A DNA stretch of 64,000 nt from positions 1,790,207-1,854,206 of the forward strand of contig JABMLP010000010.1 in the NCBI GenBank assembly GCA_013176395.1. The letters run 5' to 3'. Below the pieces are notes generated by a model. The model saw only the letters and a program-made list of their open reading frames with translations. It was not told where the DNA came from and did no database searches. Position numbers and translations under genes: made by a program. Shown piece by piece: positions 1 to 64,000 of this stretch; positions within the stretch are counted from its first letter, which is position 1; the number at the start of each line of letters is the position of its first letter. This DNA is from Venturia oleaginea (lineage: Eukaryota > Ascomycota > Dothideomycetes > Venturiales > Venturiaceae).

Positions 1-27
1 TTTACGCGTGCTACATTCCTTGCCTTG

Positions 28-72
28 GGAAGAGGGAGTATAGGAAGAGGGAGTGTAGGAAGAGGGAGTATA
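28..72. repeat. Three tandem 15-bp units
   Basis: Three consecutive copies of a GGAAGAGGGAGTRTA unit, one base differing in the middle copy. It lies about 730 bp upstream of the first gene. Positions 73-802 hold no other recognisable gene and include the promoter and 5' leader of the lactonase gene, with pyrimidine-rich sequence just before its start codon. Confidence 0.8.
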
Positions 73-802
73 GGAAGGAAAGAATAGGTATCCAGATTGG
101 AGATAAACTGACAACCATTCCCCATTCGGAAGTTTTGCGACCACGTGACATGTGACTTCTCAGCGGATCAGTCCCGTTCCAATATGCCGTGATGAAATCC
201 AATAAAGATCATGGTCATGTAACGACGTTGTATCGTTGAGAGTCGTGGTTGAGATATTGGTCAAGGTCTAGAAGTGCCTCTACGTCATGGACTCAGATGT
301 CTTCACATGGAAGCCAAGGGGAGAGCAGGCTTTGTAATAGCATGGTAGAATCCTCAGCTTGGAATTTCAGATGGGTTTCGCTACCTTTCGGCCGAGTTGA
401 TTCCCATTGACTGGCACATCTCAATGTTGAATCGAGAAACTTTAGCCCGAGACCAAGTTTCATGATAGCATGGATAACAGATTGAAAAATTGGAACTTGG
501 CCCAAGAGCCCCACCAAGCACAGGCGAATTCGGCAGATACGCAAAGCATCGTGGAATACTTTAGGTGCCGCCGTAGTTCTCCCCTAGCTTGCCCGCTGCA
601 TAACGTTCTTGACTTGTCACCATTTCCGTCATCCAGACTTCTATAAGTATAGCTCTGCGTGCGATTTGATCTGATCTGATCTTACTTACCCTGCATCACC
701 CTCTTACTCTCTACCTTATCACTACAGCCAAGCGCCACAATACAGCCATCAAGTACCGAAGAACATCGTCCCGTACATAGAACTCTTCACCCATCGCCCA
801 CC

Positions 803-1594
803 ATGCCGAAACCAGCAAACCTCTTCACGTTCGACAAGCTAGAAACTCTCGAAAAGAATCTCCGCTCCTATATCATCGATGCTCAAAACCAGAGTCTTGA
901 GCGACACGACATCTTCCGCGTCGCCGTATCAGGCGGTTCCCTCCCAAAAGTCCTCAGCAAAGCCATACTGGCTGAACCGTCTGGTCCAAAAGATACCCCA
1001 CAATTCTCCAAATGGGAGATATTTTACGCCGACGAGCGCTGCGTGCCCCTCGATCACGAAGACTCGAACCACAGACTCGTCAAGGAGGAACTTCTGGACA
1101 AAATCGACGAGGCGAAGTACGGAAAGCCAACTGTGTTTCCCATTGACACAAAGTACCTGGATGACGTACAGGAAATGGCAGATCAATACGAGCAAACCCT
1201 CGTCAAAAGCTTCGCTGCTCGCGACAGCGTCAGAATTCCCATGTTCGACCTTATACTTCTAGGATGCGGACCGGATGGACACACTTGCTCTCTATTCCCT
1301 GGATCACCTCTTCTTCGTGAGACAGAAGCCTGGGTTTTGCCCATCTTCGATTCACCTAAGCCGCCACCAAAGAGAATCACCCTCAGTTTGCCAGTGGCAA
1401 GCCATGGAATCAAGATCGGATTTGTGGCTACTGGTGCTGGAAAGAAGGATATCATGCGGCAGATATTTGATGTGGAAGAGTCACAATTGCCTTGCGCGCT
1501 CATCAATCAATTTGGACAAGAAAGAGTCAGTTGGTTCACAGATTCGGCTGCAACGGAGGGCGTCGCTTTCCCAGCCCGAAGAGGAAGCTTGTAG
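803..1594 (+). CDS. 6-phosphogluconolactonase
   Basis: Intronless, 263 residues, the normal size for the SOL/DevB family. It hydrolyses 6-phosphogluconolactone to 6-phosphogluconate in the oxidative pentose phosphate pathway, in the cytosol. Seen directly: the N-terminal phosphate-binding stretch VAVSGGSLPKVL (about residues 40-51), the family signature YADERCVPLDHEDSN (about 75-89) and LGCGPDGHTCSLFP (about 153-166). The ATG at 803 is preceded by an A-rich and C-rich leader and gives the expected N-terminus; no other in-frame ATG fits. The neighbouring gene at 2300 is in the same direction, but the gap of about 700 bp argues for separate transcription. No damage is visible. Confidence 0.94.
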   Translation: MPKPANLFTFDKLETLEKNLRSYIIDAQNQSLERHDIFRVAVSGGSLPKVLSKAILAEPSGPKDTPQFSKWEIFYADERCVPLDHEDSNHRLVKEELLDKIDEAKYGKPTVFPIDTKYLDDVQEMADQYEQTLVKSFAARDSVRIPMFDLILLGCGPDGHTCSLFPGSPLLRETEAWVLPIFDSPKPPPKRITLSLPVASHGIKIGFVATGAGKKDIMRQIFDVEESQLPCALINQFGQERVSWFTDSAATEGVAFPARRGSL

Positions 1595-2299
1595 CGATTG
1601 ATTTATTCGAGGCTATTTGATCCGACAGGGAGTTATGAGGTGTCCTTTGGGAGAAACGATTTTACAGCGTGGTCTAGATTTGGGAATGGTAGACTAAGAA
1701 GAAGACAGCAGATTTGCTTGTCAGTCAGATTTCGCGATCTCCGTTCTGGTTGCCTCTAATGAAGCTCTTGGATTAACCAGCACCTTGTTGACGGCGATGC
1801 GAGTATATTATCTAGTATGAAATACCTATAGAATTCATGAAACCTTTCTATCCATATCTACGTTCGACAGCTGAAGCAGGGACCTTCTGGAATGCAATCC
1901 ACGAGTTTTAGCAATGCGCGATGGTCATGAATCTCTGCCAACGTTGGAAGAAATGTTTCCGCGAAGGCTGGATATGTTACTCAGCCGAGACGGCATATAT
2001 TTCTATAACAGGCATAAAGTTGGGAAGTCATATAGGCCTTATGCCTTGTGATTTCCAACACACCTGCATCTGAATCCGAGCTACTGTAAGTGATAAGGGG
2101 GACCAACAACAGACCGCAACTCCGACAACAAACACCTTCTTTTCTGCAGCTACAACCCGCCAACGAGATCACTCGATTGTTTCAATTGACTGATGGATCT
2201 TGGAAGTATAAACAAAATCGTTTAGCCAAAAAAAAACAAATACGTGTGCGATACAAAAACTATCGATTCTACAGCCCGGACCTCGCAGGTGACCCCAAA

Positions 2300-3889
2300 A
2301 TGGCCGACTACCCCAAATCCCCCGTCAAGTCCAAATTGCAAGCGCCTGCCAGCTACTCTGGAATTCCCAGGCAAGATGGAAACAAACGGAGAAGCATGTT
2401 GCTTCCTCCCGGGACAATGGTCGCGGCAACGCAACGAACGACTCGGTCTTCGATAGCTGCGCCTAAACAGAGACCCGTAACCACGAGTTTGGACTTGCTG
2501 AACCTGGCTGATCTGAGAGCTCAATATGCAGAAGATGAGGAGGGACAAGCCTCGCCGGATAGCGCTTCGACAACCTCACAGGAGAAGGACGATGCGAGAG
2601 CAGCGGCACATGCGAGATTGACGGGCGTAGGGGAAAGCAAAATACAATTAATAGCGAAACCAAAGACGGGAATTGCACGAACACAGTCTTTAAGGAAACC
2701 TGGAACAGCAGGGGAGAGACCACAGAGTATGCTCCCGCCATCGAGAAGTCAAGCAGCCAGTACGACACGCACTTCAAGGCCATTGTCAACCCTGGTGGAA
2801 ACGAAGAAACCAAGAGCTGCAAGGCCGGTATCTTCTGCTTCTGCGGGCTCTACAAAGTCACCTACGGATTCAGTTGCGGCGCGTACCAAATTACCCCCTC
2901 CAACGAACGGCCCAGGTCTTCGAAGGGCCCAAACAAGCACAACAAGACACACGCGTGCGCTCAACACTTTGCCACCTGCTCCAGCCGCACCCGCTCCGGC
3001 CGCACAAGGAGTCAACAGCGGTCTCCCACGTCTAGGACTAAGCCGACGTCCAACGCTCGAATCCAACACCGCGTTAGGCCCAAAGCCTGCCTTCAATACT
3101 CTGCAACAACATTATTCACCGCAAAAGACTCGTGGACCGAAACCCGCAAGCGCAAGCTTGATACACTCCCAGCCTTCCTCCGCGGAGTCCTCCCTACCAC
3201 TCGAAACCCAACTCCTTCAAGCCCGACTACTGCAACTAAGCATCCTCCACCGCGAAGCCGTCCCAGCATTACATTCATGGGAAATATCTGCCCGCTCGAA
3301 ATTAGGCCAAAAATTCAAAGCTGTGGCACGACAATGCCAATTTGTACAAGAGAAGGAATTACAAGTCCGACGAGACGCCAACGTATCGGCATTGAAGGAA
3401 TGGTGTGCTGGTGATTCAGGTTTATTGGCAGAATATACACAAGTCCTCTCCAACGTCATAGCAGAAGCAACACAACTCCTCGAACCCGGCGGACGCGTTG
3501 AGGAAGTTATTGGTGTCTTCAGCGATTGGCTTGGTCTCGTCCAGGGAATATGGGATCTCCGCGAGGAGAATCGTGGATCGAATAGTATAGGCAGTGAATT
3601 CGATTTCATCGATGGTTTAGGGGAGACTTGGGAAGCGGAGGCGGCGGGACTGGGCAGGAGGTTAGGCGGTTTGGGGAGGATGGTGGAGGGATTGGATATG
3701 CCGAGGAAGGAATCTAGTCTTTGGGATTTGATGTCTTTGGTTAAGTTGTTGATTGAGGGGGCTGTGGATGAGTTGGCGGTTGTTGGGAAGGTACAGCGGG
3801 AAGTTGTGGAGAGAGAGAAGAGGTGGGTTGATGAGAGGATCAAGGGGATGGAGGCGGATATTGAGAGTGTGCTTGTTGGGGTTTGGTGA
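2300..3889 (+). CDS. Basic low-complexity protein with helical C-terminus, possibly augmin HAUS8/AUG8-like
   Basis: The frame is open from 2090, but the likely start is the ATG at 2300, followed by MADYPKSPVK, giving 529 residues. Residues about 1-290 are rich in Ser, Thr, Pro, Arg and Lys and probably disordered. From about residue 300 the sequence becomes helical and acidic, beginning with LETQLLQARLLQLSILHREA. This layout (disordered basic N-terminus that could bind microtubules, then a helical bundle) and the LLQARLLQL-like stretch recall the QWRF/AUG8 or HAUS8 subunit of augmin, known from some Aspergillus-type fungi. That link is pattern memory, not a demonstrated homology. The coding nature is well supported by length, composition and a single clean frame; the function is open. 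Confidence 0.72.
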   Translation: MADYPKSPVKSKLQAPASYSGIPRQDGNKRRSMLLPPGTMVAATQRTTRSSIAAPKQRPVTTSLDLLNLADLRAQYAEDEEGQASPDSASTTSQEKDDARAAAHARLTGVGESKIQLIAKPKTGIARTQSLRKPGTAGERPQSMLPPSRSQAASTTRTSRPLSTLVETKKPRAARPVSSASAGSTKSPTDSVAARTKLPPPTNGPGLRRAQTSTTRHTRALNTLPPAPAAPAPAAQGVNSGLPRLGLSRRPTLESNTALGPKPAFNTLQQHYSPQKTRGPKPASASLIHSQPSSAESSLPLETQLLQARLLQLSILHREAVPALHSWEISARSKLGQKFKAVARQCQFVQEKELQVRRDANVSALKEWCAGDSGLLAEYTQVLSNVIAEATQLLEPGGRVEEVIGVFSDWLGLVQGIWDLREENRGSNSIGSEFDFIDGLGETWEAEAAGLGRRLGGLGRMVEGLDMPRKESSLWDLMSLVKLLIEGAVDELAVVGKVQREVVEREKRWVDERIKGMEADIESVLVGVW

Positions 3890-4889
3890 AGGAGCTTTTT
3901 GGATGATTACGACTTATGACAACGTACGTATCCACGATTTTGATATTCTTTATTTGCACTCGCCCGCATTCGATTTATTTCGACTCTCTCGATGCGAGGG
4001 ACAAACTTAAGCCAACGGTGTGTTTGGTTTCTAATGGCCACCGTTCAGCTCTCTGACTTGACATCAACATCAGCATCAACAATCTTCACCCTTCTCACTC
4101 TCACTTACACTCGAGTTTATAATACTTCGCCTCCTTACTTACCCATTCATCGCACATGAGATGGAACTTCCCGTCCTCTTCCATCCAGATTGCTTCCTCT
4201 CCGATATGAAGCGTCTTTCTGGCACCATTCCTACGCCGTTGCATTCTAGCTAGGCACGGCTTATATTTACACCCAAGCATCCACCGCTTTATCTTGGGTT
4301 GTCTTTTAGTTATTTTGAGCCAAGGAGACGGGGGTTTTATGTTTTTCGTGGGGAGGGATGGGGAGGTGGGATGAGGTTTGTGAGCGAGAGGGGAAGGGGG
4401 GTGGTGCGATGGTAGGTACGTTTGTGCTCTTCCAATTCAGATCTTATTTGGGATTTATGAAGGTCAAGGAATTGAAGCGTTTTCCGTTCTGATTTCGACG
4501 ATGATGATGGCGTTCTGGCATGGGTGTGGCATTTTGATGCCGGGAAATCGGTTAGGTATGTCGATGTTTGGAATCGGAAAATTTGGAATGGAACATGGAG
4601 TAGCTCTACGTATCTTACATATGGTACTCCGGCAGGAACCGGGAGCTCCGTCGCCCATGGAGTTAGAATCTAACCAGTCCAGCTCCAACCAAGATAAACG
4701 CTCGTTTGTCCAAAGAGGACAGAAGAAGAAAACAGTCCACTTCCTGATCTGGAACCTCGACCGTGTCGCCTCCGCCCCCACTCAACTCTCCGCCAATATC
4801 CAGAGTAGGTCTACCAATTACGGGGGCGCCCGGTAATCCTCGTATTCCAGGACTATACCACCCTAGAAGAGCCGAAAAGTGGTGTCTCT
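3890..4889. other. Intergenic, no supported gene
   Basis: Contains purine-rich and pyrimidine-rich stretches (for example the G-rich run around 4340-4410) and short open frames on both strands with no convincing protein-like composition. Nothing is recognised before the oxygenase remnant begins. Confidence 0.5.
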
Positions 4890-5533
4890 CCACCCCACTT
4901 TTTACTCGCAACATCAATGTCGGCTTCTTCGCTTCCGTTGTGCTGAAAGATTACGTGGCAGCTATTTTGATCACTCCTCGCGCAAATTCAGAATAGTCTC
5001 TCGACCTCGGAAAGGAGATCAAGAAGATAGGCAAGCGAGTAGAGCGCGGATCCGGCAACGTTGTTTCGGTCGAATTCGCAGTTTTGTACCATTGGCACGC
5101 AGCCTTGAGCGCAGCCGACGACAAGTGGATGGCGGATATAATTCACCACAATTTCCCAAAACTCAAGTCACTGGGTGATGTGACGCTAGAACAATTTGGG
5201 AACATGATGAAGTCACATAGTCATAAACTCATAGCCACACCTCCAAAATCATGGACCTTTGGTAGGATTGAGAGTGCCAGGCAGATGGCAGGTTCAAAGA
5301 TAATGATCTTACGAAAATCAATCAAAGATTGTATTGAGGAGCCCGCACACGCTTTCCGACCACACGGGACTCCACCAGCCTGAAGATTGTGGAGGTGATA
5401 AGCTAGCTGCAAGCTAGGAATGTGTTCAATATCTGCACACTCAACGAGTGAGTTTCGATCCGGCCAGTCGTCGGCCCACCATTATTAACTCTCTGCCTAG
5501 ATTTCGCGCTTACCTCAAATTGGTTCGATGAGA
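4890..5533 (+). pseudogene. Psi-producing oxygenase / linoleate diol synthase fragment
   Basis: Frame 2 reads NINVGFFASVVLKDYVAAIL, then TPRANSE, an in-frame TAG at 4994-4996, then SLDLGKEIKKIGKRVERG and VVSVEFAVLYHWHAALS. This is the heme-peroxidase half of Ppo-type fatty acid dioxygenases, including the YHWH proximal-heme region. Family sequences have Trp where the stop lies, so TGG became TAG. The frame is lost at about 5380 by a single-base shift and resumes as KIVEVIS, a stop, then LQARNVFNICTLNE, followed by a GTGAGT donor and, after a CTAG acceptor, EFRAYLKLV. Both the N-terminal part of the peroxidase domain and the whole C-terminal P450-like half are absent, so this is an isolated dead fragment. 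Confidence 0.82.
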
Positions 5534-5534
5534 T

Positions 5535-5876
5535 GTAGACAAGCTTGACGTCTTCGGTACATGGGTTAGTGTAGCCCGCGGCTGGAGTGGAATATATGCC
5601 GAAATCAATAGAGGTCGGCGCGGAGGAAGCACCAGGAGCGGATACAACAGGCTTGCGGGCCGATGTAGTAGGCGCAGCGAAGATAGAAGCGTTCGTAGAT
5701 GGGTAGATCGCAACAACTGATGTGACTCCGACAATCGAAGTGGCGGTTGGAAGCCTGCCGGTACTCGAAGCAGGAAGTTTTCCATTACCGCCAGCTGCTA
5801 GCTTGAGGAAAGCAACAAAGGCAGGCTTGGACGATTGAGGTGGGTAGAGTGCGGCAAACTGAACGCCAATACCCTG
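5535..5876 (-). pseudogene. Fragment of an unknown Ser/Thr/Ala-rich, probably secreted protein
   Basis: On the minus strand a clean coding-like stretch starts near QFAALYPPQSSKPAFVAF and runs through a Ser/Thr/Ala/Pro-rich linker to NPCTEDVKLVYISSNQFE, where a GTAAGC donor follows at about 5512. The composition resembles the O-glycosylated tail of an extracellular enzyme. Neither upstream nor downstream exons are present. It abuts the oxygenase fragment on one side and a Tc1 fragment on the other. The longer open frame through this stretch (5403-6086) is a chance join of unrelated pieces. Family not recognised. Confidence 0.35.
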
Positions 5877-6053
5877 AGGGACTATATTGAAAATAAGTGG
5901 GGTGATAAACAGCTTTCTTATAACCAGCTTCGGATAGCAGTGAAGGAGGCATGGGAGGCAACAACAGAACTGCAACTCCAAGATTTTGTAGCTAGTATGA
6001 GTACACGATGTCAAGATGTAATCAATGCCCAGGGTGGGCATAAGAAGTGGTAG
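5877..6053 (+). pseudogene. Tc1-type transposase C-terminal fragment
   Basis: The plus strand encodes DYIENKWGDKQLSYNQLRIA, then EAWEATTELQLQDFVASM and TRCQDVINAQGGHKKW followed by a stop. This matches, in spacing and key residues, the C-terminus of the adjacent minus-strand Tc1 transposase (AWEAVT...MPQRCQDVIEARGGYTK), so it is a second, related, 5'-truncated copy in the opposite direction. No inverted repeat of its own was found. Confidence 0.75.
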
Positions 6054-6098
6054 CTTAAGTAATACATCATTATATGTTATATACAAGACCCTTGGCCG

Positions 6099-7491
6099 GT
6101 GGCCTACTACGTTGCCGGCCTATTAGTTGTTAGCTCCACGCTGATACAGTGATGTGAGGTCTCAATTTATCGGTATCTCCACCAAGATCTCAGCCATTTT
6201 TGGTGTTTTAATACATTTATAAGCAGAATCTGATTGGCTGTATATATTACTACTTTGTATAGCCTCCTCTGGCCTCTATAACGTCTTGACATCTCTGCGG
6301 CATAGTTTCAAGCAGTTCTATCAGTTTTTCTGGTGTAACAGCTTCCCAGGCTTTCTTTACCACCTTTCTTAGCTCATCATAAGAGAAAATCTTGTTGACT
6401 CCGTACATAGCTTCAATCCAGTCCTTCATCCAATTCCGTATATCCTCAATTGGGTTGAGAACTGGCGAAAAGGGGGGCCAGAAAATCATCCGAATACGTC
6501 TCTCGAGAATCTCCGTTTGAGCTACCTTTCCTGCATGCCCAGGAGCATTACCTTGCATCAGAGACAGCTCAGGGTTCATGCGTAACCAGCCGTGTCTTAG
6601 GAGTATAATTCCCTCTGCGTAAGACTTCTGATTAATACTCCCCCATTCCTTCTCCCAGAATAGGCAAGGGCCTTTGCCAGAAAGCCCTGAAAAACAGCCC
6701 CAAAACATCCATCCTGTACGTCTCTGATGCTTCTCAAGTACGCAGTCAGGGTGGAGTTCTTCTCCCGGTGTCCTTGTAACCCACTGCCTTTAATGTCTTC
6801 CTCCTGTCACCCAGGTTTCGTCGCTCCAAAGAATGTATAGCCAGTCCTGGAGAGTCCAATTGCGGTGTTCTTCAGCCCAGGCAAGACGCAGATCCCTATT
6901 CTTTTGCGAGAGAGGAGGTTTTTGGCGTGCGATATAGCGTCGGTAGCCCCTTTTTGCGACTGCTTTTCGGATGATGTCTCCGGTGATATTGAAGTGGGAG
7001 AATGGGCCATTTGCGAGGGCTGGGAAGGAGGTAAGCCGTGTAGCTTTTGACTTACAAATATACGCAATTATCTCGTTAATCTGCTCCTCTGTAAGGTGGA
7101 TTTTTGGGCCTACTTTCCCGCTTTCCTGTGGTGTAGGACGGCCAGATGTACAAGCGTAAGAGATCTGGCGGATTGAGATATCGATAGGGGGTCCTTCCTA
7201 AGGTAATGATCTCGAATCTGTTGGTGTTTGAGCCTGCTTCATGAAGAGTAACAATTCCAAGGCGGAGATCTCGAGATAGCTCTTGGCGGCAGCGATATGA
7301 GGAGGTGGTGGTGGTAGTAAAAATACCAGATTCTTGAGATAATTGAGACATTGCGATAACCGCACGAGAGAGAGAGAGCCTACTGAATACGTGTAATATA
7401 CACGAGATATACAGACCGGTGGTTTCAAGTACATTGATGCATTGGCCACGAGCTAACAACTAATAGCCATGTAACCATAGTAAGCCACCAT
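6099..7491 (-). mobile_element. Tc1-type DNA transposon with terminal inverted repeats, inactive
   Basis: About 1.39 kb bounded by imperfect inverted repeats of about 40 bp: the left end (6099-6136) contains TATTAGTTGTTAGCTC and the right end (7450-7491) the reverse complement GAGCTAACAACTAATA, each followed outward by a GGTGGCYTACTA-like stretch. The transposase lies inside on the minus strand. No clear TA duplication could be fixed because the outermost bases have diverged. Confidence 0.8.
6250..7459 (-). pseudogene. Tc1/IS630-type transposase (DDE), broken
   Basis: Reading the minus strand gives a Tc1-like protein in two frames: an N-terminal helix-turn-helix part (DLRLGIVTLHEAG and following), then after a frameshift near 7195 a second DNA-binding part (KVGPKIHLTEEQINEIIAYI), the first catalytic segment YILWSDETWVTGG, a stop codon at 6790-6792, MFWGCFSG, and the C-terminal catalytic segment FWPPFSPVLNPIEDI. 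The second catalytic Asp, normally in a DNAPGH motif, is Gly here (codon 6550-6552, MQGNAPGHAG). The copy therefore carries a frameshift, a nonsense codon and a lost active-site residue. Confidence 0.85.
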
Positions 7492-7612
7492 ACTAAAAAT
7501 ATATCGGCCGGCTACTTAAACCCTCACCAATACTTTCTCTTCTATCTCCGCTTCAAAACATCAAAACTCTCAATTTTGAAACTCTCATATCCCCCCTTAT
7601 AAAACTCTCAAA

Positions 7613-7939
7613 ATGCAGCTCAAAATCTTCCTCGCGGTTGTCCTCTCTGGCACTGCTGTTCTTGCCTCCCCTTCGCCTCAAGGAAAACCGGGTTGTATCG
7701 ACCCAGGTTGTCCTGGCTCCAGTTATGCCGGGTACCCATGCTGTGGTAACACTGCTTTCAAAGCCGATGGAGCTGTATGTATCCCATCAATTCCATAATC
7801 CATCGTTTGGAAGGAATCCAGATTATGGCGAAGTCTCCAGCTTATCATGATCTCGATTGTGCTAACAATGTCTTTGCAGGGCTGCTGTCCTTATGCAAAA
7901 CAGACTGGCAATAAAAAGAATCCCTTATCCGAGTTTTAA
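7613..7939 (+). CDS. Small cysteine-rich secreted protein
   Basis: Two exons, 7613-7774 and 7880-7939, with an intron carrying a GTATGT donor, a GCTAAC branch site 14 nt before the acceptor and a TTTGCAG acceptor; phase 0. The 73-residue product begins with a clear signal peptide (MQLKIFLAVVLSGTAVLA, cleavage probably near residue 18-20) and has a short mature part with six cysteines (CIDPGC, CC, then GCCPYA after the splice). Unspliced, the frame would stop after CIPSIP. The A/C-rich leader and a TATAAA at about 7598 precede the ATG. Small secreted cysteine-rich proteins can be effectors or surface proteins; nothing here decides between these. Confidence 0.75.
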
Positions 7940-8777
7940 ACCCTAAACCCTGGTCGAGGAGAAAAGTGGGCACGAAGCGCAACGGACGCGCTTTCGCGAG
8001 CAGTACGGTCCGATTCTGGGTACGCGAGCTAATGCTAAGCTAAAGGGCTGCCAAAAAAAGGTACACCACATAATGGAAGTGGAACTCTGTTGAACGTGCT
8101 CGCTCAGCTTCTGGGGAAATCGAATGGTCGAATTCGCTACTCTTCTGGTGCACACATTTCAGATATAAAGGTTGAATTGAAATTACATCCGTTTTTTTGA
8201 GACGAGTGTAACTCTTGTGATCGTCCTTGGGCCGGGTGAACATGAGCCTATTGTCGTTATGAGGTGACTTACCGCGCAGAGACGAGCCAAGTGTCGTCGC
8301 GGTTGTTTTTGATAGAGCGAAGAGAAGCTGGAGTGAGCTATGCATCTGCAAAGTGTTGTAAACTGTCCAAACTCGCTTTTTGGTGGTAACGAGAGAGTGG
8401 AAAGTGAGGATGAAGCCGGGTGGGGGGTTTAGTGCATGCTGGCAGTGTGGCGGGGATATGAATGCCATCGATCAGACTCTTCCCGCCAAGCACGAGCCGA
8501 AAGATGTGTTTTTGCAACTTGGTGGGGTAAAAGGGAGCGGAAGAAGGGTGGAGGTGGAGGATATTGCGGTTGAAGATGGGGTGTGAGAGCAGAGAAGAGA
8601 GGGGAAATGGGAGACGGCGTTAATGTTAGCTGTATTACCGAACAGGAAGACAATTTTATCAGAATGCATATCCAGTCCACAAGGTCATCTTTAGCAGTTT
8701 TATCGCGAGCTATTGGAGCTCGTACGATGATGCTCAAACACTGAGGTCATGTTTGCAAGCGTTTATTGTGCATTTCT
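7940..8777. other. Intergenic region between the secreted protein and the aquaporin 3' end
   Basis: Short overlapping open frames on both strands, none with protein-like composition or splice structure. The minus strand around 8500-8650 is Pro/Ser-rich from simple sequence. Two AAACCCT units at 7936-7949 resemble a telo-box but are too few to call a telomeric repeat. Confidence 0.45.
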
Positions 8778-10090
8778 TTATACCGTCTCTTTCTTCTCAT
8801 GGCCATTGGCAAGACCTTCCTTTCCCTTCAAGGCGGTGGAATATCCAGGCTCAATGCCACGGTTGTTGTGGTAGTCTTCGACGGTGCCCGTCTTGGTGAG
8901 ATGGCGCATGAGACCATCTTCACCTTCCTGATGTTGGGCGTGGCCTTGGCCCATCTGCTGCAGGCTGTCTCGGATCCTAGAAACATTTACATTAGATCTC
9001 TGTCCGATGTCAGAACGATGGCCGATATCTCACATGAACTCGTAGAAGGCAATGGCACATATCGTAGCAGGGATGTTCACTAGAATACTAATCCACGAAT
9101 ACCCATTGCTAGCAGTGAACGCTTCTTTTCCGAAGAAAACTGCTGCGACGAAGCGGGTGCCTAGATCTCTGGCTAGATTGGTTGAGATGGTGTTGGCTGC
9201 AAAGCCCCAGACCATGACTGCGTAAGCGAGACCTATGGTGAATGGAGCACTGACGGGGCTGACGAATGGATTCGCAGGATCGAGTACTGCCCAGATAATG
9301 AAACCTAGGAAGGCATCGACCATAAATTCTTGGAAGAAGAGGAAACCTTGGTTGGTTTGGTTGGGATTGGGGAAGCTGCAGAGGATGCTGGCTGCACCGC
9401 CGTTGAAACTGTGGTGGGAGTTTAGCATGAATTCGATGGAATATGTGATTTTGTCTGAGCTTACACAGCTGTTCCATGCGCGGCAAGGTCTGCTGCTTTC
9501 AATGCTTGTATTTCAGGCCAATAACAACCCATCAACACTAACCCGGCAATGAAGGAGCCTAGAATTTGACTCAGGATGTAGTGCGGAACTTTCTTCCATG
9601 GAAATCCTTCTCTTCGTCAGCGTCCATGGGTGACCGAGTTGAGTCTTGGAACATACCTTGCCATATAGCAAAAGATATCGTGATTGCTGGGTTGAAGTGT
9701 CCACCACTAACTGGCGCGCAAGTGATGATAGCAAAGGCGATACCAAGAGCAAACGCGAAACCAACTTGGAGGAGGTTGCTGAAGAATGAGACAGGTAGGG
9801 GTCCCCCAGTATTGAGCGTGAATGAGGCTGTAGCGGCAATGCCAGGGAAAACGTAGAAAAATACGCCGGTGGCCTCTGCAACGCATTCTCGCAGACTGAT
9901 CTTGTCAATGAAGAAGGGACGAAGAAAAGTGATTCACCAACATTCGAGGCCGTTTATGCTCAAAGTCTAGCCTTTTCTGGCTAATAGGCTTCAGAGCGAC
10001 AACATGCCGACTCATATGATGCTGAAGTACATCTGATACCCCCACCTCGATGTCATGGATGTGAAGTCGTTCCATGTTATTCGATGCCAT
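8778..10090 (-). CDS. Aquaporin / MIP family channel
   Basis: A membrane channel for water or small solutes. Exons on the minus strand: an upstream exon ending at 9657, then 9606-9465, 9408-9034 and 8976-8778, with introns of 50, 56 and 57 nt bearing GTATGT, GTAAGC and GTGAGA donors. Joined, they give GVFFYVFPGIA, the first pore motif GGHFNPAITI, then PWKKVPHYILSQILGSF, then FNGGAASILCSFPNPNQTNQ, the second pore motif as STNLARDLG and a hydrophilic tail MIRDSLQQMGQGHAQ ending KKETV. The second NPA is NLA, as I recall for this fungal subgroup. The N-terminus is unresolved: the upstream part (ATG at 10090) and RPFFIDKISLRECV are in different frames, joined in phase only by a 37-nt GT-AG intron. 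Confidence 0.85.
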
Positions 10091-11615
10091 CGTTAGTTTT
10101 CGAAGTGGATACGGGAAAGCGAAGAGAGAGAAGAAGTGCGGGTTGTTTAACGAACTGTAGTATTTGGCGGGACGCTGGTCTCATTAAATCAGCAACAGTT
10201 CCCGCAAGTTTTCCCCACGGGGAAAAACGTGAAGCTCCACTACCTCCCGGAACTAGAGGCACGTCGACGACGATAAGTCAACTCCAGTCCTTGCTTTTCA
10301 TGCTCATGTTGCTGATCGCTGTCACCCCGGATTGATCGGCAATGTCAACCCGCTCTTTGTCATGGTACACAATAGCTACAACAGATGCATTGGATTGATG
10401 GAATTGTCCTTGGGTGCAAATCCAGATGATTCAAACACCAGAAAAGACAGCTGTATGCTTGACGTGAACGGAGCAAGACCAACTTATGGCAGAAGATTTG
10501 ATCAAACTGAGCGTGCAGGAACCGGATCTCGGCTGAGAAAATTGCCATAAACGGAAGCTATGCTGTACGTTACTTCAAGCTTTGCACAAGAAATGCAAGT
10601 CTGAGCGTCACAACGACGCTGTTTGCTGACAATTCAAGCGAATTAGTGGCAAGCGCCGAGGCAGCTGACGAAAAACGAGTCGGCAGTCGTCTTTCGAGGG
10701 GTAAGAGACGTGTCTTCCAAGAGCGTCAACCCCGTGGGGAAGCAGAAAGTGGGTCAGGATAGCGGATGAGTTTTACGACCATGGTCTGGAGTTGATGATG
10801 CCGTTGGTAAGATTTTGATATGGCTAAAATTCGGCATAGCTTTGACCGATTGCTCCACCTTGCGGAAAACTATTGGCGATTCGCTACAACGTCCCATGAA
10901 GTATGAAACGACTTGTAAGAAGCAACTGCCACCGAAGAGCAGGGCACAGGTCTGCGGATCTGCTGAGGTTGGACTTTGAACAATGACGTCCGACAGCAGC
11001 GAAGCGAAGAGAGGGGGTGGGCGGCAAGGGTCGTATGTGCAGAGCGATGTAAAACGTCCATAGGTGAGTTTTCGTATGTGAAGATTTGGATTGAAATGTG
11101 AATCAAGTCGTGGGAAGAACAAGGCGGAGATGGGCAAGTTTGTAGGAGAATCCGAGATGTCAAATTAGTATTTGCGTCGCTCCAAGTCGACATATTAGTG
11201 ATCGTCTGGTACATTCTCGCGCCCAAAGGCGCTCTGGAGTCGTATGTATCTGACTTTCATGGCGAGACAATGAGCCAGAAAGTTAATTGTTGGTATCACT
11301 TAGGGTGATAATGAGATAACGCGCGCGTAAGAGATAAGAAAGATAACAGATTCTGAGTTGGTTGTGCTTGTATTGTGTTTTTTTAAGTACATTTGCTACG
11401 GATTCCCGAAGTCCAACTTCGCCAAGAAATCAGGTGATACAACCATTGAAAATCACAACTTGTGTGGCAAGAATGAGCAGGATTTGGAAATAGAGAAGAA
11501 GTTTTGGAGCTACGGCATAGATTGCTGGGCATTTTTAGAAGTTGTTGTTGTTTGGGGGAGGAGGGAAATGGTAGTCGGCTTCGTAACTTCATCCTGTCCT
11601 TAAACCTTTTCCTGA
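10091..11615. other. Intergenic, no supported gene
   Basis: Many short open frames on both strands, none coding-like. This span includes the aquaporin promoter and the 3' side of the next minus-strand secreted protein gene. No RNA gene or repeat was recognised. Confidence 0.45.
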
Positions 11616-12018
11616 TTAAAAATTTCCCGTTGTACACCCAAAGCGATCCTTTCCACAGGTCGACTTCAATACCGGAATAGTACTGATGCTTTCTATACAC
11701 GCTAAAGCGAAATTATAATGGCAAGCTTGAGAACACTATATCATAGTCAACATTAGTATGTAATATACCCTAGCTCGGTAGCAAAGACCAGACTTACGTC
11801 TACAAGATCCGTCTTTGGATACGAAAGAGTTCCTCCAGCATTATTACAAGCCATTTCCGTCGCTTTACGATCAAGTCTCCCATTCGTTTTTCTACCTTCT
11901 CTACACTGGCATGCAAGAGCCAATCTATAAAAGTAATGTCAGCTTAAAGGTTGTAGGTTGCGTATAACTAGTAGTCCACTACTTACCCAGATAGCGACAG
12001 GACGAGCAATTGCTTTAA
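11616..12018 (-). CDS. Second small cysteine-rich secreted protein, start unresolved
   Basis: Three exons on the minus strand: one ending at 11987, then 11924-11798 and 11735-11616, separated by two 62-nt introns with GTAAGT donors and TATAG acceptors. The joined product reads KQLLVLSLSGLALACQCREG, then KTNGRLDRKATEMACNNAGG, TLSYPKTDLVD, CSQACHYNFALACIES and ends CGKDRFGCTTGNF. A signal-peptide-like start followed by eight cysteines marks it as a secreted cysteine-rich protein. No ATG lies in frame directly upstream of the hydrophobic stretch: the codon before KQLL is TTA. Either a further 5' exon exists or the start codon has mutated. Each exon is under 130 nt, which explains why simple ORF calling misses it. 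Confidence 0.6.
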
Positions 12019-12348
12019 GAGTACATATTTAGATCGGGTCCTAAGGAGCAATTAATGCGCTTCCTATAACGGAAGAATCACACGTACAGTAGAATCTGTC
12101 GAGCAGCCGAGATCGTTTGGTATGGGAAACTGGAGCAGAGGCGTCTGTCTTTATGGGTAAAACATATACATTACCCTCTTACCGATCCAATCTCAGTTCC
12201 CAGGATAGATCCACCTCCGCCCCTCACCTCCCTTATAGAAGTTGGCGGAAGTTACATACTCTATCCGGGGCAACTCCGAACAACGAGGAGAGGGGTGAAT
12301 CCTTCTAACACGGAGATGTTTGGACGATTATTTGCGAAGGCAAGTTAG

Positions 12349-13260
12349 TCAGGCAGCAGATCTCAGCATGTACGATGTGCTCGGGCAGTCCGATGGTTTC
12401 TCACGACCGGTCAAGAGGAGAAGGCCGATCACAAGGATTGCTGCTATTCTAACCATTTCCTCGTCTCTTTGGACTAAGGACTCGTCCATGCACGAGTAGG
12501 GAAGCGCATCATCCAACTCCAACGTTTCATCATCACCACGAGCTGGCACCGTTACTGACCCGACAGCATGGTTCGCGACGATAAAGTCCGGAATATAAAT
12601 GGTACCAAATTAGCAAACATTATGGATCAACACTTGAACAGTCCATTCAGCCTGACTCGATTCATTCAGTTTGATCTTCTTGTAGAATAAGCGCTGGAAG
12701 GCGCAGAGTAGTATTTATACCTACATAACAAGCCACCACAGAGAATGGTCGTTAGCACGGGCTGCGGGAGCGAGCCGACCGCCTTCTGCTCGGCGCAGGG
12801 GCTTTGCGAAAATGACCCAAATTTAGGCTGCGATCTTGGACAACCTTGTCGAAAAATATCCCTTCTCGAGCATCCTGCATCTCTTCACCATAGTCCCGGT
12901 CAACATCAAAACGGATCCTGCCGCTTTCATTTTCATCCTCCGACCTACTCAAGGATCCATTGGACTGCTTCTTAACCCAGCTACCACCACCTGATTCCTG
13001 TGCGTGTTATATGCTCGCCAGTATCTCTGTCTTCATCTTAATCTTTCATCCCTAGTCTAGCCTAGTACCTGAGCCTACTTTAATGCCAATCATGGGGTAT
13101 AATCATGTTACTTACTGATTCCGAACAGCCTGTCGCTGATCATCTCCCAAGCACCTCATGATCCAGGACATCCACCACGATCCTGGACCGTCTACTCGAA
13201 ATAACTACATGACCATGTAATATTCTACCCAGCCTTGCAACATTCGTTTTTGACGCATAA
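12349..13260 (-). pseudogene. Coding-like exons of an unrecognised gene, probably decayed
   Basis: Three minus-strand stretches look translated but could not be joined. 13208-13120 reads FRVDGPGSWWMSWIMRCLGD and ends before a GTAAGT donor. 13004-12752, after a CACAG acceptor, reads ESGGGSWVKKQSNGSLSRSE, then ENESGRIRFDVDRDYGEEMQ and FFDKVVQDRSLNLGHF. 12549-12349 reads TLELDDALPYSCMDESLVQR and holds one membrane-like segment VRIAAILVIGLLLLTG. The first donor and the following acceptor do not keep phase, and a TAG interrupts the upstream part near 13210. A membrane protein gene with lesions is the simplest reading. Family unknown. Confidence 0.3.
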
Positions 13261-13581
13261 ATTCCGCCCGCTGAGGAGCCTCCTACAGTCTTGTTACTGT
13301 CATTGCTCAGTTATCGATTCCCGCAATCCAACATCTTCACATGGCCTGTCAAGTATTTACTGAGCCATTGGCGGCCTCAATCTCACTCGGTGATAAATCT
13401 CAGCCGCAGACTGCTCCCCAGCTACGGCGTACCCGAACTCGTAAGTTTTCGTCACGACCTAGCCCCACAAAGCCATCGACATCGCAACGAGACACGGTAT
13501 CTCGCAAAAAGGTCGGCACCTCGATCAAATCTGAGGCTCTCGGACCCCATCAAAGCACTTCGACATCTTTTGCAATCTACG

Positions 13582-16512
13582 ATGCCTCCTTCGACTACCC
13601 CCATGGACGGTGGGATGAGATATACGAAAACAGGTAGACTCAGCAAAGCCCAAAAGGGCGTGCGAGGCGCTCATACTTGTGAATGCGGAAAGGTTAGTCT
13701 TCTTGATCGATTACATTGCATAGTCTCCCGCATCTCATGCATCCTCTGGGCGTGTTACATTGCCCCTGCCGAGTGCCACTCCAGCCTACTCTACGCCCTC
13801 TTCTCCAGAGCACTTAGACTATACTACCTGCAGTACTTGCGCTTTTTTCATCAACATATGAACCTCTTCGCTAACATTCGATAGCAATATTCCCGTGCTG
13901 AGCACCTTCGGTATGCTAACACCTCATGATGTGCATTCTTGTTCACTCCAGCTGAGACTAACCCTCCGTCTAGACGACATCAGCAAAATCATGAGACGCA
14001 CCTATCATGTCACTTCGCATCATGTGGCAAGACCTTTCACCGACAGGATCTGCTGGACAGACACTTCGCCACCAAGCAGTACGCAACTTCTGAAAGTGGC
14101 CACACGTTCGCGACAGCGCTGACACAATCTAGCAACCAAGAGCCAGCCTACCCGCCACGCCGGCGGTCTGATGCCAGCTGTGGCTCCTCGTACACGCAAT
14201 CCGGATCTGTAGATAGCGTGATAGGTATTCTTGCGCCGGTTCAAGCTCCGCCGATAGCTGAACTACCGTATATTCCTGATATACCGGACACTTTCAACCC
14301 TTCAAGGTACAACCAATTCTTCCACCACCATCGACCTTCAGAATCTATTTCTTATTCTTCATTTCCTTCTTCGGATGTCATCTAGTGAGTTCTCGTATTG
14401 TTAGCGTCAATTTTCTCACTCATCAAGATTTTTGCCTCCAAGCTGAGCAAGACTGACCTTTATCAGTGCTACGATCGAACCAAATCCCATGATAATCAAG
14501 CCCGATGGTAGCAGGCCGCCAGTTTCATCAGTCTCAGACTGGCAGCCCAACTGTTTTGAGCCAGGCATTCACCCTCTTCAGCCCTTTCCTTTCTCCGATG
14601 GACAATCTCCAATAACACAAGACCCGGTACTGGATCCGTGGGTCACGGTCCCCGATCACTATCCCTACCAGACCGATCTCGATCAGCTCAGAATTCCATG
14701 TATACATACTGATATCTCCTCTCCTCTTTCCAATTCCACAACGCACATGGCCATGATGCTTCCTGATATGGAGCAAGGACCTTTCCCAACATCCAGCGCA
14801 ACATCTCCTACATCTATGGCTAGCACTGCTCTGCCTACAGCCATCATTCCACAGGACCAAAAGGGTATCCCGTACCCATTGCCGTTCCCTGTGCAGCGCG
14901 TCAAGTATGGAAGCTTGAATCTTGAGGTACCTTTGGAGGACCAGCAGCTCGGCATCTCCTTGAGCTTGAAGACCAAACAGCATTATGTTGAGTCATACTG
15001 GAAGTACTTTCACCCGGTGTTCCCTGTCCTTCACAAGCCCTCTTACCAAGCACAAACACCATGTCCTTTGTTGAGCGCGGCAGTCATGTCTATCGGTGCA
15101 CAATACAACGACGGCCATCTTGCCATGAGCGACTCGCGAATCTTGCACGAAAAACTCCAGGAACTTATTTCCAAAGACAGGTCGACGCTACGGTCAGAGA
15201 ATCGCATCGATTACATGCAAGCCATATTCCTCGTTGAGATGTTTTCGCATTTCAAAACTAAGCGAGCCACTTCTCAGCTGTCAGGGATATTCGACGATGT
15301 CTATAGCCAGCTTGGGAAGCATCACGCAAGCGCTCCGAGACCACATTTGGAAAGTCTTGCAACGGTCGAACCATACACCAGCGAGGATGTCATTCGACGA
15401 CAATGGATGGAATGGATACATCTGCACTCCATGGAGCGTCTGCTCACAGCTTGCTACATCCTTGATGCACAGCAAGCGCTCCTCTTTGCAAGGCCGACCT
15501 TTACAAATGTAGGCATCGGCCTCGATCTTTACATGCCAGCATGTTCGACGCTGTGGGAGGCACCTGTGCATACCAGATGGGCAGACCTGCTTCGTAGTGG
15601 CCCTGCTCCTTTGGTAGATATGTATCAGTTGCTTGACAGCTTAGCGCAGAATAGCAGTCATGAAAAACGGTGCGATCCTTTCCAGTCTGCATGGCTGACT
15701 GCTTGTCATGCGTGCTCGGTCCTTAACCAACAACAAGAAGCCGGTAGTGGAGCGTACGGTCCAGTAACCGCTTCTCATTCTATCTTCGAGGGCATCAACA
15801 TCGCATTACTTGAGCAGGCTCTCTGCCCGCAAGCAGATGTGCTCATATCCCATAACATGGTTCGACTAGCCGCACACTGTCCCACCCGCGCTCTATAGCC
15901 TTAAGTGGCGAGTCTTGGGTGTTCTCACAGCGTCTCTCCTCCGAAGCCCTTCTCGCAGCTGCAGAATTCGAAACTCTTAAGACTGAACTCCGATTATGGA
16001 GCGAGACACTTCACCAACCAACCCTCTGGCCCGCAACCACCGACACAAAAAGTGGTGCCCACGAAGCCCTCCAATGCGCCCTCACCATCATCCGCCTCGC
16101 TCTCGACATGGATACCCGCAACCTAGCATTCGGCGGTGAAATGGCCGTCTTCTATGCCTCCCTTGTCCTCTGGGCCAGCACATTCAGAGCAGTATGTAAA
16201 GCTAAATCAGCAGGGCTGAAATTCGAAGATAACGATACGGCTAAGTTTGCGGCGCCGAGGGCAGAACAGGATGCGAGGTATTTCGTGAGATTGGCTGAGG
16301 CTGATATCAACTCTTCGGATGTTTTTGGTGGGATTCCGCCGGCTGATCGGGTTGACCGGTGGAGGTTTGGTGCTGGTGCTGTGCTGACTTGGAGTGCGTG
16401 GGTAATTGGGGGCGCTGGGATGAGGAGTGGTGGTGCTGGGGAGTTGATGGAAGGAGCTGTGGGTGTGTTGGAGAGACTTGGACGGAGAGGTTGGGTTGGT
16501 GAGTGGTTTTGA
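13582..16512 (+). CDS. C2H2 zinc-finger / fungal-specific transcription factor, frame interrupted once
   Basis: A nuclear regulator. Exons 13582-13692, 13885-13910 (26 nt), 13974-14384 and 14467 onward; donors GTTAGT, GTATGC and GTGAGT. The start MPPSTTPMDGGMRYTKTGRL leads into two C2H2-type fingers, CECGKQYSRAEHLRRHQQNH and CHFASCGKTFHRQDLLDRHF. A long middle domain follows (QQLGISLSLKTKQHYVESYW, YFHPVFPVLHKPSYQA), typical of the Fungal_trans superfamily. The frame ends at 15898 after CPTRAL but continues one frame over as ALSGESWVFSQRLSSEALLA to 16512. One missing T in CTATAGCC near 15893 would restore CPTRALLALSGESW. So either a real single-base deletion or a sequence error. A GTGAGT donor at 16499 may add a short last exon. 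Confidence 0.8.
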
Positions 16513-17377
16513 TACGTGACGTGTCTTTATGTTTCCTGGGTCGTTGTGATGGTTGGATTTAGCGTTGGAGTATGGGGTTTTCTGGCATGTTGGACCAATT
16601 GATGTAGATGCTCCCTTCAGGACATTGAGCTCAAATGCAATGGCTGTGACCCGTCATTCTGGTAAAGCCGATCCATTCATTTGGGATTTTCATGGAGGAG
16701 ATGGATGGGGACGTGTGGCCTCGTCCGAGGAAATGTTCACCCCCTTCTCGCGCAATCTAGCTGGCTGCGGTTGAGATGCCGATGGCAGCTCACTTCAAGA
16801 AGAGGTGTAAGGAGTCAGGCTGATTGAGTGTATAAAGAGCTGTCTATCGTTCCCTTCAGCATGTCAACGTGGTGGAGTCGTTGGTGGTTTGAATCTTCAA
16901 AAGGAATTAGATTCTCCGTCGACTCCACTTCGAACCGCCGATACCGCCTTGAGATTGCGGCCTCAGAAAGGCATCATTTCCTCTTTGGTCCATCTTCTCC
17001 GAGGATGGAGCGGCTTCTCCGCCTTCTTCGCCAAAGCTTCTTCGGGCATGTGTTGCACACAGTCACGATGCCAGCGGCCATGAAATTTCTGAGTAGCGGC
17101 TGGTCATGCGATGCGCATCTCCTTCCATTGGTGCGGGCAGCCTCCTTGTCGCGTCTTGCACGAAGCATTCTGACTGAAGCAAGACCATTTCATTCCTCAC
17201 TACTCACCTTCACTTCTTCAACACCTAATATTTCCTCACCTCCGTCCACTATTGCCGCGGGTACCCCGCCTCCCATAGCCTTCCAAAAGCCATCCACGGG
17301 CCGGATTCTCACTTTCCGTACCGACATTCGCCGATTGCTCTTCACTTATTTACTCTCTCTCTTGCTCTCTCGCCAAT
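16513..17377. other. Intergenic; isocitrate dehydrogenase promoter and leader
   Basis: A long open frame (16828-17583) runs through here into the dehydrogenase in another frame, but its composition is not protein-like and the last part is clearly the antiphase shadow of the dehydrogenase. CT-rich sequence (17335-17375) directly precedes the start codon. Confidence 0.5.
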
Positions 17378-18928
17378 ATGAATTCATTCCGCTGTTTGCG
17401 TGCTTCCCCAGCTTCACCCACGTCTTTCTCACGAGTAGCACTTGCCAGTACAAGGCAACAGGCCCCACGAGCAGCCTTCTACAGGCTACAAAAACCAGAA
17501 TTTGGACAACAGCGAAGAACCATGGCTACTGCAATCAAGAAGATCAAGGTCAAGAACCCGGTGGTGGAGTTGGATGGAGATGAGATGACCAGGATCATCT
17601 GGCAAGATATCAAGGACAAAGTGAGTTCTACCATAGTGTCATTTTTGATACAATCGCTAATTCCCACAGTTCATTACTCCGTGAGTTGTGCTTCACACAA
17701 TAGCACTATGAACCCCTCCTCTGACAGAACCTCAGCTACCTCGATATCGACCTCAAGTACTACGATCTTGGTATCCAATACCGAGACCAGACCAATGACC
17801 AAGTCACTGTCGACGCAGCCGAGGCTATCAAGAAATACTCAGTTGGTGTGAAATGCGCCACTATTACACCAGACGAGGAGCGTGTGAAGGAGTTCAACCT
17901 CAAGCAAATGTGGTTATCACCAAACGGCACCATCCGAAATATCCTCGGAGGAACCGTATTCCGTGAACCCATTGTTATTGACAAAATCCCACGTCTGGTA
18001 CCAGGCTGGAAGAAGCCTATCGTTATTGGACGTCACGCTTTCGGTGATCAATACAGGGCAAAGGACACCGTTATCCCAGGTCCAGGCAAACTCGAGATGG
18101 TCTACACACCTGAGAATGGTGAAAAGCAGGTCATTGAGGTTTACAACTTTGCACAGAAGGACGGTGGCGTGGCTATCACCATGTACAACACGGCAGAGTC
18201 GATAGCTGGTTTCGCGCATGCCTCTTTCAAGTTGGCATTGGACAAGAAATGGCCTCTGTACATGACCACCAAGAACACCATTTTGAAGAAGTATGATGGG
18301 AGATTCAAGGACATTTTCCAAGCCATTTACGAAAAGGAGTACGCCGCTGAGTTCGAAAAGAACAAGATTTGGTATGAGCACAGATTGATTGATGACATGG
18401 TCGCTCAGATGATCAAGAGTGAGGGAGGTTATATCATTGCTATGAAGAGTGAGCATTTACAAAATCTATTACCGCTGCGCAATAAGCTAACAATTCTCGT
18501 CAGACTACGATGGTGATGTCCAATCTGATATTGTCGCTCAAGGTTTCGGGTCCCTCGGTCTGATGACTTCCGTCTTGATCACTCCCGACGGTCTTACCAC
18601 TGAAGCCGAAGCCGCCCACGGCACAGTCACCCGTCACTTCCGTGAACACCAGAAGGGCAATGAGACTTCCACCAATCCAATCGCATCCATCTTTGCCTGG
18701 ACTCGTGGTTTGGCCAAACGTGGCGAGCTCGATGGTACACCAGACGTTGTTTCTTTCGCCGAAGCTCTTGAACAAGCTTGCATCGACACCGTCAACCTCG
18801 ATGGTATCATGACCAAGGATTTGGCTCTTAGCTGCGGCCGCAAGGACCGCGAGTCATGGGTTGTTACTTCCAAGTACATGGAGGCTGTTGAGAGGAGGTT
18901 GAGAAATGCTCTCAAGGGAAAGCTATGA
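17378..18928 (+). CDS. NADP-dependent isocitrate dehydrogenase, probably mitochondrial
   Basis: Oxidises isocitrate to 2-oxoglutarate with NADPH production. Exons 17378-17620, 17670-17680, 17736-18448 and 18504-18928; joined they give 463 residues with every junction in phase. The second exon is only 11 nt: it supplies FITP, completed by the next exon's [10 protein letters not shown], as the family requires. Seen: [14 protein letters not shown] near residue 62, substrate loop [16 protein letters not shown], metal-binding [18 protein letters not shown] and [20 protein letters not shown]. The first 49 residues are Arg/Ser/Ala-rich without acids, a mitochondrial transit peptide. A second ATG at residue 49 ([16 protein letters not shown]) would give a cytosolic form, as in related fungi. 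The C-terminus KGKL is not a standard peroxisomal signal. Confidence 0.96.
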
Positions 18929-20378
18929 GTGATTTACGCATCTGCTGGGATGACCCACGGGGCAAGATCATGAATCTAGCCTTGCTATCTGGCGTATATG
19001 CGGTAAGGTATAAAAGATTGCGATAGACTTCGTGGCAGGATCATGAATCTATAGCTGAAGGAAGTTCAAGTATACCACAGTGCACCATCTATTTTCCGTT
19101 CCACTAAAGCAGATCCCATGGTTACATGGCCTTTAGAACAATCAAGGATTCTCGTTCCTCGATATCTTCGGAATAGATTTTGTCGCACCTGCTTCTGGTC
19201 GGCCATTTGTCATCTCTGGAATCAGCTCGGGCACCGAAGCTAAGCAAATCTTCAACCTTTTAGTATCGAAGCGTTCATCATAGCCGGCACAAACACGCAA
19301 ATGTTCTAAGGTGCTCAGCTCCAATCTCTTCTCTGGACCATGCCAATCCATTTCCGCCAGCGGTCTGCAAACCCTGATCCTTCGGGCAGATGGAACTTTC
19401 CCTCTGCCAAGACCTTCCGCAAGAGATGGATGGACACGAGGTTTGTGGTTTGTGAATGAGTTCAAAGTGCGAGAAGAAATATATGGTTTGTCAATTCTTT
19501 GCGTGTTTTTCCGCCTTCGCAACAGTTGAAATTTGGCAAACGCGAAAAGGAAAAGGAAAAGTGAGACCAGTTGAGGTCCAATGTTTCACGACGACGGGTT
19601 TTGTTGGTCGAGGGTGCCGATACGGTAAGAGCCCCTCGGTCTGGGAGTTCTCGGCCTGCCAGTGGTCATTCACGTTCCCCTTGCTGCAAGCTTGGTAAAC
19701 CGTTTGCCCATCCTTTGAGGAGAGTGTGATTGTGATGTCAGTATCGTTCGTTATTCATGACACAGCAATGACTGATGTTTCTACGTATTGGATCCTTCGC
19801 ATTGCATCTCGCCGTGGACGAAGGGGGAAATGAAGGATATGCAGCATGTTTAGATTGATGAGGTCTTAAGCCGGATCGTGGGTCCGCTTATCATCGTATG
19901 ATGATGGCCGTGTTCATAATGGGATACACGAAAAGATGAAATTCTTTGACGCTGAGTGGAAACTGCTTTGATATGGTACAAATCTGGTATTAGAACGTCA
20001 TGCCTAACTCCTCACCACCCCCTTCTCGACCACAATTCTCGCTTTTACCTCGTGTCTCACTGGCCGCACAAGTTGCTGACGGCGTAATCGTTTGGGTTAA
20101 TTGCATCGTGACTCTTTACCCCTCCCTTTTCCTTCCTCCTCCTGACGTGTTGAAAACATCGAGCGGCCAGTGACGAACTTGAGCAGTCAAACATGAGGAG
20201 TTCGTGACGTCTGCAAACCCAATATACCACCCAGTAGACAAGATCTCGATCGCTCAAATCGTCTATATAAGATCATCCTTTCACTTCATTAAGTGCTCTC
20301 TATCAGCTCCTCAAAAATCATCAACCCAAAAATCCTCAACACCACTTTCAATCAAAACCCCCCAAAATTCAATTCAAA
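18929..20378. other. Intergenic, one weak minus-strand open frame
   Basis: The only coding-like stretch is on the minus strand, about 19400-19142, reading MDWHGPEKRLELSTLEHLRV and ending SRNENP. It has no recognised family, no clear start and may be a remnant. The rest holds no supported feature; 20280-20378 is the C/A-rich leader of the next gene. Confidence 0.35.
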
Positions 20379-20630
20379 ATGAATCACGGTTGGTATGTCA
20401 TCTCCCTCCCTCCCCTCCTCTTTTTTTTTTTTTTTTTGACTAAAGAAAAGAGTACTAATACAACTCTAGCTGTTGCGATGGAGGAAAGAAGGGCTGCGGC
20501 TCTCGCCGAACCATGAAACATGGAGGTTGCTGCTGCTCCTCTCATGGGTCTTGCTGCGGGGTATGTTGTCGATGCTGTTATTCTACCATTCACGAAGACG
20601 TGAATATTGACTTTTCTGAAGGGCAAGTAA
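20379..20630 (+). CDS. Metallothionein-like cysteine-rich peptide
   Basis: Exon 1 is 14 nt (20379-20392), the intron has a GTATGT donor, a T17 run and an ACTAATAC branch site, and exon 2 starts at 20470. The product begins MNHGCCCDGGKKGCGSRR and continues MKHGGCCCSSHGSCCG. A second GTATGT donor follows at 20561 in phase 0 and a CTGAAG acceptor at 20621 gives the ending GGK, for 37 residues with nine cysteines, a size and composition like fungal metallothioneins. Without the second splice the frame runs to 20743 (95 residues) with more Cys pairs (CCRCC). I favour the short form because its intron has an ATTGAC branch and a pyrimidine tract. Role in copper or other metal binding is inferred from composition only. 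Confidence 0.6.
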
Positions 20631-21027
20631 ATCATGCGTTGCCATGCTCACCGATACCAAATGCATTCATTAGCACGTTCCGCCGATATCATGCGTTCCC
20701 GCCAATGCCACATGCGTCGGTTATGCCGAGATGTAGACGATGAAATTGTGTTTTGGACGTGTTCCATTATTGCTTTGGACTAGTTCAAGAAAAAAATAAA
20801 TTACAAGCTTGTTCGAGATGATTTTGTGTTCTTCGTGATTTCGTCGAGTCTCGAGATGTGTAGTTGTTGTAAATCTCGCAAGATTGTGAATCCCCATTAA
20901 GTCTTGATCGAGATGTGTTGTAACTGCAAGTCTTTCGCCAGATATTGAATTCCATTGCATCTTGATCGAAGCGAAGGGAACTCCGGCGATTCTTCTGGGT
21001 TCAGACCGCTTTTGTTTGAATACGTTA

Positions 21028-21085
21028 TACTCGTGCCAAGCTACCCTTGAGAGTGAGGAAGAATGAGAGTGGCTTGGCACGAGTA
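21028..21085. repeat. Hairpin with 14-bp perfect arms
   Basis: TACTCGTGCCAAGC (21028-21041) is repeated as its reverse complement at 21072-21085 with a 30-nt loop. Near a T-rich region 3' of the metallothionein-like gene. Could be a small foldback element or a transcription-end structure. Confidence 0.6.
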
Positions 21086-21182
21086 GAACAGAGAATTGAC
21101 GACCTCGGTTCCGTGTGCGAAGGTTCTAGCCTCTTGAGGGAGGGTTGACACACAACTTTCGAATCGAAATGAGCAAAATCCT

Positions 21183-21270
21183 AGATTGGTTCGATTGATT
21201 GAAGTCAGCGAGGCTATTCAAATCTAGCCAATCGGAATTTCCGATTGGCCAATCCATCGAACAAATCGAT
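21183..21270. repeat. Foldback element with perfect 20-bp central palindrome
   Basis: The centre CCAATCGGAATTCCGATTGG-like palindrome (about 21230-21250) is flanked by longer arms: GATTGGTTCGATTGATT on the left and its near reverse complement AATCCATCGAACAAATC on the right (15 of 17 match). Looks like a miniature inverted-repeat element. Confidence 0.55.
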
Positions 21271-21336
21271 CCTAACCAGAAATCGTTGAGATTCGATAGG
21301 TTGGCCGTAAAACCACCTGCAAGCGGAGATTTTTCA

Positions 21337-21514
21337 ACCTACATAGCTGCGGGCTAGGGTGTTTTTAAGCCGTATACTTTTCTGAAACGGTAGAATAACC
21401 GCAACTTTACGGTTGCAAAAAAATACAACCGTAAGTTTACTATTAATCTACTGTTTCAGCTAAAGTCTTACAAGTTTACGGTTAAAAACACCTTCACCCC
21501 GCGGCTATGTAGGT
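21337..21514. repeat. 178-bp foldback element (MITE-like)
   Basis: Almost the whole element is two inverted arms of 80-90 bp. It starts ACCTACATAGCTGCGGG and ends CCCGCGGCTATGTAGGT, with inner arms GGTGTTTTTAA and TTACGGTTG mirrored as CAACCGTAA and TTAAAAACACC. No coding capacity. No clear target duplication is visible in the flanks. Confidence 0.7.
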
Positions 21515-21783
21515 ATCCAAGTTAATCGTACACCACCTCAACATTGAGTGAATGGATTCGAAATTGGCGTCTTAGAACTAAGTCTCATCCCCAACTCATC
21601 TGTGATCCGCCCAATTTCTCGTACAGGCCCTAATATTGTTTAGAATGACCAATGTAACCAATCAAAATCTCCACCACTTCCCCACTGCCCCATTCTTCTC
21701 CCGTCTCACGCTATTTTATACATTTATTGCAACCTCGCAGGTTCTGCAGCATCTGAAGCGTGACTTCAAATCACGCCAGTAAC

Positions 21784-21947
21784 TTCCGCTTGGTGTAAGT
21801 TGCCTAAAACATCTCTACACAATCGAATATATGCTAACGCTGCTTAGGTAGTTGGTTTATCACGTCGGGCTGTAATTGATACAAACCCCTACTCCTAAGG
21901 AGTAGTTGAATACCTGAAGGTCCCTAGTTCGATTCTGGGAGCGGAGA
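21784..21947 (+). tRNA. tRNA-Tyr (anticodon GTA) with anticodon-loop intron and an extra D-arm insert
   Basis: After removing two inserts a complete cloverleaf remains. The acceptor stem TTCCGCT (21784-21790) pairs with AGCGGAG (21940-21946); discriminator A is at 21947. Anticodon stem TCGGG/CCTGA (21865-21869, 21913-21917), loop starting CTGTAA with anticodon GTA. T-arm CCTAG, TTCGATT, CTGGG (21923-21939). The canonical intron (about 21876-21911), expected in eukaryotic tRNA-Tyr, contains a CTACTC/GAGTAG hairpin. The second insert, 21795-21847, 53 nt, splits the D-arm and the A box. It begins GTAAGT, has GCTAAC and ends TTAG, the signals of a spliceosomal intron here. Without it the A box reads TGGTGTAGTTGG and the D-stem GTG/CAC forms. 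Whether the locus makes tRNA is unknown; the insert may have killed it. Confidence 0.72.
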
Positions 21948-21950
21948 GTC

Positions 21951-21957
21951 TTTTTTT
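21951..21957 (+). terminator. RNA polymerase III T-run
   Basis: Seven T residues starting 4 nt after the tRNA discriminator base, the normal polymerase III stop signal, supporting the 3' end chosen for the tRNA. Confidence 0.75.
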
Positions 21958-22396
21958 GCTGCAAAAGATCTCCTTGGCAAAAATACCAGATCAGGCATCA
22001 ACGAATTTTCCCTTCGCGACCCACAAATTTTCAACCACTCTCTTTTTTTATAATTCATCAGTGTTTCCCTACTCTCGTTGAATTTCAATCTCTGCAACGG
22101 CTCGGGACAGCTAGAGACAGTGGTTTATTCCTCGGAATCCCGTGATATGGACTGTAAATTGAACCTTGTCTCGTTACCTTACGCTCGTTACATACCAGTA
22201 ATACCAGATGTGGGACCTAGGTCCAAGCCGCGCCCGTCGCAGGTCTAGGTATCTATGGGGGTCACTAAAGGCGCCTACGTTTTGCCTTATCCTGTCCTCG
22301 ATTCCTTTCCTGAGCCAAAGTCAGTTACCGTGACTTTCCCATCCATACCTGAGAATCACCTTTACCCTTCAAAGGCCAGACCTTGAGCGCTTAATC

Positions 22397-25300
22397 ATGG
22401 GTCGTTACCGAAAGAACAACAACCGGAGCGACCAGGAGAAGAAGAAATTGAGGGAAAAGACAGACGCCTCTGTTGCGGCTCTGGCTGCTCAACGCGAGAA
22501 AGCTAACCTTGGGCCGAAGTACAACATTAGCATTTCGAAGAAGGTCAACAGTGACCGACAGAAGACTGGTCAGAGTTTCCGAGAGTATGTGAGCTCGGTA
22601 TAGTTCTCGCAACGCTTTGCATATCGCTAACTAAACCTCAGCTGGTGCGAGGACGCAAGACAAATGACACAAGAGCAATCCGACGATACCTGGGTCAAGC
22701 TCTGTGACTCCGATCCAGACGCTATTGACCTTATCAAGAGTTATCTGATTCATTATGTCGATGAGGGTTTCTACTGGAGACCTCAGCTTCGACTTGAAGA
22801 CCAATCTGATGAGGGCGAGCCAAGTGAGCGAGATCTCCTCCAGGACCAAGACGATTCGAACGAGCAGGACTCGGACGAAGACGTGCAGGGTTATAGTAGA
22901 GTACGCACTGTCAACTCACTGTTTACCGTCCTTCGCGAGTGGCAAAATCTGGTGGGCAATGCGGACGACCAATACCTCGCAAAGCGTCGAGCTCGTGTCA
23001 CTGATTGGCGGGAAAGAGAGCACTGGAAATTGAAATATCAAGGTAAAAAGCCACACGGCCATGATGCAGTCTGGGAGGTTACTTCGGTATGTATCATTGC
23101 AACAGTCAAGGTAGGTAAAACTGACTCTGATCTTCAGTGGATATCTACTACGCTTGCGTCTGATAAGGGACTTGCAAAAACTACGCAACATAAGAAAGTC
23201 CAGACGTCGGCCGCAGATCTTGTTATGCTTCTCAACGTCCTCCACGAGCAAGCAGACATGATGGACAGTAGCAGCGCTAAATTACATAGCTGGCATTGTA
23301 AGACGCTGATAGCTGGTATCACCGGCTGTCGGGGTGGGTGTCTCGACAAACTACGCTACAAAGACTTCGAAATCGGGCTTATTCGCGACCGCGCTGATCC
23401 TCAAAGCGGAAGGCTCGAATTAACTTTGACGGTAAGGATACCGAAAATTAAAAAGGGTACGGTTACTACCAACTACGGCCAGCGGTATGTTTTCTCTTGC
23501 GTCTATTCCATTCTACGACTGACACTAATGAAACAGTGCGCTCGAGTTCACGACATTCGTGATGCCTTGTCCTACTACTTGTTTAGTAAGATGGTTCATA
23601 GCTAAAGCACTTGCCGATGAAGCCTTCGAAGACTTCGATTCTATTCACGATATTCTCAATCTCCCTAAGCTTTCAGTCTCCCAGTATATTCCGCTCCGCT
23701 GGAAGGACGAAGTCCAAGATCAGCTTGTTTTCCCAATTTCCGATAGTTATCGTTGGAAACTCTGGCGACGGGTCTGTCGTGTCGCAGGGTATCGTCGTTC
23801 GCCAAAGTACTACTCTATTCGTGTAGGGACTGGCAATAAACTCAATGGTAAGACCCTAAAGCAGCTGTTTTTAACGAGACGACTAACAGTATCAGGCACA
23901 TTGACCGATGCCTCCCGAAACTATGTTATGGATCAGTCCAGCAGAATTTTCGAAAGTTCCTATCAGACTAGCTGCTTGAGTTTCAACCTTGCTAGCCTAA
24001 GCTTAGGCTCGGCATTTGGGGGGGACCCAAAGCTTTTTGAAGATGTCTCAACCCCATCCTTTCAGAGGGTGCCTGGCGCACCTACAGACCTTTCTAAAGC
24101 CGATGAGACTTTAATAGACCAGCATCCGTCTATGAAGTCGCTCTTTCTCCAGAAGACAGCCGCCGCTGGCGAGACTCGGAAACGGATAACTACTCAGATC
24201 TGGAACATGCGAGAACTGCTGTCAGAGCAGCTCCTTGAGAAACGGAGAGCCGAGTTTTTCGCACTTATCGATATCAAGGCTGCGAAAGGCATTCCTATGC
24301 CTCCTGTTATCACAGATGACAGCAAGATGAGCATAACAGAAGAAGCTATTGGCAAGATCCAAAGTAGCTGGCTCCAGACAGGTCAGAATGTTCCAACTGA
24401 TCTTTTTGTCGATCTGCTAGTTGCCAACCTTATCGGGAAGGGGGCTCGTGATACGAGAGTCAAACTACACCAACTAGGTTTTATTGATGATCCCAACAGC
24501 GGAGAAAAACGATTACGGTTTATGGAGCTGAAAAACTTCACTCCATCCGCTGATATTCGGAAAAAGGTTTGTAACACGATGTCTTTTAGGCTACCGACAC
24601 GTCATACTAATTTGTCTTTCAGGTGGAGATCATGAGCTCGTACAAGTGTCTGATATGCGACTACACAGCTGGTACTAAGTCTAACCTTACGAAGCATTAT
24701 CGTTGTGTCCACCTCGAAGCCGGCGAATTTCAAAAAAGGTTTCCGTGTCCGGTTTGTCAAACAATAATCGACCAGGGACCGTCAGCTTGGAGTATCCACG
24801 TCACAACGCATCACGATGACAGACTAGCGCCCCATTTCCCGACTCAGCACCCCTTTAACTGCTCAGAATGTTCGCTGCCATTGTATACCTGGGGCCATGT
24901 CACTGGACACCTCGCTAAAAAACACAAAATCACTAAGCGGTCGATAGGCTCAACCTGTGTATGCGGGTTTGCCGTTGAAGACGAGCCTCACTGGCTTGAG
25001 CACTTGAGGACATCTCACATCGCAAGCAATCCCGAATTGTCAACAGAAGCCTTCAGCCAGGACTTATCTAGGGCCGCGCGCATGGATATCGACAATGACC
25101 TCCTGGTAACGAGAGATGCTATCGAGGTCGATCATCCTTCCATAGATCTACGGACGCCTGTAAATGAGTTTGCAGATCCTGACTTCAACTCAGCGATGGC
25201 AAGACCCATTTCTATTGAAGCCGATGGTATTCTGACGCTCGAGACCGAGCGCGCAGATACTGAGTTCAACTCAGCAATGAACAGTCTTCCTACAGGTCCT

Positions 25301-25702
25301 TTTCTCATGGCGCCTGAGACCGAACCCGTGAATGTGGTATTCAACTCGACCATAACGACTCCAGATATTATTGAGGCCGATCTCACCTCTACGAGCCTTG
25401 ATCCCATCATTTCTTCCCCGACCCAGACCTTCTCCACTATGTCTAAGCTTGTTGCGGAGCCTATGATATCTAGCGCCTCTGGACCAACCTTTCCCCCTCG
25501 AGGGCGGCCTGGGCCTGGCAGACCTCGACTGGATCTTACTGAGGCAGAGTGGGGTCAACGGCTGAAGCAGCAGCGTAGTTGTTGGCGGAAAAAACATAAG
25601 AGACGTCAGGCATTGTCTCCAGAAGAGAGAGATGCGGATATCAAAGCGGTGAAGCAGTTGAGGTCACAGGAAATGCGAGCACTGAGGGCTATTCAGCGTT
25701 GA
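22397..25702 (+). CDS. DUF3435/FluG-type tyrosine recombinase with C2H2 zinc fingers
   Basis: Six exons: 22397-22584, 22642-23086, 23138-23484, 23537-23847, 23896-24566 and 24623-25702, introns 48-57 nt, all junctions in phase, 1013 residues, no lesions. The recombinase domain shows the first catalytic Arg in ITGCRGGCLDKLRYKDF (about residue 276), the family's IPLRWKDEVQDQLVF, the second box YYSIRVGTGNKLNG (Tyr419, Arg422; Tyr instead of His, as I recall for this family) and the nucleophile candidate Tyr453 in RIFESSYQTS. Four C2H2-type fingers follow at about 660-800 (CLICDYTAGTKSNLTKHY, CPVC, CSEC, CVCG), then an AT-hook-like GRPGPGRPRL. DNA-mobilising or domesticated DNA-binding roles are both possible. 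The 51-nt second intron is open and in frame, so retention would still give a full protein. Confidence 0.88.
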
Positions 25703-26237
25703 GCGAGTGGGAGCAACTTTCCAGAATGCTAAATTAGACTCATACTAAACGCTGTCGCTCTTTTCTTTGCCAGCAATATAAAACAGCTCAAATCGTACTC
25801 TATAGTACAGTAGCGACCACCTCTGGCTTGCGTTTTTTTTTTGCGCGCTCTTTCTGTGCACGGACATTGTAGTCAAGCCAAGCCAGCGCTTTATCCAGCC
25901 TCTAAACAAATCATGGAGGTTTTTCGTACGGGATGAACACCGCACACGGCACGGTACTTAAAGAGAGACCACGTCTCTCTTTTCTCCTATCTTCGTCTCA
26001 TTCTCACTTGCCTGAGATCGCTTCGGTTTTTGCCCGCCCACCGTCCCTTTTGCACGCAGGGAGGGATGTTAAGTGGACTGAAACTGATGTGTGAAGTGTG
26101 ATTGTTGATGCTAAGAAAACTCAAGGATCTCGAGGTAAGGACGAAGAACCCCGTGACTTCGTGATACCGACGTACAACCCCGTAACAAGGGACGTTAATA
26201 TACTATTTAGTAAACTACCTGCACCTTCACCTTCCAG
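25703..26237. other. Region downstream of the recombinase, no supported gene
   Basis: Contains a small hairpin GAGAGACCACGTCTCTC near 25965 and sequence around 26056-26190 (GGGAGGGATGTTAAGTGG and following) that resembles the edge of an LTR element, but no partner repeat is present in the window, so it is left uncalled. Confidence 0.3.
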
Positions 26238-26364
26238 CTATGTGCAGCTGACACCAATCTCCAGTGGATATCTACTACTCTTGCGTCTGAAAAGGGACTC
26301 ATGAAAACTGTCCAATATAAGAAAGTCCAGACAACGGCTGCAGATCTTGTCATGCTTCTCAACG
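26238..26364 (+). pseudogene. Truncated second copy of the recombinase gene
   Basis: Aligns with the end of intron 2 and the start of exon 3 of the recombinase at 22397-25702: both have a CAG acceptor followed by TGGATATCTACTAC, GTCTGA-AAGGGACT, AAGAAAGTCCAGAC and GCAGATCTTGT-ATGCTTCT. By eye about four of five bases agree. The copy breaks off abruptly at 26364, where a dispersed repeat begins. It is too diverged to be a recent duplicate of the intact gene. Confidence 0.8.
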
Positions 26365-26430
26365 CGGTTAATTGCTGAATATACACATATATTGAAATTC
26401 CTTGCAGCGACATATACATAATTGCATTTA
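26364..26430 (+). repeat. Dispersed 66-bp repeat, copy A
   Basis: Starts CGGTTAATTGCTGAA and runs through TTGAAATTCCTTGCAGCGA and ATACATAATTGCA. The same sequence occurs inverted at 36281-36361, next to the pogo element. It ends sharply against the recombinase fragment, so it is probably one terminus of a DNA transposon. Confidence 0.65.
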
Positions 26431-26446
26431 CACATTCAATCCTACG

Positions 26447-27904
26447 AAGTACCAGCTTATGCATTTCAAGCAGCCAGGCAGCCCCGAAACCTCCCCGGGG
26501 GATATGAAGTCTGCTATTAACATCAATGGAGTCTCTACCAAGCCGGAGAGTGGGGAGCTTAGACTGCTCGGCGTATAGTTTGACTCACAGCTCAAATGGG
26601 ACGCCCAGATAACGAAAGCAGAGGCTAAGGGAAGAGCAGCGATGGCAGCGATGGGCCGGATAGTTGGAGCCAACTGGGGACCAAGCTTCCGAAAGAGCCG
26701 AATGGTCTATACAGCAGTTGTGCGGCCTACTATGCTATATGGCATTCAGGCCTGGGGCTCAAACGACATCCAGGGGGGAGGTGTCATGAGAGCGCCAATG
26801 ATGAAGCGGCTAGAGAAAGTCCAAAGACAGTGCCTCCGGATGGCTACAGGAGCCTACAAGAGGACACCTCTCGCAGCAATAGAAAGAGAGCTCTGTCTCC
26901 AGCCAATGCCACTGTACATAGAACAGATCATGCTGGAGAGAACTGGCTCGGTGGAAAAGGACCCCGTGGAAACAGAGATGACAGCTGCCCTCAACAAGAT
27001 GTGGACGGGAATTATGATAAAGGAGAGACCTCGCCGACCGGCTGGCAGCCGAGGGAGGCCGCCTACGGCTAGATGCAAGCCAGATACGTCTACGGAAAAG
27101 CGGGCGAAGCGATATGCCCAGAGGAAGGAGGAAGCCGATAACCTCCCAGAATACACAGCACCCGAGGGGGAGTATCTCGGGGATATCAATACTGATGGGT
27201 GGCGCCGGAGGCGGATTACTACTGTACCGAACAACCCTAACATCTCCCACCTGAGGAAAAGAACCAGAGCGACTCGAGAATCTGGACCGTATAACGAAAT
27301 CCGCAGCACTACCGGCCCCCGACGACTCCGGAGCAACCCCGTACCAGGAGACCCTGGGCGCACAATCCGAGTTAGGAACTCGAGGAAAGGAGGGAACATC
27401 CATAAGTGGGTTCTACCTAGCAAAATCTCGAAGCTGATGGAGGAAATCTGGCGTACAAAATGGGAAGCCACTAGCCGGAACCGGAGGGCGAAGACTTGGA
27501 ACGAGCCATGGGAGAATTCCCCAATTGGGCTGTACGACGGCCTTACTAAGGTAGAAGCACACACAACATTCCTGCTCAGAGTTGAAGTACTAGGACTCCG
27601 GTCCTGGCTCGCGTCGATACATGTCCCAGGAATCACCCCTGAGTGCGAATGTGGATGGCAGCAGGAAACGGTTGAACATATCTTTACGTACTATACTAGA
27701 TTCAATAGGAGAGATCTATTCAGCGCCAGGGGAGGCTCTCGAGGGGTAAAGGGGCTACTAGGAACGAGGGAAGGATGCAAGGCCGCGTCCCAGTGGTTTT
27801 TGAAAAATTCGGTACTCCCATACCTTGCTAGAGCAAACGCAGCAGTTACAGAGAACCGGTCGGGCTTCGGAACGGCGCCGGAACTGGAAGGTACAGGCCT
27901 ATAA
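26447..27904 (+). pseudogene. Non-LTR retrotransposon reverse transcriptase, 3' part (Tad1-like)
   Basis: In one frame from 26447: KYQLMHFKQPGSP, then GELRLLGV, a TAG at 26576-26578, then FDSQLKWDAQITKAEAKGRA, MVYTAVVRPTMLYGIQAWGS and, near the C-terminus, CECGWQQETVEHIF, a zinc-binding-like end. The order (RT thumb, long linker, Cys/His end) is that of fungal LINE ORF2 proteins. The catalytic YADD part and all upstream sequence are missing, so this is a 5'-truncated copy. The stop falls where LGVQFDSQL is expected (CAG to TAG). Downstream is a simple-repeat tail typical of such elements. Confidence 0.82.
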
Positions 27905-27970
27905 CAACAGAAAAAGGGGGAAGGCGAAGGCGACAACTGTCACGTTTGACCTTGGTCTTGGTTCGAGTGC

Positions 27971-28133
27971 ATGATGGCAGATGGCAGATGGCAGATGGCA
28001 GATGGCAGATGGCAGATGGCAGATGGCAGATGGCAGATGGCAGATGGCGGATGGCGGATGGCAGATGGCAGATGGCAGATGGCGGATGGCGGATGGCGGA
28101 TGGTGGCAGATGGCAGATGGCAGATGGTGGCAG
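27971..28133. repeat. Heptanucleotide tandem array (GATGGCA)n
   Basis: About 23 units of GATGGCA with GATGGCG and GATGGTGGCA variants. It lies 66 bp after the reverse transcriptase stop codon and is probably the 3' tail of that LINE, expanded by slippage. All three plus frames are open through it, giving spurious proteins. Confidence 0.9.
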
Positions 28134-28433
28134 GTAACAGATACCTGGTTCGATCATGACAACAACTCCCACTACGGTCACACATTGTAATTTACACCTC
28201 CCAACAGTGCAAATTACAGAAAATCGCAGCCATTCTCCGCCAGATAACTGACTCAAACATTTTGAACAGTGCGATTGTTCCCAGGCCAGATTTTACAGTG
28301 TTTTTAGAGCGATTCTAAGCTCAAAAGTCACGTGAAAGCGTTTCTTGGCAACCATTTGAACATTTTCTATCGACAATCTCGAACTCAAAACAACAACATC
28401 ATCAATCCTACCACCTCAACGCGTGGTGAACTA

Positions 28434-29700
28434 CTACTCAATCTTCTGCTTATAGAGATAGAATGTCTCTGCTCCGTGATGGCTAGAAAAGCCCTTCAAG
28501 TCAATGCCCCATTCTTCGTCGGCCGCTAGTTGTAGAACCTCTACCTCAGCATCATCATCCATCGATTGTAATGCCGCAATTGCTTTGTTAACAACCTCAT
28601 TCAACTTTGCCCTTTTAGCTGCTCTCTCTTTTGCTAGCACTGCCTTAGGCTGTACTTTAGCCAGAATCTTCTCCGTTTTCTTGTTATCTTTGGCCTTGAC
28701 TGATGGGACTTCGGGTCTACTAGAAGAGCGAGGAACAATAGGGATAATAGCCGGTCTCGTACTCGTAATCATTATCACTAATTGTGTTATCTAATGTCCA
28801 TTCGAGATCACTGCTAGAGACGTACCTAGATTGTGTTTGACGACGAGTTTTGTTTATTCTAGCCTTTCCTTTGCCATTACCGCGGCCACGCTTTCGAGGT
28901 AAGTCGACCGCATCATCGTCATCATCATTGTAAACGCTCTCTGCAACTTCGGTATCGACTTCAGTGGCTTCAGCGGGTTCAGTTGTCGGCATAGCGACAT
29001 CTTAGCGGCGAGGTTGGGCTAAGGGTTTCCTTTCGGCAGCACGCCTAGACTGAATAGGTGTTGTAATACCTCCGACCATCTCAGGGACATCCTGACTACT
29101 ACTAAAAGAGATAGGGAATGAGGACGATACGGAGTCTGCTGTGGAGACTACCCTCGTAGGTTGCCTAGGTGTTACTGGTGTAGGGGAAGGCCTAGCTACC
29201 GAGGTGTCCCTGTTTCGACCACCATACCCGCGCATATCGTCGATTTTGATTCTTGCCGCGTTGGCCACTGGCCAATCATGTTCGCAGCATTCAAAAGCCG
29301 GCCAGGTCTCGTACACAGTGTCGATAATAGCGTTTTTGTTACGCCTTGGTTGTTGGTTCCAGGTAACAGGGATTCTTCGCTGTTGACTGTATAACAGTTA
29401 GTACATTATCGGTCCTTATTAACTTGCAAGCGTAAGGTGACTTACTTGTTCCTCTCAATAACTTCGAACAATGCCTTGCCTAAAATGATACCTTTTAGCT
29501 GATCAGACATTGCCTTATAGCATCCAGCGAGTTCCTTAGCTCTCGGATCTCCACTCTTCTGGTGGATAGCGATGAATGCATCGCTAATATTAGCCAATTT
29601 AGTGATATAGAAGTGTGGTGGGAGCGAAAGTTCGCCCTGAGGTTCAGGTATATTGAGTGATGGCTTGAAGATAGAAAGGTGATAGATTAAGGTAAGAAGT
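28434..29700 (-). pseudogene. Second (accessory) gene of the CACTA element
   Basis: Transcribed opposite to the transposase. Upstream exon reads SLNIPEPQGELSLPPHFYIT, then CYKAMSDQLKGIILGKALFE and VIERN before a GTAAGT donor; after a TACAG acceptor near 29392 it continues QQRRIPVTWNQQPRR, ETWPAFECCEHDWPVANA, then an in-frame TAA at 29002-29004, an acidic stretch and Lys-rich helices (KAVLAKERAAKRAKLNEV) ending at 28434. The 5' start is not resolved. Part of the 28720-28790 region is read in two frames, suggesting another intron or a shift. Basic and acidic, probably a DNA-binding partner of the transposase, comparable in position to plant tnpA, but no homology was recognised. Confidence 0.55.
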
Positions 29701-29928
29701 TAAGTGTTCTTTTTACCCGGATACGTTAATGTACTAAAAAGACTCTACAGTTACCCCTCTCGTTAGCCCTTCCGAGTATTCCGAGGCCAGATATCCCGAT
29801 ACTTTGGCGGTTTCAGTGCTCTTCTTTCGCCTGATACTTTGGAGGTTTCAGTGCTCTTCTTTCGCCCAATACTTTGGTGATTTCAGTGCTCTCCTTCCGG
29901 CCATTTTGACACTCTATTTTCTCCCGCA

Positions 29929-32900
29929 ATGCCAAATCGAACGCGGTCTACGCAATGCAGCTTCTGTATAGACCTTACTGGCCGAGTACATTACGTCTCA
30001 TACGATACCCGTGCAGCCCATTACAAGAACTGGATTCTACGCTCCAATCTCCAACGTCAATTTCAAGAGACGACGCCTATCACACATCGCCACGCTGAGC
30101 AGGACCACGAGCAACTCTCCGAATATACCAGGAGCGTTGCAAGTACTCAAACGGAGATCGATATAGATGGAACACTAGATATATTGGAAGGTCTTAACGA
30201 TCTTAAGCAAGATTCTGAGGAGGAGGAATTCGTCGATAAGGTCGATTTTGAACTAGGTATGTACTCACCAGGCTCCTTATATTAACCAGTTCACTAGCTA
30301 GTCTTTAGAATACCTTATTAGTATGGTGAATTGGTCATATCGGGACGGTAAAGCGAAAGATTAACTCCGTTAATAGTACTACTTGCTCATCAGTACATAC
30401 CTCAATCACTAACCTCCTATCCTAGTCAGAGAAGCCGCCAAGCAACAGCTCAAGTTCATTGAACTTGCAGAGTGGATTGATCGCTCTATTAGCCGTACAT
30501 AATACGACGATCTACGCCGCATTATCAAGAAGAATTACGAGGTTGAACTGCCAGAACTTCGCCGACGAAGTCGCCAGTTGACGAGGCTTACTGGGATAAA
30601 AAGTCGACTTATTGACTGCTGCATCAATAGTTGTATAGCTTATACTAGGAAGCATCGCAAGGCAACAGAATGTACATATTGTGGTTACAAACGCTGGCAT
30701 TCTAGGCGTGCCCCAGTTGAGAACTATGGAGATTCATCGGAATCGGACTTATCCTCGTCGTCAGATTCGAGCGATTCAAGTAACGATTCTAACGACGAGG
30801 AACCTAAGTTACGCATTCTATTCCGTACATATATGTATATTCCACTCGGCCCTCGCTTACAATATCAGTATCGCTCTGCTAGGCGCGCATTCACCCTCAG
30901 ATCTCACCATTATCGCTACTGGCGCCGCCAAAATCCACGCGCAGACATCGATGATTGGTGGGCTGCTCAAAGATATCAAGATCTACGCCGTCAAGGTCTA
31001 TTCAAGGAGCCAACTGACGTCGCCCTAGCACTACATTATGATGGAGTTCAAGCAGTACGGTAGGGCTCGCACTCTACCGCACTAGTTATCCTCATAAACT
31101 ACAACCTTCCACCTGAGATCCGCTATCGCCGCGAGAATATCTTATTATCACACGTTATCCCGGGTCCCAATGAGCCTAAAGATCTAGATTCTTTCCTCTA
31201 TCCACTGGTCACTGAAATGCAGGAGCTAGACGTCGGTATTAAGGCCCACAATGCAGAGAAAAAAGAGCCATTTACGCTTAAGGCGTGGATTGTGGTAGTC
31301 GGAGGTAACCAACTTTTCTTTAACACGCTCAGCTTCTACCATTACCTTATTCGATTAGTATACTAACCCTGCTTCTCTTAGGTGACGGCCCCGCAATTGC
31401 AGACCTTATTGGCATGAAAAAACCAGGCAATGTAAAGGTTCCTTGCCGTTTTTGTCGGATTAAGGCCGAAAAAGGAGTCGGCAAATACTATTATGTTCCT
31501 CATACAGTACAACATCTTGGTGGCATTCTACCGATGCGGACAGACCTCCGCAGAGAGATCCGATTGTGCTGTATAATCGGTAAGAAGTAGATGGATAAGC
31601 ACGGTAAGTTAACGAGCTCTTCAGACTTCAAAATATACTGACTCTTTGCACTTTAGGTATTACTAGGTCTACTATTCTACAACATCTTCGCTCGCTACAC
31701 TTCCCGGACAGTTTCCCTATTGATATGATGCATTGTGCGCTACTGAATATTATGAAAGGGCTGTTTAAGACCTGGGATGGTACCAAACTCAACGCCGATA
31801 TCTCTAGCAAACCTGGTTCACCTGGCTCATACTTGATATCCAAGAAGGCGCAAAAGAAACTCGACAAACAGCTCAGATTCTCTCGTAAAAACATGCCTTA
31901 AAGGCTAACATCTTGTCCAACAAAGTATGCACACTTCCGTTCATTCAAGTCGGCTGAATGGCAGGACTTTTTGGAGACCTACGGTGTATCACTTATGTAC
32001 GGCTATCTTCTACCTGTAGTTCACGCTAATCTCTGCCTTCTGAACGAGATCTGGGTTACTTCTACCAAAGCATCGATTACCACCGAAGATATTGAGCTAG
32101 TACGCCTAAAATGTCAGCAGTTTGTAACAACCTACCAGGATATCTACTACCAGGGCCTCAAAAATCGGGTTTAGGCTTGTACAGTCAATTACTATTGGCT
32201 ATTACACCTTGCAGATGGACTCAAAATCAACGGTCCTGCACGTTACTGGTGGTCTTATCCTTTGGAACGCTTCTGCCACGAGGTCAAGGTCCATGCGAGA
32301 TCCCAGTCTGAAATAGGCAAGTCAATTGCGAATGGTCTACTTAGAGACGAACAAATCAGTCATTTTTGGCTTCTTGGTATTGACCCTACTCGGCTTCACC
32401 CTGACGCCAAAGATCCCACTGTATATCCTCAACTTGGTAGCCGAATTCGCTATCCTCACGAGAATGTACAGCTCACGAACGACTACCGCATCAAAATTGC
32501 TAAGCATCTCGGTATCTGGCCTCAAAGGCGTGTACTTGAACGAGATATCAGGTATTTCAAGCGTTGCAAGGTGTCTAAGAAGCTAACTTTTGGCTCAAAA
32601 ACGTCTCAGATTCGGTCTAACAACAATCGCTATGACTACTACGTCGCATATATCGCTAAGGCGGACGAGGGCGGGATCCGAGAGAAGGTTCATTTTGGTT
32701 CAGTGCATTCATTTGTCGAGGCCCACGGCGTCTTCTTGGCAGTTATTCAAAAGTGGAAAAATGTACGTTCAAATGAGCAGATTCATCAGATAACTTATGC
32801 TTCCGAGTGCGGAAGGAGGGAAATTATTGAGCCGACTTGTATACTAGGCCTCGTTGGCGTTCTTAAAGAGGAAGTAGATGGCCACGGCAAGGTACAGAAG

Positions 32901-32954
32901 ATGATTGTAGGGGCTCTAGGCGAGGTTAAAGTACGAGGTATTGCGAGATCTTGA
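29929..32954 (+). pseudogene. CACTA transposase (Transposase family tnp2), several stop codons
   Basis: Starts MPNRTRSTQCSFCIDLTGRV (a zinc-binding-like N-terminus), then after a GTATGT intron reads DWWAAQRYQDLRRQGL, ALHYDGVQAVR, NYNLPPEIRYRRENILLSHV, IPGPNEPKDLDSFLYPLV, KAWIVVVGG, after a further intron IADLIGMKKPGNVKVPCRFC, DSFPIDMMHCALLNIMKGL, YGYLLPVVHANLC and WSYPLERFCHEVKVHARS. These are the tnp2 landmarks in order. Premature stops lie at about 30500 (TAA), 31062 (TAG after GVQAVR), 31588 (TAG), 31900 (TAA) and 32173 (TAG), so no functional protein can be made. Most are single C-to-T or G-to-A type changes. Confidence 0.85.
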
Positions 32955-32979
32955 CGGCGGCGAGGTTAAAAATGCGAGC

Positions 32980-33140
32980 GGGATCGCACTGAATTCACTG
33001 TAATTAGAATACCAAAAATCGCACTGTATTCACTGTAATTTGAACACCAAAAATCGCACTGTATTCACTGTAATTTGAACACCAAGAATCGCACTGTATT
33101 CACTGTAATTAGAACACCAAAAAATCGCACTATTTACGCT
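32980..33140. repeat. CACTA subterminal tandem repeats
   Basis: Four or five copies of a roughly 36-bp unit containing AATCGCACTGTATTCACTGT and ending in a GAACACCAA-like stretch, with single-base differences. Subterminal arrays like this are transposase binding sites in other CACTA elements. Confidence 0.8.
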
Positions 33141-33251
33141 GTAATCTCGCAATTCAAATCGCACTGTGTAACCTTGTAAATGTCAGATTCTGTTTTTTAC
33201 AAGAAATCGCACTGTATATAGGGTAAAAAGTCGCGATGTGTGACCGTAGTG

Positions 33252-34426
33252 TCCCTAGGATCTCAAGACCTATGCCTTGTGCGAATACCACGGACCGGGA
33301 CCGGACCACGCCCGGACTTGGATGGCAATGGACTGAAATGGATACCAGGGAGCTAGGAGAAGCTGCTTAGGCAGTGTTGACCCGGAAATGCTTCGATATT
33401 TATGAATAGGATGGTAAAGCACGCGGAAATGCCGCGGGCCGCAGCCGGGGCAGTGAACGAACGGTTTTTGTCCCCGAAAAGAAGAGGGGTTTTTCTTTGT
33501 AGATAGAGGATGTTGGCACAGGCTTAACCTAGCCCTACGTACAACAATAAATCCTGATTATTAATTGCATTTACATACACGACTTTTTGATTGCGCGTAC
33601 ATATAGTCCCGCACGCGTAATTGCAGTTACATATACAATCCTGATTGGCTAGACCGTGTCAGTTTCGTGTCAATGCCGTAGTTGTGGCATTGCAATATCA
33701 CGTGAAATTATAGAAAACTTGCCTCGACACATTGAGATCAAAATGCGATAAGTGAAAAAGCGTCTTCTCTTACTACTTTTAAATGATTGAGGCTGGTTGA
33801 AGTTGGACAATACTGTTGAGTTAACAATTCAGATAAGACGAGAATATATGGTAGCTGGCTGGGTAGGGAGCCGTCGGACCTCGGTTATGAAAAAATTCAC
33901 GGTCGGCGATCATTTAGGCGGGGTACCCACCATATTAGCGTGTAGTATTCAAATTACACGCCCGTGCGAAGGGATACCCCAAGTAACTTTGGCGAATTGA
34001 CCGCCTCGTCCCTCAACATTCTTCTCTCCTATCTCCCTCTCTCGTCCAAACATCAACACCATCATATATTCTATCGCCGTCAATTATATATAATCGCGAT
34101 GCCTCGTAATACTAATGTAATCACCCTGATCACGCCTATGTGCATTACCTAAAGCGGCAATTCTGAGGCTTCTCTTGACAATTGTATCTAGTTTGATAGC
34201 CTTAGCGCAATGCATTTGAATTCACTGACTTAACTTGACCGATTTTGAGCTAGATCGCTCAAAAAACACTATAAAAACCTCTGTATATTTGTCCCTTTTA
34301 GCCTAGTCTCCTTTTCCTTCTCTTTTCCGTACGGCGACACTTGCGGCACTGCGGCGACATATAGTCATTGCAATTACATACATTTATATGTGTTGGAAGT
34401 GGCATTATATGTGGATTCTTCGATTA
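33252..34426. other. Region between the CACTA and pogo elements, no gene
   Basis: Non-coding. Two stretches (33560-33650 and 34365-34385) contain ATTGCA-TTACATA motifs similar to the dispersed 66-bp repeat, which suggests remnants of the same element family. Short open frames at 33797 and 33964 have no protein-like features. Confidence 0.4.
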
Positions 34427-36275
34427 ACGTATTCCACCATCGAGCGGGTCAACCCATCGAGCGGGTCAAAAAGGCTTGGCACGACCAACTTATGTTACGA
34501 CTCTTCAATTTAATCGCTATCAACAATAGATTCTAAGTCCGTCGTGCTGCTATTTGATTCAGAAGATATCTCGATATCTTTTTTACAAGTTCGCGCATTA
34601 TGCCCAGCTGCGCCGCAGTTCCTACAGCGCCGTTGAATTGGTCGGGCTGTTTCTTGACCACCAATACCACGAGCCTTCTTTGATCCCTGAGGCGCTATAG
34701 ACGCCTCTGCAGCTACCTGCGCTGCTGCAGTCCCATACTGAATAGTACCACCTTGCTGGATCCACTTCCTTTGGCGCGATTTTCGGTTCGTTGTTACTGC
34801 TAATTGCTCTTCAAGCTCGCGGTTACGCGCAACAAGCAGAGCGTTTTGGTGTAGCATCAATTCAGCGCCCTTAACAAGCTGGGAAAAGCCTGCCTGCGCA
34901 GTAACTGGTGACCGAGTAAAAGACTCGCTTACGAACTTGGATTGGGATCCAAATTCATAAGTATTACTTGGAGTCTTGGACTGCCACGGCGTTTCTGGGA
35001 GATGGGTTTCTGGCGGGGTTCGTAGCCGTACTTCAAGGCGATCCAACACCACCTGCGCGTCGATAGGGACTAGCCCTACTGCCTCAAAAGCCTTTTGACA
35101 GTTCTCTTTCGTAAACACGTCGAAAAACGCGTCTTTGAAGGCAGGGAGAAAGCCTTCCTTGTTGATATGGTACACGTGTTGGCGTGCCAAGTCCCGGACG
35201 CGTTGGGAGTACTTGCGCTTCAACGGCGAGAAGCAGACCACGTCAAGGGGCTGGAGTATATGCAACGAGTGCGATGGCATGCAGAGGGTTATAATCTTGT
35301 TTTCGAGGCAGTAGTCCTTGAAATCCTGGCTGAGATGGCTCTCATGGCCGTCCAAAATAAGCAGCCTGTATACCCCCACCTGCCGCGCCTTTGTATACGC
35401 GTCAAAGTGCTTCAACCACTCAAGACCAAGCGCATTATTTGTCCAGCCGTTCTCAAAGACCGAGAGCTTCCAATTCCGTGGCATATCTGCCTCCTTATAC
35501 CACGCAGAGATATGAACGCGTCCTTTGTAGATAATGAATGGCGGGGTCGCATACCCGGCGGCGCAGATGCTCTGGATAACTGTAACCCACTCGCGATCGC
35601 CTGGCTGGATCAAATTAGGCCGTGTACGTCTTTCAGAAGCTGTGACGACCTTCATTGACCCAATAACGCCCATCTGGAAGCCAATCTCGTCAAAGTTGTG
35701 CGTATCCTCGTCGTGGATACCGTACTTTGCCTTAGTGTCTGTAACGAGCTTGAACCACGCGCCAATAATCTCTGGATCTTCCTGTAGTATCCTCTGCCTA
35801 TCCTTAGCTCGATTGAAGGCCATCTTGAGCTTATCTGAGCGCGTTATGAACCTCTCAGCCCAGTTTTTCCCTACTGGCTCTCCACCGCGTACACCCAGTA
35901 GTTTATCCGCCATATCTGCTACCTCACACAGCCGGGGCGCGAATCCTCGCGAATCGAGGTCGAGGATATATTGGACAATTGTCTGCTCTTCAGTCGTAGT
36001 GAGCTTGTGTCGGGCGTTGCGAGTATCTAGGCGATACGTAATTCCGTTATATCGCCTAGTTAATGTTGAAGGAGGTATATCAAACGCCTCAGCAGCGCGC
36101 CGGAGGCTTTGGAATTGGTGGGTATTGTAGGCAGAAAGGGCAAGCTGGATTCTGCCTTCTCTGTTAGATGATTGCGCGTTTTGTTGTTGAGACATATTGT
36201 GTTGATAAGGGAGCAGCTGGTCTTGGCATAAACTGACCCGCTCGATGGGTTGACCCACTCGATGGTGGAATACGT
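34427..36275 (-). mobile_element. pogo/Fot1-type DNA transposon, complete
   Basis: 1849 bp with terminal inverted repeats of about 42 bp (both begin ACGTATTCCACCATCGAG and contain two CATCGAGCGGGTCA-like repeats), differing by one base as read. The TA target site is duplicated at 34425-34426 and 36276-36277. One long intact transposase frame. The TIR similarity and open frame suggest a fairly recent insertion. Confidence 0.92.
34510..36195 (-). CDS. pogo/Fot1 transposase with CCHC zinc knuckle
   Basis: 561 residues from the ATG at 36195 (MSQQQNAQSSNREGRIQLAL); the frame is open further up but only from a GTG inside the inverted repeat. Domains in order: psq-type helix-turn-helix (RRAAEAFDIPPSTLTRRYNG), CENP-B-like DNA-binding HTH (GVRGGEPVGKNWAERFITRS), and the DDE core with HNFDEIGFQMG, LLILDGHESHLSQDF and SHILQPLDV-like SLHILQPLDVVCFSPLK. 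Near the C-terminus, after a coiled-coil-like stretch (NRELEEQLAVTTNRKSR), a retroviral-type zinc knuckle CRNCGAAGHNARTC. It cuts and pastes DNA at TA sites. No lesions, so it could be active. Confidence 0.93.
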   Translation of the reverse strand: MSQQQNAQSSNREGRIQLALSAYNTHQFQSLRRAAEAFDIPPSTLTRRYNGITYRLDTRNARHKLTTTEEQTIVQYILDLDSRGFAPRLCEVADMADKLLGVRGGEPVGKNWAERFITRSDKLKMAFNRAKDRQRILQEDPEIIGAWFKLVTDTKAKYGIHDEDTHNFDEIGFQMGVIGSMKVVTASERRTRPNLIQPGDREWVTVIQSICAAGYATPPFIIYKGRVHISAWYKEADMPRNWKLSVFENGWTNNALGLEWLKHFDAYTKARQVGVYRLLILDGHESHLSQDFKDYCLENKIITLCMPSHSLHILQPLDVVCFSPLKRKYSQRVRDLARQHVYHINKEGFLPAFKDAFFDVFTKENCQKAFEAVGLVPIDAQVVLDRLEVRLRTPPETHLPETPWQSKTPSNTYEFGSQSKFVSESFTRSPVTAQAGFSQLVKGAELMLHQNALLVARNRELEEQLAVTTNRKSRQRKWIQQGGTIQYGTAAAQVAAEASIAPQGSKKARGIGGQETARPIQRRCRNCGAAGHNARTCKKDIEISSESNSSTTDLESIVDSD

Positions 36276-36280
36276 TATAT

Positions 36281-36361
36281 GTAACTGCAATTATGTATAT
36301 TTCGCTGCAAGGAATTTCAATATATGTGTATGTTCAGCAATTAACCGATTCAGCAATTAAC
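36281..36361 (-). repeat. Dispersed 66-bp repeat, copy B (inverted)
   Basis: Inverted copy of the repeat at 26364-26430, with the terminal CAGCAATTAACCG unit duplicated in tandem. It starts immediately outside the right TA of the pogo element, so that element may have inserted into an older transposon carrying this terminus. Confidence 0.65.
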
Positions 36362-36535
36362 CGTGTTTTCTTTCCTACGGCCGACGGCGCGACTTCTAGC
36401 GAGTGATTTTTTGTATTTTCGACATGAGCATTCGGGCATTTGGTCAATTCAATACTTCAAGGGACGACGTATATCTAGGCAGGGGTGGGAATGTAAGGGC
36501 ATGCATGTTATAATGGCAAAGTAGCCATGAGATCA

Positions 36536-38193
36536 CGTGGCCCTCGAGTGTAGATAGTCTCCGCGCTGCGAGAGAACAACAACAACATCCGAAAAACAGC
36601 ACACACAGCGAGAACTCAATTTTTGGAATTTACAGAAGTATCATCTAAGGATCATCAAAACACCTCTGCCAGTGGCCGCTCCGGCCTCTAGAGGCCATCG
36701 CGCGTCCCTCAGCGTCGATGAGATATCTCTAGAGTCGCCGTCGCGGCCACGGCAGAGCAAGCAGACGAATACATGAGCAAGCTACACGAACGATGCGTCC
36801 ACCAAAGACAACAGCAACCATCTAGTCACTATCTCCCGGCTAGTCCATCACCCCAGATGACACTGCAACGCTCCGAGTCGACGAGTCACTGCTAGAACGG
36901 CAATACCTTCAACACAACTCAAACACCAGACGCCCGGTGCGCAACAATCGGCACCACACACCACTGCAACGACTAGACAACCTCTCCCAACGTCTTGGCA
37001 AACCGTCCTGCTACAAGCTGTTGCCCAGAGCCTTGAGCCTCTCCCCAAACTGTTGCCTCCCAGTTATGGCATTGGCAAGAGTAGGTGCGCGACACAGTAA
37101 GTAGTAAGGACGCATAGAAGGAGCCTATTGGCGGCAAATCCCCTCCCTGTAAGCTAGCAGACGTAGCCTTGAGCCTCTCCCCAGACTGTTGCGTCCCAGT
37201 TATGGCATTGGCAAGAGTAGGTGCGCGATATAGCAAGCAGGGAGAGCGACTAGCAGCAGATAGGCTCCGACTATAAGACGACAGGTCTACAACACAATCG
37301 GTGCGACACGATACGGCAGCTGCTAGAGAACCTCATCTACTATCGTCTCCGCAAACCGTCCTGCTGCAAGCTGATGTCCAGAGCCTTGAGCCTCTCCCCA
37401 AACTGTTGCGTCCCAGTTATGGCATTGGCAAGAGTAGGTGCGCAACACAGTAAGCAGTAAGGACGTATAGAAGGAGCTTATTGGCGGCAAATCCCCTCCC
37501 TACAAGCCAGCAGACGTAGCCTTGAGCCTCTCCCCAGACTGTTGCGTCCCAGTTATGGCATTGGCAAGAGTAGGAGCGCGATATAGCAAGTAGGGAGAGC
37601 GACTAGCAGCAGATAGGCTCCGACTATAAGACGGCAGGTCTATAGCACGATCGGCGCCATACAATACGGCAGCTACCAGACAGCCTCGTCCACGGGCATA
37701 CCCGGAGTATCACACCCAAGCAGCGAAATCACGACTACGATGGTTACTATTGTCTCCAGCATCACACAACCAAATACACCGCCGCATAGGAATCTGGTGC
37801 AAGGCAACTTTCACAAGCAGAAACATACTTAGGGAACCCATTGGCCTTGAGGGATAAGGCGAAACAGATAGACAAGCTGAGCATTAGAGGGAGACTGTAG
37901 GTAGAAGGATAGCGAAACACGAGGCATTGCCTCTTGAGTCTACATAGCACAGATATACTAGCAGAATAACCAGTATCTACAAGAGCCAGCGGGCATTTGG
38001 AGATACTGGTTAAGGGAAAAGAGGGAGGACGGAGGGGACAGCTGGTCTTGTTTCAGTGAACGGGGCGAAGTGGGGCGCGGTGGATTATATAATCTATCAC
38101 GTGTCGGCTGTCTGATGAAGTCCTCCTAACCGGACATAGCTGCGTGATTAAGCGGCTGCAACCGAGTAGGATAAAATCAATCAATCAATCAAT
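36536..38193 (+). repeat. Non-coding retroelement-like repeat with AATC tail, long copy
   Basis: Ends in TAGGATAAAATCAATC and further AATC units, the form of a LINE or SINE 3' end. The last 900 bp (37293-38193) are nearly identical to 58914-59816. The 5' part (36990-37290) repeats the unit that follows: CAGTTATGGCATTGGCAAGA occurs at about 37063, 37192, 37411 and 37546, so the body is a tandem duplication of roughly 350 bp with an internal repeat of about 130 bp. No significant open frame. The 5' limit at about 36536 is uncertain and no target duplication was found for this copy. Confidence 0.7.
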
Positions 38194-38279
38194 CCAGCGC
38201 ATAAGAAACATGCCGATGCCAACGATCCCCCCTATTTGAACCGATTAGCCGCATTCTATCTCGCTACGTAGCTGGCTTA

Positions 38280-39449
38280 CCAGAGGAAGTGCCAGCGACG
38301 AAGTCGAAGTGATCTTGTAAGGGGCAGCCGAGGTAAGCCAATTCGGAATCCAAGTAGCGTAGAGCAGTAAGAAGAACGATGCCCCGAACACCGCCTCCGT
38401 CGAGGCTTAGTATTCGGACGCCAGCAGTAGGGGGAATAAATCGAAACTTCCGCGAGGAATGTCCCGAGCCACACATAGGACAGCTTGAAACAACGTAGGT
38501 GTTACCATCTGTTGGAGATTTGCAGCCGAAGGTACGAATGCAATTGTCGCAATATGCATGGCCGCAGTCCAGCACCTTTTCGGGTACCGACATCGAACAG
38601 CAGAAGCATGATTGGTGGTTCTTTTGTAGTGAAGCTAGTAACGAGCGCAGCTGATATAGGCGGGCGGAATGCAGCTCCCTGACGCCTTTTCCTTCCTTCC
38701 GAGCCAACTTCCCAAACTGCTTGCAGAACTCACTTTCCAGGTCGGTAACGAATTTCGCTTGTGTATGGATGTTTGCCGAGTACTCTCGCACAGCAGCTAT
38801 ACATGCGTCTCTGTAGAGAGCGCGGAACAATTGGCCCGGAGAGAAAACTAGCCATTCATTAGCTTGTACTGGCGAAGGGAACGGATCTTTGTACCGTGGC
38901 ACCCTGGCGGATAAGAAGCGAGTAAGAGACTAGAGCCTAGTAAAGGGATTCCTAGATGCCACCACCAAGCTTCAGATGGCATGCTTGCCAGCAGGTTCCC
39001 GATGTGCGTATGGAGACTGGTGCAATCAAAACCATGAGGCCTGGTAGTTCGGAGGAAAGAGAAAGGTTGCACTACTGTCTCACACAGGTTGTGCAGGAGA
39101 GAGTCGCAAATTGACTGCATATGGGCGTAATTGAACAGCACTCTCTCGGCCGCACGTCTCTCTCGAGCCTCACGATCAAGTCTACTGATCTTGTCACGAA
39201 ACACGGCTGAGCGGTTGGCCACATTTATTGAGAGTCACAAAACCACGAACACCACGAATACGATAAAGGAAGTAATATGATTGATGATTGCATAAAGTGC
39301 AAAGAGTTGAGAATGCTCAATATTTGTGAGCTAGGACGGTTTGCGTTGCGTACCGTTACTTCAGGAGGTGGAGGGAGCACCGTAAGTTTGAGGTCCAAAA
39401 TCTCCTCTGATGTGGGCGCGTGTTGTTGTGCCATATCACTTGCTGACAT
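38280..39449 (-). pseudogene. RING-patatin phospholipase gene, truncated after the catalytic Ser motif
   Basis: Minus strand. An upstream exon reads MSASDMAQQHAPTSEEILDL; the next, from about 39205, VFRDKISRLDREARERRAAE, AWWWHLGIPLLGSSLLLASY and, after a probable 47-nt intron, VFSPGQLFRALYRDACIAAV. A RING-like zinc site follows (CFCCSMSVPEKVLDCGHAYC, CIRTFGC, CPMCGSG) and then the start of a patatin domain: ILSLDGGGVRGIVLL (oxyanion-hole DGGGxRG) and FVAGTSSG (catalytic GxSxG). A GTAAGC donor follows at about 38279, and nothing downstream continues the protein; the AATC-tailed repeat begins 86 bp further on. The first two exons do not join in phase. Full-length relatives carry NB-ARC/TPR parts in fungal NLR-like proteins (family knowledge). 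Confidence 0.75.
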
Positions 39450-39984
39450 CGAACAGTAGGAAAGAGCACTGCAACACCCAATGTTCCTCGATGCGCCTGT
39501 TTGTCTGATATCAAACGAGAGCTCTCATCTCGGGTCAGAAAGGGCCATGTCCGGCAGACAATGGTATTGCAAGCGCGACGGATATCGACAAAATCATGGC
39601 GCATCCTTTCCAAGGTAACAGAAATGAGCATGGGCGCCATGGCTTGCTGCTGGGATATACGACTCTCGTCAAACGACTATTATCCCCAACCCCTAGCGAG
39701 TGAGACATGCCGGATTACCGATTTAGAGGTCAACAGCTCAAGCCAAGGTAGATAGGCCGGCTAACGCTCACACAAGCAGCCCACTTTTCGCAGAAAGAAA
39801 ACGTGGCGTAGCACGGGTAGATGATGCTTAGTACACACGGGCAGCTGCAACGTTGTTCGATCTTAGATCCCGACAGCCAGCCGCAACTCCTGCATATCTG
39901 AACGCTTCTGATTATCAATCTCTTGCCTCTCAATCATAAGATATATATAGGAACTCGCCGTTGGTAAATCTACCGCCGCACAAA

Positions 39985-40970
39985 ATGATATCCACTCCAC
40001 CCGAAGACTATATGGATGAGATCGTTCAATGCTTCCTTTTCGAAGCATTGCCTCTCCTCATCAGATACGCTAATGACGAGGGAGATCTTCGAAAGTCCCA
40101 GCTTTCGCTCTTTTCTGCTTGCGATGCAGGAGCCAAGAACAAGGTTATCCAAGGGCTTATTGTCCTTTTGTTCCCCTGTTTTACGCCTATCTGGCGTTCA
40201 CTGCCCCACAAACAGGAGGTTCACGTCTATGGAGATTCCAACATGGAGGACAACCCTCAAGTGGCCGAGCTTTTCTCGGAGTTCGGGTGCGACCTAGTTA
40301 ACCACTCAAAGCAGTAAGTAGCTCCACAGCTACTCAACTCGCGTGCTCAGTCGACTTAGTGGCCAGACGGTTGTTCGAGCCGAGCGAGACTGGTATGAAG
40401 GAATGAAGAAGCTATCGGGATCAATTGTGGTTCGTAGGTATTCAGTTTTGGAAGAATGGAAGACTAACTCGGCATCCAGCTGCTTCAGTTGGGAACCAAC
40501 GACAGCTGTAATGATCCAGATCGAGCAGTACCTCCAGAAATTTTCGAGGCAAAGATGAGAAAACTCATAGGCGAACTGGAAGGGAATCTCGTCATTGTCC
40601 TCACACCACCACCTCTTAACGGGAAGAAGGAGTTTAAGGAAAATATTGGACTTCTTCGAACGAAACGGCAGGTTGAAAATTATGCTACACGCGTGATCCA
40701 AGCTCAGGATGGTCATTCATTCGTACATTTGATCGACTCTTTCCACCATTTCACACAGTATCCGGCACAGATCATGTCCAAGTACTTTAAGGACTGTAAG
40801 TCAAGCTTCCAATACCGCTATTTGCTCACTAACAAAGAACAGTTGTGCACTTGAATGAATTTGGGAGTCGAGAGCAAGTTTCGTTGATACGGAAGAGGTT
40901 GCTTGAGCTTAGAGTTTCGCCCATACAGAAATTCTTGCAGAACACACCAAGCTGGGATGGTGCAAAATGA
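39985..40970 (+). CDS. SGNH/GDSL-type hydrolase
   Basis: Four exons: 39985-40313, 40351-40429, 40480-40795 and 40843-40970, 283 residues, introns of 37, 50 and 47 nt. Block I is VHVYGDSNMEDN (catalytic Ser), block III is LLQLGTNDSCND and block V is DFVHLNEFG, where the Asp and His of the DxxH pair lie on either side of the last intron. Finding all three blocks only after splicing supports the model. The ATG at 39985 (MISTPPEDYMDEIVQC) is the first real start; codons upstream in frame are TTG-led. No signal peptide, so probably intracellular. About 80 residues precede the Ser block, more than in small members. Likely an esterase or lipase; substrate unknown. Confidence 0.82.
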
Positions 40971-41828
40971 TGTTCTAAACGGATGCAAGTATTGTTGTCT
41001 ATACTCAGACCAGACCTCCCATCTTCAATGACAGATCCTTATGTGTTGTAATTGAGACTTGAAAGGCGCGGCGACTGGCCCTTTCTTTGAACTTCTTAGC
41101 CTCTGGGTATCGATAATCTCACGGCTATCAATGAATCAATCAGTTTACCGAATAGAGCAGTGGATAGATCAGCCTACCGATGAGATCGTAAATCAAAGGT
41201 GTCGCCAGGGACAATCCATGCGGACGAGATGCGACCGGCAATCCCACACTCAGATTCGATACAACTGGAGACATTGTGACTTGGGGCTGCACTTTTTGAA
41301 TTGTTAGACCAAAATACGGGCTTCAAAGTGGGTAAAGTGGCAGCTTGTGGCAGTTTGGCGACGGCGACGGCGATGGCGATGGCAGGTGGAATTTGCAACT
41401 GGTTTTCAAGATTCCAGGTTGATTCGATAACTTGAGACGGTGTAGAGTTGTCGCATATGACTCCCGCCGATTTGAATCCTAGTGGGGCTGTCGAGCAGCG
41501 GCATTTCTGAATCTGCGATAGAACACGCCCGAGTTCTTCAGAATTTGAAAGCTGAGAGTGATATCGATGGAGGCTTGGAGGGCGAGGAGGGGGAAGATAT
41601 CTGCAGTAAAAAGTGGAATTGACATTTTGAGGGGGGGGGTACATTCTGACCGGTATAAAGCCATTTCTCAGCCTTGGGGAAAGGCTCGATTTATATAAGT
41701 CAATGATGATCCCCCTGATGGAGATGCCACAATGCCAGGCTAAGATCACGTGCAGAGTCCAAGCTTTCCTTGGGAGAGTTATGAGAAATTCAGACAACGA
41801 ACTTCACAATGAAGATTTGCTCCAGACA
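40971..41828. other. Intergenic, weak minus-strand secreted-protein-like frame
   Basis: On the minus strand an ATG at about 41625 gives MSIPLFTADIFPLLALQASI, a signal-like start, next to a run of nine G. The reading frame that carries cysteines (CRCSTAPLGFKSAGVICDN and on to 41174) is a different one. Could be a decayed or mis-sequenced small secreted protein gene; not called. Confidence 0.3.
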
Positions 41829-42493
41829 CTACCAGACACGTTTTCTCCATTCCCCATAACTGAACACTTTCGACCCAAGCTTAGGGTGGAAATGTTCCTT
41901 AGCAGGCCCAACTTGATAGCCAAAGCCTACAGTAGGTGGTCTGGAGTCACATCTTTCAACGTCGACATGTTGCGCCTCCTCGCAATTGCAGCAAATCAGC
42001 CTGCATGGCTCGACAATGTCATCAGGATTCGCGAGATATTTCCCTTGTTCGAAGAATGTGTTATGTTGAACCATATGAATAGATTTGATTTCTGACGGAT
42101 GTATGGGAAATGGCATTCGGAGAGGCAAAATTCCGGCGGTCTCCCGTATGAAATGTTCTACAATATCAGAATTGTAAAGATATGTGAAGTATTGAACTTA
42201 CTGTAGATTACTGTAGCATTTTCCTCTTTCTCGAAGGAGAATATCATTCTGAGGGGATGAGAAACGACTTTGTATCTGTAGTCGACCATCGTGAACAAGG
42301 CTTTCATATCTGTGACCGGACGGAAAGCGGCGACAAGACTGCGTATGTCTTCAGTGAATTCGCGTTGAATTACATCCGCATAGTCGAATTCGTTTGTGGC
42401 CATTTTTACGACGTCAGGGTGGAAGTATAAGGAAGTCCAGTAGAAGCTTGAACATTCAATATCTATCAAGATAAGGAATGGCTTAAGGGGCAT
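41829..42493 (-). CDS. Unrecognised 206-residue protein, two exons
   Basis: Exon 1 is 42493-42202, exon 2 is 42157-41829, with a 44-nt intron (GTAAGT donor, TTGTAG acceptor) that joins phases correctly. The product begins MPLKPFLILIDIECSSFYWT, has HPDVVKMATNEFDYADVIQR and IRSLVAAFRPVTDMKALFTM, and in exon 2 FIRETAGILPLRMPFP and CRLICCNCEEAQHVDVERCD. Both exons are clean and coding-like; the plus-strand frame over the same DNA is its shadow. No family recognised and no signal peptide or membrane helix clear beyond the hydrophobic first 12 residues. Confidence 0.6.
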
Positions 42494-42734
42494 AATTTCG
42501 TTTTCGAGTCTGAAGGGCGCAAATTTGGGGGTAGTAACGTCTTCGTAGATCGGGCCTGCATCGTGTTGATGAGAAAGAACTTTCGTTTGCTTGCTTGCTA
42601 GTGTCTATATATGCTTGTTGTCTGCCTAAGGCACAACTAAACCTGTCGTAAACAAGAACCCCTCGTGAATTGCCATAACAGGCAAGATAGCCTCAGCGGT
42701 GTGAGCTTCCTTCGAGTTGACGTTGGAAAACGTT

Positions 42735-42793
42735 CGATACGCTATTCCGGTTTAGGTGCGACCTGGTCGCACCCAAAACGGAATAGCGTATCG
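42735..42793. repeat. 59-bp nearly perfect palindrome
   Basis: Outer arms CGATACGCTATTCCG (42735-42749) and CGGAATAGCGTATCG (42779-42793) are exact; inner arms GGTGCGACC (42755-42763) and GGTCGCACC (42765-42773) are exact with a 1-nt centre. It looks like two element termini fused head to head. A related single arm lies at 47269-47320. Confidence 0.85.
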
Positions 42794-43329
42794 GAGCCAG
42801 ACGATCTTTGCGTGGGCTGCAGGAAAATTTAAGATAACCCTGTTACGGTACTCCAGTTCTGCGTAAATGCGCACAAACAAGATTATGAACTACTTATCCA
42901 TTGATGTTAGGTCAATCCATGTGCGCTGGACGGGCAAGAGGGGATGCTGGTTAGAGGACTCCTGCAGGGCGCTCCTGCATAGTCAAATACGTCGACAACG
43001 TGTGAGATGCTGATCGAGACGGTAGGGTTGGCTCCGATGGCCCGGTCAGCGTTTTTGGGAGAAGGTAAGCCCAGGAACATACCGTACCTACAGCCTCTCA
43101 CCTTCTCAACGATTATGCGGCCATGTGACCAGAGCATAAGCTCGAGAAAGCTAAGAGTGGTAAGATATGAGAACAGCTTTATGCAGGTTACCGTACTTTA
43201 CTGTCTAGGTAGGGGCCATGCAAAGAGAGGAAACCATTCGATAGAATTACCTCCATTCAATTTCATTAGTTAAAGAACGTGACATCGCGCCTTCGTTCAT
43301 ATAGTATTTGCAGCTCGGACTGCTTGGCC
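42794..43329. other. Intergenic, no supported gene
   Basis: Short overlapping frames on both strands (around 42907-43273) without coding character. Contains the 3' side of the acetyltransferase gene. Confidence 0.4.
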
Positions 43330-44186
43330 TCAAGACGTAGCATTCCGGCGCGATGAACTAGACCTAGACCGAGAACGACGCTTTGCTTGCAGAATAAGAA
43401 TAAATTCATGGCCATCCAAAAGTTCACCCAAAGGCCAGTCCATCGACTCCCGAACCCATGCTAATGCATCAAGGGGCTCTCCATGGTCGACGAAGAATCC
43501 AGTATCAACACTGGACACAAGACCACTAGTATCTTCAGAATCAAAAAGCCTACCCCGTAGCTTAGCATCCCGAATATAGCCTACTGGCGAGGCTTTCATT
43601 ATCGATTGCGCGTTGTCTTTCATGAACTCGAGTGAGGCAGTATCAATCGGCCCTAGTAGAGGTGAGTAACCAAATTATAGGACAGTGGCATACACTCACT
43701 CTTGTATGCTCTTGAAGCAGCTAGACAAGCAGCTGGATGGGAGCTCATAACACCGTAAACATCGTCTCCATCTAGCCTGATCTCGTCGAGAAGTCCAGCA
43801 GCAAGCCCACGTTCACGGTAGTCGCGGTGGACAACTAACTGAGTGATCCAGCAAATAGTCCTGCCATCAACAGACCATCTGCAGGCAAAAGCGTTACCAG
43901 CAAGATGACCGTTCACGGTGACTCTAACATATGAGGAGATATCGCTGGGGAGATATTCATTTCGAAGCCTCTCTTTACTTAACCGAACAGGACGGCCTAA
44001 TCGCGATGGTCAGTTCAGTAGCATAACTTGTGGCACGGAATACCTACCTTTCGCAAACTTTCCCGTTCGCTCTGCCGCATGCTCACCCCAAACGCCGTAA
44101 TTCTCGGAGAAGAGCTTCGCGGCTTCATCGAGCATCTCGTCCGTGACCTTGTCACTCTTGAATCCTTCATAGACCTTTCTGTCCAT
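43330..44186 (-). CDS. GNAT-family N-acetyltransferase
   Basis: Three exons: 44186-44048, 43996-43700 and 43652-43330, introns of 51 and 47 nt, all in phase, 252 residues. The acetyl-CoA binding motif A is WITQLVVHRDYRERGLAAGL (about residues 105-124): the beta-strand ending in Val-Val-His followed by R/Q-x-x-G-x-G/A. Start MDRKVYEGFKSDKVTDEMLD at 44186; a longer in-frame start at 44282 is possible and would add a Pro/Arg-rich leader. The C-terminus is Arg/Ser-rich (KRRSRSRSSSSRRNATS). Transfers acetyl groups to an unknown amine; fungal members of this group often act on small molecules. Intact. Confidence 0.82.
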
Positions 44187-44647
44187 ATTTAGAGGAGTTC
44201 TTCGACTGCGCGGACGTGGTATTGGTGGGATGGTTCGAATCTGAGGCTCGAGGGTAAATGCGACGGATTTTCGTGCACGCATCGACGAGTTCACCGGGGT
44301 GGTATCAAGATAAATATGCAAATGGTGGCTGGGAGTGTCGGGAAGCGTGGTTTCGGAGGTCGGTAGTGTATCGCGTCATGCAGGATTCAGAGCGCTTGCG
44401 GAGAAGAGGGGTTGCAGATTTCTCCGAGATTTACGATCGCAAATGGTCAGTGCGGCATGGCGTGACTTGATTTTCAATGAATTATCTACAACTCGCAACT
44501 GGGCAACTTCCAGCCAGCAAGTAACTCAATCTGGCGTTGGGCATCGCCAAACAAGAATGTACCAGCCCCAGGTATCAAAAACTGCGGAGGTTTCGTGCGA
44601 CAAATCCCCGCTGCATAGTCGAACGCAGCTTTGGCCCCTTCTGAATT

Positions 44648-47227
44648 TCACAGATTCTGGATCTCCGGTCTAATCAGCTTCTCAGCTCTGTCGAGCAGTT
44701 CCCCCGTTGATTTTGAATGAATCTCACGCCGCTGCAGATAATCTACCTCAAGGTAGGTATCCACGAGGTGAGCTAGAGCCAAATGTCTTTTGGATTCGCG
44801 AAGAGATTCCCCTTGGATGCAGCGTTCAAAAAAGTGACATGCGGTCTGAAAATGCCCTTGTCCTCTCAGTATCCGGCCAGCGGAATGGATCTGGCTCCAT
44901 ATGATATCAAGCTGCTTCTCAGTGCCGTCTACCTCAGTAGGCATCCACATCTTTGCTTCCTTATGAGCTAATAGGAAGTCAAAGTTGTAAGCATGATTGG
45001 TCGCTTGGGATAGATGCAGAAGTCCGAGGATAGAATGCGATTGCAGTCGTGTGGCTATGTCTGCTTGGTCTAGGAATTCCTGAAGGAGCTTATTTGAGCC
45101 GGTTATATCTCCTTTGAGACGTAAAACCACGCTCCGTTGGTAGACAGCTTCGGCTTGTAAATGTGTGCTATCTGTCTTCTCCAGCAATTGATCGACCAGT
45201 GAGAGAATTAGACGTCGCCGAGCCAATGACCCAAACTTTGATGCAGTGAGTAAAGTTTCGATGACTTCGTCGTTGAAGGGAATCTCTAAACCAGTCTCAG
45301 CATAGCCGCGGAGCAAGTCCTCCAGCACTGCCAAGAGCTTTTCCTTTTCTGAGACTGGTCTTCGTTGATGAGTACATAGCTTGCTGGTGACGGGCCAATG
45401 AACTTACAGAGTTGTTGGGTTACGAGGAAATATGTAGCAGAACAACCAAAGAGCCTGTTCGATCCAATACGATCTTTGTTGGCCGCATATGTACTCAGCA
45501 GGCGTCGAGCCACAGATGTAAATCTCCATATTGTAAGATTTCTCAACCCCAATAGCTGCAATTGATATCAAATGCTCCAGAACTTGCCATAGCCTACCGG
45601 AATCCAAGAATAGAACCTTGAGATGGGAGCCAAACTGAGCGTTTTGTGGGTAAGTCTGGTACTCTACACCATACTCATTCCACCTCTTTTGGGGAGAAAA
45701 CGCTTGCTCTAGCATGAACTTGGGGATAGTTCCAATTGCACAGATAAGCGAGAAGAGTGACTGCTCCGCGCACACAATCATACTCTGATTCTCGATCTCT
45801 TCGTGATCGGCCTCGTTGCGATTGACAGCTAATTATTGGTTCATCAATTGATTAAATATAATAAGGATAGCAGAGCCGTACCTGCGATGAAAGAGTCGTG
45901 TGTCAAGTTTCGAATTCCGGAGAGCCTGAGCAAGCTGGAGCACTTTTGGCAGGGTGAACCGTAAGGATTTCTTCCACTGATAATGGCAGGTCTGGCAAAT
46001 TGTATCCCAGCGCACTATATAGTTCGGTGAACCTAGAATTATTATTAGCTTCGTTACTATAGACTCGGTCAGGTCTCATACAAAAATTGATCTGTCGAAT
46101 GAACCGAATCGAAAAGAGGAGCAATGAGTCCTGGAATACTATAGCTGGGAGTTAAGCAGTCATCGTAACTGCGTTTCACAAATTTGTCCGTCGAGAGGTG
46201 CTCGAGAATAGATTTGAAGGTTTCATCACTTCGAATCCGAACGAGGTCAGAAATGGATATAGCGTCTGCGATTTTAAACGTTAATTTAGCTTCGATAATC
46301 TGACCCTCACAGCATACTTATGAAGAACAACTCTGTTGCCCGATAAAGTGTCCACCCTCTGTGGACAAGTTCAACAATCAGCTGATGTATCCATGGGATG
46401 GTATCTAAAAGCGCCTTCCGATCTCGCTCTCTGATCTCGGTAATGGTCTGAATGAGTTCGTCGATCGCTTGGTCAGAGACACCCTTTTGCCGGAGTATTT
46501 CGCAGTATGATAGGAGAATAAGCACATGGAAATACGCGAATGACCTCTGAAGATCCACATTCTCAAGAGATAACTTCGTAAGAAGGGCCAATTTTTTCCC
46601 TACCACGATGAGTTCACTATCCGACTCTCCGAGCTCTTTACGGTATTCCCTCTTGGATACAACATATGCGCGCCGAGAGAATCCTTGGATAACATCTTCG
46701 TACTTTTCCACCGTACTGAGTCCTAGTTCTGACTGCCTGGCACGCCATCTGTTTCCTTCAGGTGCATTCTGAACAAACCGATCGAATGCTAGGGTTGTCC
46801 GCGATTTTGTTACTCGCCTTTTCTTTTGTGGTTCCAAAAGTGGCCTGGATGGTGTTGATGAATCTGATGGCGCTGAGCCAGATTGTGATGACTCTGATGA
46901 CTCTGATGATCCAGATTGTAGTGACTCTGAGTTAGATTGGGGCGGCGGCCCACTTCCGGATGGTTGTGAAGGCGGCTGTGACTCGGTAGCCTCGGTCTCC
47001 GACTGTGGCGTCAGTGTCGAAGTGTTTATCGAAGCATTTTGTGTGGATCCTATGGATTGCGAGGCTTTTCGTTTCCTTGAGTTGGACGATAAATCCGTTA
47101 GTGTAACGACTCCTCCATCAGACAAGTCTTGCAAAGGAATGTTGAAATCATGGCAATTCTCGCAGTGTTGTCGCATGCGGCTAAATAAATCCAATTCAAC
47201 CAACACAAAGTCCTCCTCAATCGCCAT
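44648..47227 (-). CDS. TPR-repeat protein resembling the C-terminal part of fungal NLR-like proteins
   Basis: Minus strand. Exons 47227-46318, 46265-46082, an uncertain one ending at 45882, 45828-45408 and 45359-44648. The N-terminus MAIEEDFVLVELDLFSRMRQ is followed by a Ser/Gln/Pro-rich region (residues about 60-120), a basic KKRRVTK patch (possible nuclear signal) and helices. The last exons read EKEKLLAVLEDLLRGYAETG, QSHSILGLLHLSQATN and GHFQTACHFFERCIQGESLR, ending KLIRPEIQNL, like the tetratricopeptide tails of patatin/NB-ARC proteins (from memory). Between 46032 and 45882 three frames each look partly coding (FTELYSALGYNLPDLPL, then CSSLLRLSGIRNLTHDSF); only a 35-nt intron would join them, so a small indel is likely. 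No NB-ARC is present. Confidence 0.6.
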
Positions 47228-47268
47228 GATGGGAGATAATATAGCTACAGCTTTGTGAACCGTTCAAC

Positions 47269-47320
47269 TGACGTTGAAAACTATGAATGACGCTATTCCG
47301 CTTTCGGTGCGACCAGGTGG
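47269..47320. repeat. Partial copy of the 42.7-kb palindrome arm
   Basis: TGACGTTGAAAAC, CGCTATTCCG and GGTGCGACC occur in the same order and spacing as at 42718-42763, in the same orientation. The mirrored half is absent. The two copies flank the acetyltransferase and TPR genes. Confidence 0.6.
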
Positions 47321-47649
47321 CTTTCCCGAGCAGCGTGAAGCGCTGACATCCTGCATTACACAATATTAGGACATGGAATCTCTCGTCCCATCCCCTCCAT
47401 CGATGTGGGGATCAACCCGCAAACTCTCTACCGACGGGACGAGACGTTCAATCATACCTGATGATCGTCGTGTTGAGGGACAGCTGTCAATATACTGTCT
47501 AAGCAATTGACCGATTACTCAAGCAATCAATCTCTCTCAAACTGACTCAAATAAGTTGTCAATCAAGTCATATATTGGCCGAATCGGGCAATCAATCTCG
47601 GGGGTAGCTCAATCGATTGATTGACGAACGCACTGATTCTGACATCTCA

Positions 47650-48335
47650 GTTACCAGATGAAAGTTGGTTCTACTAGTATTGGTTTCGCTGCATACATCA
47701 CTCGTGCAGACATCGCTAAAGCGCACTCGATTCTCTCGGAATATCTTCAAAACCCCATCAAAGATCATATTGACGCTGCCAACCAGTGCATTCGTTACCT
47801 TTGGACCACCAGATTCTACGGATATCAGTATCGAGGCGATACCGATAGTTCTGACTACTTTGTATGTTCATCTGATGCCAGTTTTGCTGACGATATCGAT
47901 ACACGCCGCTCCTCCGAAGGCTTCACTTTCTTCCTGTTTGGCGGCCTCATCGATTGCAGGGCCACCAAACAGAAAACTGTCACCACAAGCTCGACCGAAG
48001 CCGAGTTACTTGCACTGAGTGCGGCTGTGAGAGAAATGATGTGGCAGAAACGATTCTTTGAGCCAATCAACTGCAATCTACACCAGGGCAAGGCGACCAT
48101 ATTCTGTGACAATCGCCAGACTATCCGGCTCATGATGGAAGACTCTCCTAAACTGCAAACGAAGTTACGGCACCTCGACATGCACTGCAGTCAGCTTCAG
48201 GAAGAAGTGGCACTCGGCAACATCAATATTGAGTGGTTACCTACAAATGCAATGCCAGCCGATGGCCTCACCAAAATCCTGAACCCCGCAAGCGCACTCG
48301 CATTTTATCACTCTCCTCAGAATAATAAACCTTGA
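47650..48335 (+). pseudogene. Ty1/copia polyprotein C-terminus (RNase H) remnant
   Basis: The frame reads ADIAKAHSILSEYLQNPIKD, CIRYLWTTRFYGYQYRGDTD, SSDASFADDIDTRRSSEGFT, KTVTTSSTEAELLALS and IFCDNRQTIRLMM: the copia RNase H landmarks (SDASFADD, TSSTEAE, CDN) in order, ending WLPTNAMPADGLTKIL. Everything upstream (gag, integrase, RT) is missing, and no LTR pair is present. Downstream (48336-48600) a TAATGAAATGA-rich stretch may be LTR remnant. Confidence 0.85.
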
Positions 48336-49299
48336 GGCCGCCATTGCTGCACTGGGCAAGCTAATTGATGCTGGAATCACCTCCGGAACCGCCTAAACCG
48401 CGTTGTGGTTGCTCTTATTGTTGGATCGGCTTTGTACACGTGTATGAAATAGTAATGAAATGATAATGTAACGATAATGAAATGATAATGAAATAAACAT
48501 ATATGGATAAGTCTCTTGTATTCTTGATTGTTCTTGTTCTTCTTCGAACATTGAAGTATCCTTGAGATGCAGAAATTGCACCGCCCCTGTCGGTGCCAAG
48601 GATACGACACTTATTTCCTTGGATCTCTCTCTTTTAACCATATGGTCATGGCGCTAGCCGTATACAGCGAATGTACTTCTCTCTTTTATGGTCTTAAACG
48701 CTCATTTGAGCACCAACGCACTTTTTACTTCTTTTGGCTCGGACCTCTCTTGTCACTCCAAAACGGGCCCTATCACCAGTTCTTGGCACCTCATTCATTG
48801 TATAGAATCGTGACTTCAACGTCTCGTTTCTGAGAGGGTGCGTTGCAATATAGTGGAGCTACCGACGGCCTCAATACCGTAATCAGCCTCATATACTAAT
48901 ACAGGATCTTTGAGTCATCCTGATCTATTTCAGTACATACATTTTTGTGTAGATAGCCCGCATTTCCTCTCATTCTGATGATCATACAGTCACTCATTGA
49001 ATTCATACTTATCACATTTTTGGTGTTGTTCGTACTTCAGACATAATGTGACTCTTGACTCGTTCATACTTACGAAGATCCTGTGGAGGCACCATGCTTA
49101 TCCAAGTTCGCCCGAGTTATATGAGCAGACAAGGGGAACGCCCCGTTCATAAACGAAAGATCTACTGTCCATCTCAACGCACTGGCTTACATGCTGCACC
49201 CAGCCATATGTGGAACATCTTCCCGTTACAGTTGACCCCAGAAAGAGCACGGAGGGCTGCGGGACTTGATCCAAATGGACGTAGACAAAGCACAGTGCT
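48336..49299. other. No supported gene
   Basis: Contains short AATGATAATGAAATGATA repeats at 48444-48496 and open frames at 48567 and 49055 on the plus strand without recognisable features. Probably decayed retroelement sequence at the left end. Confidence 0.4.
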
Positions 49300-49661
49300 T
49301 TAAGACGTGTCAATAATTTGGCAGAAGAGATAACAGGCAGCATGTAGACCATGTAGGCACAGGATGCAACCCATGCTCTTGCGACTGCAGGTTCTGGTCA
49401 ACATCCCACCATCTCGAGCCCTGGTATAGCTTACGCGCCCTTGCCTCTGTCGAATGATGGAAAAGTCAGTGTACGTGGACAATTGTGGTTGAAAGTGGTG
49501 GCTGAGCAAACAGACCTGGAGAATCGCGGGTTTTTTCTATACAAAGATACATTAAAAGCCATATCCTCGTGGCTGGTAGTACCGGTCTGGCGTAGTCGGT
49601 GGTACTCTTGAATGATACACAGTGAAAAGATGAGGAGGATTAAGGATTGCATGAGGTTCAT
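49300..49661 (-). CDS. Possible small protein with signal-like N-terminus
   Basis: Exon 1 from the ATG at 49661 reads MNLMQSLILLIFSLCIIQEY and HRLRQTGTTSHEDMAFNVSL. A possible GTCTGT donor and CGACAG acceptor would join it to a second stretch ending CYLFCQIIDTS at 49300. The donor is unusual and no family is recognised. It may be part of the same gene as the membrane-segment frame just upstream (49785-50111). Confidence 0.25.
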
Positions 49662-49784
49662 AATGAACCGGTGACCGAGCGATAGTTATACAGATGTGGT
49701 TGCTTTGAAATCAAAAGACGGGTACATGATTCCGACGGCTGTATGCCACCGATATCCACTTCGCGGCTAACTGAAATTGTGGTA

Positions 49785-50111
49785 TCATCCAACAGCGGCT
49801 GTATCATCTAACAGGTACAGAATTGTGAGGCTCCATTTGGTAGGTTGTATCATACGTCGGAGGGTAGTGAGATTGCTGTTGATCCATTGAGTCGAGGTCC
49901 GGATTTTTAGCCCTGTTGGCCCTGCTTCTCTTAATAACCAAAACGCCGCTAGACATAAGACCATGAAGACCACAATGATGATGATAATGACCGTAATCAG
50001 TATAGGAGAAAAACTTGACTTCTTTAATGTACTAGTGGCTGCACGCCTTAGTGGTAGCGAATTAGCCAGAGAGAAGAAAGGCACCATTAGGAATATCGGG
50101 TCAAGCATGCC
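49785..50111 (-). CDS. Possible small membrane protein
   Basis: From the ATG at 50111 about 108 residues (MLDPIFLMVPFFSLANSLPL) with one strong membrane helix SPILITVIIIIIVVFMVLCL followed by basic residues. Open frame is longer upstream but only from a TTG. No homologue recognised; the plus strand over this stretch is also open, so the coding call is weak. Confidence 0.3.
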   Translation of the reverse strand, partial: GMLDPIFLMVPFFSLANSLPLRRAATSTLKKSSFSPILITVIIIIIVVFMVLCLAAFWLLREAGPTGLKIRTSTQWINSNLTTLRRMIQPTKWSLTILYLLDDTAAVG

Positions 50112-50420
50112 GGGGAAAATAACCGTAGCTTGCTTGAAAATCTGTGAGGTGTTATATATCCATTCCGAATACCTGGAACACCAAAACTCGATGCCGGAAT
50201 CCAAAGACTAGAACGTGAAAACCGAGAACGAGAAACAAAAAGTTAGAAACCAAGATGAATGCTGCAAGGCAAGGAAGTTCTCCGCCTGAGGGGATTAACA
50301 ACTGAAAGAATCCGTGATAAATAGCCAGTGAGTCCTAGGTTCAAATTCATACCCTCAGATCCCAAACACTCTCTCCCTCCTCAAACCACCTTCAACTTTC
50401 GTCCATCAATCAACTTAAAC

Positions 50421-50690
50421 ATGACAGAGACTTGGAACGAACTTGACTGGAGATGCGTGTACCCCTTCTGTCGAGTGTCAAACCACTTCGTCGGTAGTGT
50501 TTTTGAAAAGCTTCGGAAGTGCTCACGTTGTGGTATATATCAAACCCGGCGACAGTGTTGTTTTAGGGAGTGGCTAGGGACAATATTCTTAACGAGAAGT
50601 GACCGAATAGAAAGGGCAAGACTACTACCGATCTCGTCAGCAAGTTCATTTAGCTCTCTTAATTTGGGCGAAAAAGAGAGAGCGGGTTAG
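50421..50690 (+). CDS. Small MYND-like zinc-finger protein
   Basis: 89 residues from MTETWNELDWRCVYPFCRVS. Cysteine pattern: CVYPFC, then KCSRCGIYQTRRQCCFREWL, close to a MYND finger (C-x2-C, spacer, C-x2-C, Y, C, C, W) although one ligand spacing is off and the final His/Cys pair is missing. Short and of unknown function. A second open frame at 50824-51060 follows without recognisable motif. It lies just outside the Ty3 element. Confidence 0.35.
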   Translation: MTETWNELDWRCVYPFCRVSNHFVGSVFEKLRKCSRCGIYQTRRQCCFREWLGTIFLTRSDRIERARLLPISSASSFSSLNLGEKERAG

Positions 50691-51069
50691 GGGGAATCAA
50701 CTCTGTGGTTGTAGTGTTAATAGCTTCGCTATATTCGCAGCTACCCACGACTTCAAATCTGTTGCACCCTATGCCAGTATTTGTGCCATCTTTTTAACAA
50801 GCTCTAATGCCGATTCCTTATCCGTGATTCTATACGACCCAAGCCATATTATGGACGAGCCATTTGATTCCTCGCGGTGCGCCCAGAGAACTAGGAATGA
50901 TCATTATCTTGGAGCTCGATGGTCCAATCTGGCCGTGGTTGTTTGGGCTGAAGACGCGCAGGCGCAATTTCTATTGTGTATGGTAGAGGGCTCGGAGGCA
51001 AAAAAGGTTGTCCTAGGAAGGTGCCAGACGATAACTGTTCTAGGGATGGATATTCTCTAGATCGTAGAT

Positions 51070-51380
51070 TGTAAGAGTTCAACCCTCAAAGGTGTTTCGC
51101 AAGTGAGAGAAGACTGCTTGTATTTCAAAGTATCTAAGTACAGAGAAGAAAGTGTAAATACAGGAAGGATAGCTCGTATAAATAATCCTCCTCTTACAAT
51201 AGATCCTTCTAGAAAGTATCTTTAAATGGAAACGTGACAGCTTGCGAAATAGAACATGGCAGCTTGCGAAATAGAACATGACAGCTTGCAAAATAGAACA
51301 TGACAGCTTGCAGAATAACAAGAGAACAATTGGAAATCCAGTCATGGATAAGCTAGAGAGAAGGATTCCATCCCTTAACA
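51070..51380 (-). repeat. 3' LTR of the chromovirus
   Basis: Starts TGTAAGAG and ends TTAACA on the plus strand (TG...CA). Contains three to four GACAGCTTGC-type 22-bp repeats near 51236-51310. The pol stop codon is the three bases directly next to it, and a purine tract (GGGGGGAGGGG on the minus strand, 51384-51400) is the plus-strand primer site. Confidence 0.95.
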
Positions 51381-54300
51381 TTATCCCCTCCCCCCCTCTC
51401 TTGTAGATAGATGTGAGCGTAGTCTCTGAGGGCGTAGTATAGGTCCGTCGTTTTCAAGAACGTTGCCGTAGGCACTTTCAAAAGCGTCCAGAGCTGTAGT
51501 TTGTTGGAGTTCGCTAAGGGGTTCCCACGTAGGATCAACGTAGCCTACCCACTTAACTAAGACTTCTCGTGTTTGTTGTCGACCTCGCCGGCGCCATCTT
51601 GCGGCTAGAATAGCCTCGATACCGTATTCCTCGTCTCCTTGTTCAGTTACTATAGGAGGCGGCTGTGTATTATCTTGTATTTGTGAAGGTAGGGGATCTG
51701 TGCCAGCTCTCCTAAGTAAAGACGTATGAAATCGGTTGTGGATTCCTCTGGGTGTATCAAGCTCGTAAGACATTGAGTTGATAACTCGTGTAACTGTATA
51801 CTTCCCATGAATCCAGTCTAGTTTCTTACAAGGACGTAGGGTTTTTACGTTCTTTAGGTTGAGCCAGACTTTGTCTCCCACTTTAAAAGAGTCAGCCGGA
51901 GCACGATCTCTATTAGAGTAGTATTCTTGCTGTTGCTGAGCTGATACCATTGACGTTTCTGCCCATTCTTGTGCGTCCTTCAATTTTGCTACAAGATCTT
52001 GTGCTTTTTCTTTTGGATTCTCAGGGGTTTTCTGGGGAGCTTCAACAGTTCCTATATGCTCAATGTTATAACCGTGGGTTAAGAAGAAAGGCGATAGGCC
52101 CGTAGCTTGGTTTGGTCTATTATCGAGGCATATTTGAGCAATAGGCAGGAGCTCAACCCAGTCGTCCTGACTAAATGTACAGAACTTACGTAGATAGGCT
52201 TCAACTTCTTGATTTCTTCTTTCCGTAGATCCATCAGTCTCAGGGTGATACGCTGTAGAGAGTCTTCTCTCTATCTTAAGAAGGTGACAAACTTCTTTCC
52301 AGAAAGCATTAACAAATTGCGTGTCCCTATCTGAGACTAGAGATCTAGGAAGCCAGTGTAATCTTACGTAGTTCTGCATAAATAGTTTTGCAAATCCTTC
52401 AGCTCCAAACTGTTCTTTAGGCACTGGGAACAGGATAGTTCCTTTACCCAAGCGGTCAGTAATAACGCAGAGTCTTGTGCATCTTTGGCTCTCTGGTAAT
52501 TCGACTATGAAGTCTACTGAAATATCTTGCCAGATACGGCTAGGGACAGGAAGAGGTTTAAGTAAACCTTTCTTTTTGTCTCGCCAGACTGAAGTTCTTC
52601 CGCAGACGTCACAATTGCGTATAAACTGACGTATATCTTGAGCAAATCCCGGCCAGTAGAACTGTCTGGAGAGAATAGCAATAGTAGCTTCTCGTCCAGG
52701 ATGCCCTGATAGGACTGAATCGTGTATTTCTTGAATTACTCCTGTTAAGAGAGGCTCGTAGGAGGGCAACCAGATTCGGTCTCTATAGTAGAGCTGGTTG
52801 TTTTCGACTTTACAATCTCCTATAGAAGTAGGAACCTTTAGCTTAGATGGGAACTGCCTATCTTGCTTTAGAACGCTTTGGAAAATACGTCTGTAGTCTA
52901 GATCTCCTTCGAGTGCAGTTTCCCATCTATCCCTTAGATCACCTGAGAGAAAGGGATTTTGTATAAAGGGGATAGGTTCTTTGTCTACTTCTTGAGCATT
53001 TTCTTGGGCAGCTTCTTCTCTTGCAGGAGTCTTATCCTCTAGAACGTTAATCCAAAGCTTTGGAGGTAATAACGTTCTAGTTCTTTCAACGATTCTTGGG
53101 TCTTGAATATCCTTTGGGAGATCTTGATCCCTTCGAGTTAAGGCGTCTGGAACTACAGATTCAGAGCCTGGGCGATAGCCTAGTTTGAAGTTAAACTTAG
53201 CTAGTATCTGCGCCCATCTCATTTGCCTTTCATTTAGTTCCCTTTTTACCATAAACTTCTCAAGGTTCTTGTGATCTGTGAGGATAATGAATGGCTTACT
53301 TAGGCTTAGTAGCTCGCTAGTCCAATGGACTAGAGCTTTGACTATAGCCATAAGTTCTTTGTCGTGGATATCATAATTGCATTCGGCTGGCAAGTGCTTA
53401 GTAGAGAAGAAAGCACATGGTTTCCAGTTACCTAGCTCATCTTTTTGACTAAGTACTGCTCCGGAAGCCCAGCCTGAAGCATCAGGTTCTACTCGCGTAG
53501 GCTTATCTTCATCAAGTGCAGACAGGACAGGTTCTTTGCAAAACTCTGCCTTAAGTTTTTGAAAAGATTCTTCTTGCTCCTTTCCCCATAAAAATGGAGT
53601 ATTCTTCTTTGTAAGGCGAACCAGAGGCTCCCTTATTGTTGAGTTATCTTTTACAAAGTCACGGTAGAAGTTTGTAAAGCCTAGGAAGCCACGTACTCCT
53701 CGTAGAGTAGTAGGACGTTCCCATTCTTTAATTGCTTTGATCTTCTCCGGATCCATGTGTAGGCCCGTTTCAGTATCTATAACGAAGCCTAGATACTTGA
53801 CTCGTTTGGTATTAAACTCGCACTTCCGAATATCAAGGTATAACCCAGCGTTAAGGCAGCTTTGAAGTATCTTTTCAGTCTTTTCTTCATGGTCTTTAAG
53901 GTTCTTTGAAGAGTATATTACTATATCGTCTAGATAAGCTGAGCAGAACTCGTCTAGGTATCGTCGAAGGATATAGTTTATATACCGTTGAAAAGACGCA
54001 GGTGCACCGGTTAAGCCAAAGGGAGTAACTAGCCATTCAAATAGACCATATCTAGTTCGAAAGGCAGTTTTGAACTCATCTCCCGTTGCGATTCGAATCT
54101 TGTGGAAGGCAGCATTTACATCAAGCTTACTAAGATACTTAGCACGAGCTAAGGTTAGTAAAGTCTCTTTTACTAACGGTAGCGGGTACCTATCCTTTCG
54201 AGTAATTGCGTTTAAGGCTCGGTAGTCTACGCAAAAGCGTAAGCCCCCTCCTGGTTTCTTCACAAAGAGAACTGGAGACGCAGCAACTGATTTACTCTCT

Positions 54301-55166
54301 CGGATAAAGCCTTTATCTAGTAGCTCTGTAAGAGTCCTTCGCAAAACAAGGAGTTGTTCTCGACCCATACCATATAGAGGTCCCCAAGGAAGTGGTTTTC
54401 CTTCTTCTATAGGTATTTCGTGATCAATCCCAGGGCGATGCGGTGGTAGTCTCTCGGCCCTTTTAGGATCAAAGACAGCAGCGTACTTATGAAACCTCTT
54501 AGGTAGCAATTCCAGTATTTGCTCTGTTGTCAAAGGGACTTTCGGCTTCAAGGCAATATCAATATCTCGAAGAGTAACAGCAAATACTCTAGACGCGTCT
54601 TTGATTTTCTCAAGTGTAGAAGTGACAAGGCGGTGGAATCTTACGGGCGCTACTTGTTGTATATCAAGTTTGTCTTCAAATTTAGCATCGCGAATGCTAA
54701 TCCCGTTTGCAAAGGTAAGAGTACCTTTAGATTCATTGATAACGGCTTTGGTGTCCTTGAGAAAAGGCCTGCCTAGTAGAAGATCCTCAAATTGTCCCGG
54801 GACTATATAAGCAAAAGCGTTGCATATAAGTCCCCCTAAATCTAGGTTCAACTTCGCAATTTTTGTCACTTGGGTCTGTCCTTCTTCCTTAAGAACTCCA
54901 CCTATAGTACGCGGACTAATAGGGAGTACTTCAAGGTCCATCTGCGAAGCTTTCTCCTCGTTTATTGATGCGTAGCAGCTAGATCCATTATCAAGGAGAG
55001 TTTTAAGAGAGTATATATCGTTCACTATAGTATTTGTGTAGAAAAGGCGGGAGAGCATCTTGGGTCTGAACTGCTCCCATTCTTTTTCTATCCGAGAACG
55101 GTGTGAATCAGTGTCTTTGTTCGAATTCAAAATACTATTTACTCTCTCAATTGACTCCTTTGACAA
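51381..55166 (-). CDS. Ty3-type Pol polyprotein with chromodomain
   Basis: About 1261 residues from a TTG; the frame is open a little further up and overlaps the end of gag, so translation probably enters by frameshift. Domains in order: aspartic protease (LKTLLDNGSSCYASI, about residues 54-68), reverse transcriptase (FVKKPGGGLRFCVDYRALN; YLDDIVIYS near 410), RNase H (CNYDIHDKELMAIVKALVHW; LTDHKNLEKF), integrase with zinc site (HDSVLSGHPGREATIAILSR, CDVCGR) and catalytic core (SVDFIVELP, SDRDTQFVNAFWKEV, HPETDGSTERRNQE), and a C-terminal chromodomain (EVLVKWVGYVDPTWEPLSEL) that in related elements binds histone marks to guide integration. No stop or missing catalytic residue is seen. Confidence 0.95.
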   Translation of the reverse strand: MSKESIERVNSILNSNKDTDSHRSRIEKEWEQFRPKMLSRLFYTNTIVNDIYSLKTLLDNGSSCYASINEEKASQMDLEVLPISPRTIGGVLKEEGQTQVTKIAKLNLDLGGLICNAFAYIVPGQFEDLLLGRPFLKDTKAVINESKGTLTFANGISIRDAKFEDKLDIQQVAPVRFHRLVTSTLEKIKDASRVFAVTLRDIDIALKPKVPLTTEQILELLPKRFHKYAAVFDPKRAERLPPHRPGIDHEIPIEEGKPLPWGPLYGMGREQLLVLRRTLTELLDKGFIRESKSVAASPVLFVKKPGGGLRFCVDYRALNAITRKDRYPLPLVKETLLTLARAKYLSKLDVNAAFHKIRIATGDEFKTAFRTRYGLFEWLVTPFGLTGAPASFQRYINYILRRYLDEFCSAYLDDIVIYSSKNLKDHEEKTEKILQSCLNAGLYLDIRKCEFNTKRVKYLGFVIDTETGLHMDPEKIKAIKEWERPTTLRGVRGFLGFTNFYRDFVKDNSTIREPLVRLTKKNTPFLWGKEQEESFQKLKAEFCKEPVLSALDEDKPTRVEPDASGWASGAVLSQKDELGNWKPCAFFSTKHLPAECNYDIHDKELMAIVKALVHWTSELLSLSKPFIILTDHKNLEKFMVKRELNERQMRWAQILAKFNFKLGYRPGSESVVPDALTRRDQDLPKDIQDPRIVERTRTLLPPKLWINVLEDKTPAREEAAQENAQEVDKEPIPFIQNPFLSGDLRDRWETALEGDLDYRRIFQSVLKQDRQFPSKLKVPTSIGDCKVENNQLYYRDRIWLPSYEPLLTGVIQEIHDSVLSGHPGREATIAILSRQFYWPGFAQDIRQFIRNCDVCGRTSVWRDKKKGLLKPLPVPSRIWQDISVDFIVELPESQRCTRLCVITDRLGKGTILFPVPKEQFGAEGFAKLFMQNYVRLHWLPRSLVSDRDTQFVNAFWKEVCHLLKIERRLSTAYHPETDGSTERRNQEVEAYLRKFCTFSQDDWVELLPIAQICLDNRPNQATGLSPFFLTHGYNIEHIGTVEAPQKTPENPKEKAQDLVAKLKDAQEWAETSMVSAQQQQEYYSNRDRAPADSFKVGDKVWLNLKNVKTLRPCKKLDWIHGKYTVTRVINSMSYELDTPRGIHNRFHTSLLRRAGTDPLPSQIQDNTQPPPIVTEQGDEEYGIEAILAARWRRRGRQQTREVLVKWVGYVDPTWEPLSELQQTTALDAFESAYGNVLENDGPILRPQRLRSHLSTREGGRG

Positions 55167-55213
55167 TTTTGCTCTATCTACTCTACGCCTCCATCCACGA
55201 CTTTGGATAGAGG

Positions 55214-56236
55214 CTACTCTTTTTCCGAGTAGTCCTCTTCTTCAACTTCTTCATTCTCCTCAGTGGTTCCTTTGGCCCTTTTTGAACCAAGTTGCGTGAC
55301 TCTTTCTACCTCTGTATCCAACCAGCAGTCTTTCATTCTATGGCCGGCCTTCCCACAGCGTAAGCAGAGGTTATTTGCCTTCCTATATTCATAGGCTTTA
55401 GACGAAATTTTTAACTTGTTTACGCGTGTAGGCTCCCAGTCCATAGCGTTCAGATCTTTAAAAGACTTCTCTTTATCTCTGAATCGTAACTTATCTTCTG
55501 AGGAAGAGAGCATCTTTGCTGTAGTGATTTGCATACTTGTATTCAAAAGATCGGACACAAACTGCTGGTAGGAGGTACTCTGAGATTGGCCTATTCTCTG
55601 GTTTCGCAGCTCTTGATTTATTGCTTTGTGTAGAAATGCAATTTTAACAGCGTCAGGCCAAGTCATTCCTCCAGCATTAGCAAGAGTGGTTTCAAAACGG
55701 GGAAGAAAAGAGAAGAAGGGTTCTTTCTCTTTTTGTTTGATTGTGGACAGGCTTACAGTAGCTCTTTGTTGTTGTACTGGATCGCCATAGAAGTTGTCCA
55801 TATACTGTAACAATTTCTGTCCCGTTTTATCTTCCTCTGGAGCTGTCTTTACGTAGGCCAGAGTAGCCTGAGCTGCGGAGCCTCGTAGAGAGGAGAAGAT
55901 GTAGGCAAATTGGTTCCTACTATCCCCTATAGACTCTGCGTCTATCTCCAACTTCATCCTTGCTTGTTGAAACCACTGAGCCCATTCAGAACGCTTGCCA
56001 TCAAATTCTTGGAGCTTAGGAAGTACAGCTTTCTTCCTATGTATTCTGTCTTTTTGTGAATTCTTAGTCTCTTGTCCTTCTACTACGTTCTCAGAGCGAG
56101 TAGTGTTAGGTAAGATTGTAAGAATACGCGTAATAGCATCGTTCTGAATGGCTAGTTGATGTTGTAATGCTGCCATAGCTTCTTGTAGGGCTTGGGGTTC
56201 TTGAGGAACTCTTTGTTCCTGATCTTCTCCTTCCAT
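55214..56236 (-). CDS. Ty3-type Gag
   Basis: 340 residues from the ATG at 56236 (MEGEDQEQRVPQEPQALQEA). Coiled coil-like start, capsid region (RSEWAQWFQQARMKLEIDAE, FAYIFSSLRGSAAQATLAYV, FYGDPVQQQRATVSLSTIKQ) and one zinc knuckle CLRCGKAGHRMKDC near residue 295, then an acidic tail. Ends 47 nt before the TTG of pol; pol is in the -1 frame and already open over the last gag codons, where GGAAAAAG occurs, a possible slip site. Confidence 0.93.
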   Translation of the reverse strand: MEGEDQEQRVPQEPQALQEAMAALQHQLAIQNDAITRILTILPNTTRSENVVEGQETKNSQKDRIHRKKAVLPKLQEFDGKRSEWAQWFQQARMKLEIDAESIGDSRNQFAYIFSSLRGSAAQATLAYVKTAPEEDKTGQKLLQYMDNFYGDPVQQQRATVSLSTIKQKEKEPFFSFLPRFETTLANAGGMTWPDAVKIAFLHKAINQELRNQRIGQSQSTSYQQFVSDLLNTSMQITTAKMLSSSEDKLRFRDKEKSFKDLNAMDWEPTRVNKLKISSKAYEYRKANNLCLRCGKAGHRMKDCWLDTEVERVTQLGSKRAKGTTEENEEVEEEDYSEKE

Positions 56237-56912
56237 ATTTTCACCTATGAGAGATAATAGAGAGCACTACTATACACACTCCTAGGCTCTACTCTAGAGA
56301 TTTGCTAGGCAGTATAGAGTCAATGCCTATTAGTATAGGAAGGTGACTATAGAATCCCAGAAGGATTTTTACACTATAGTCCGCTCTGCAATCCTTATTA
56401 CTAAGGACAGAGCTCCCAGGGACTGTGAAGGCCAAGTGTATTAAATCTCTCTTCCTAGCTCTTTCTTTCCTCAGCTTATTACAGCTTCAACTCCTAAGAC
56501 TACGCTGTCTTAGGATGACCTGCCCTTGCTTCTTGGAGATTCCAGCACGTTCTAGAAAATCTCAGTTTGAATTCTCTTGAATTCCCTTTTTGGATTGGCC
56601 CTTTCGGTTGGCCCTTGCTTCTTGGAGATTCTAGCACCTTCTAGAAAATCTCAGCTTGAATTCTCTTGAATTCCCTTTTTGTTTGGCCCTTGAGGTTGGC
56701 CCTTGAGGTTGGCCCTTGAAGTTGGCCTTTGAGGTTGGCCCTTGCTTCTTGAGTTAGGACAAGTGTCCTCTTCTTGAAATTCCTTTCTGTTTGGCCCTTG
56801 AGGTTGGCCCTCGCTTCTTGGATTAGGACAAGTGTCCTCTTCTTGAAATTCCTTTTTGGAGCTTGCTCTCTATGAGCCTTTCTTCCTTTGTAAGATTGAG
56901 GTACTTAGATAA
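56237..56912 (-). promoter_or_regulatory. Chromovirus 5' leader with TTGGCCCTTGAGG-type repeats
   Basis: Non-coding leader between the 5' LTR and gag. 56580-56830 contains repeated TTGGCCCTTGAGG and TTCTTGGAGATTC units in variable number; these could be packaging or structural RNA signals, or just slippage. Confidence 0.6.
56901..56911 (-). promoter_or_regulatory. Self-priming minus-strand primer site
   Basis: GTACTTAGATA (plus strand) lies one base from the 5' LTR end. Its reverse complement TATCTAAGTAC occurs inside each LTR (51131-51141 and 56974-56984), about 40 nt after a TTTATA box in the transcript direction, that is near the expected RNA start. The RNA 5' end can therefore pair with this site over 11 nt, as in Tf1/sushi elements, rather than use a tRNA primer. 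Confidence 0.75.
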
Positions 56913-57223
56913 TGTAAGAGTTCAACCCTCAAAGGTGTTTCGCAAGTGAGAGAAGACTGCTTGTATTTCAAAGTATCTAAGTACAGAGAAGAAAGTGTAA
57001 ATACAGGAAGGATAGCTCGTATAAATAATCCTCCTCTTACAATAGATCCTTCTAGAAAGTATCTTTAAATGGAAACGTGACAGCTTGCGAAATAGAACAT
57101 GGCAGCTTGCGAAATAGAACATGACAGCTTGCAAAATAGAACATGACAGCTTGCAGAATAACAAGAGAACAATTGGAAATCCAGTCATGGATAAGCTAGA
57201 GAGAAGGATTCCATCCCTTAACA
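56913..57223 (-). repeat. 5' LTR of the chromovirus
   Basis: Identical to 51070-51380 as read. Contains TTATTTATA on the transcript strand as probable TATA box. Confidence 0.95.
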
Positions 57224-57228
57224 TAGAT

Positions 57229-57975
57229 TAGCCGCCATCGAGGTGGAAGTTTAACGTAACTTCGCCTTATAGACCGAACTATTATAAATGTGTGCTTTTC
57301 ACTCTCTTCGACTATCCGCAATAATATCCACAACAGCCTCACCTATACAGAAGTTGAATCTTAAAATGACGCGTATACGAAATTACGACAAAGAGACCAA
57401 AGGTTTAGATAGGTATCGATGTAGTTTCACCAAAATGATTCTTACTATCACCATCACCATCATCTTCCAGCTAATTCCAGTTTCTCACCAATGTTGGACT
57501 GCTACAATGGAAGATCACGGAGACGCCACGAGGATCAAGTTGAAGTGGGTCTATACATAAGCGAGTCCGAGGCCCTCTCCCTCTCTCCAGCAACACCACA
57601 CTTCTCTATCTCGTCTTTTGCTCTCCCACCCACCACAGCGTTCACACGCTTCTTTCCCTGCATTTAGACACTCTAGATAGATCAGGGCCTTCTCGTCTAG
57701 GTGTGGAGAGGGGAGTCCTCTCTACAGGGGCCATGAATCGCTCGGCTCTCTCTCCGGAGACTGCCATGCAATCTGCCTACTGGAGAGACCCTCTCTTCAT
57801 ACCTAGTCTGCCAAATAATTGATGTGAATTGCTGGAATACACATATCCCTACGTACGAGAGTGATATGAATAGACACCTGACCTTTTCGGAGTGGATTGT
57901 CTTATTTCCAAAGCGCGGGGTGGCCATACCGCGTCACGACGAGCGACATTGTGACACTAGAGGGCAACGACGCGA
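57229..57975. other. No supported gene
   Basis: Short open frames only. Downstream of the chromovirus, includes the probable 5' region of the next small frame. Confidence 0.4.
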
Positions 57976-58362
57976 ATGGATGAAGCACTTCAAACTTGGC
58001 GGCAACGCTATGCCATTGATGATGATGCCTATCGAGAACTTCTCTCTATTTTGGACCCACCAAAGATATCAGAGTCCTGTACAAGCAATGGTGATATCCT
58101 CTCGGAGAACTTGAAGTTCGTCTCAGGAAGCTGGAACCACCCCGCGAACCTCCAGACCGACGCATCTAGTTTGAGCACCTCTGCTCTTTCTCAGATCAAC
58201 TACAATCTTCAATTTGACAGTGTTGCAAAACCGAATTCAATTAGCAATTGGCCCGCCGATAATTTTGCATCCGTCAATTATGATTTCAATTTCCCCGACG
58301 GAGAAGGTCAGCTCTTCCAGGATATGGAACAGACTCAGCCCCTTGATGAAGATACACTATAA
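57976..58362 (+). CDS. Unrecognised acidic 128-residue protein or C-terminal remnant
   Basis: MDEALQTWRQRYAIDDDAYR at the start, Ser/Asn/Gln-rich middle (SLSTSALSQINYNLQFDSVA) and acidic end (FNFPDGEGQLFQDMEQTQPL). Clean coding-like composition resembling a transcription-factor activation region. Could be the last exon of a larger lost gene; no splice site upstream is convincing. Confidence 0.4.
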   Translation: MDEALQTWRQRYAIDDDAYRELLSILDPPKISESCTSNGDILSENLKFVSGSWNHPANLQTDASSLSTSALSQINYNLQFDSVAKPNSISNWPADNFASVNYDFNFPDGEGQLFQDMEQTQPLDEDTL

Positions 58363-58899
58363 CGTCCCTCCCTAGGTGCCGAGAATCCCTGCGTGCCGAG
58401 AACCCACCAACGGTTTTCCTCACAATAAAGTCAACAGTGATCATTAAATGTAGAAAATCTCGGATTCAAGGTGTTCAGTCATCAATTTCATTTATGGATT
58501 TAATTTTTGGGTTCTAGAGTTGTGGTTACCGTGCAATACAACTATTTGCGTCAGGCGCCTCTTGCAACTTCATTACGGACATCCTCGGATTAAATAAGAA
58601 TATTTGTGCATCTAGTTCAAAAGCTTATCAGGAGATGAATATATATAGGATGGATGTATACCGAGCGAACTAAAGCAGTATCTAAAGTGGTAGTACTTCA
58701 ATAGCTATTTCATGCATACTCAATCTATGGGCATTTGATAGCGCCACTTCCTTGCTGTACGGGAAAATTAGAAACGGTATAGCGTTGATTAGCTCATCAC
58801 AGCCCGGGCCGATCTAGCCTACTCAAGAGTGGCTCAAGCGAAAATCCGTGCAATCCGTGTGACAGCCCTTGGCGGCTGGCGCCTCCGCTTCAGCTAGAG
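58363..58899. other. No supported gene
   Basis: AT-rich non-coding sequence up to the target site of the AATC-tailed repeat. No motif recognised. Confidence 0.4.
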
Positions 58900-59830
58900 A
58901 ATGCGGAAGCCTCCACAATCGGTGCGACACGATACGGCAGCTGCTAGAGAACCTCATCTACTATCGTCTCCGCAAACCGTCCTGCTGCAAGCTGATGTCC
59001 AGAGCCTTGAGCCTCTCCCCAAACTGTTGCGTCCCAGTTATGGCATTGGCAAGAGTAGGTGCGCAACACAGTAAGCAGTAAGGACGTATAGAAGGAGCTT
59101 ATTGGCGGCAAATCCCCTCCCTACAAGCCAGCAGACGTAGCCTTGAGCCTCTCCCCAGACTGTTGCGTCCCAGTTATGGCATTGGCAAGAGTAGGAGCGC
59201 GATATAGCAAGTAGGGAGAGCGACTAGCAGCAGATAGGCTTCGACTATAAGACGGCAGGTCTATAGCACGATCGGCGCCATACAATACGGCAGCTACCAG
59301 ACAGCCTCGTCCACGGGCATACCCGGAGTATCACACCCAAGCAGCGAAATCACGACTACGATGGTTACTGTTGTCTCCAGCATCACACAACCAAATACAC
59401 CGCCGCATAGGAATCTGGTGCAAGGCAACTTTCACAAGCAGAAACATACTTAGGGAACCCATTGGCCTTGAGGGATAAGGCGAAACAGATAGACAAAGCT
59501 GAGCATTAGAGGGAGACTGTAGGTAGAAGGATAGCGAAACACGAGGCATTGCCTCTTGAGTCTACATAGCACAGATATACTAGCAGAATAACCAGTATCT
59601 ACAAGAGCCAGCGGGCATTTGGAGATACTGGTTAAGGGAAAAGAGGGAGGACGGAGGGGACAGCTGGTCTTGTTTCAGTGAACGGGGCGAAGTGGGGCGC
59701 GGTGGATTATATAATCTATCACGTGTCGGCTGTCTGATGAAGTCCTCCTAACCGGACATAGCTGCCTGATTAAGCGGCTGCAACCGAGTAGGATAAAATC
59801 AATCAATCAATCAATCAATGCGGAAGCCTC
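58900..59830 (+). mobile_element. AATC-tailed retroelement copy with 14-bp target duplication
   Basis: The inserted 903 bp (58914-59816) match 37293-38193 with only about four differences as read, including one inserted A and one G-to-C. The sequence AATGCGGAAGCCTC flanks it on both sides (58900-58913 and 59817-59830). A variable-length target duplication plus a short-repeat 3' tail are the marks of LINE-type integration. No protein is encoded; this is either a 5'-truncated LINE or a non-autonomous SINE-like family. Confidence 0.9.
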
Positions 59831-59907
59831 ATATACACGTTACGCTGTTATCCCTTCCGTCCATCTATTGTCCTTCTACAAACTTATTCCACGCTTTCGA
59901 TTGAACC

Positions 59908-60240
59908 ATGTCTCCTTGGTCTGTAGGCAAGAAGAAGAAATCGAAGGAGACAACCAAGCGAGTGCGAAGAGCTCAAGGCGTCTGTAAGGTAGGACTGAGC
60001 CAGACCCTAGAGAAGGACCTATTTTTGGGAACCCAGTTTCAGGATTCTAGAACCTCCTGGGCAGCGATTGGACAAGACGCGGTAGGGGTTTGAAGGAGGA
60101 ATATTTGGACCGAGCTCGACCAATACCCGGGCTCGTGGAAGAGTCTATAAGGCGCCTGCTAAAGCGCTTGCCAGCCGGCGACTTCGAGCCGATCTCTTAC
60201 AACGACAATCCTCCCCTGTATGCCATACTATCGCACACCT
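59908..60240 (+). pseudogene. HET-domain N-terminus remnant
   Basis: In one frame from about 60090: GLKEEYLDRARPIPGLVEES, then RRLLKRLPAGDFEPISYNDN and PPLYAILSHT, followed by a TAG at 60238-60240. The last part is the start of a HET (heterokaryon incompatibility) domain, where YAILSHTW is the hallmark, so the stop stands where Trp (TGG) is expected. The rest of the domain is not found downstream. Upstream, an ATG at 59908 opens a Lys-rich frame (MSPWSVGKKKKSKETTKRVR) that may be an unrelated or 5' exon. Confidence 0.6.
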
Positions 60241-60327
60241 AGACTTACAGAGGTTGACCAGCCTGGGCGTAGTTGACACCAGAAGAGATGCAAGGAAACC
60301 GCCTCGAACCTTCCCTACACCAGCGAT

Positions 60328-60744
60328 CTACCACCTCTTATCGTCGAATGGGACCCTCTCCATCACCTCCCTGAACGACTGTGTGTGCTTCCCGCGGATT
60401 CCTTCTACTATCGTGCTGTTCTGCGAAGGCTCGTCCGGTTCAGACGTATCGATAGATTTGACACAGGTTTCGAGTGATGGGCGACCAAGTATCGCTATAG
60501 TAAACCCCTCTAAGCGATACAATGCCCCGCGCTCCAACTTCTCATGCTCCGGGATCATGAACGAGCTGAAAAGGATTAGCTGCGCAATCTCTCTCAACTC
60601 CCGACACACCAAACATACCTCTGCAAGCATCCAGCGCTCAGTTGGATTGTCTAGCTCTGAGAGGGTTGCCGTGAGCAGCTCCGTGGGTAGCCGTAATAGC
60701 GCGCATTTATTGTTCACGTTCATCGGGCCGGAACACGTCGACAT
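60328..60744 (-). CDS. F-box-like protein, short
   Basis: 138 residues from the ATG at 60744 (MSTCSGPMNVNNKCALLRLP). The segment LLRLPTELLTATLSELDN and LAEVCLVCRELREIAQ fit a fungal F-box (LP-x-E-ll, then a helix ending L-x-x-VC). F-box proteins recruit substrates to SCF ubiquitin ligases through the part after the box, but here the protein ends soon after (FREVMERVPFDDKRW), so it may be a truncated copy. The frame is open further up, without a convincing start. Confidence 0.5.
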   Translation of the reverse strand: MSTCSGPMNVNNKCALLRLPTELLTATLSELDNPTERWMLAEVCLVCRELREIAQLILFSSFMIPEHEKLERGALYRLEGFTIAILGRPSLETCVKSIDTSEPDEPSQNSTIVEGIRGKHTQSFREVMERVPFDDKRW

Positions 60745-61002
60745 GTTTTCTGGAGAATGAGAATTGCTGGTGGCTGGGTTGAGGGGGGGCGTAGTTGTAT
60801 CGGTCGAGCGGCTTTCGGTGGAGACGGCCCGAAGAGATTGGCTTGAGCTAGGAGTTTCTCCATATAAGGTGTGTGGGTCTTGGGACAAAAATAAGTTCAG
60901 GGTCAAGAAGATTATACGCCATTTGCCGGCATGCGTGGGAGGCGGTTGAAGGAGAGGTGAGAAACAGCTGAGGCGATAGAGGGGGACTGGTAGAACCCCC
61001 AA

Positions 61003-61784
61003 AAATGTCTAAAAATAGTTGAGCATTGGCGCCTGTGCGGACAGACTCCAGCCAATCGAGGATGCTGCCCTATTCCACTGTGTCTACGATTTCTGCCATA
61101 CTGGAATCGGCGTTGAACGGGAAATGGGAGTTGTCGACTATGGTTTGTTTCCCGAGCTGTTGAAATAGAGTTTTATATTAGCCACTGTGGATTCCTCAGC
61201 CGTTTGCTGGCTTGGTTTGTGGGGAAACAGAAGTGGCCAATGATTGAAGCGATCGTAAGCCACTCGTGGCCGTGCGCGATTGGCTAGTCAGGTACACGAA
61301 TAAGAGCTCGATTGTTTAATGATGATGTGGGTACTGTTCTGGAAGTAAGCGCGGAGCGCGTCTTGAGGGGCTAATTGTGGCAAGGGTAGGTAAAGTGCAT
61401 GCTGACATACGCTTACGTTGGTCTGTGCGGAAAGAGAGTGTGTCGGAAATACACCCATCTGTTTTCCGACATCCTCGTGCCGCTTACAGCGTGCTCTCCC
61501 TTCTACCCAACACAGAACTGGTAGAAACATTTCTGAAGTCCTACCAAGTGGCGAAGATCTGGAGAGCAACGACTCAGATAGAAAAGATGCGGATATGACC
61601 GCGTTGGCAGATCTTCTACCAGAAGAACAAAGCCCGGCAGAAACAGGGAGCTCTGACAGTTTCAACATAGATGCGGACCTTATCGTTCTTAGCCTATTCA
61701 AGAAAACATCTCGCGTGCTAGAGCAGTAGAAACTGGTCAGTCGAGGTGAAGAGGGTCTCATTTCGGCAGTTCTTTACACGAATT
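61003..61784. other. No firmly supported gene; weak plus-strand frame
   Basis: A plus-strand frame 61418-61729 ends in an acidic stretch (SNDSDRKDADMTALADLL, SDSFNIDADLIVLSLFKK) that could be a protein C-terminus, but there is no start, splice structure or known family. Confidence 0.3.
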
Positions 61785-62070
61785 ATGCTATCGGTCCGGT
61801 TAGAAGCGAGGAAATGCAAGCTTTATTTTACCTGCCCGGTAACATTAATAGAGACCGGTCATATTGGAATCTAGCGATAATTCTTCGTAATGGCTATTAC
61901 GGGACGGTAGCTGGAAAGACGCAGCATACTCGTAGCCAAAGATTGTTTAGATTCAGTTAAAGAGTGAAGGTATCTACAAACAGAGAACCTCAATGAGGTT
62001 CTTTCTCTATACTAGGCTCAATCAGGCTTAGGCTCTTAGCCTATACCAACCATGGGCCATGCCCATAACA
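61785..62070 (-). repeat. 3' LTR of a second chromovirus (left boundary approximate)
   Basis: Ends CCCATAACA directly followed by TTACCCCCCTCC, the purine-tract complement. The left boundary is placed at a TG near 61785, giving about 286 bp, but the partner LTR is outside the window, so it cannot be confirmed. Confidence 0.5.
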
Positions 62071-62082
62071 TTACCCCCCTCC

Positions 62083-63987
62083 TTACCGGGTGTGCAGGAC
62101 TAAAGAGGGTGTGGTAGGTGGGATAATCAAACAGACAAACGCCATACATCGCTTCTGCCAGCTTGTAGCAGATTCGAAGGCGCTGGCCACCGCTACTCGG
62201 TTTCTTCGGGCCCCTGTTTGAGCTCCTATATCTTCGCCGACACCGTCGCCCTTGCCATACTCTGCCTCGAAGCGGTCTAAGTCCTCGACTTCTGTGAATA
62301 ATGAACGTGGCTGCCAATCGGGATCTGCATAGCCTTTCCATTTGATTAATAACTGACGAACCCAGCCTCGCCCAACCCGTTTCTTCTCTGCGCGAAGTAT
62401 ACGTTCTACTTCAAACTCAGCCTCTGTTTCTTCGGTTTGAGGCACTAATGGTGGCGGCTGGGTATCATCGGATTCTTGTGAGGGCAGTGTGTCGGTTGCG
62501 GCTCGGCGGAGTAGGTCAACGTGGAAACGGTTATGGATACCACTTGGCAGGTCAGCCAGCTCGTATACCATCGGGGAGATCTGGTTCTCGACAGTGTATT
62601 TGGCTTGCGTCCACGACAGTTTCTTTGATAGCTGCGGAGTATTGATATTCCTAAGGTTCAACCAGACTTTGTCGCCCTTTTTTAACGTTTCGGCAGCTTG
62701 ACGTGACCTGTTGGCGTCGTTCTCCATCTTCTGCTGGGACCAGGCCATCGCTGCCTGTGCATATTCTTGTGCCTCTTCTATTCGTTGCACAAAGGTCTCG
62801 GCATCGGCTGTTGGTGAGTTACTGGGTGAGATTCGTTGTACTTTCTGGATTGGTTCCGCATGGTAGCCGTGGGTTAGATAGAATGGACTCATCCCTGTGA
62901 CTGAAGAGTCACGATTGTTCAGTGCTAACATAGCCGTAGGTAGTAGCGTTGGCCAGTCTAGTTGGGAGTATGCGATGAAGGCGCGGAGATAGCGTAGAAC
63001 TTCCTGGTTCATACGCTCGGTCGCGCCATCGGTCTGTGGATGAAAGGCTGTAGAGAGTCTCTGCTCAATCTTTGTAAGTTCGCAAAGCTTCCTCCAAAAA
63101 CGACCTGTCCAATTGCTGCCTCTGTCCGACGTCAATGCCATGGGAAATCCGTGGTAGCGATAGTGGCATTGTAAGAACCTTTTCGCGCACTCTTTGGCGC
63201 TCATTGTAGTCATAGCCTCCAACGTAACACTTTTGAGGAGGCGATCTGTGATAACCATGAGGTATTTTGGGCCGTTTTCCTCCGCGGGCAAATCAGTCAT
63301 GAAATCGATTGATAGCTCGCTGTGGAAGCGGGCCGGGATTGGAAGTGGTTTCAGAAGACCTCGCTTCTTATCACGCCATATTCCTGTTCTCCCACATACG
63401 TCGCAATTACGTACAAACTGCCGGACTGTCTTGTATTGTTGGGGCCAAAAGAAACTTCTGGATAGAATCGCAAGCGTGCTATCTCTCCCTGGGTGTCCAG
63501 TAACATGGGAATCGTGAGTTTGTTGGACCAGCGTTGTTCGCAGCGGTTCCCAATCTGGTACCCATAGGATCCCTCTTCTCGTGACCGCGCCGTGGTCGTC
63601 TACTTCGCATTCGGGTAGCTGTACCGACAACTTGAGCTCTGGAGAAAAGGAACGTTCGCCAGTAACTATAGCCGTATGAATAGCTTCGTAGGATTGGTCC
63701 TCTGCTATTGCGCGATCCCAGAGAAGTTGTAACTCTGGTTTCTCGAAAAGATCGCATCCTTTTGCAACTGACCGGTTTTGACCGTACCTAGTAGTGGACC
63801 GGTGTTGACCGTTTTCGGCAGTCAGCTGGTGTCGACCGTCCAGTCCAGTATTTTGCTGGGGCTCCCGTATAACGTCCCATGTACTATTGGATGTATTCGG
63901 TGTATTGACTGGGCAGATAAGGGCTTGTATTGCGATTGTTTCGGTCGTCCTCTCGGAAAGAGGAGGAAGCCATTCGTCCTTGATCAA
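62083..63987 (-). CDS. Second Ty3-type Pol, C-terminal part, continues beyond the window
   Basis: About 634 residues visible and open. Integrase zinc site (HDSHVTGHPGRDSTLAILSR, CDVCGRTGIW), catalytic core (SIDFMTDLP, TSDRGSNWTGRFWRKL, HPQTDGATERMNQE) and a chromodomain (QLLIKWKGYADPDWQPRSLF). The family is clearly different from the element at 51070-57223, with which it shares only domain order and moderate similarity. Protease, RT and RNase H would lie to the right of the window. The leading part (63780-63880) contains GACCGGTGTTGACC-like short repeats. Confidence 0.88.
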   Translation of the reverse strand: MIKDEWLPPLSERTTETIAIQALICPVNTPNTSNSTWDVIREPQQNTGLDGRHQLTAENGQHRSTTRYGQNRSVAKGCDLFEKPELQLLWDRAIAEDQSYEAIHTAIVTGERSFSPELKLSVQLPECEVDDHGAVTRRGILWVPDWEPLRTTLVQQTHDSHVTGHPGRDSTLAILSRSFFWPQQYKTVRQFVRNCDVCGRTGIWRDKKRGLLKPLPIPARFHSELSIDFMTDLPAEENGPKYLMVITDRLLKSVTLEAMTTMSAKECAKRFLQCHYRYHGFPMALTSDRGSNWTGRFWRKLCELTKIEQRLSTAFHPQTDGATERMNQEVLRYLRAFIAYSQLDWPTLLPTAMLALNNRDSSVTGMSPFYLTHGYHAEPIQKVQRISPSNSPTADAETFVQRIEEAQEYAQAAMAWSQQKMENDANRSRQAAETLKKGDKVWLNLRNINTPQLSKKLSWTQAKYTVENQISPMVYELADLPSGIHNRFHVDLLRRAATDTLPSQESDDTQPPPLVPQTEETEAEFEVERILRAEKKRVGRGWVRQLLIKWKGYADPDWQPRSLFTEVEDLDRFEAEYGKGDGVGEDIGAQTGARRNRVAVASAFESATSWQKRCMAFVCLIIPPTTPSLVLHTR

Positions 63988-64000
63988 ACTGGGCCACTCG

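Follow-up and report, generated by a model that had tools for sequence, protein, structure and literature searches.

Sequence evidence for spliceosomal-type introns in nuclear tRNA genes of Venturia oleaginea

A nuclear tRNA-Tyr gene of Venturia oleaginea is interrupted in its D arm by a 53-nt segment that is very probably a U2-type spliceosomal intron, carried on a Pol III transcript and removed by the spliceosome. It would be one among 18 or more such introns, which interrupt 17 or more nuclear tRNA genes. The sequences argue strongly for spliceosomal introns in tRNA genes; that the interrupted genes are transcribed, their transcripts spliced and the products used, we infer from them. The accepted view is that a protein endonuclease excises nuclear tRNA introns, at position 37/38, and we know of no tRNA that needs the spliceosome. 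Our search of the open-licence literature found no prior report of spliceosomal introns in nuclear tRNA genes; an earlier one may exist.

Results

An intron-like insert in the D arm of tRNA-Tyr

The window, by which we mean the whole 64-kb stretch of DNA that was analysed, contains as it stands no tRNA called by ARAGORN and no Rfam family at gathering score. A sequence-only reading had placed a tRNA-Tyr gene at 21784-21947 and argued that it folds into a cloverleaf only if the 53 nt at 21795-21847 are removed. We found both the coordinates and the argument to be correct: ARAGORN is silent on the unaltered locus, and after the deletion it reports a tRNA-Tyr(gta) whose anticodon loop holds a 36-nt intron at 37/38, the ordinary tRNA-Tyr intron that had also been noticed. 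The splice signals are likewise as described, with GTAAGT at the start of the segment, CTAAC at 21834-21838 and TTAG at the end. The parts of the locus are as follows, with the basis for each in brackets.

21784..21794, + strand: tRNA-Tyr exon 1, positions 1-11, acceptor 5' strand and start of the D stem (sequence, ARAGORN, stem pairing)
21791-21802, + strand: TGGTGTAAGTTG, resembling an A box (sequence)
21795..21847, + strand: 53-nt spliceosomal-type intron at 11/12, interrupting the A box (splice signals, ARAGORN)
21795..21800, + strand: 5' splice site GTAAGT (sequence)
21834..21838, + strand: putative branch site CTAAC; its branch A, at 21837, is 10 nt from the end of the intron (sequence)
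21846..21847, + strand: 3' splice site AG (sequence)
21848..21875, + strand: tRNA-Tyr exon 2, D arm to A37, with the anticodon GTA at 21872-21874 (sequence, ARAGORN)
21876..21911, + strand: ordinary 36-nt tRNA intron in the anticodon loop (ARAGORN)
21912..21947, + strand: tRNA-Tyr exon 3, 3' strand of the anticodon stem to discriminator A73 (sequence, ARAGORN, pairing)
21926-21936, + strand: B-box region AGTTCGATTCT (sequence)
21951..21957, + strand: T7 run just 3' of the tRNA, a Pol III terminator-like tract (sequence)

The 53-nt insert lies at 11/12 and not at 37/38, the canonical position of a tRNA intron. Structure by itself is insufficient to place its border, and among 2250 in-silico deletions of 40-69 nt, 130 yielded a Tyr(gta) call. 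Three of these 130 run from GT to AG (21793-21847, 21795-21847 and 21799-21851), and a GTAAGT donor is present only in 21795-21847. The joined tRNA-Tyr has the anticodon GTA, 7 of 7 acceptor pairs and 5 of 5 T-stem pairs. One of the acceptor pairs is T1-G72, which the sequence-only reading had missed; the interrupted copies on contigs C6 and C4 have C1-G72, the eukaryotic tRNA-Tyr identity pair. Folding of the unspliced start of the gene gave nothing notable.

A self-splicing group I or II intron was considered and rejected. All Rfam families were scanned on the window copy only and gave no match at gathering score, and a group I or II ribozyme core would not fit into inserts of about 50 nt. 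About 270 nt upstream of the tRNA, at 21337-21514, the window also holds a nested imperfect inverted repeat resembling a small non-autonomous transposon; its arms are 43 nt long and 74% complementary.

Copies of tRNA-Tyr and an adjoining mobile element

We searched the 46-Mb genome with the joined tRNA-Tyr and found four copies. Three are interrupted, all at 11/12, on C2 (the contig that holds the window), C6 and C4; a second copy on C6 has no insert and is called by ARAGORN directly. It had been suggested that several intact tRNA-Tyr genes elsewhere, together with the lack of a spliced product, would mark the locus as a pseudogene. The balance is one intact gene against three interrupted ones, and the homology search thus adds two genes in which an insert with matching signals but a different body occupies the site seen in the window. 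The three inserts have GTAAGTTG, CTAAY and AG in common; between these signals the alignment is poor. The likeness between GTAAGTTG and GTAGTTGG at the two junctions, previously read as a sign of local duplication, could alternatively come from an A box kept at the donor.

One element adjoins the 3' ends of all three interrupted genes (window 21951-24635, C4:288724 and C6:1107176). Among the interrupted copies, tRNA-Tyr and element together are 96% and 86% identical over 1.67 kb; the sequences upstream of the three genes are unrelated, and the intact tRNA-Tyr is not flanked by such an element. The first gene of the element matches DUF3435 (E 3.3e-11), which we take to be the captain-type recombinase of Starships, and the 3' end of tRNA-Tyr may be the target site of the element. 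Between C2 and C4 the element is mostly 97-100% alike, as against about 57-65% around the D-arm intron, so the tRNA-Tyr copies look older than the element insertions. No DUF3435-type gene was found beside the other interrupted tRNA loci examined, of which L077 and L079 have short flanks only. A pattern scan for the Tyr D-arm form found none in viral and general contig collections, neither of them a fungal genome collection.

Interrupted tRNA genes across the genome

Our table lists 17 nuclear tRNA genes that are interrupted, by 18 inserts in all; together they represent nine anticodons. The genes came from three sources: (i) overlong Rfam matches, (ii) homology searches for Ser(AGA) and Arg(TCT), and (iii) two pattern searches. 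The Rfam tRNA search of the genome gave 58 matches at E 0.001 and 62 at E 10, and 63 candidates were scored; 15 matches on C38 and two on C58 were excluded as likely organellar, judged by their tRNAs. Grouped by the tRNA positions that they separate, the inserts are these.

11/12: Tyr (three genes), Val(TAC), eMet (two genes)
18/19, in the D loop: Arg(CCG)
52/53: Ser(AGA) (three genes), Ser(GCT) (two genes), Gly(CCC)
53/54: Arg(TCT) (two genes)
57/58, in the T loop: Ser(GCT), Ser(TGA)
Anticodon stem: Ser(GCT) on C15, as the second insert of this gene

The 17 genes belong to 57 nuclear tRNA loci found, a biased sample in which some searches were directed at inserts and only the best candidates were scored. 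By family, inserts interrupt three of four Tyr, three of five Ser(AGA) and two of two Arg(TCT) copies found, and the intact copies found number one for Tyr, two for Ser(AGA), one for Ser(GCT) and one for eMet. Genes interrupted in the D arm escaped both ARAGORN and the Rfam search. Since the Rfam tRNA search also missed intact genes, the intact Tyr for example, absent isotypes carry no meaning.

A further locus, L078 (C45:1547090), resembles an Arg(TCG) tRNA gene and may have an insert in its T loop (GTAGG...CTGAC...AAG); since its 3' exon is not clear, it is not counted among the 17. Two Ser(AGA) genes, one interrupted (L063, on C20) and one intact (L070, on C59), have exon pieces that are 100% identical and flanks that are unrelated, as might result from recent intron gain or loss, or from gene conversion.

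Splice signals and comparison with protein-gene introns

All 18 inserts begin with GT and end with AG. Each could be excised in 2-6 registers giving an identical product, and exactly one of these registers is GT..AG. The motif CTRAY, scored when its A lies 8-20 nt before the end, is present in 17 of 18 inserts, at distances of 9-18 nt; by chance it occurs in 3.6% of stretches drawn at random from the window and in 3.9% of those that run from GT to AG. The single insert that lacks it is the anticodon-stem insert of Ser(GCT) on C15, which also has a TTTT run. CTRAY itself aided the finding of the Val insert, the two Met inserts and the T-arm insert of Ser(GCT) on C15, and it drew attention to the window copy. 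Homology or Rfam, without the motif, led to 12 inserts, and CTRAY is present in all 12 (one of them, Ser(AGA) on C27, was first sighted through the motif pattern and then by homology).

For comparison we used 13 introns from the beta- and alpha-tubulin genes, obtained by spliced alignment; a third tubulin gene, on C23, failed to align (score 22) and was dropped. The donor GTNNG is found in 17 of 18 inserts (the exception, GTACT, is in Ser(AGA) on C20) and in 13 of 13 tubulin introns. All 13 tubulin introns have CTRAY, at 9-19 nt, and their lengths of 48-103 nt compare with 49-89 nt for the inserts. The sequence-only reading had likened the segment to introns of protein genes in the window; the likeness holds for the tubulin introns, and the window's own genes proved too noisy to use. 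ORF-based intron candidates from the window and the loci were noisy, with CTRAY in 21 of 71 against 7 of 63, 10 of 64 and 13 of 60 in controls, and tblastn with four homologues of the window's transcription factor gave at most one plausible intron. Relative to these homologues, the transcription-factor gene (14007-16509) shifts frame at 15895, by a frameshift or a sequence error.

An introner-like family was also rejected. Introner-like elements are introns alike over their whole length, and the 18 inserts and 13 tubulin introns contain no near-identical pair (the best inner pair is 65-70% alike, with gaps). The best alignment score for an intron pair was 8, with shuffles reaching up to 5.5.

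Ectopic introns that the tRNA splicing endonuclease cuts through a bulge-helix-bulge (BHB), as in Cyanidioschyzon or archaea, could in principle account for the inserts. PMC3978253 describes BHB introns at non-canonical positions of tRNAs in Cyanidioschyzon and Crenarchaeota. A loose test gave 3-4 of the 4 central pairs in 12 of 18 inserts versus 45% of random sites, a weak excess; but for the motif proper, two 3-nt bulges around a 4-bp helix, all four pairs were found in 1 of 18 inserts versus 6.7% of random sites. BHB introns have no need of GT, CTRAY and AG, and we regard this explanation as extremely improbable.

Pairing and wear in the joined exons

Left unspliced, 13 of the 17 genes receive no ARAGORN call and four are called, two of them with the expected anticodon. 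With the exons joined, 15 of 17 are called with the expected anticodon. The exceptions are Met on C5, for which the ordinary intron is placed elsewhere, and Ser(GCT) on C15, from which one of two inserts was removed. Pairs are kept at 117 of 119 acceptor positions and 83 of 85 T-stem positions in the joined exons. Between intact and interrupted genes there are paired changes across the insert, in Ser(GCT) at 49-65 (A-T to G-C) and 52-62 (A-T to T-A), and in eMet at 7-66 (A-T to T-A).

Wear is visible in five of the 17 interrupted genes: T1-G72 in the window tRNA-Tyr, A33 in Arg(TCT) on C20, one broken T-stem pair each in Ser(AGA) on C27 and Ser(GCT) on C5, and, in Tyr on C4, a first T4 run only 58 nt downstream. 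Individual interrupted copies, that of the window included, may be weak even if the class works. Such wear, and the intact copies found for four of the tRNAs, favour the view that the introns sit in pseudogenes, dispensable duplicates whose tRNAs are supplied by intact copies. We consider this unlikely: diverged copies have retained their splice signals and stem pairing, with the paired changes across the intron described above, and a dead gene would have no reason to keep CTRAY at its distance from AG.

The Arg(TCT) family also argues against pseudogenes. A DNA search found two Arg(TCT) genes, both interrupted, and both matches end at query position 52. A pattern search returned 27 matches (29 with the reversed pattern) and no intact Arg(TCT) among them, 18 having been judged on matched letters alone. 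The other nine comprise two on C38, one within the intron of Arg(TCT) on C20, one tRNA-Leu, four without an ARAGORN call and one (L066) that is not tRNA-like. If the genome truly has no intact Arg(TCT), at least one codon would be read only through interrupted genes. AGA codons number five in the 6-phosphogluconolactonase gene and zero in the beta-tubulin exon read. The window's 6-phosphogluconolactonase shares 93-94% identity with two records from Venturia inaequalis, a species of a Dothideomycete genus.

Pol III promoter boxes and terminators

The A box comprises positions 8-19 and the B box positions 52-62, as given in PMC3978253, and all inserts except the one in the anticodon stem lie within these spans. 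In the three Tyr copies the donor yields TGGTGTAAGTTG, an A box with one extra letter. At 52/53 the intron's last G takes the place of G52, and the DNA reads GGTTCRA in six of six cases; the two Arg(TCT) genes (53/54) have the DNA B box AGTTCGA, one letter off, giving GGTTCRA in six of the eight inserts at 52/53 or 53/54. In Ser(GCT) on C17 and C15 the DNA reads GGTTCGAATC and the joined RNA has T at position 52. Preservation of the boxes is poorer in Val and Met, in the D-loop case and in both T-loop cases. A run of T4 or longer lies within 100 nt downstream in 16 of 17 genes (T5 or longer in 14 of 17; no control set), and such a run is absent within 17 of 18 introns.

Spliceosomal introns usually occur in Pol II RNA, and the two T-loop inserts split the B box, both of which would suit interrupted loci that are spliced within longer Pol II transcripts and not transcribed by Pol III. 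The downstream T runs, their absence within nearly all introns and the DNA B boxes at 52/53 and 53/54 speak against such transcripts, which we judge very unlikely to be the source of these tRNAs.

U6 and 5S rRNA genes

Seven U6 matches were found in the genome (L093-L098 and L110). An insert was read in all seven, and six have usable splice signals; the ends are GT..AG, with apparent GC..AG in one, and the insert at C2:1122156 is degenerate, with no AG. In L097 and L098 the insert lies inside the Rfam match. In L093-L096 the match is uninterrupted (103-109 nt), the model taking intron letters for the 5' part, and we infer the inserts from a CTTCGG stem-loop farther upstream. These four genes have three different introns, one of them at another site, whose removal gives an identical joined 5' end. 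Across the U6 genes the inserts occupy differing sites, and one copy has two. The 33 genome matches to 5S rRNA include none longer than 121 nt and thus show no inserts by length. Canzler and others reportedly surveyed fungal U6 introns in 2016, as cited in PMC5832005. U6 splicing is known in fission yeast (PMC10484740), so the splicing machinery is able to act on Pol III RNA.

Discussion

The sequence-only reading had left three alternatives, namely that the spliceosome rescues the gene, that the tRNA is made by another route, or that the insert has killed it. Rescue by the spliceosome fits best, given the signals and pairing kept in diverged paralogs, isotypes and sites, the Arg(TCT) genes, and U6. 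We count against it the five worn copies, the anticodon-stem insert on C15, the 4 of 17 genes called unspliced by ARAGORN, the poorer boxes, and the intact Tyr, Ser(AGA), Ser(GCT) and eMet genes.

On this reading, Pol III would transcribe the interrupted tRNA-Tyr gene, and the spliceosome would take the intron out of the precursor, allowing the cloverleaf to fold. The tRNA splicing endonuclease would then cut the 37/38 intron and the ends would be trimmed, as in the known pathway. Intron ends may replace promoter letters: the Tyr donor GTAAGTTG would create the A-box-like stretch, and in the 52/53 class the acceptor AG would complete the B box (AG joined to GTTCRA). With intron ends standing in for promoter letters, transcription need not be lost at intron gain.

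We lean slightly towards a broader proposal, in which protein synthesis in the cytosol of this lineage depends on the spliceosome: the tRNA that decodes AGA, and a share of the tRNAs for Tyr, Ser and Met, would come from Pol III precursors that the U2 spliceosome must splice, some of them then spliced by the endonuclease. Intron ends would double as promoter letters, so that the B box of the DNA need not match the T stem of the RNA. Spliceosomal introns in tRNA genes would tie translation to the spliceosome, add to U6 further Pol III transcripts that are spliced, and mean that gene finders miss working tRNA genes. With intact and interrupted isodecoders side by side in the same genome, it can be tested directly how a structured RNA gains an intron and how a Pol III promoter survives the gain.

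Several known systems resemble these inserts in part. Spliceosomal introns in the rRNA genes of lichen fungi are short, of GT-AG type and in a structural RNA, though not in a tRNA; fungal U3 snoRNA introns are likewise short GT-AG introns in a structural RNA, and U3 is not a tRNA. Canonical nuclear tRNA introns, of which the window tRNA-Tyr also has one (36 nt, anticodon loop), lie at 37/38 and are recognised by structure (PMC3978253), whereas the inserts here lie elsewhere and have GT, CTRAY and AG. The ectopic and permuted tRNA genes of Cyanidioschyzon merolae are similarly interrupted at several sites and missed by ordinary finders, according to PMC3978253, but use a BHB, which is unsupported for the inserts here. 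Also akin are the mRNA-type introns of fungal U6 genes, which are short, spliceosomal and located in a gene transcribed by Pol III, as the tRNA inserts would be. U6 is not a tRNA, however, and its intron is thought, in the literature, to come from reverse splicing near the catalytic letters of U6, whereas the tRNA inserts hit many isotypes and sites, at the promoter boxes.
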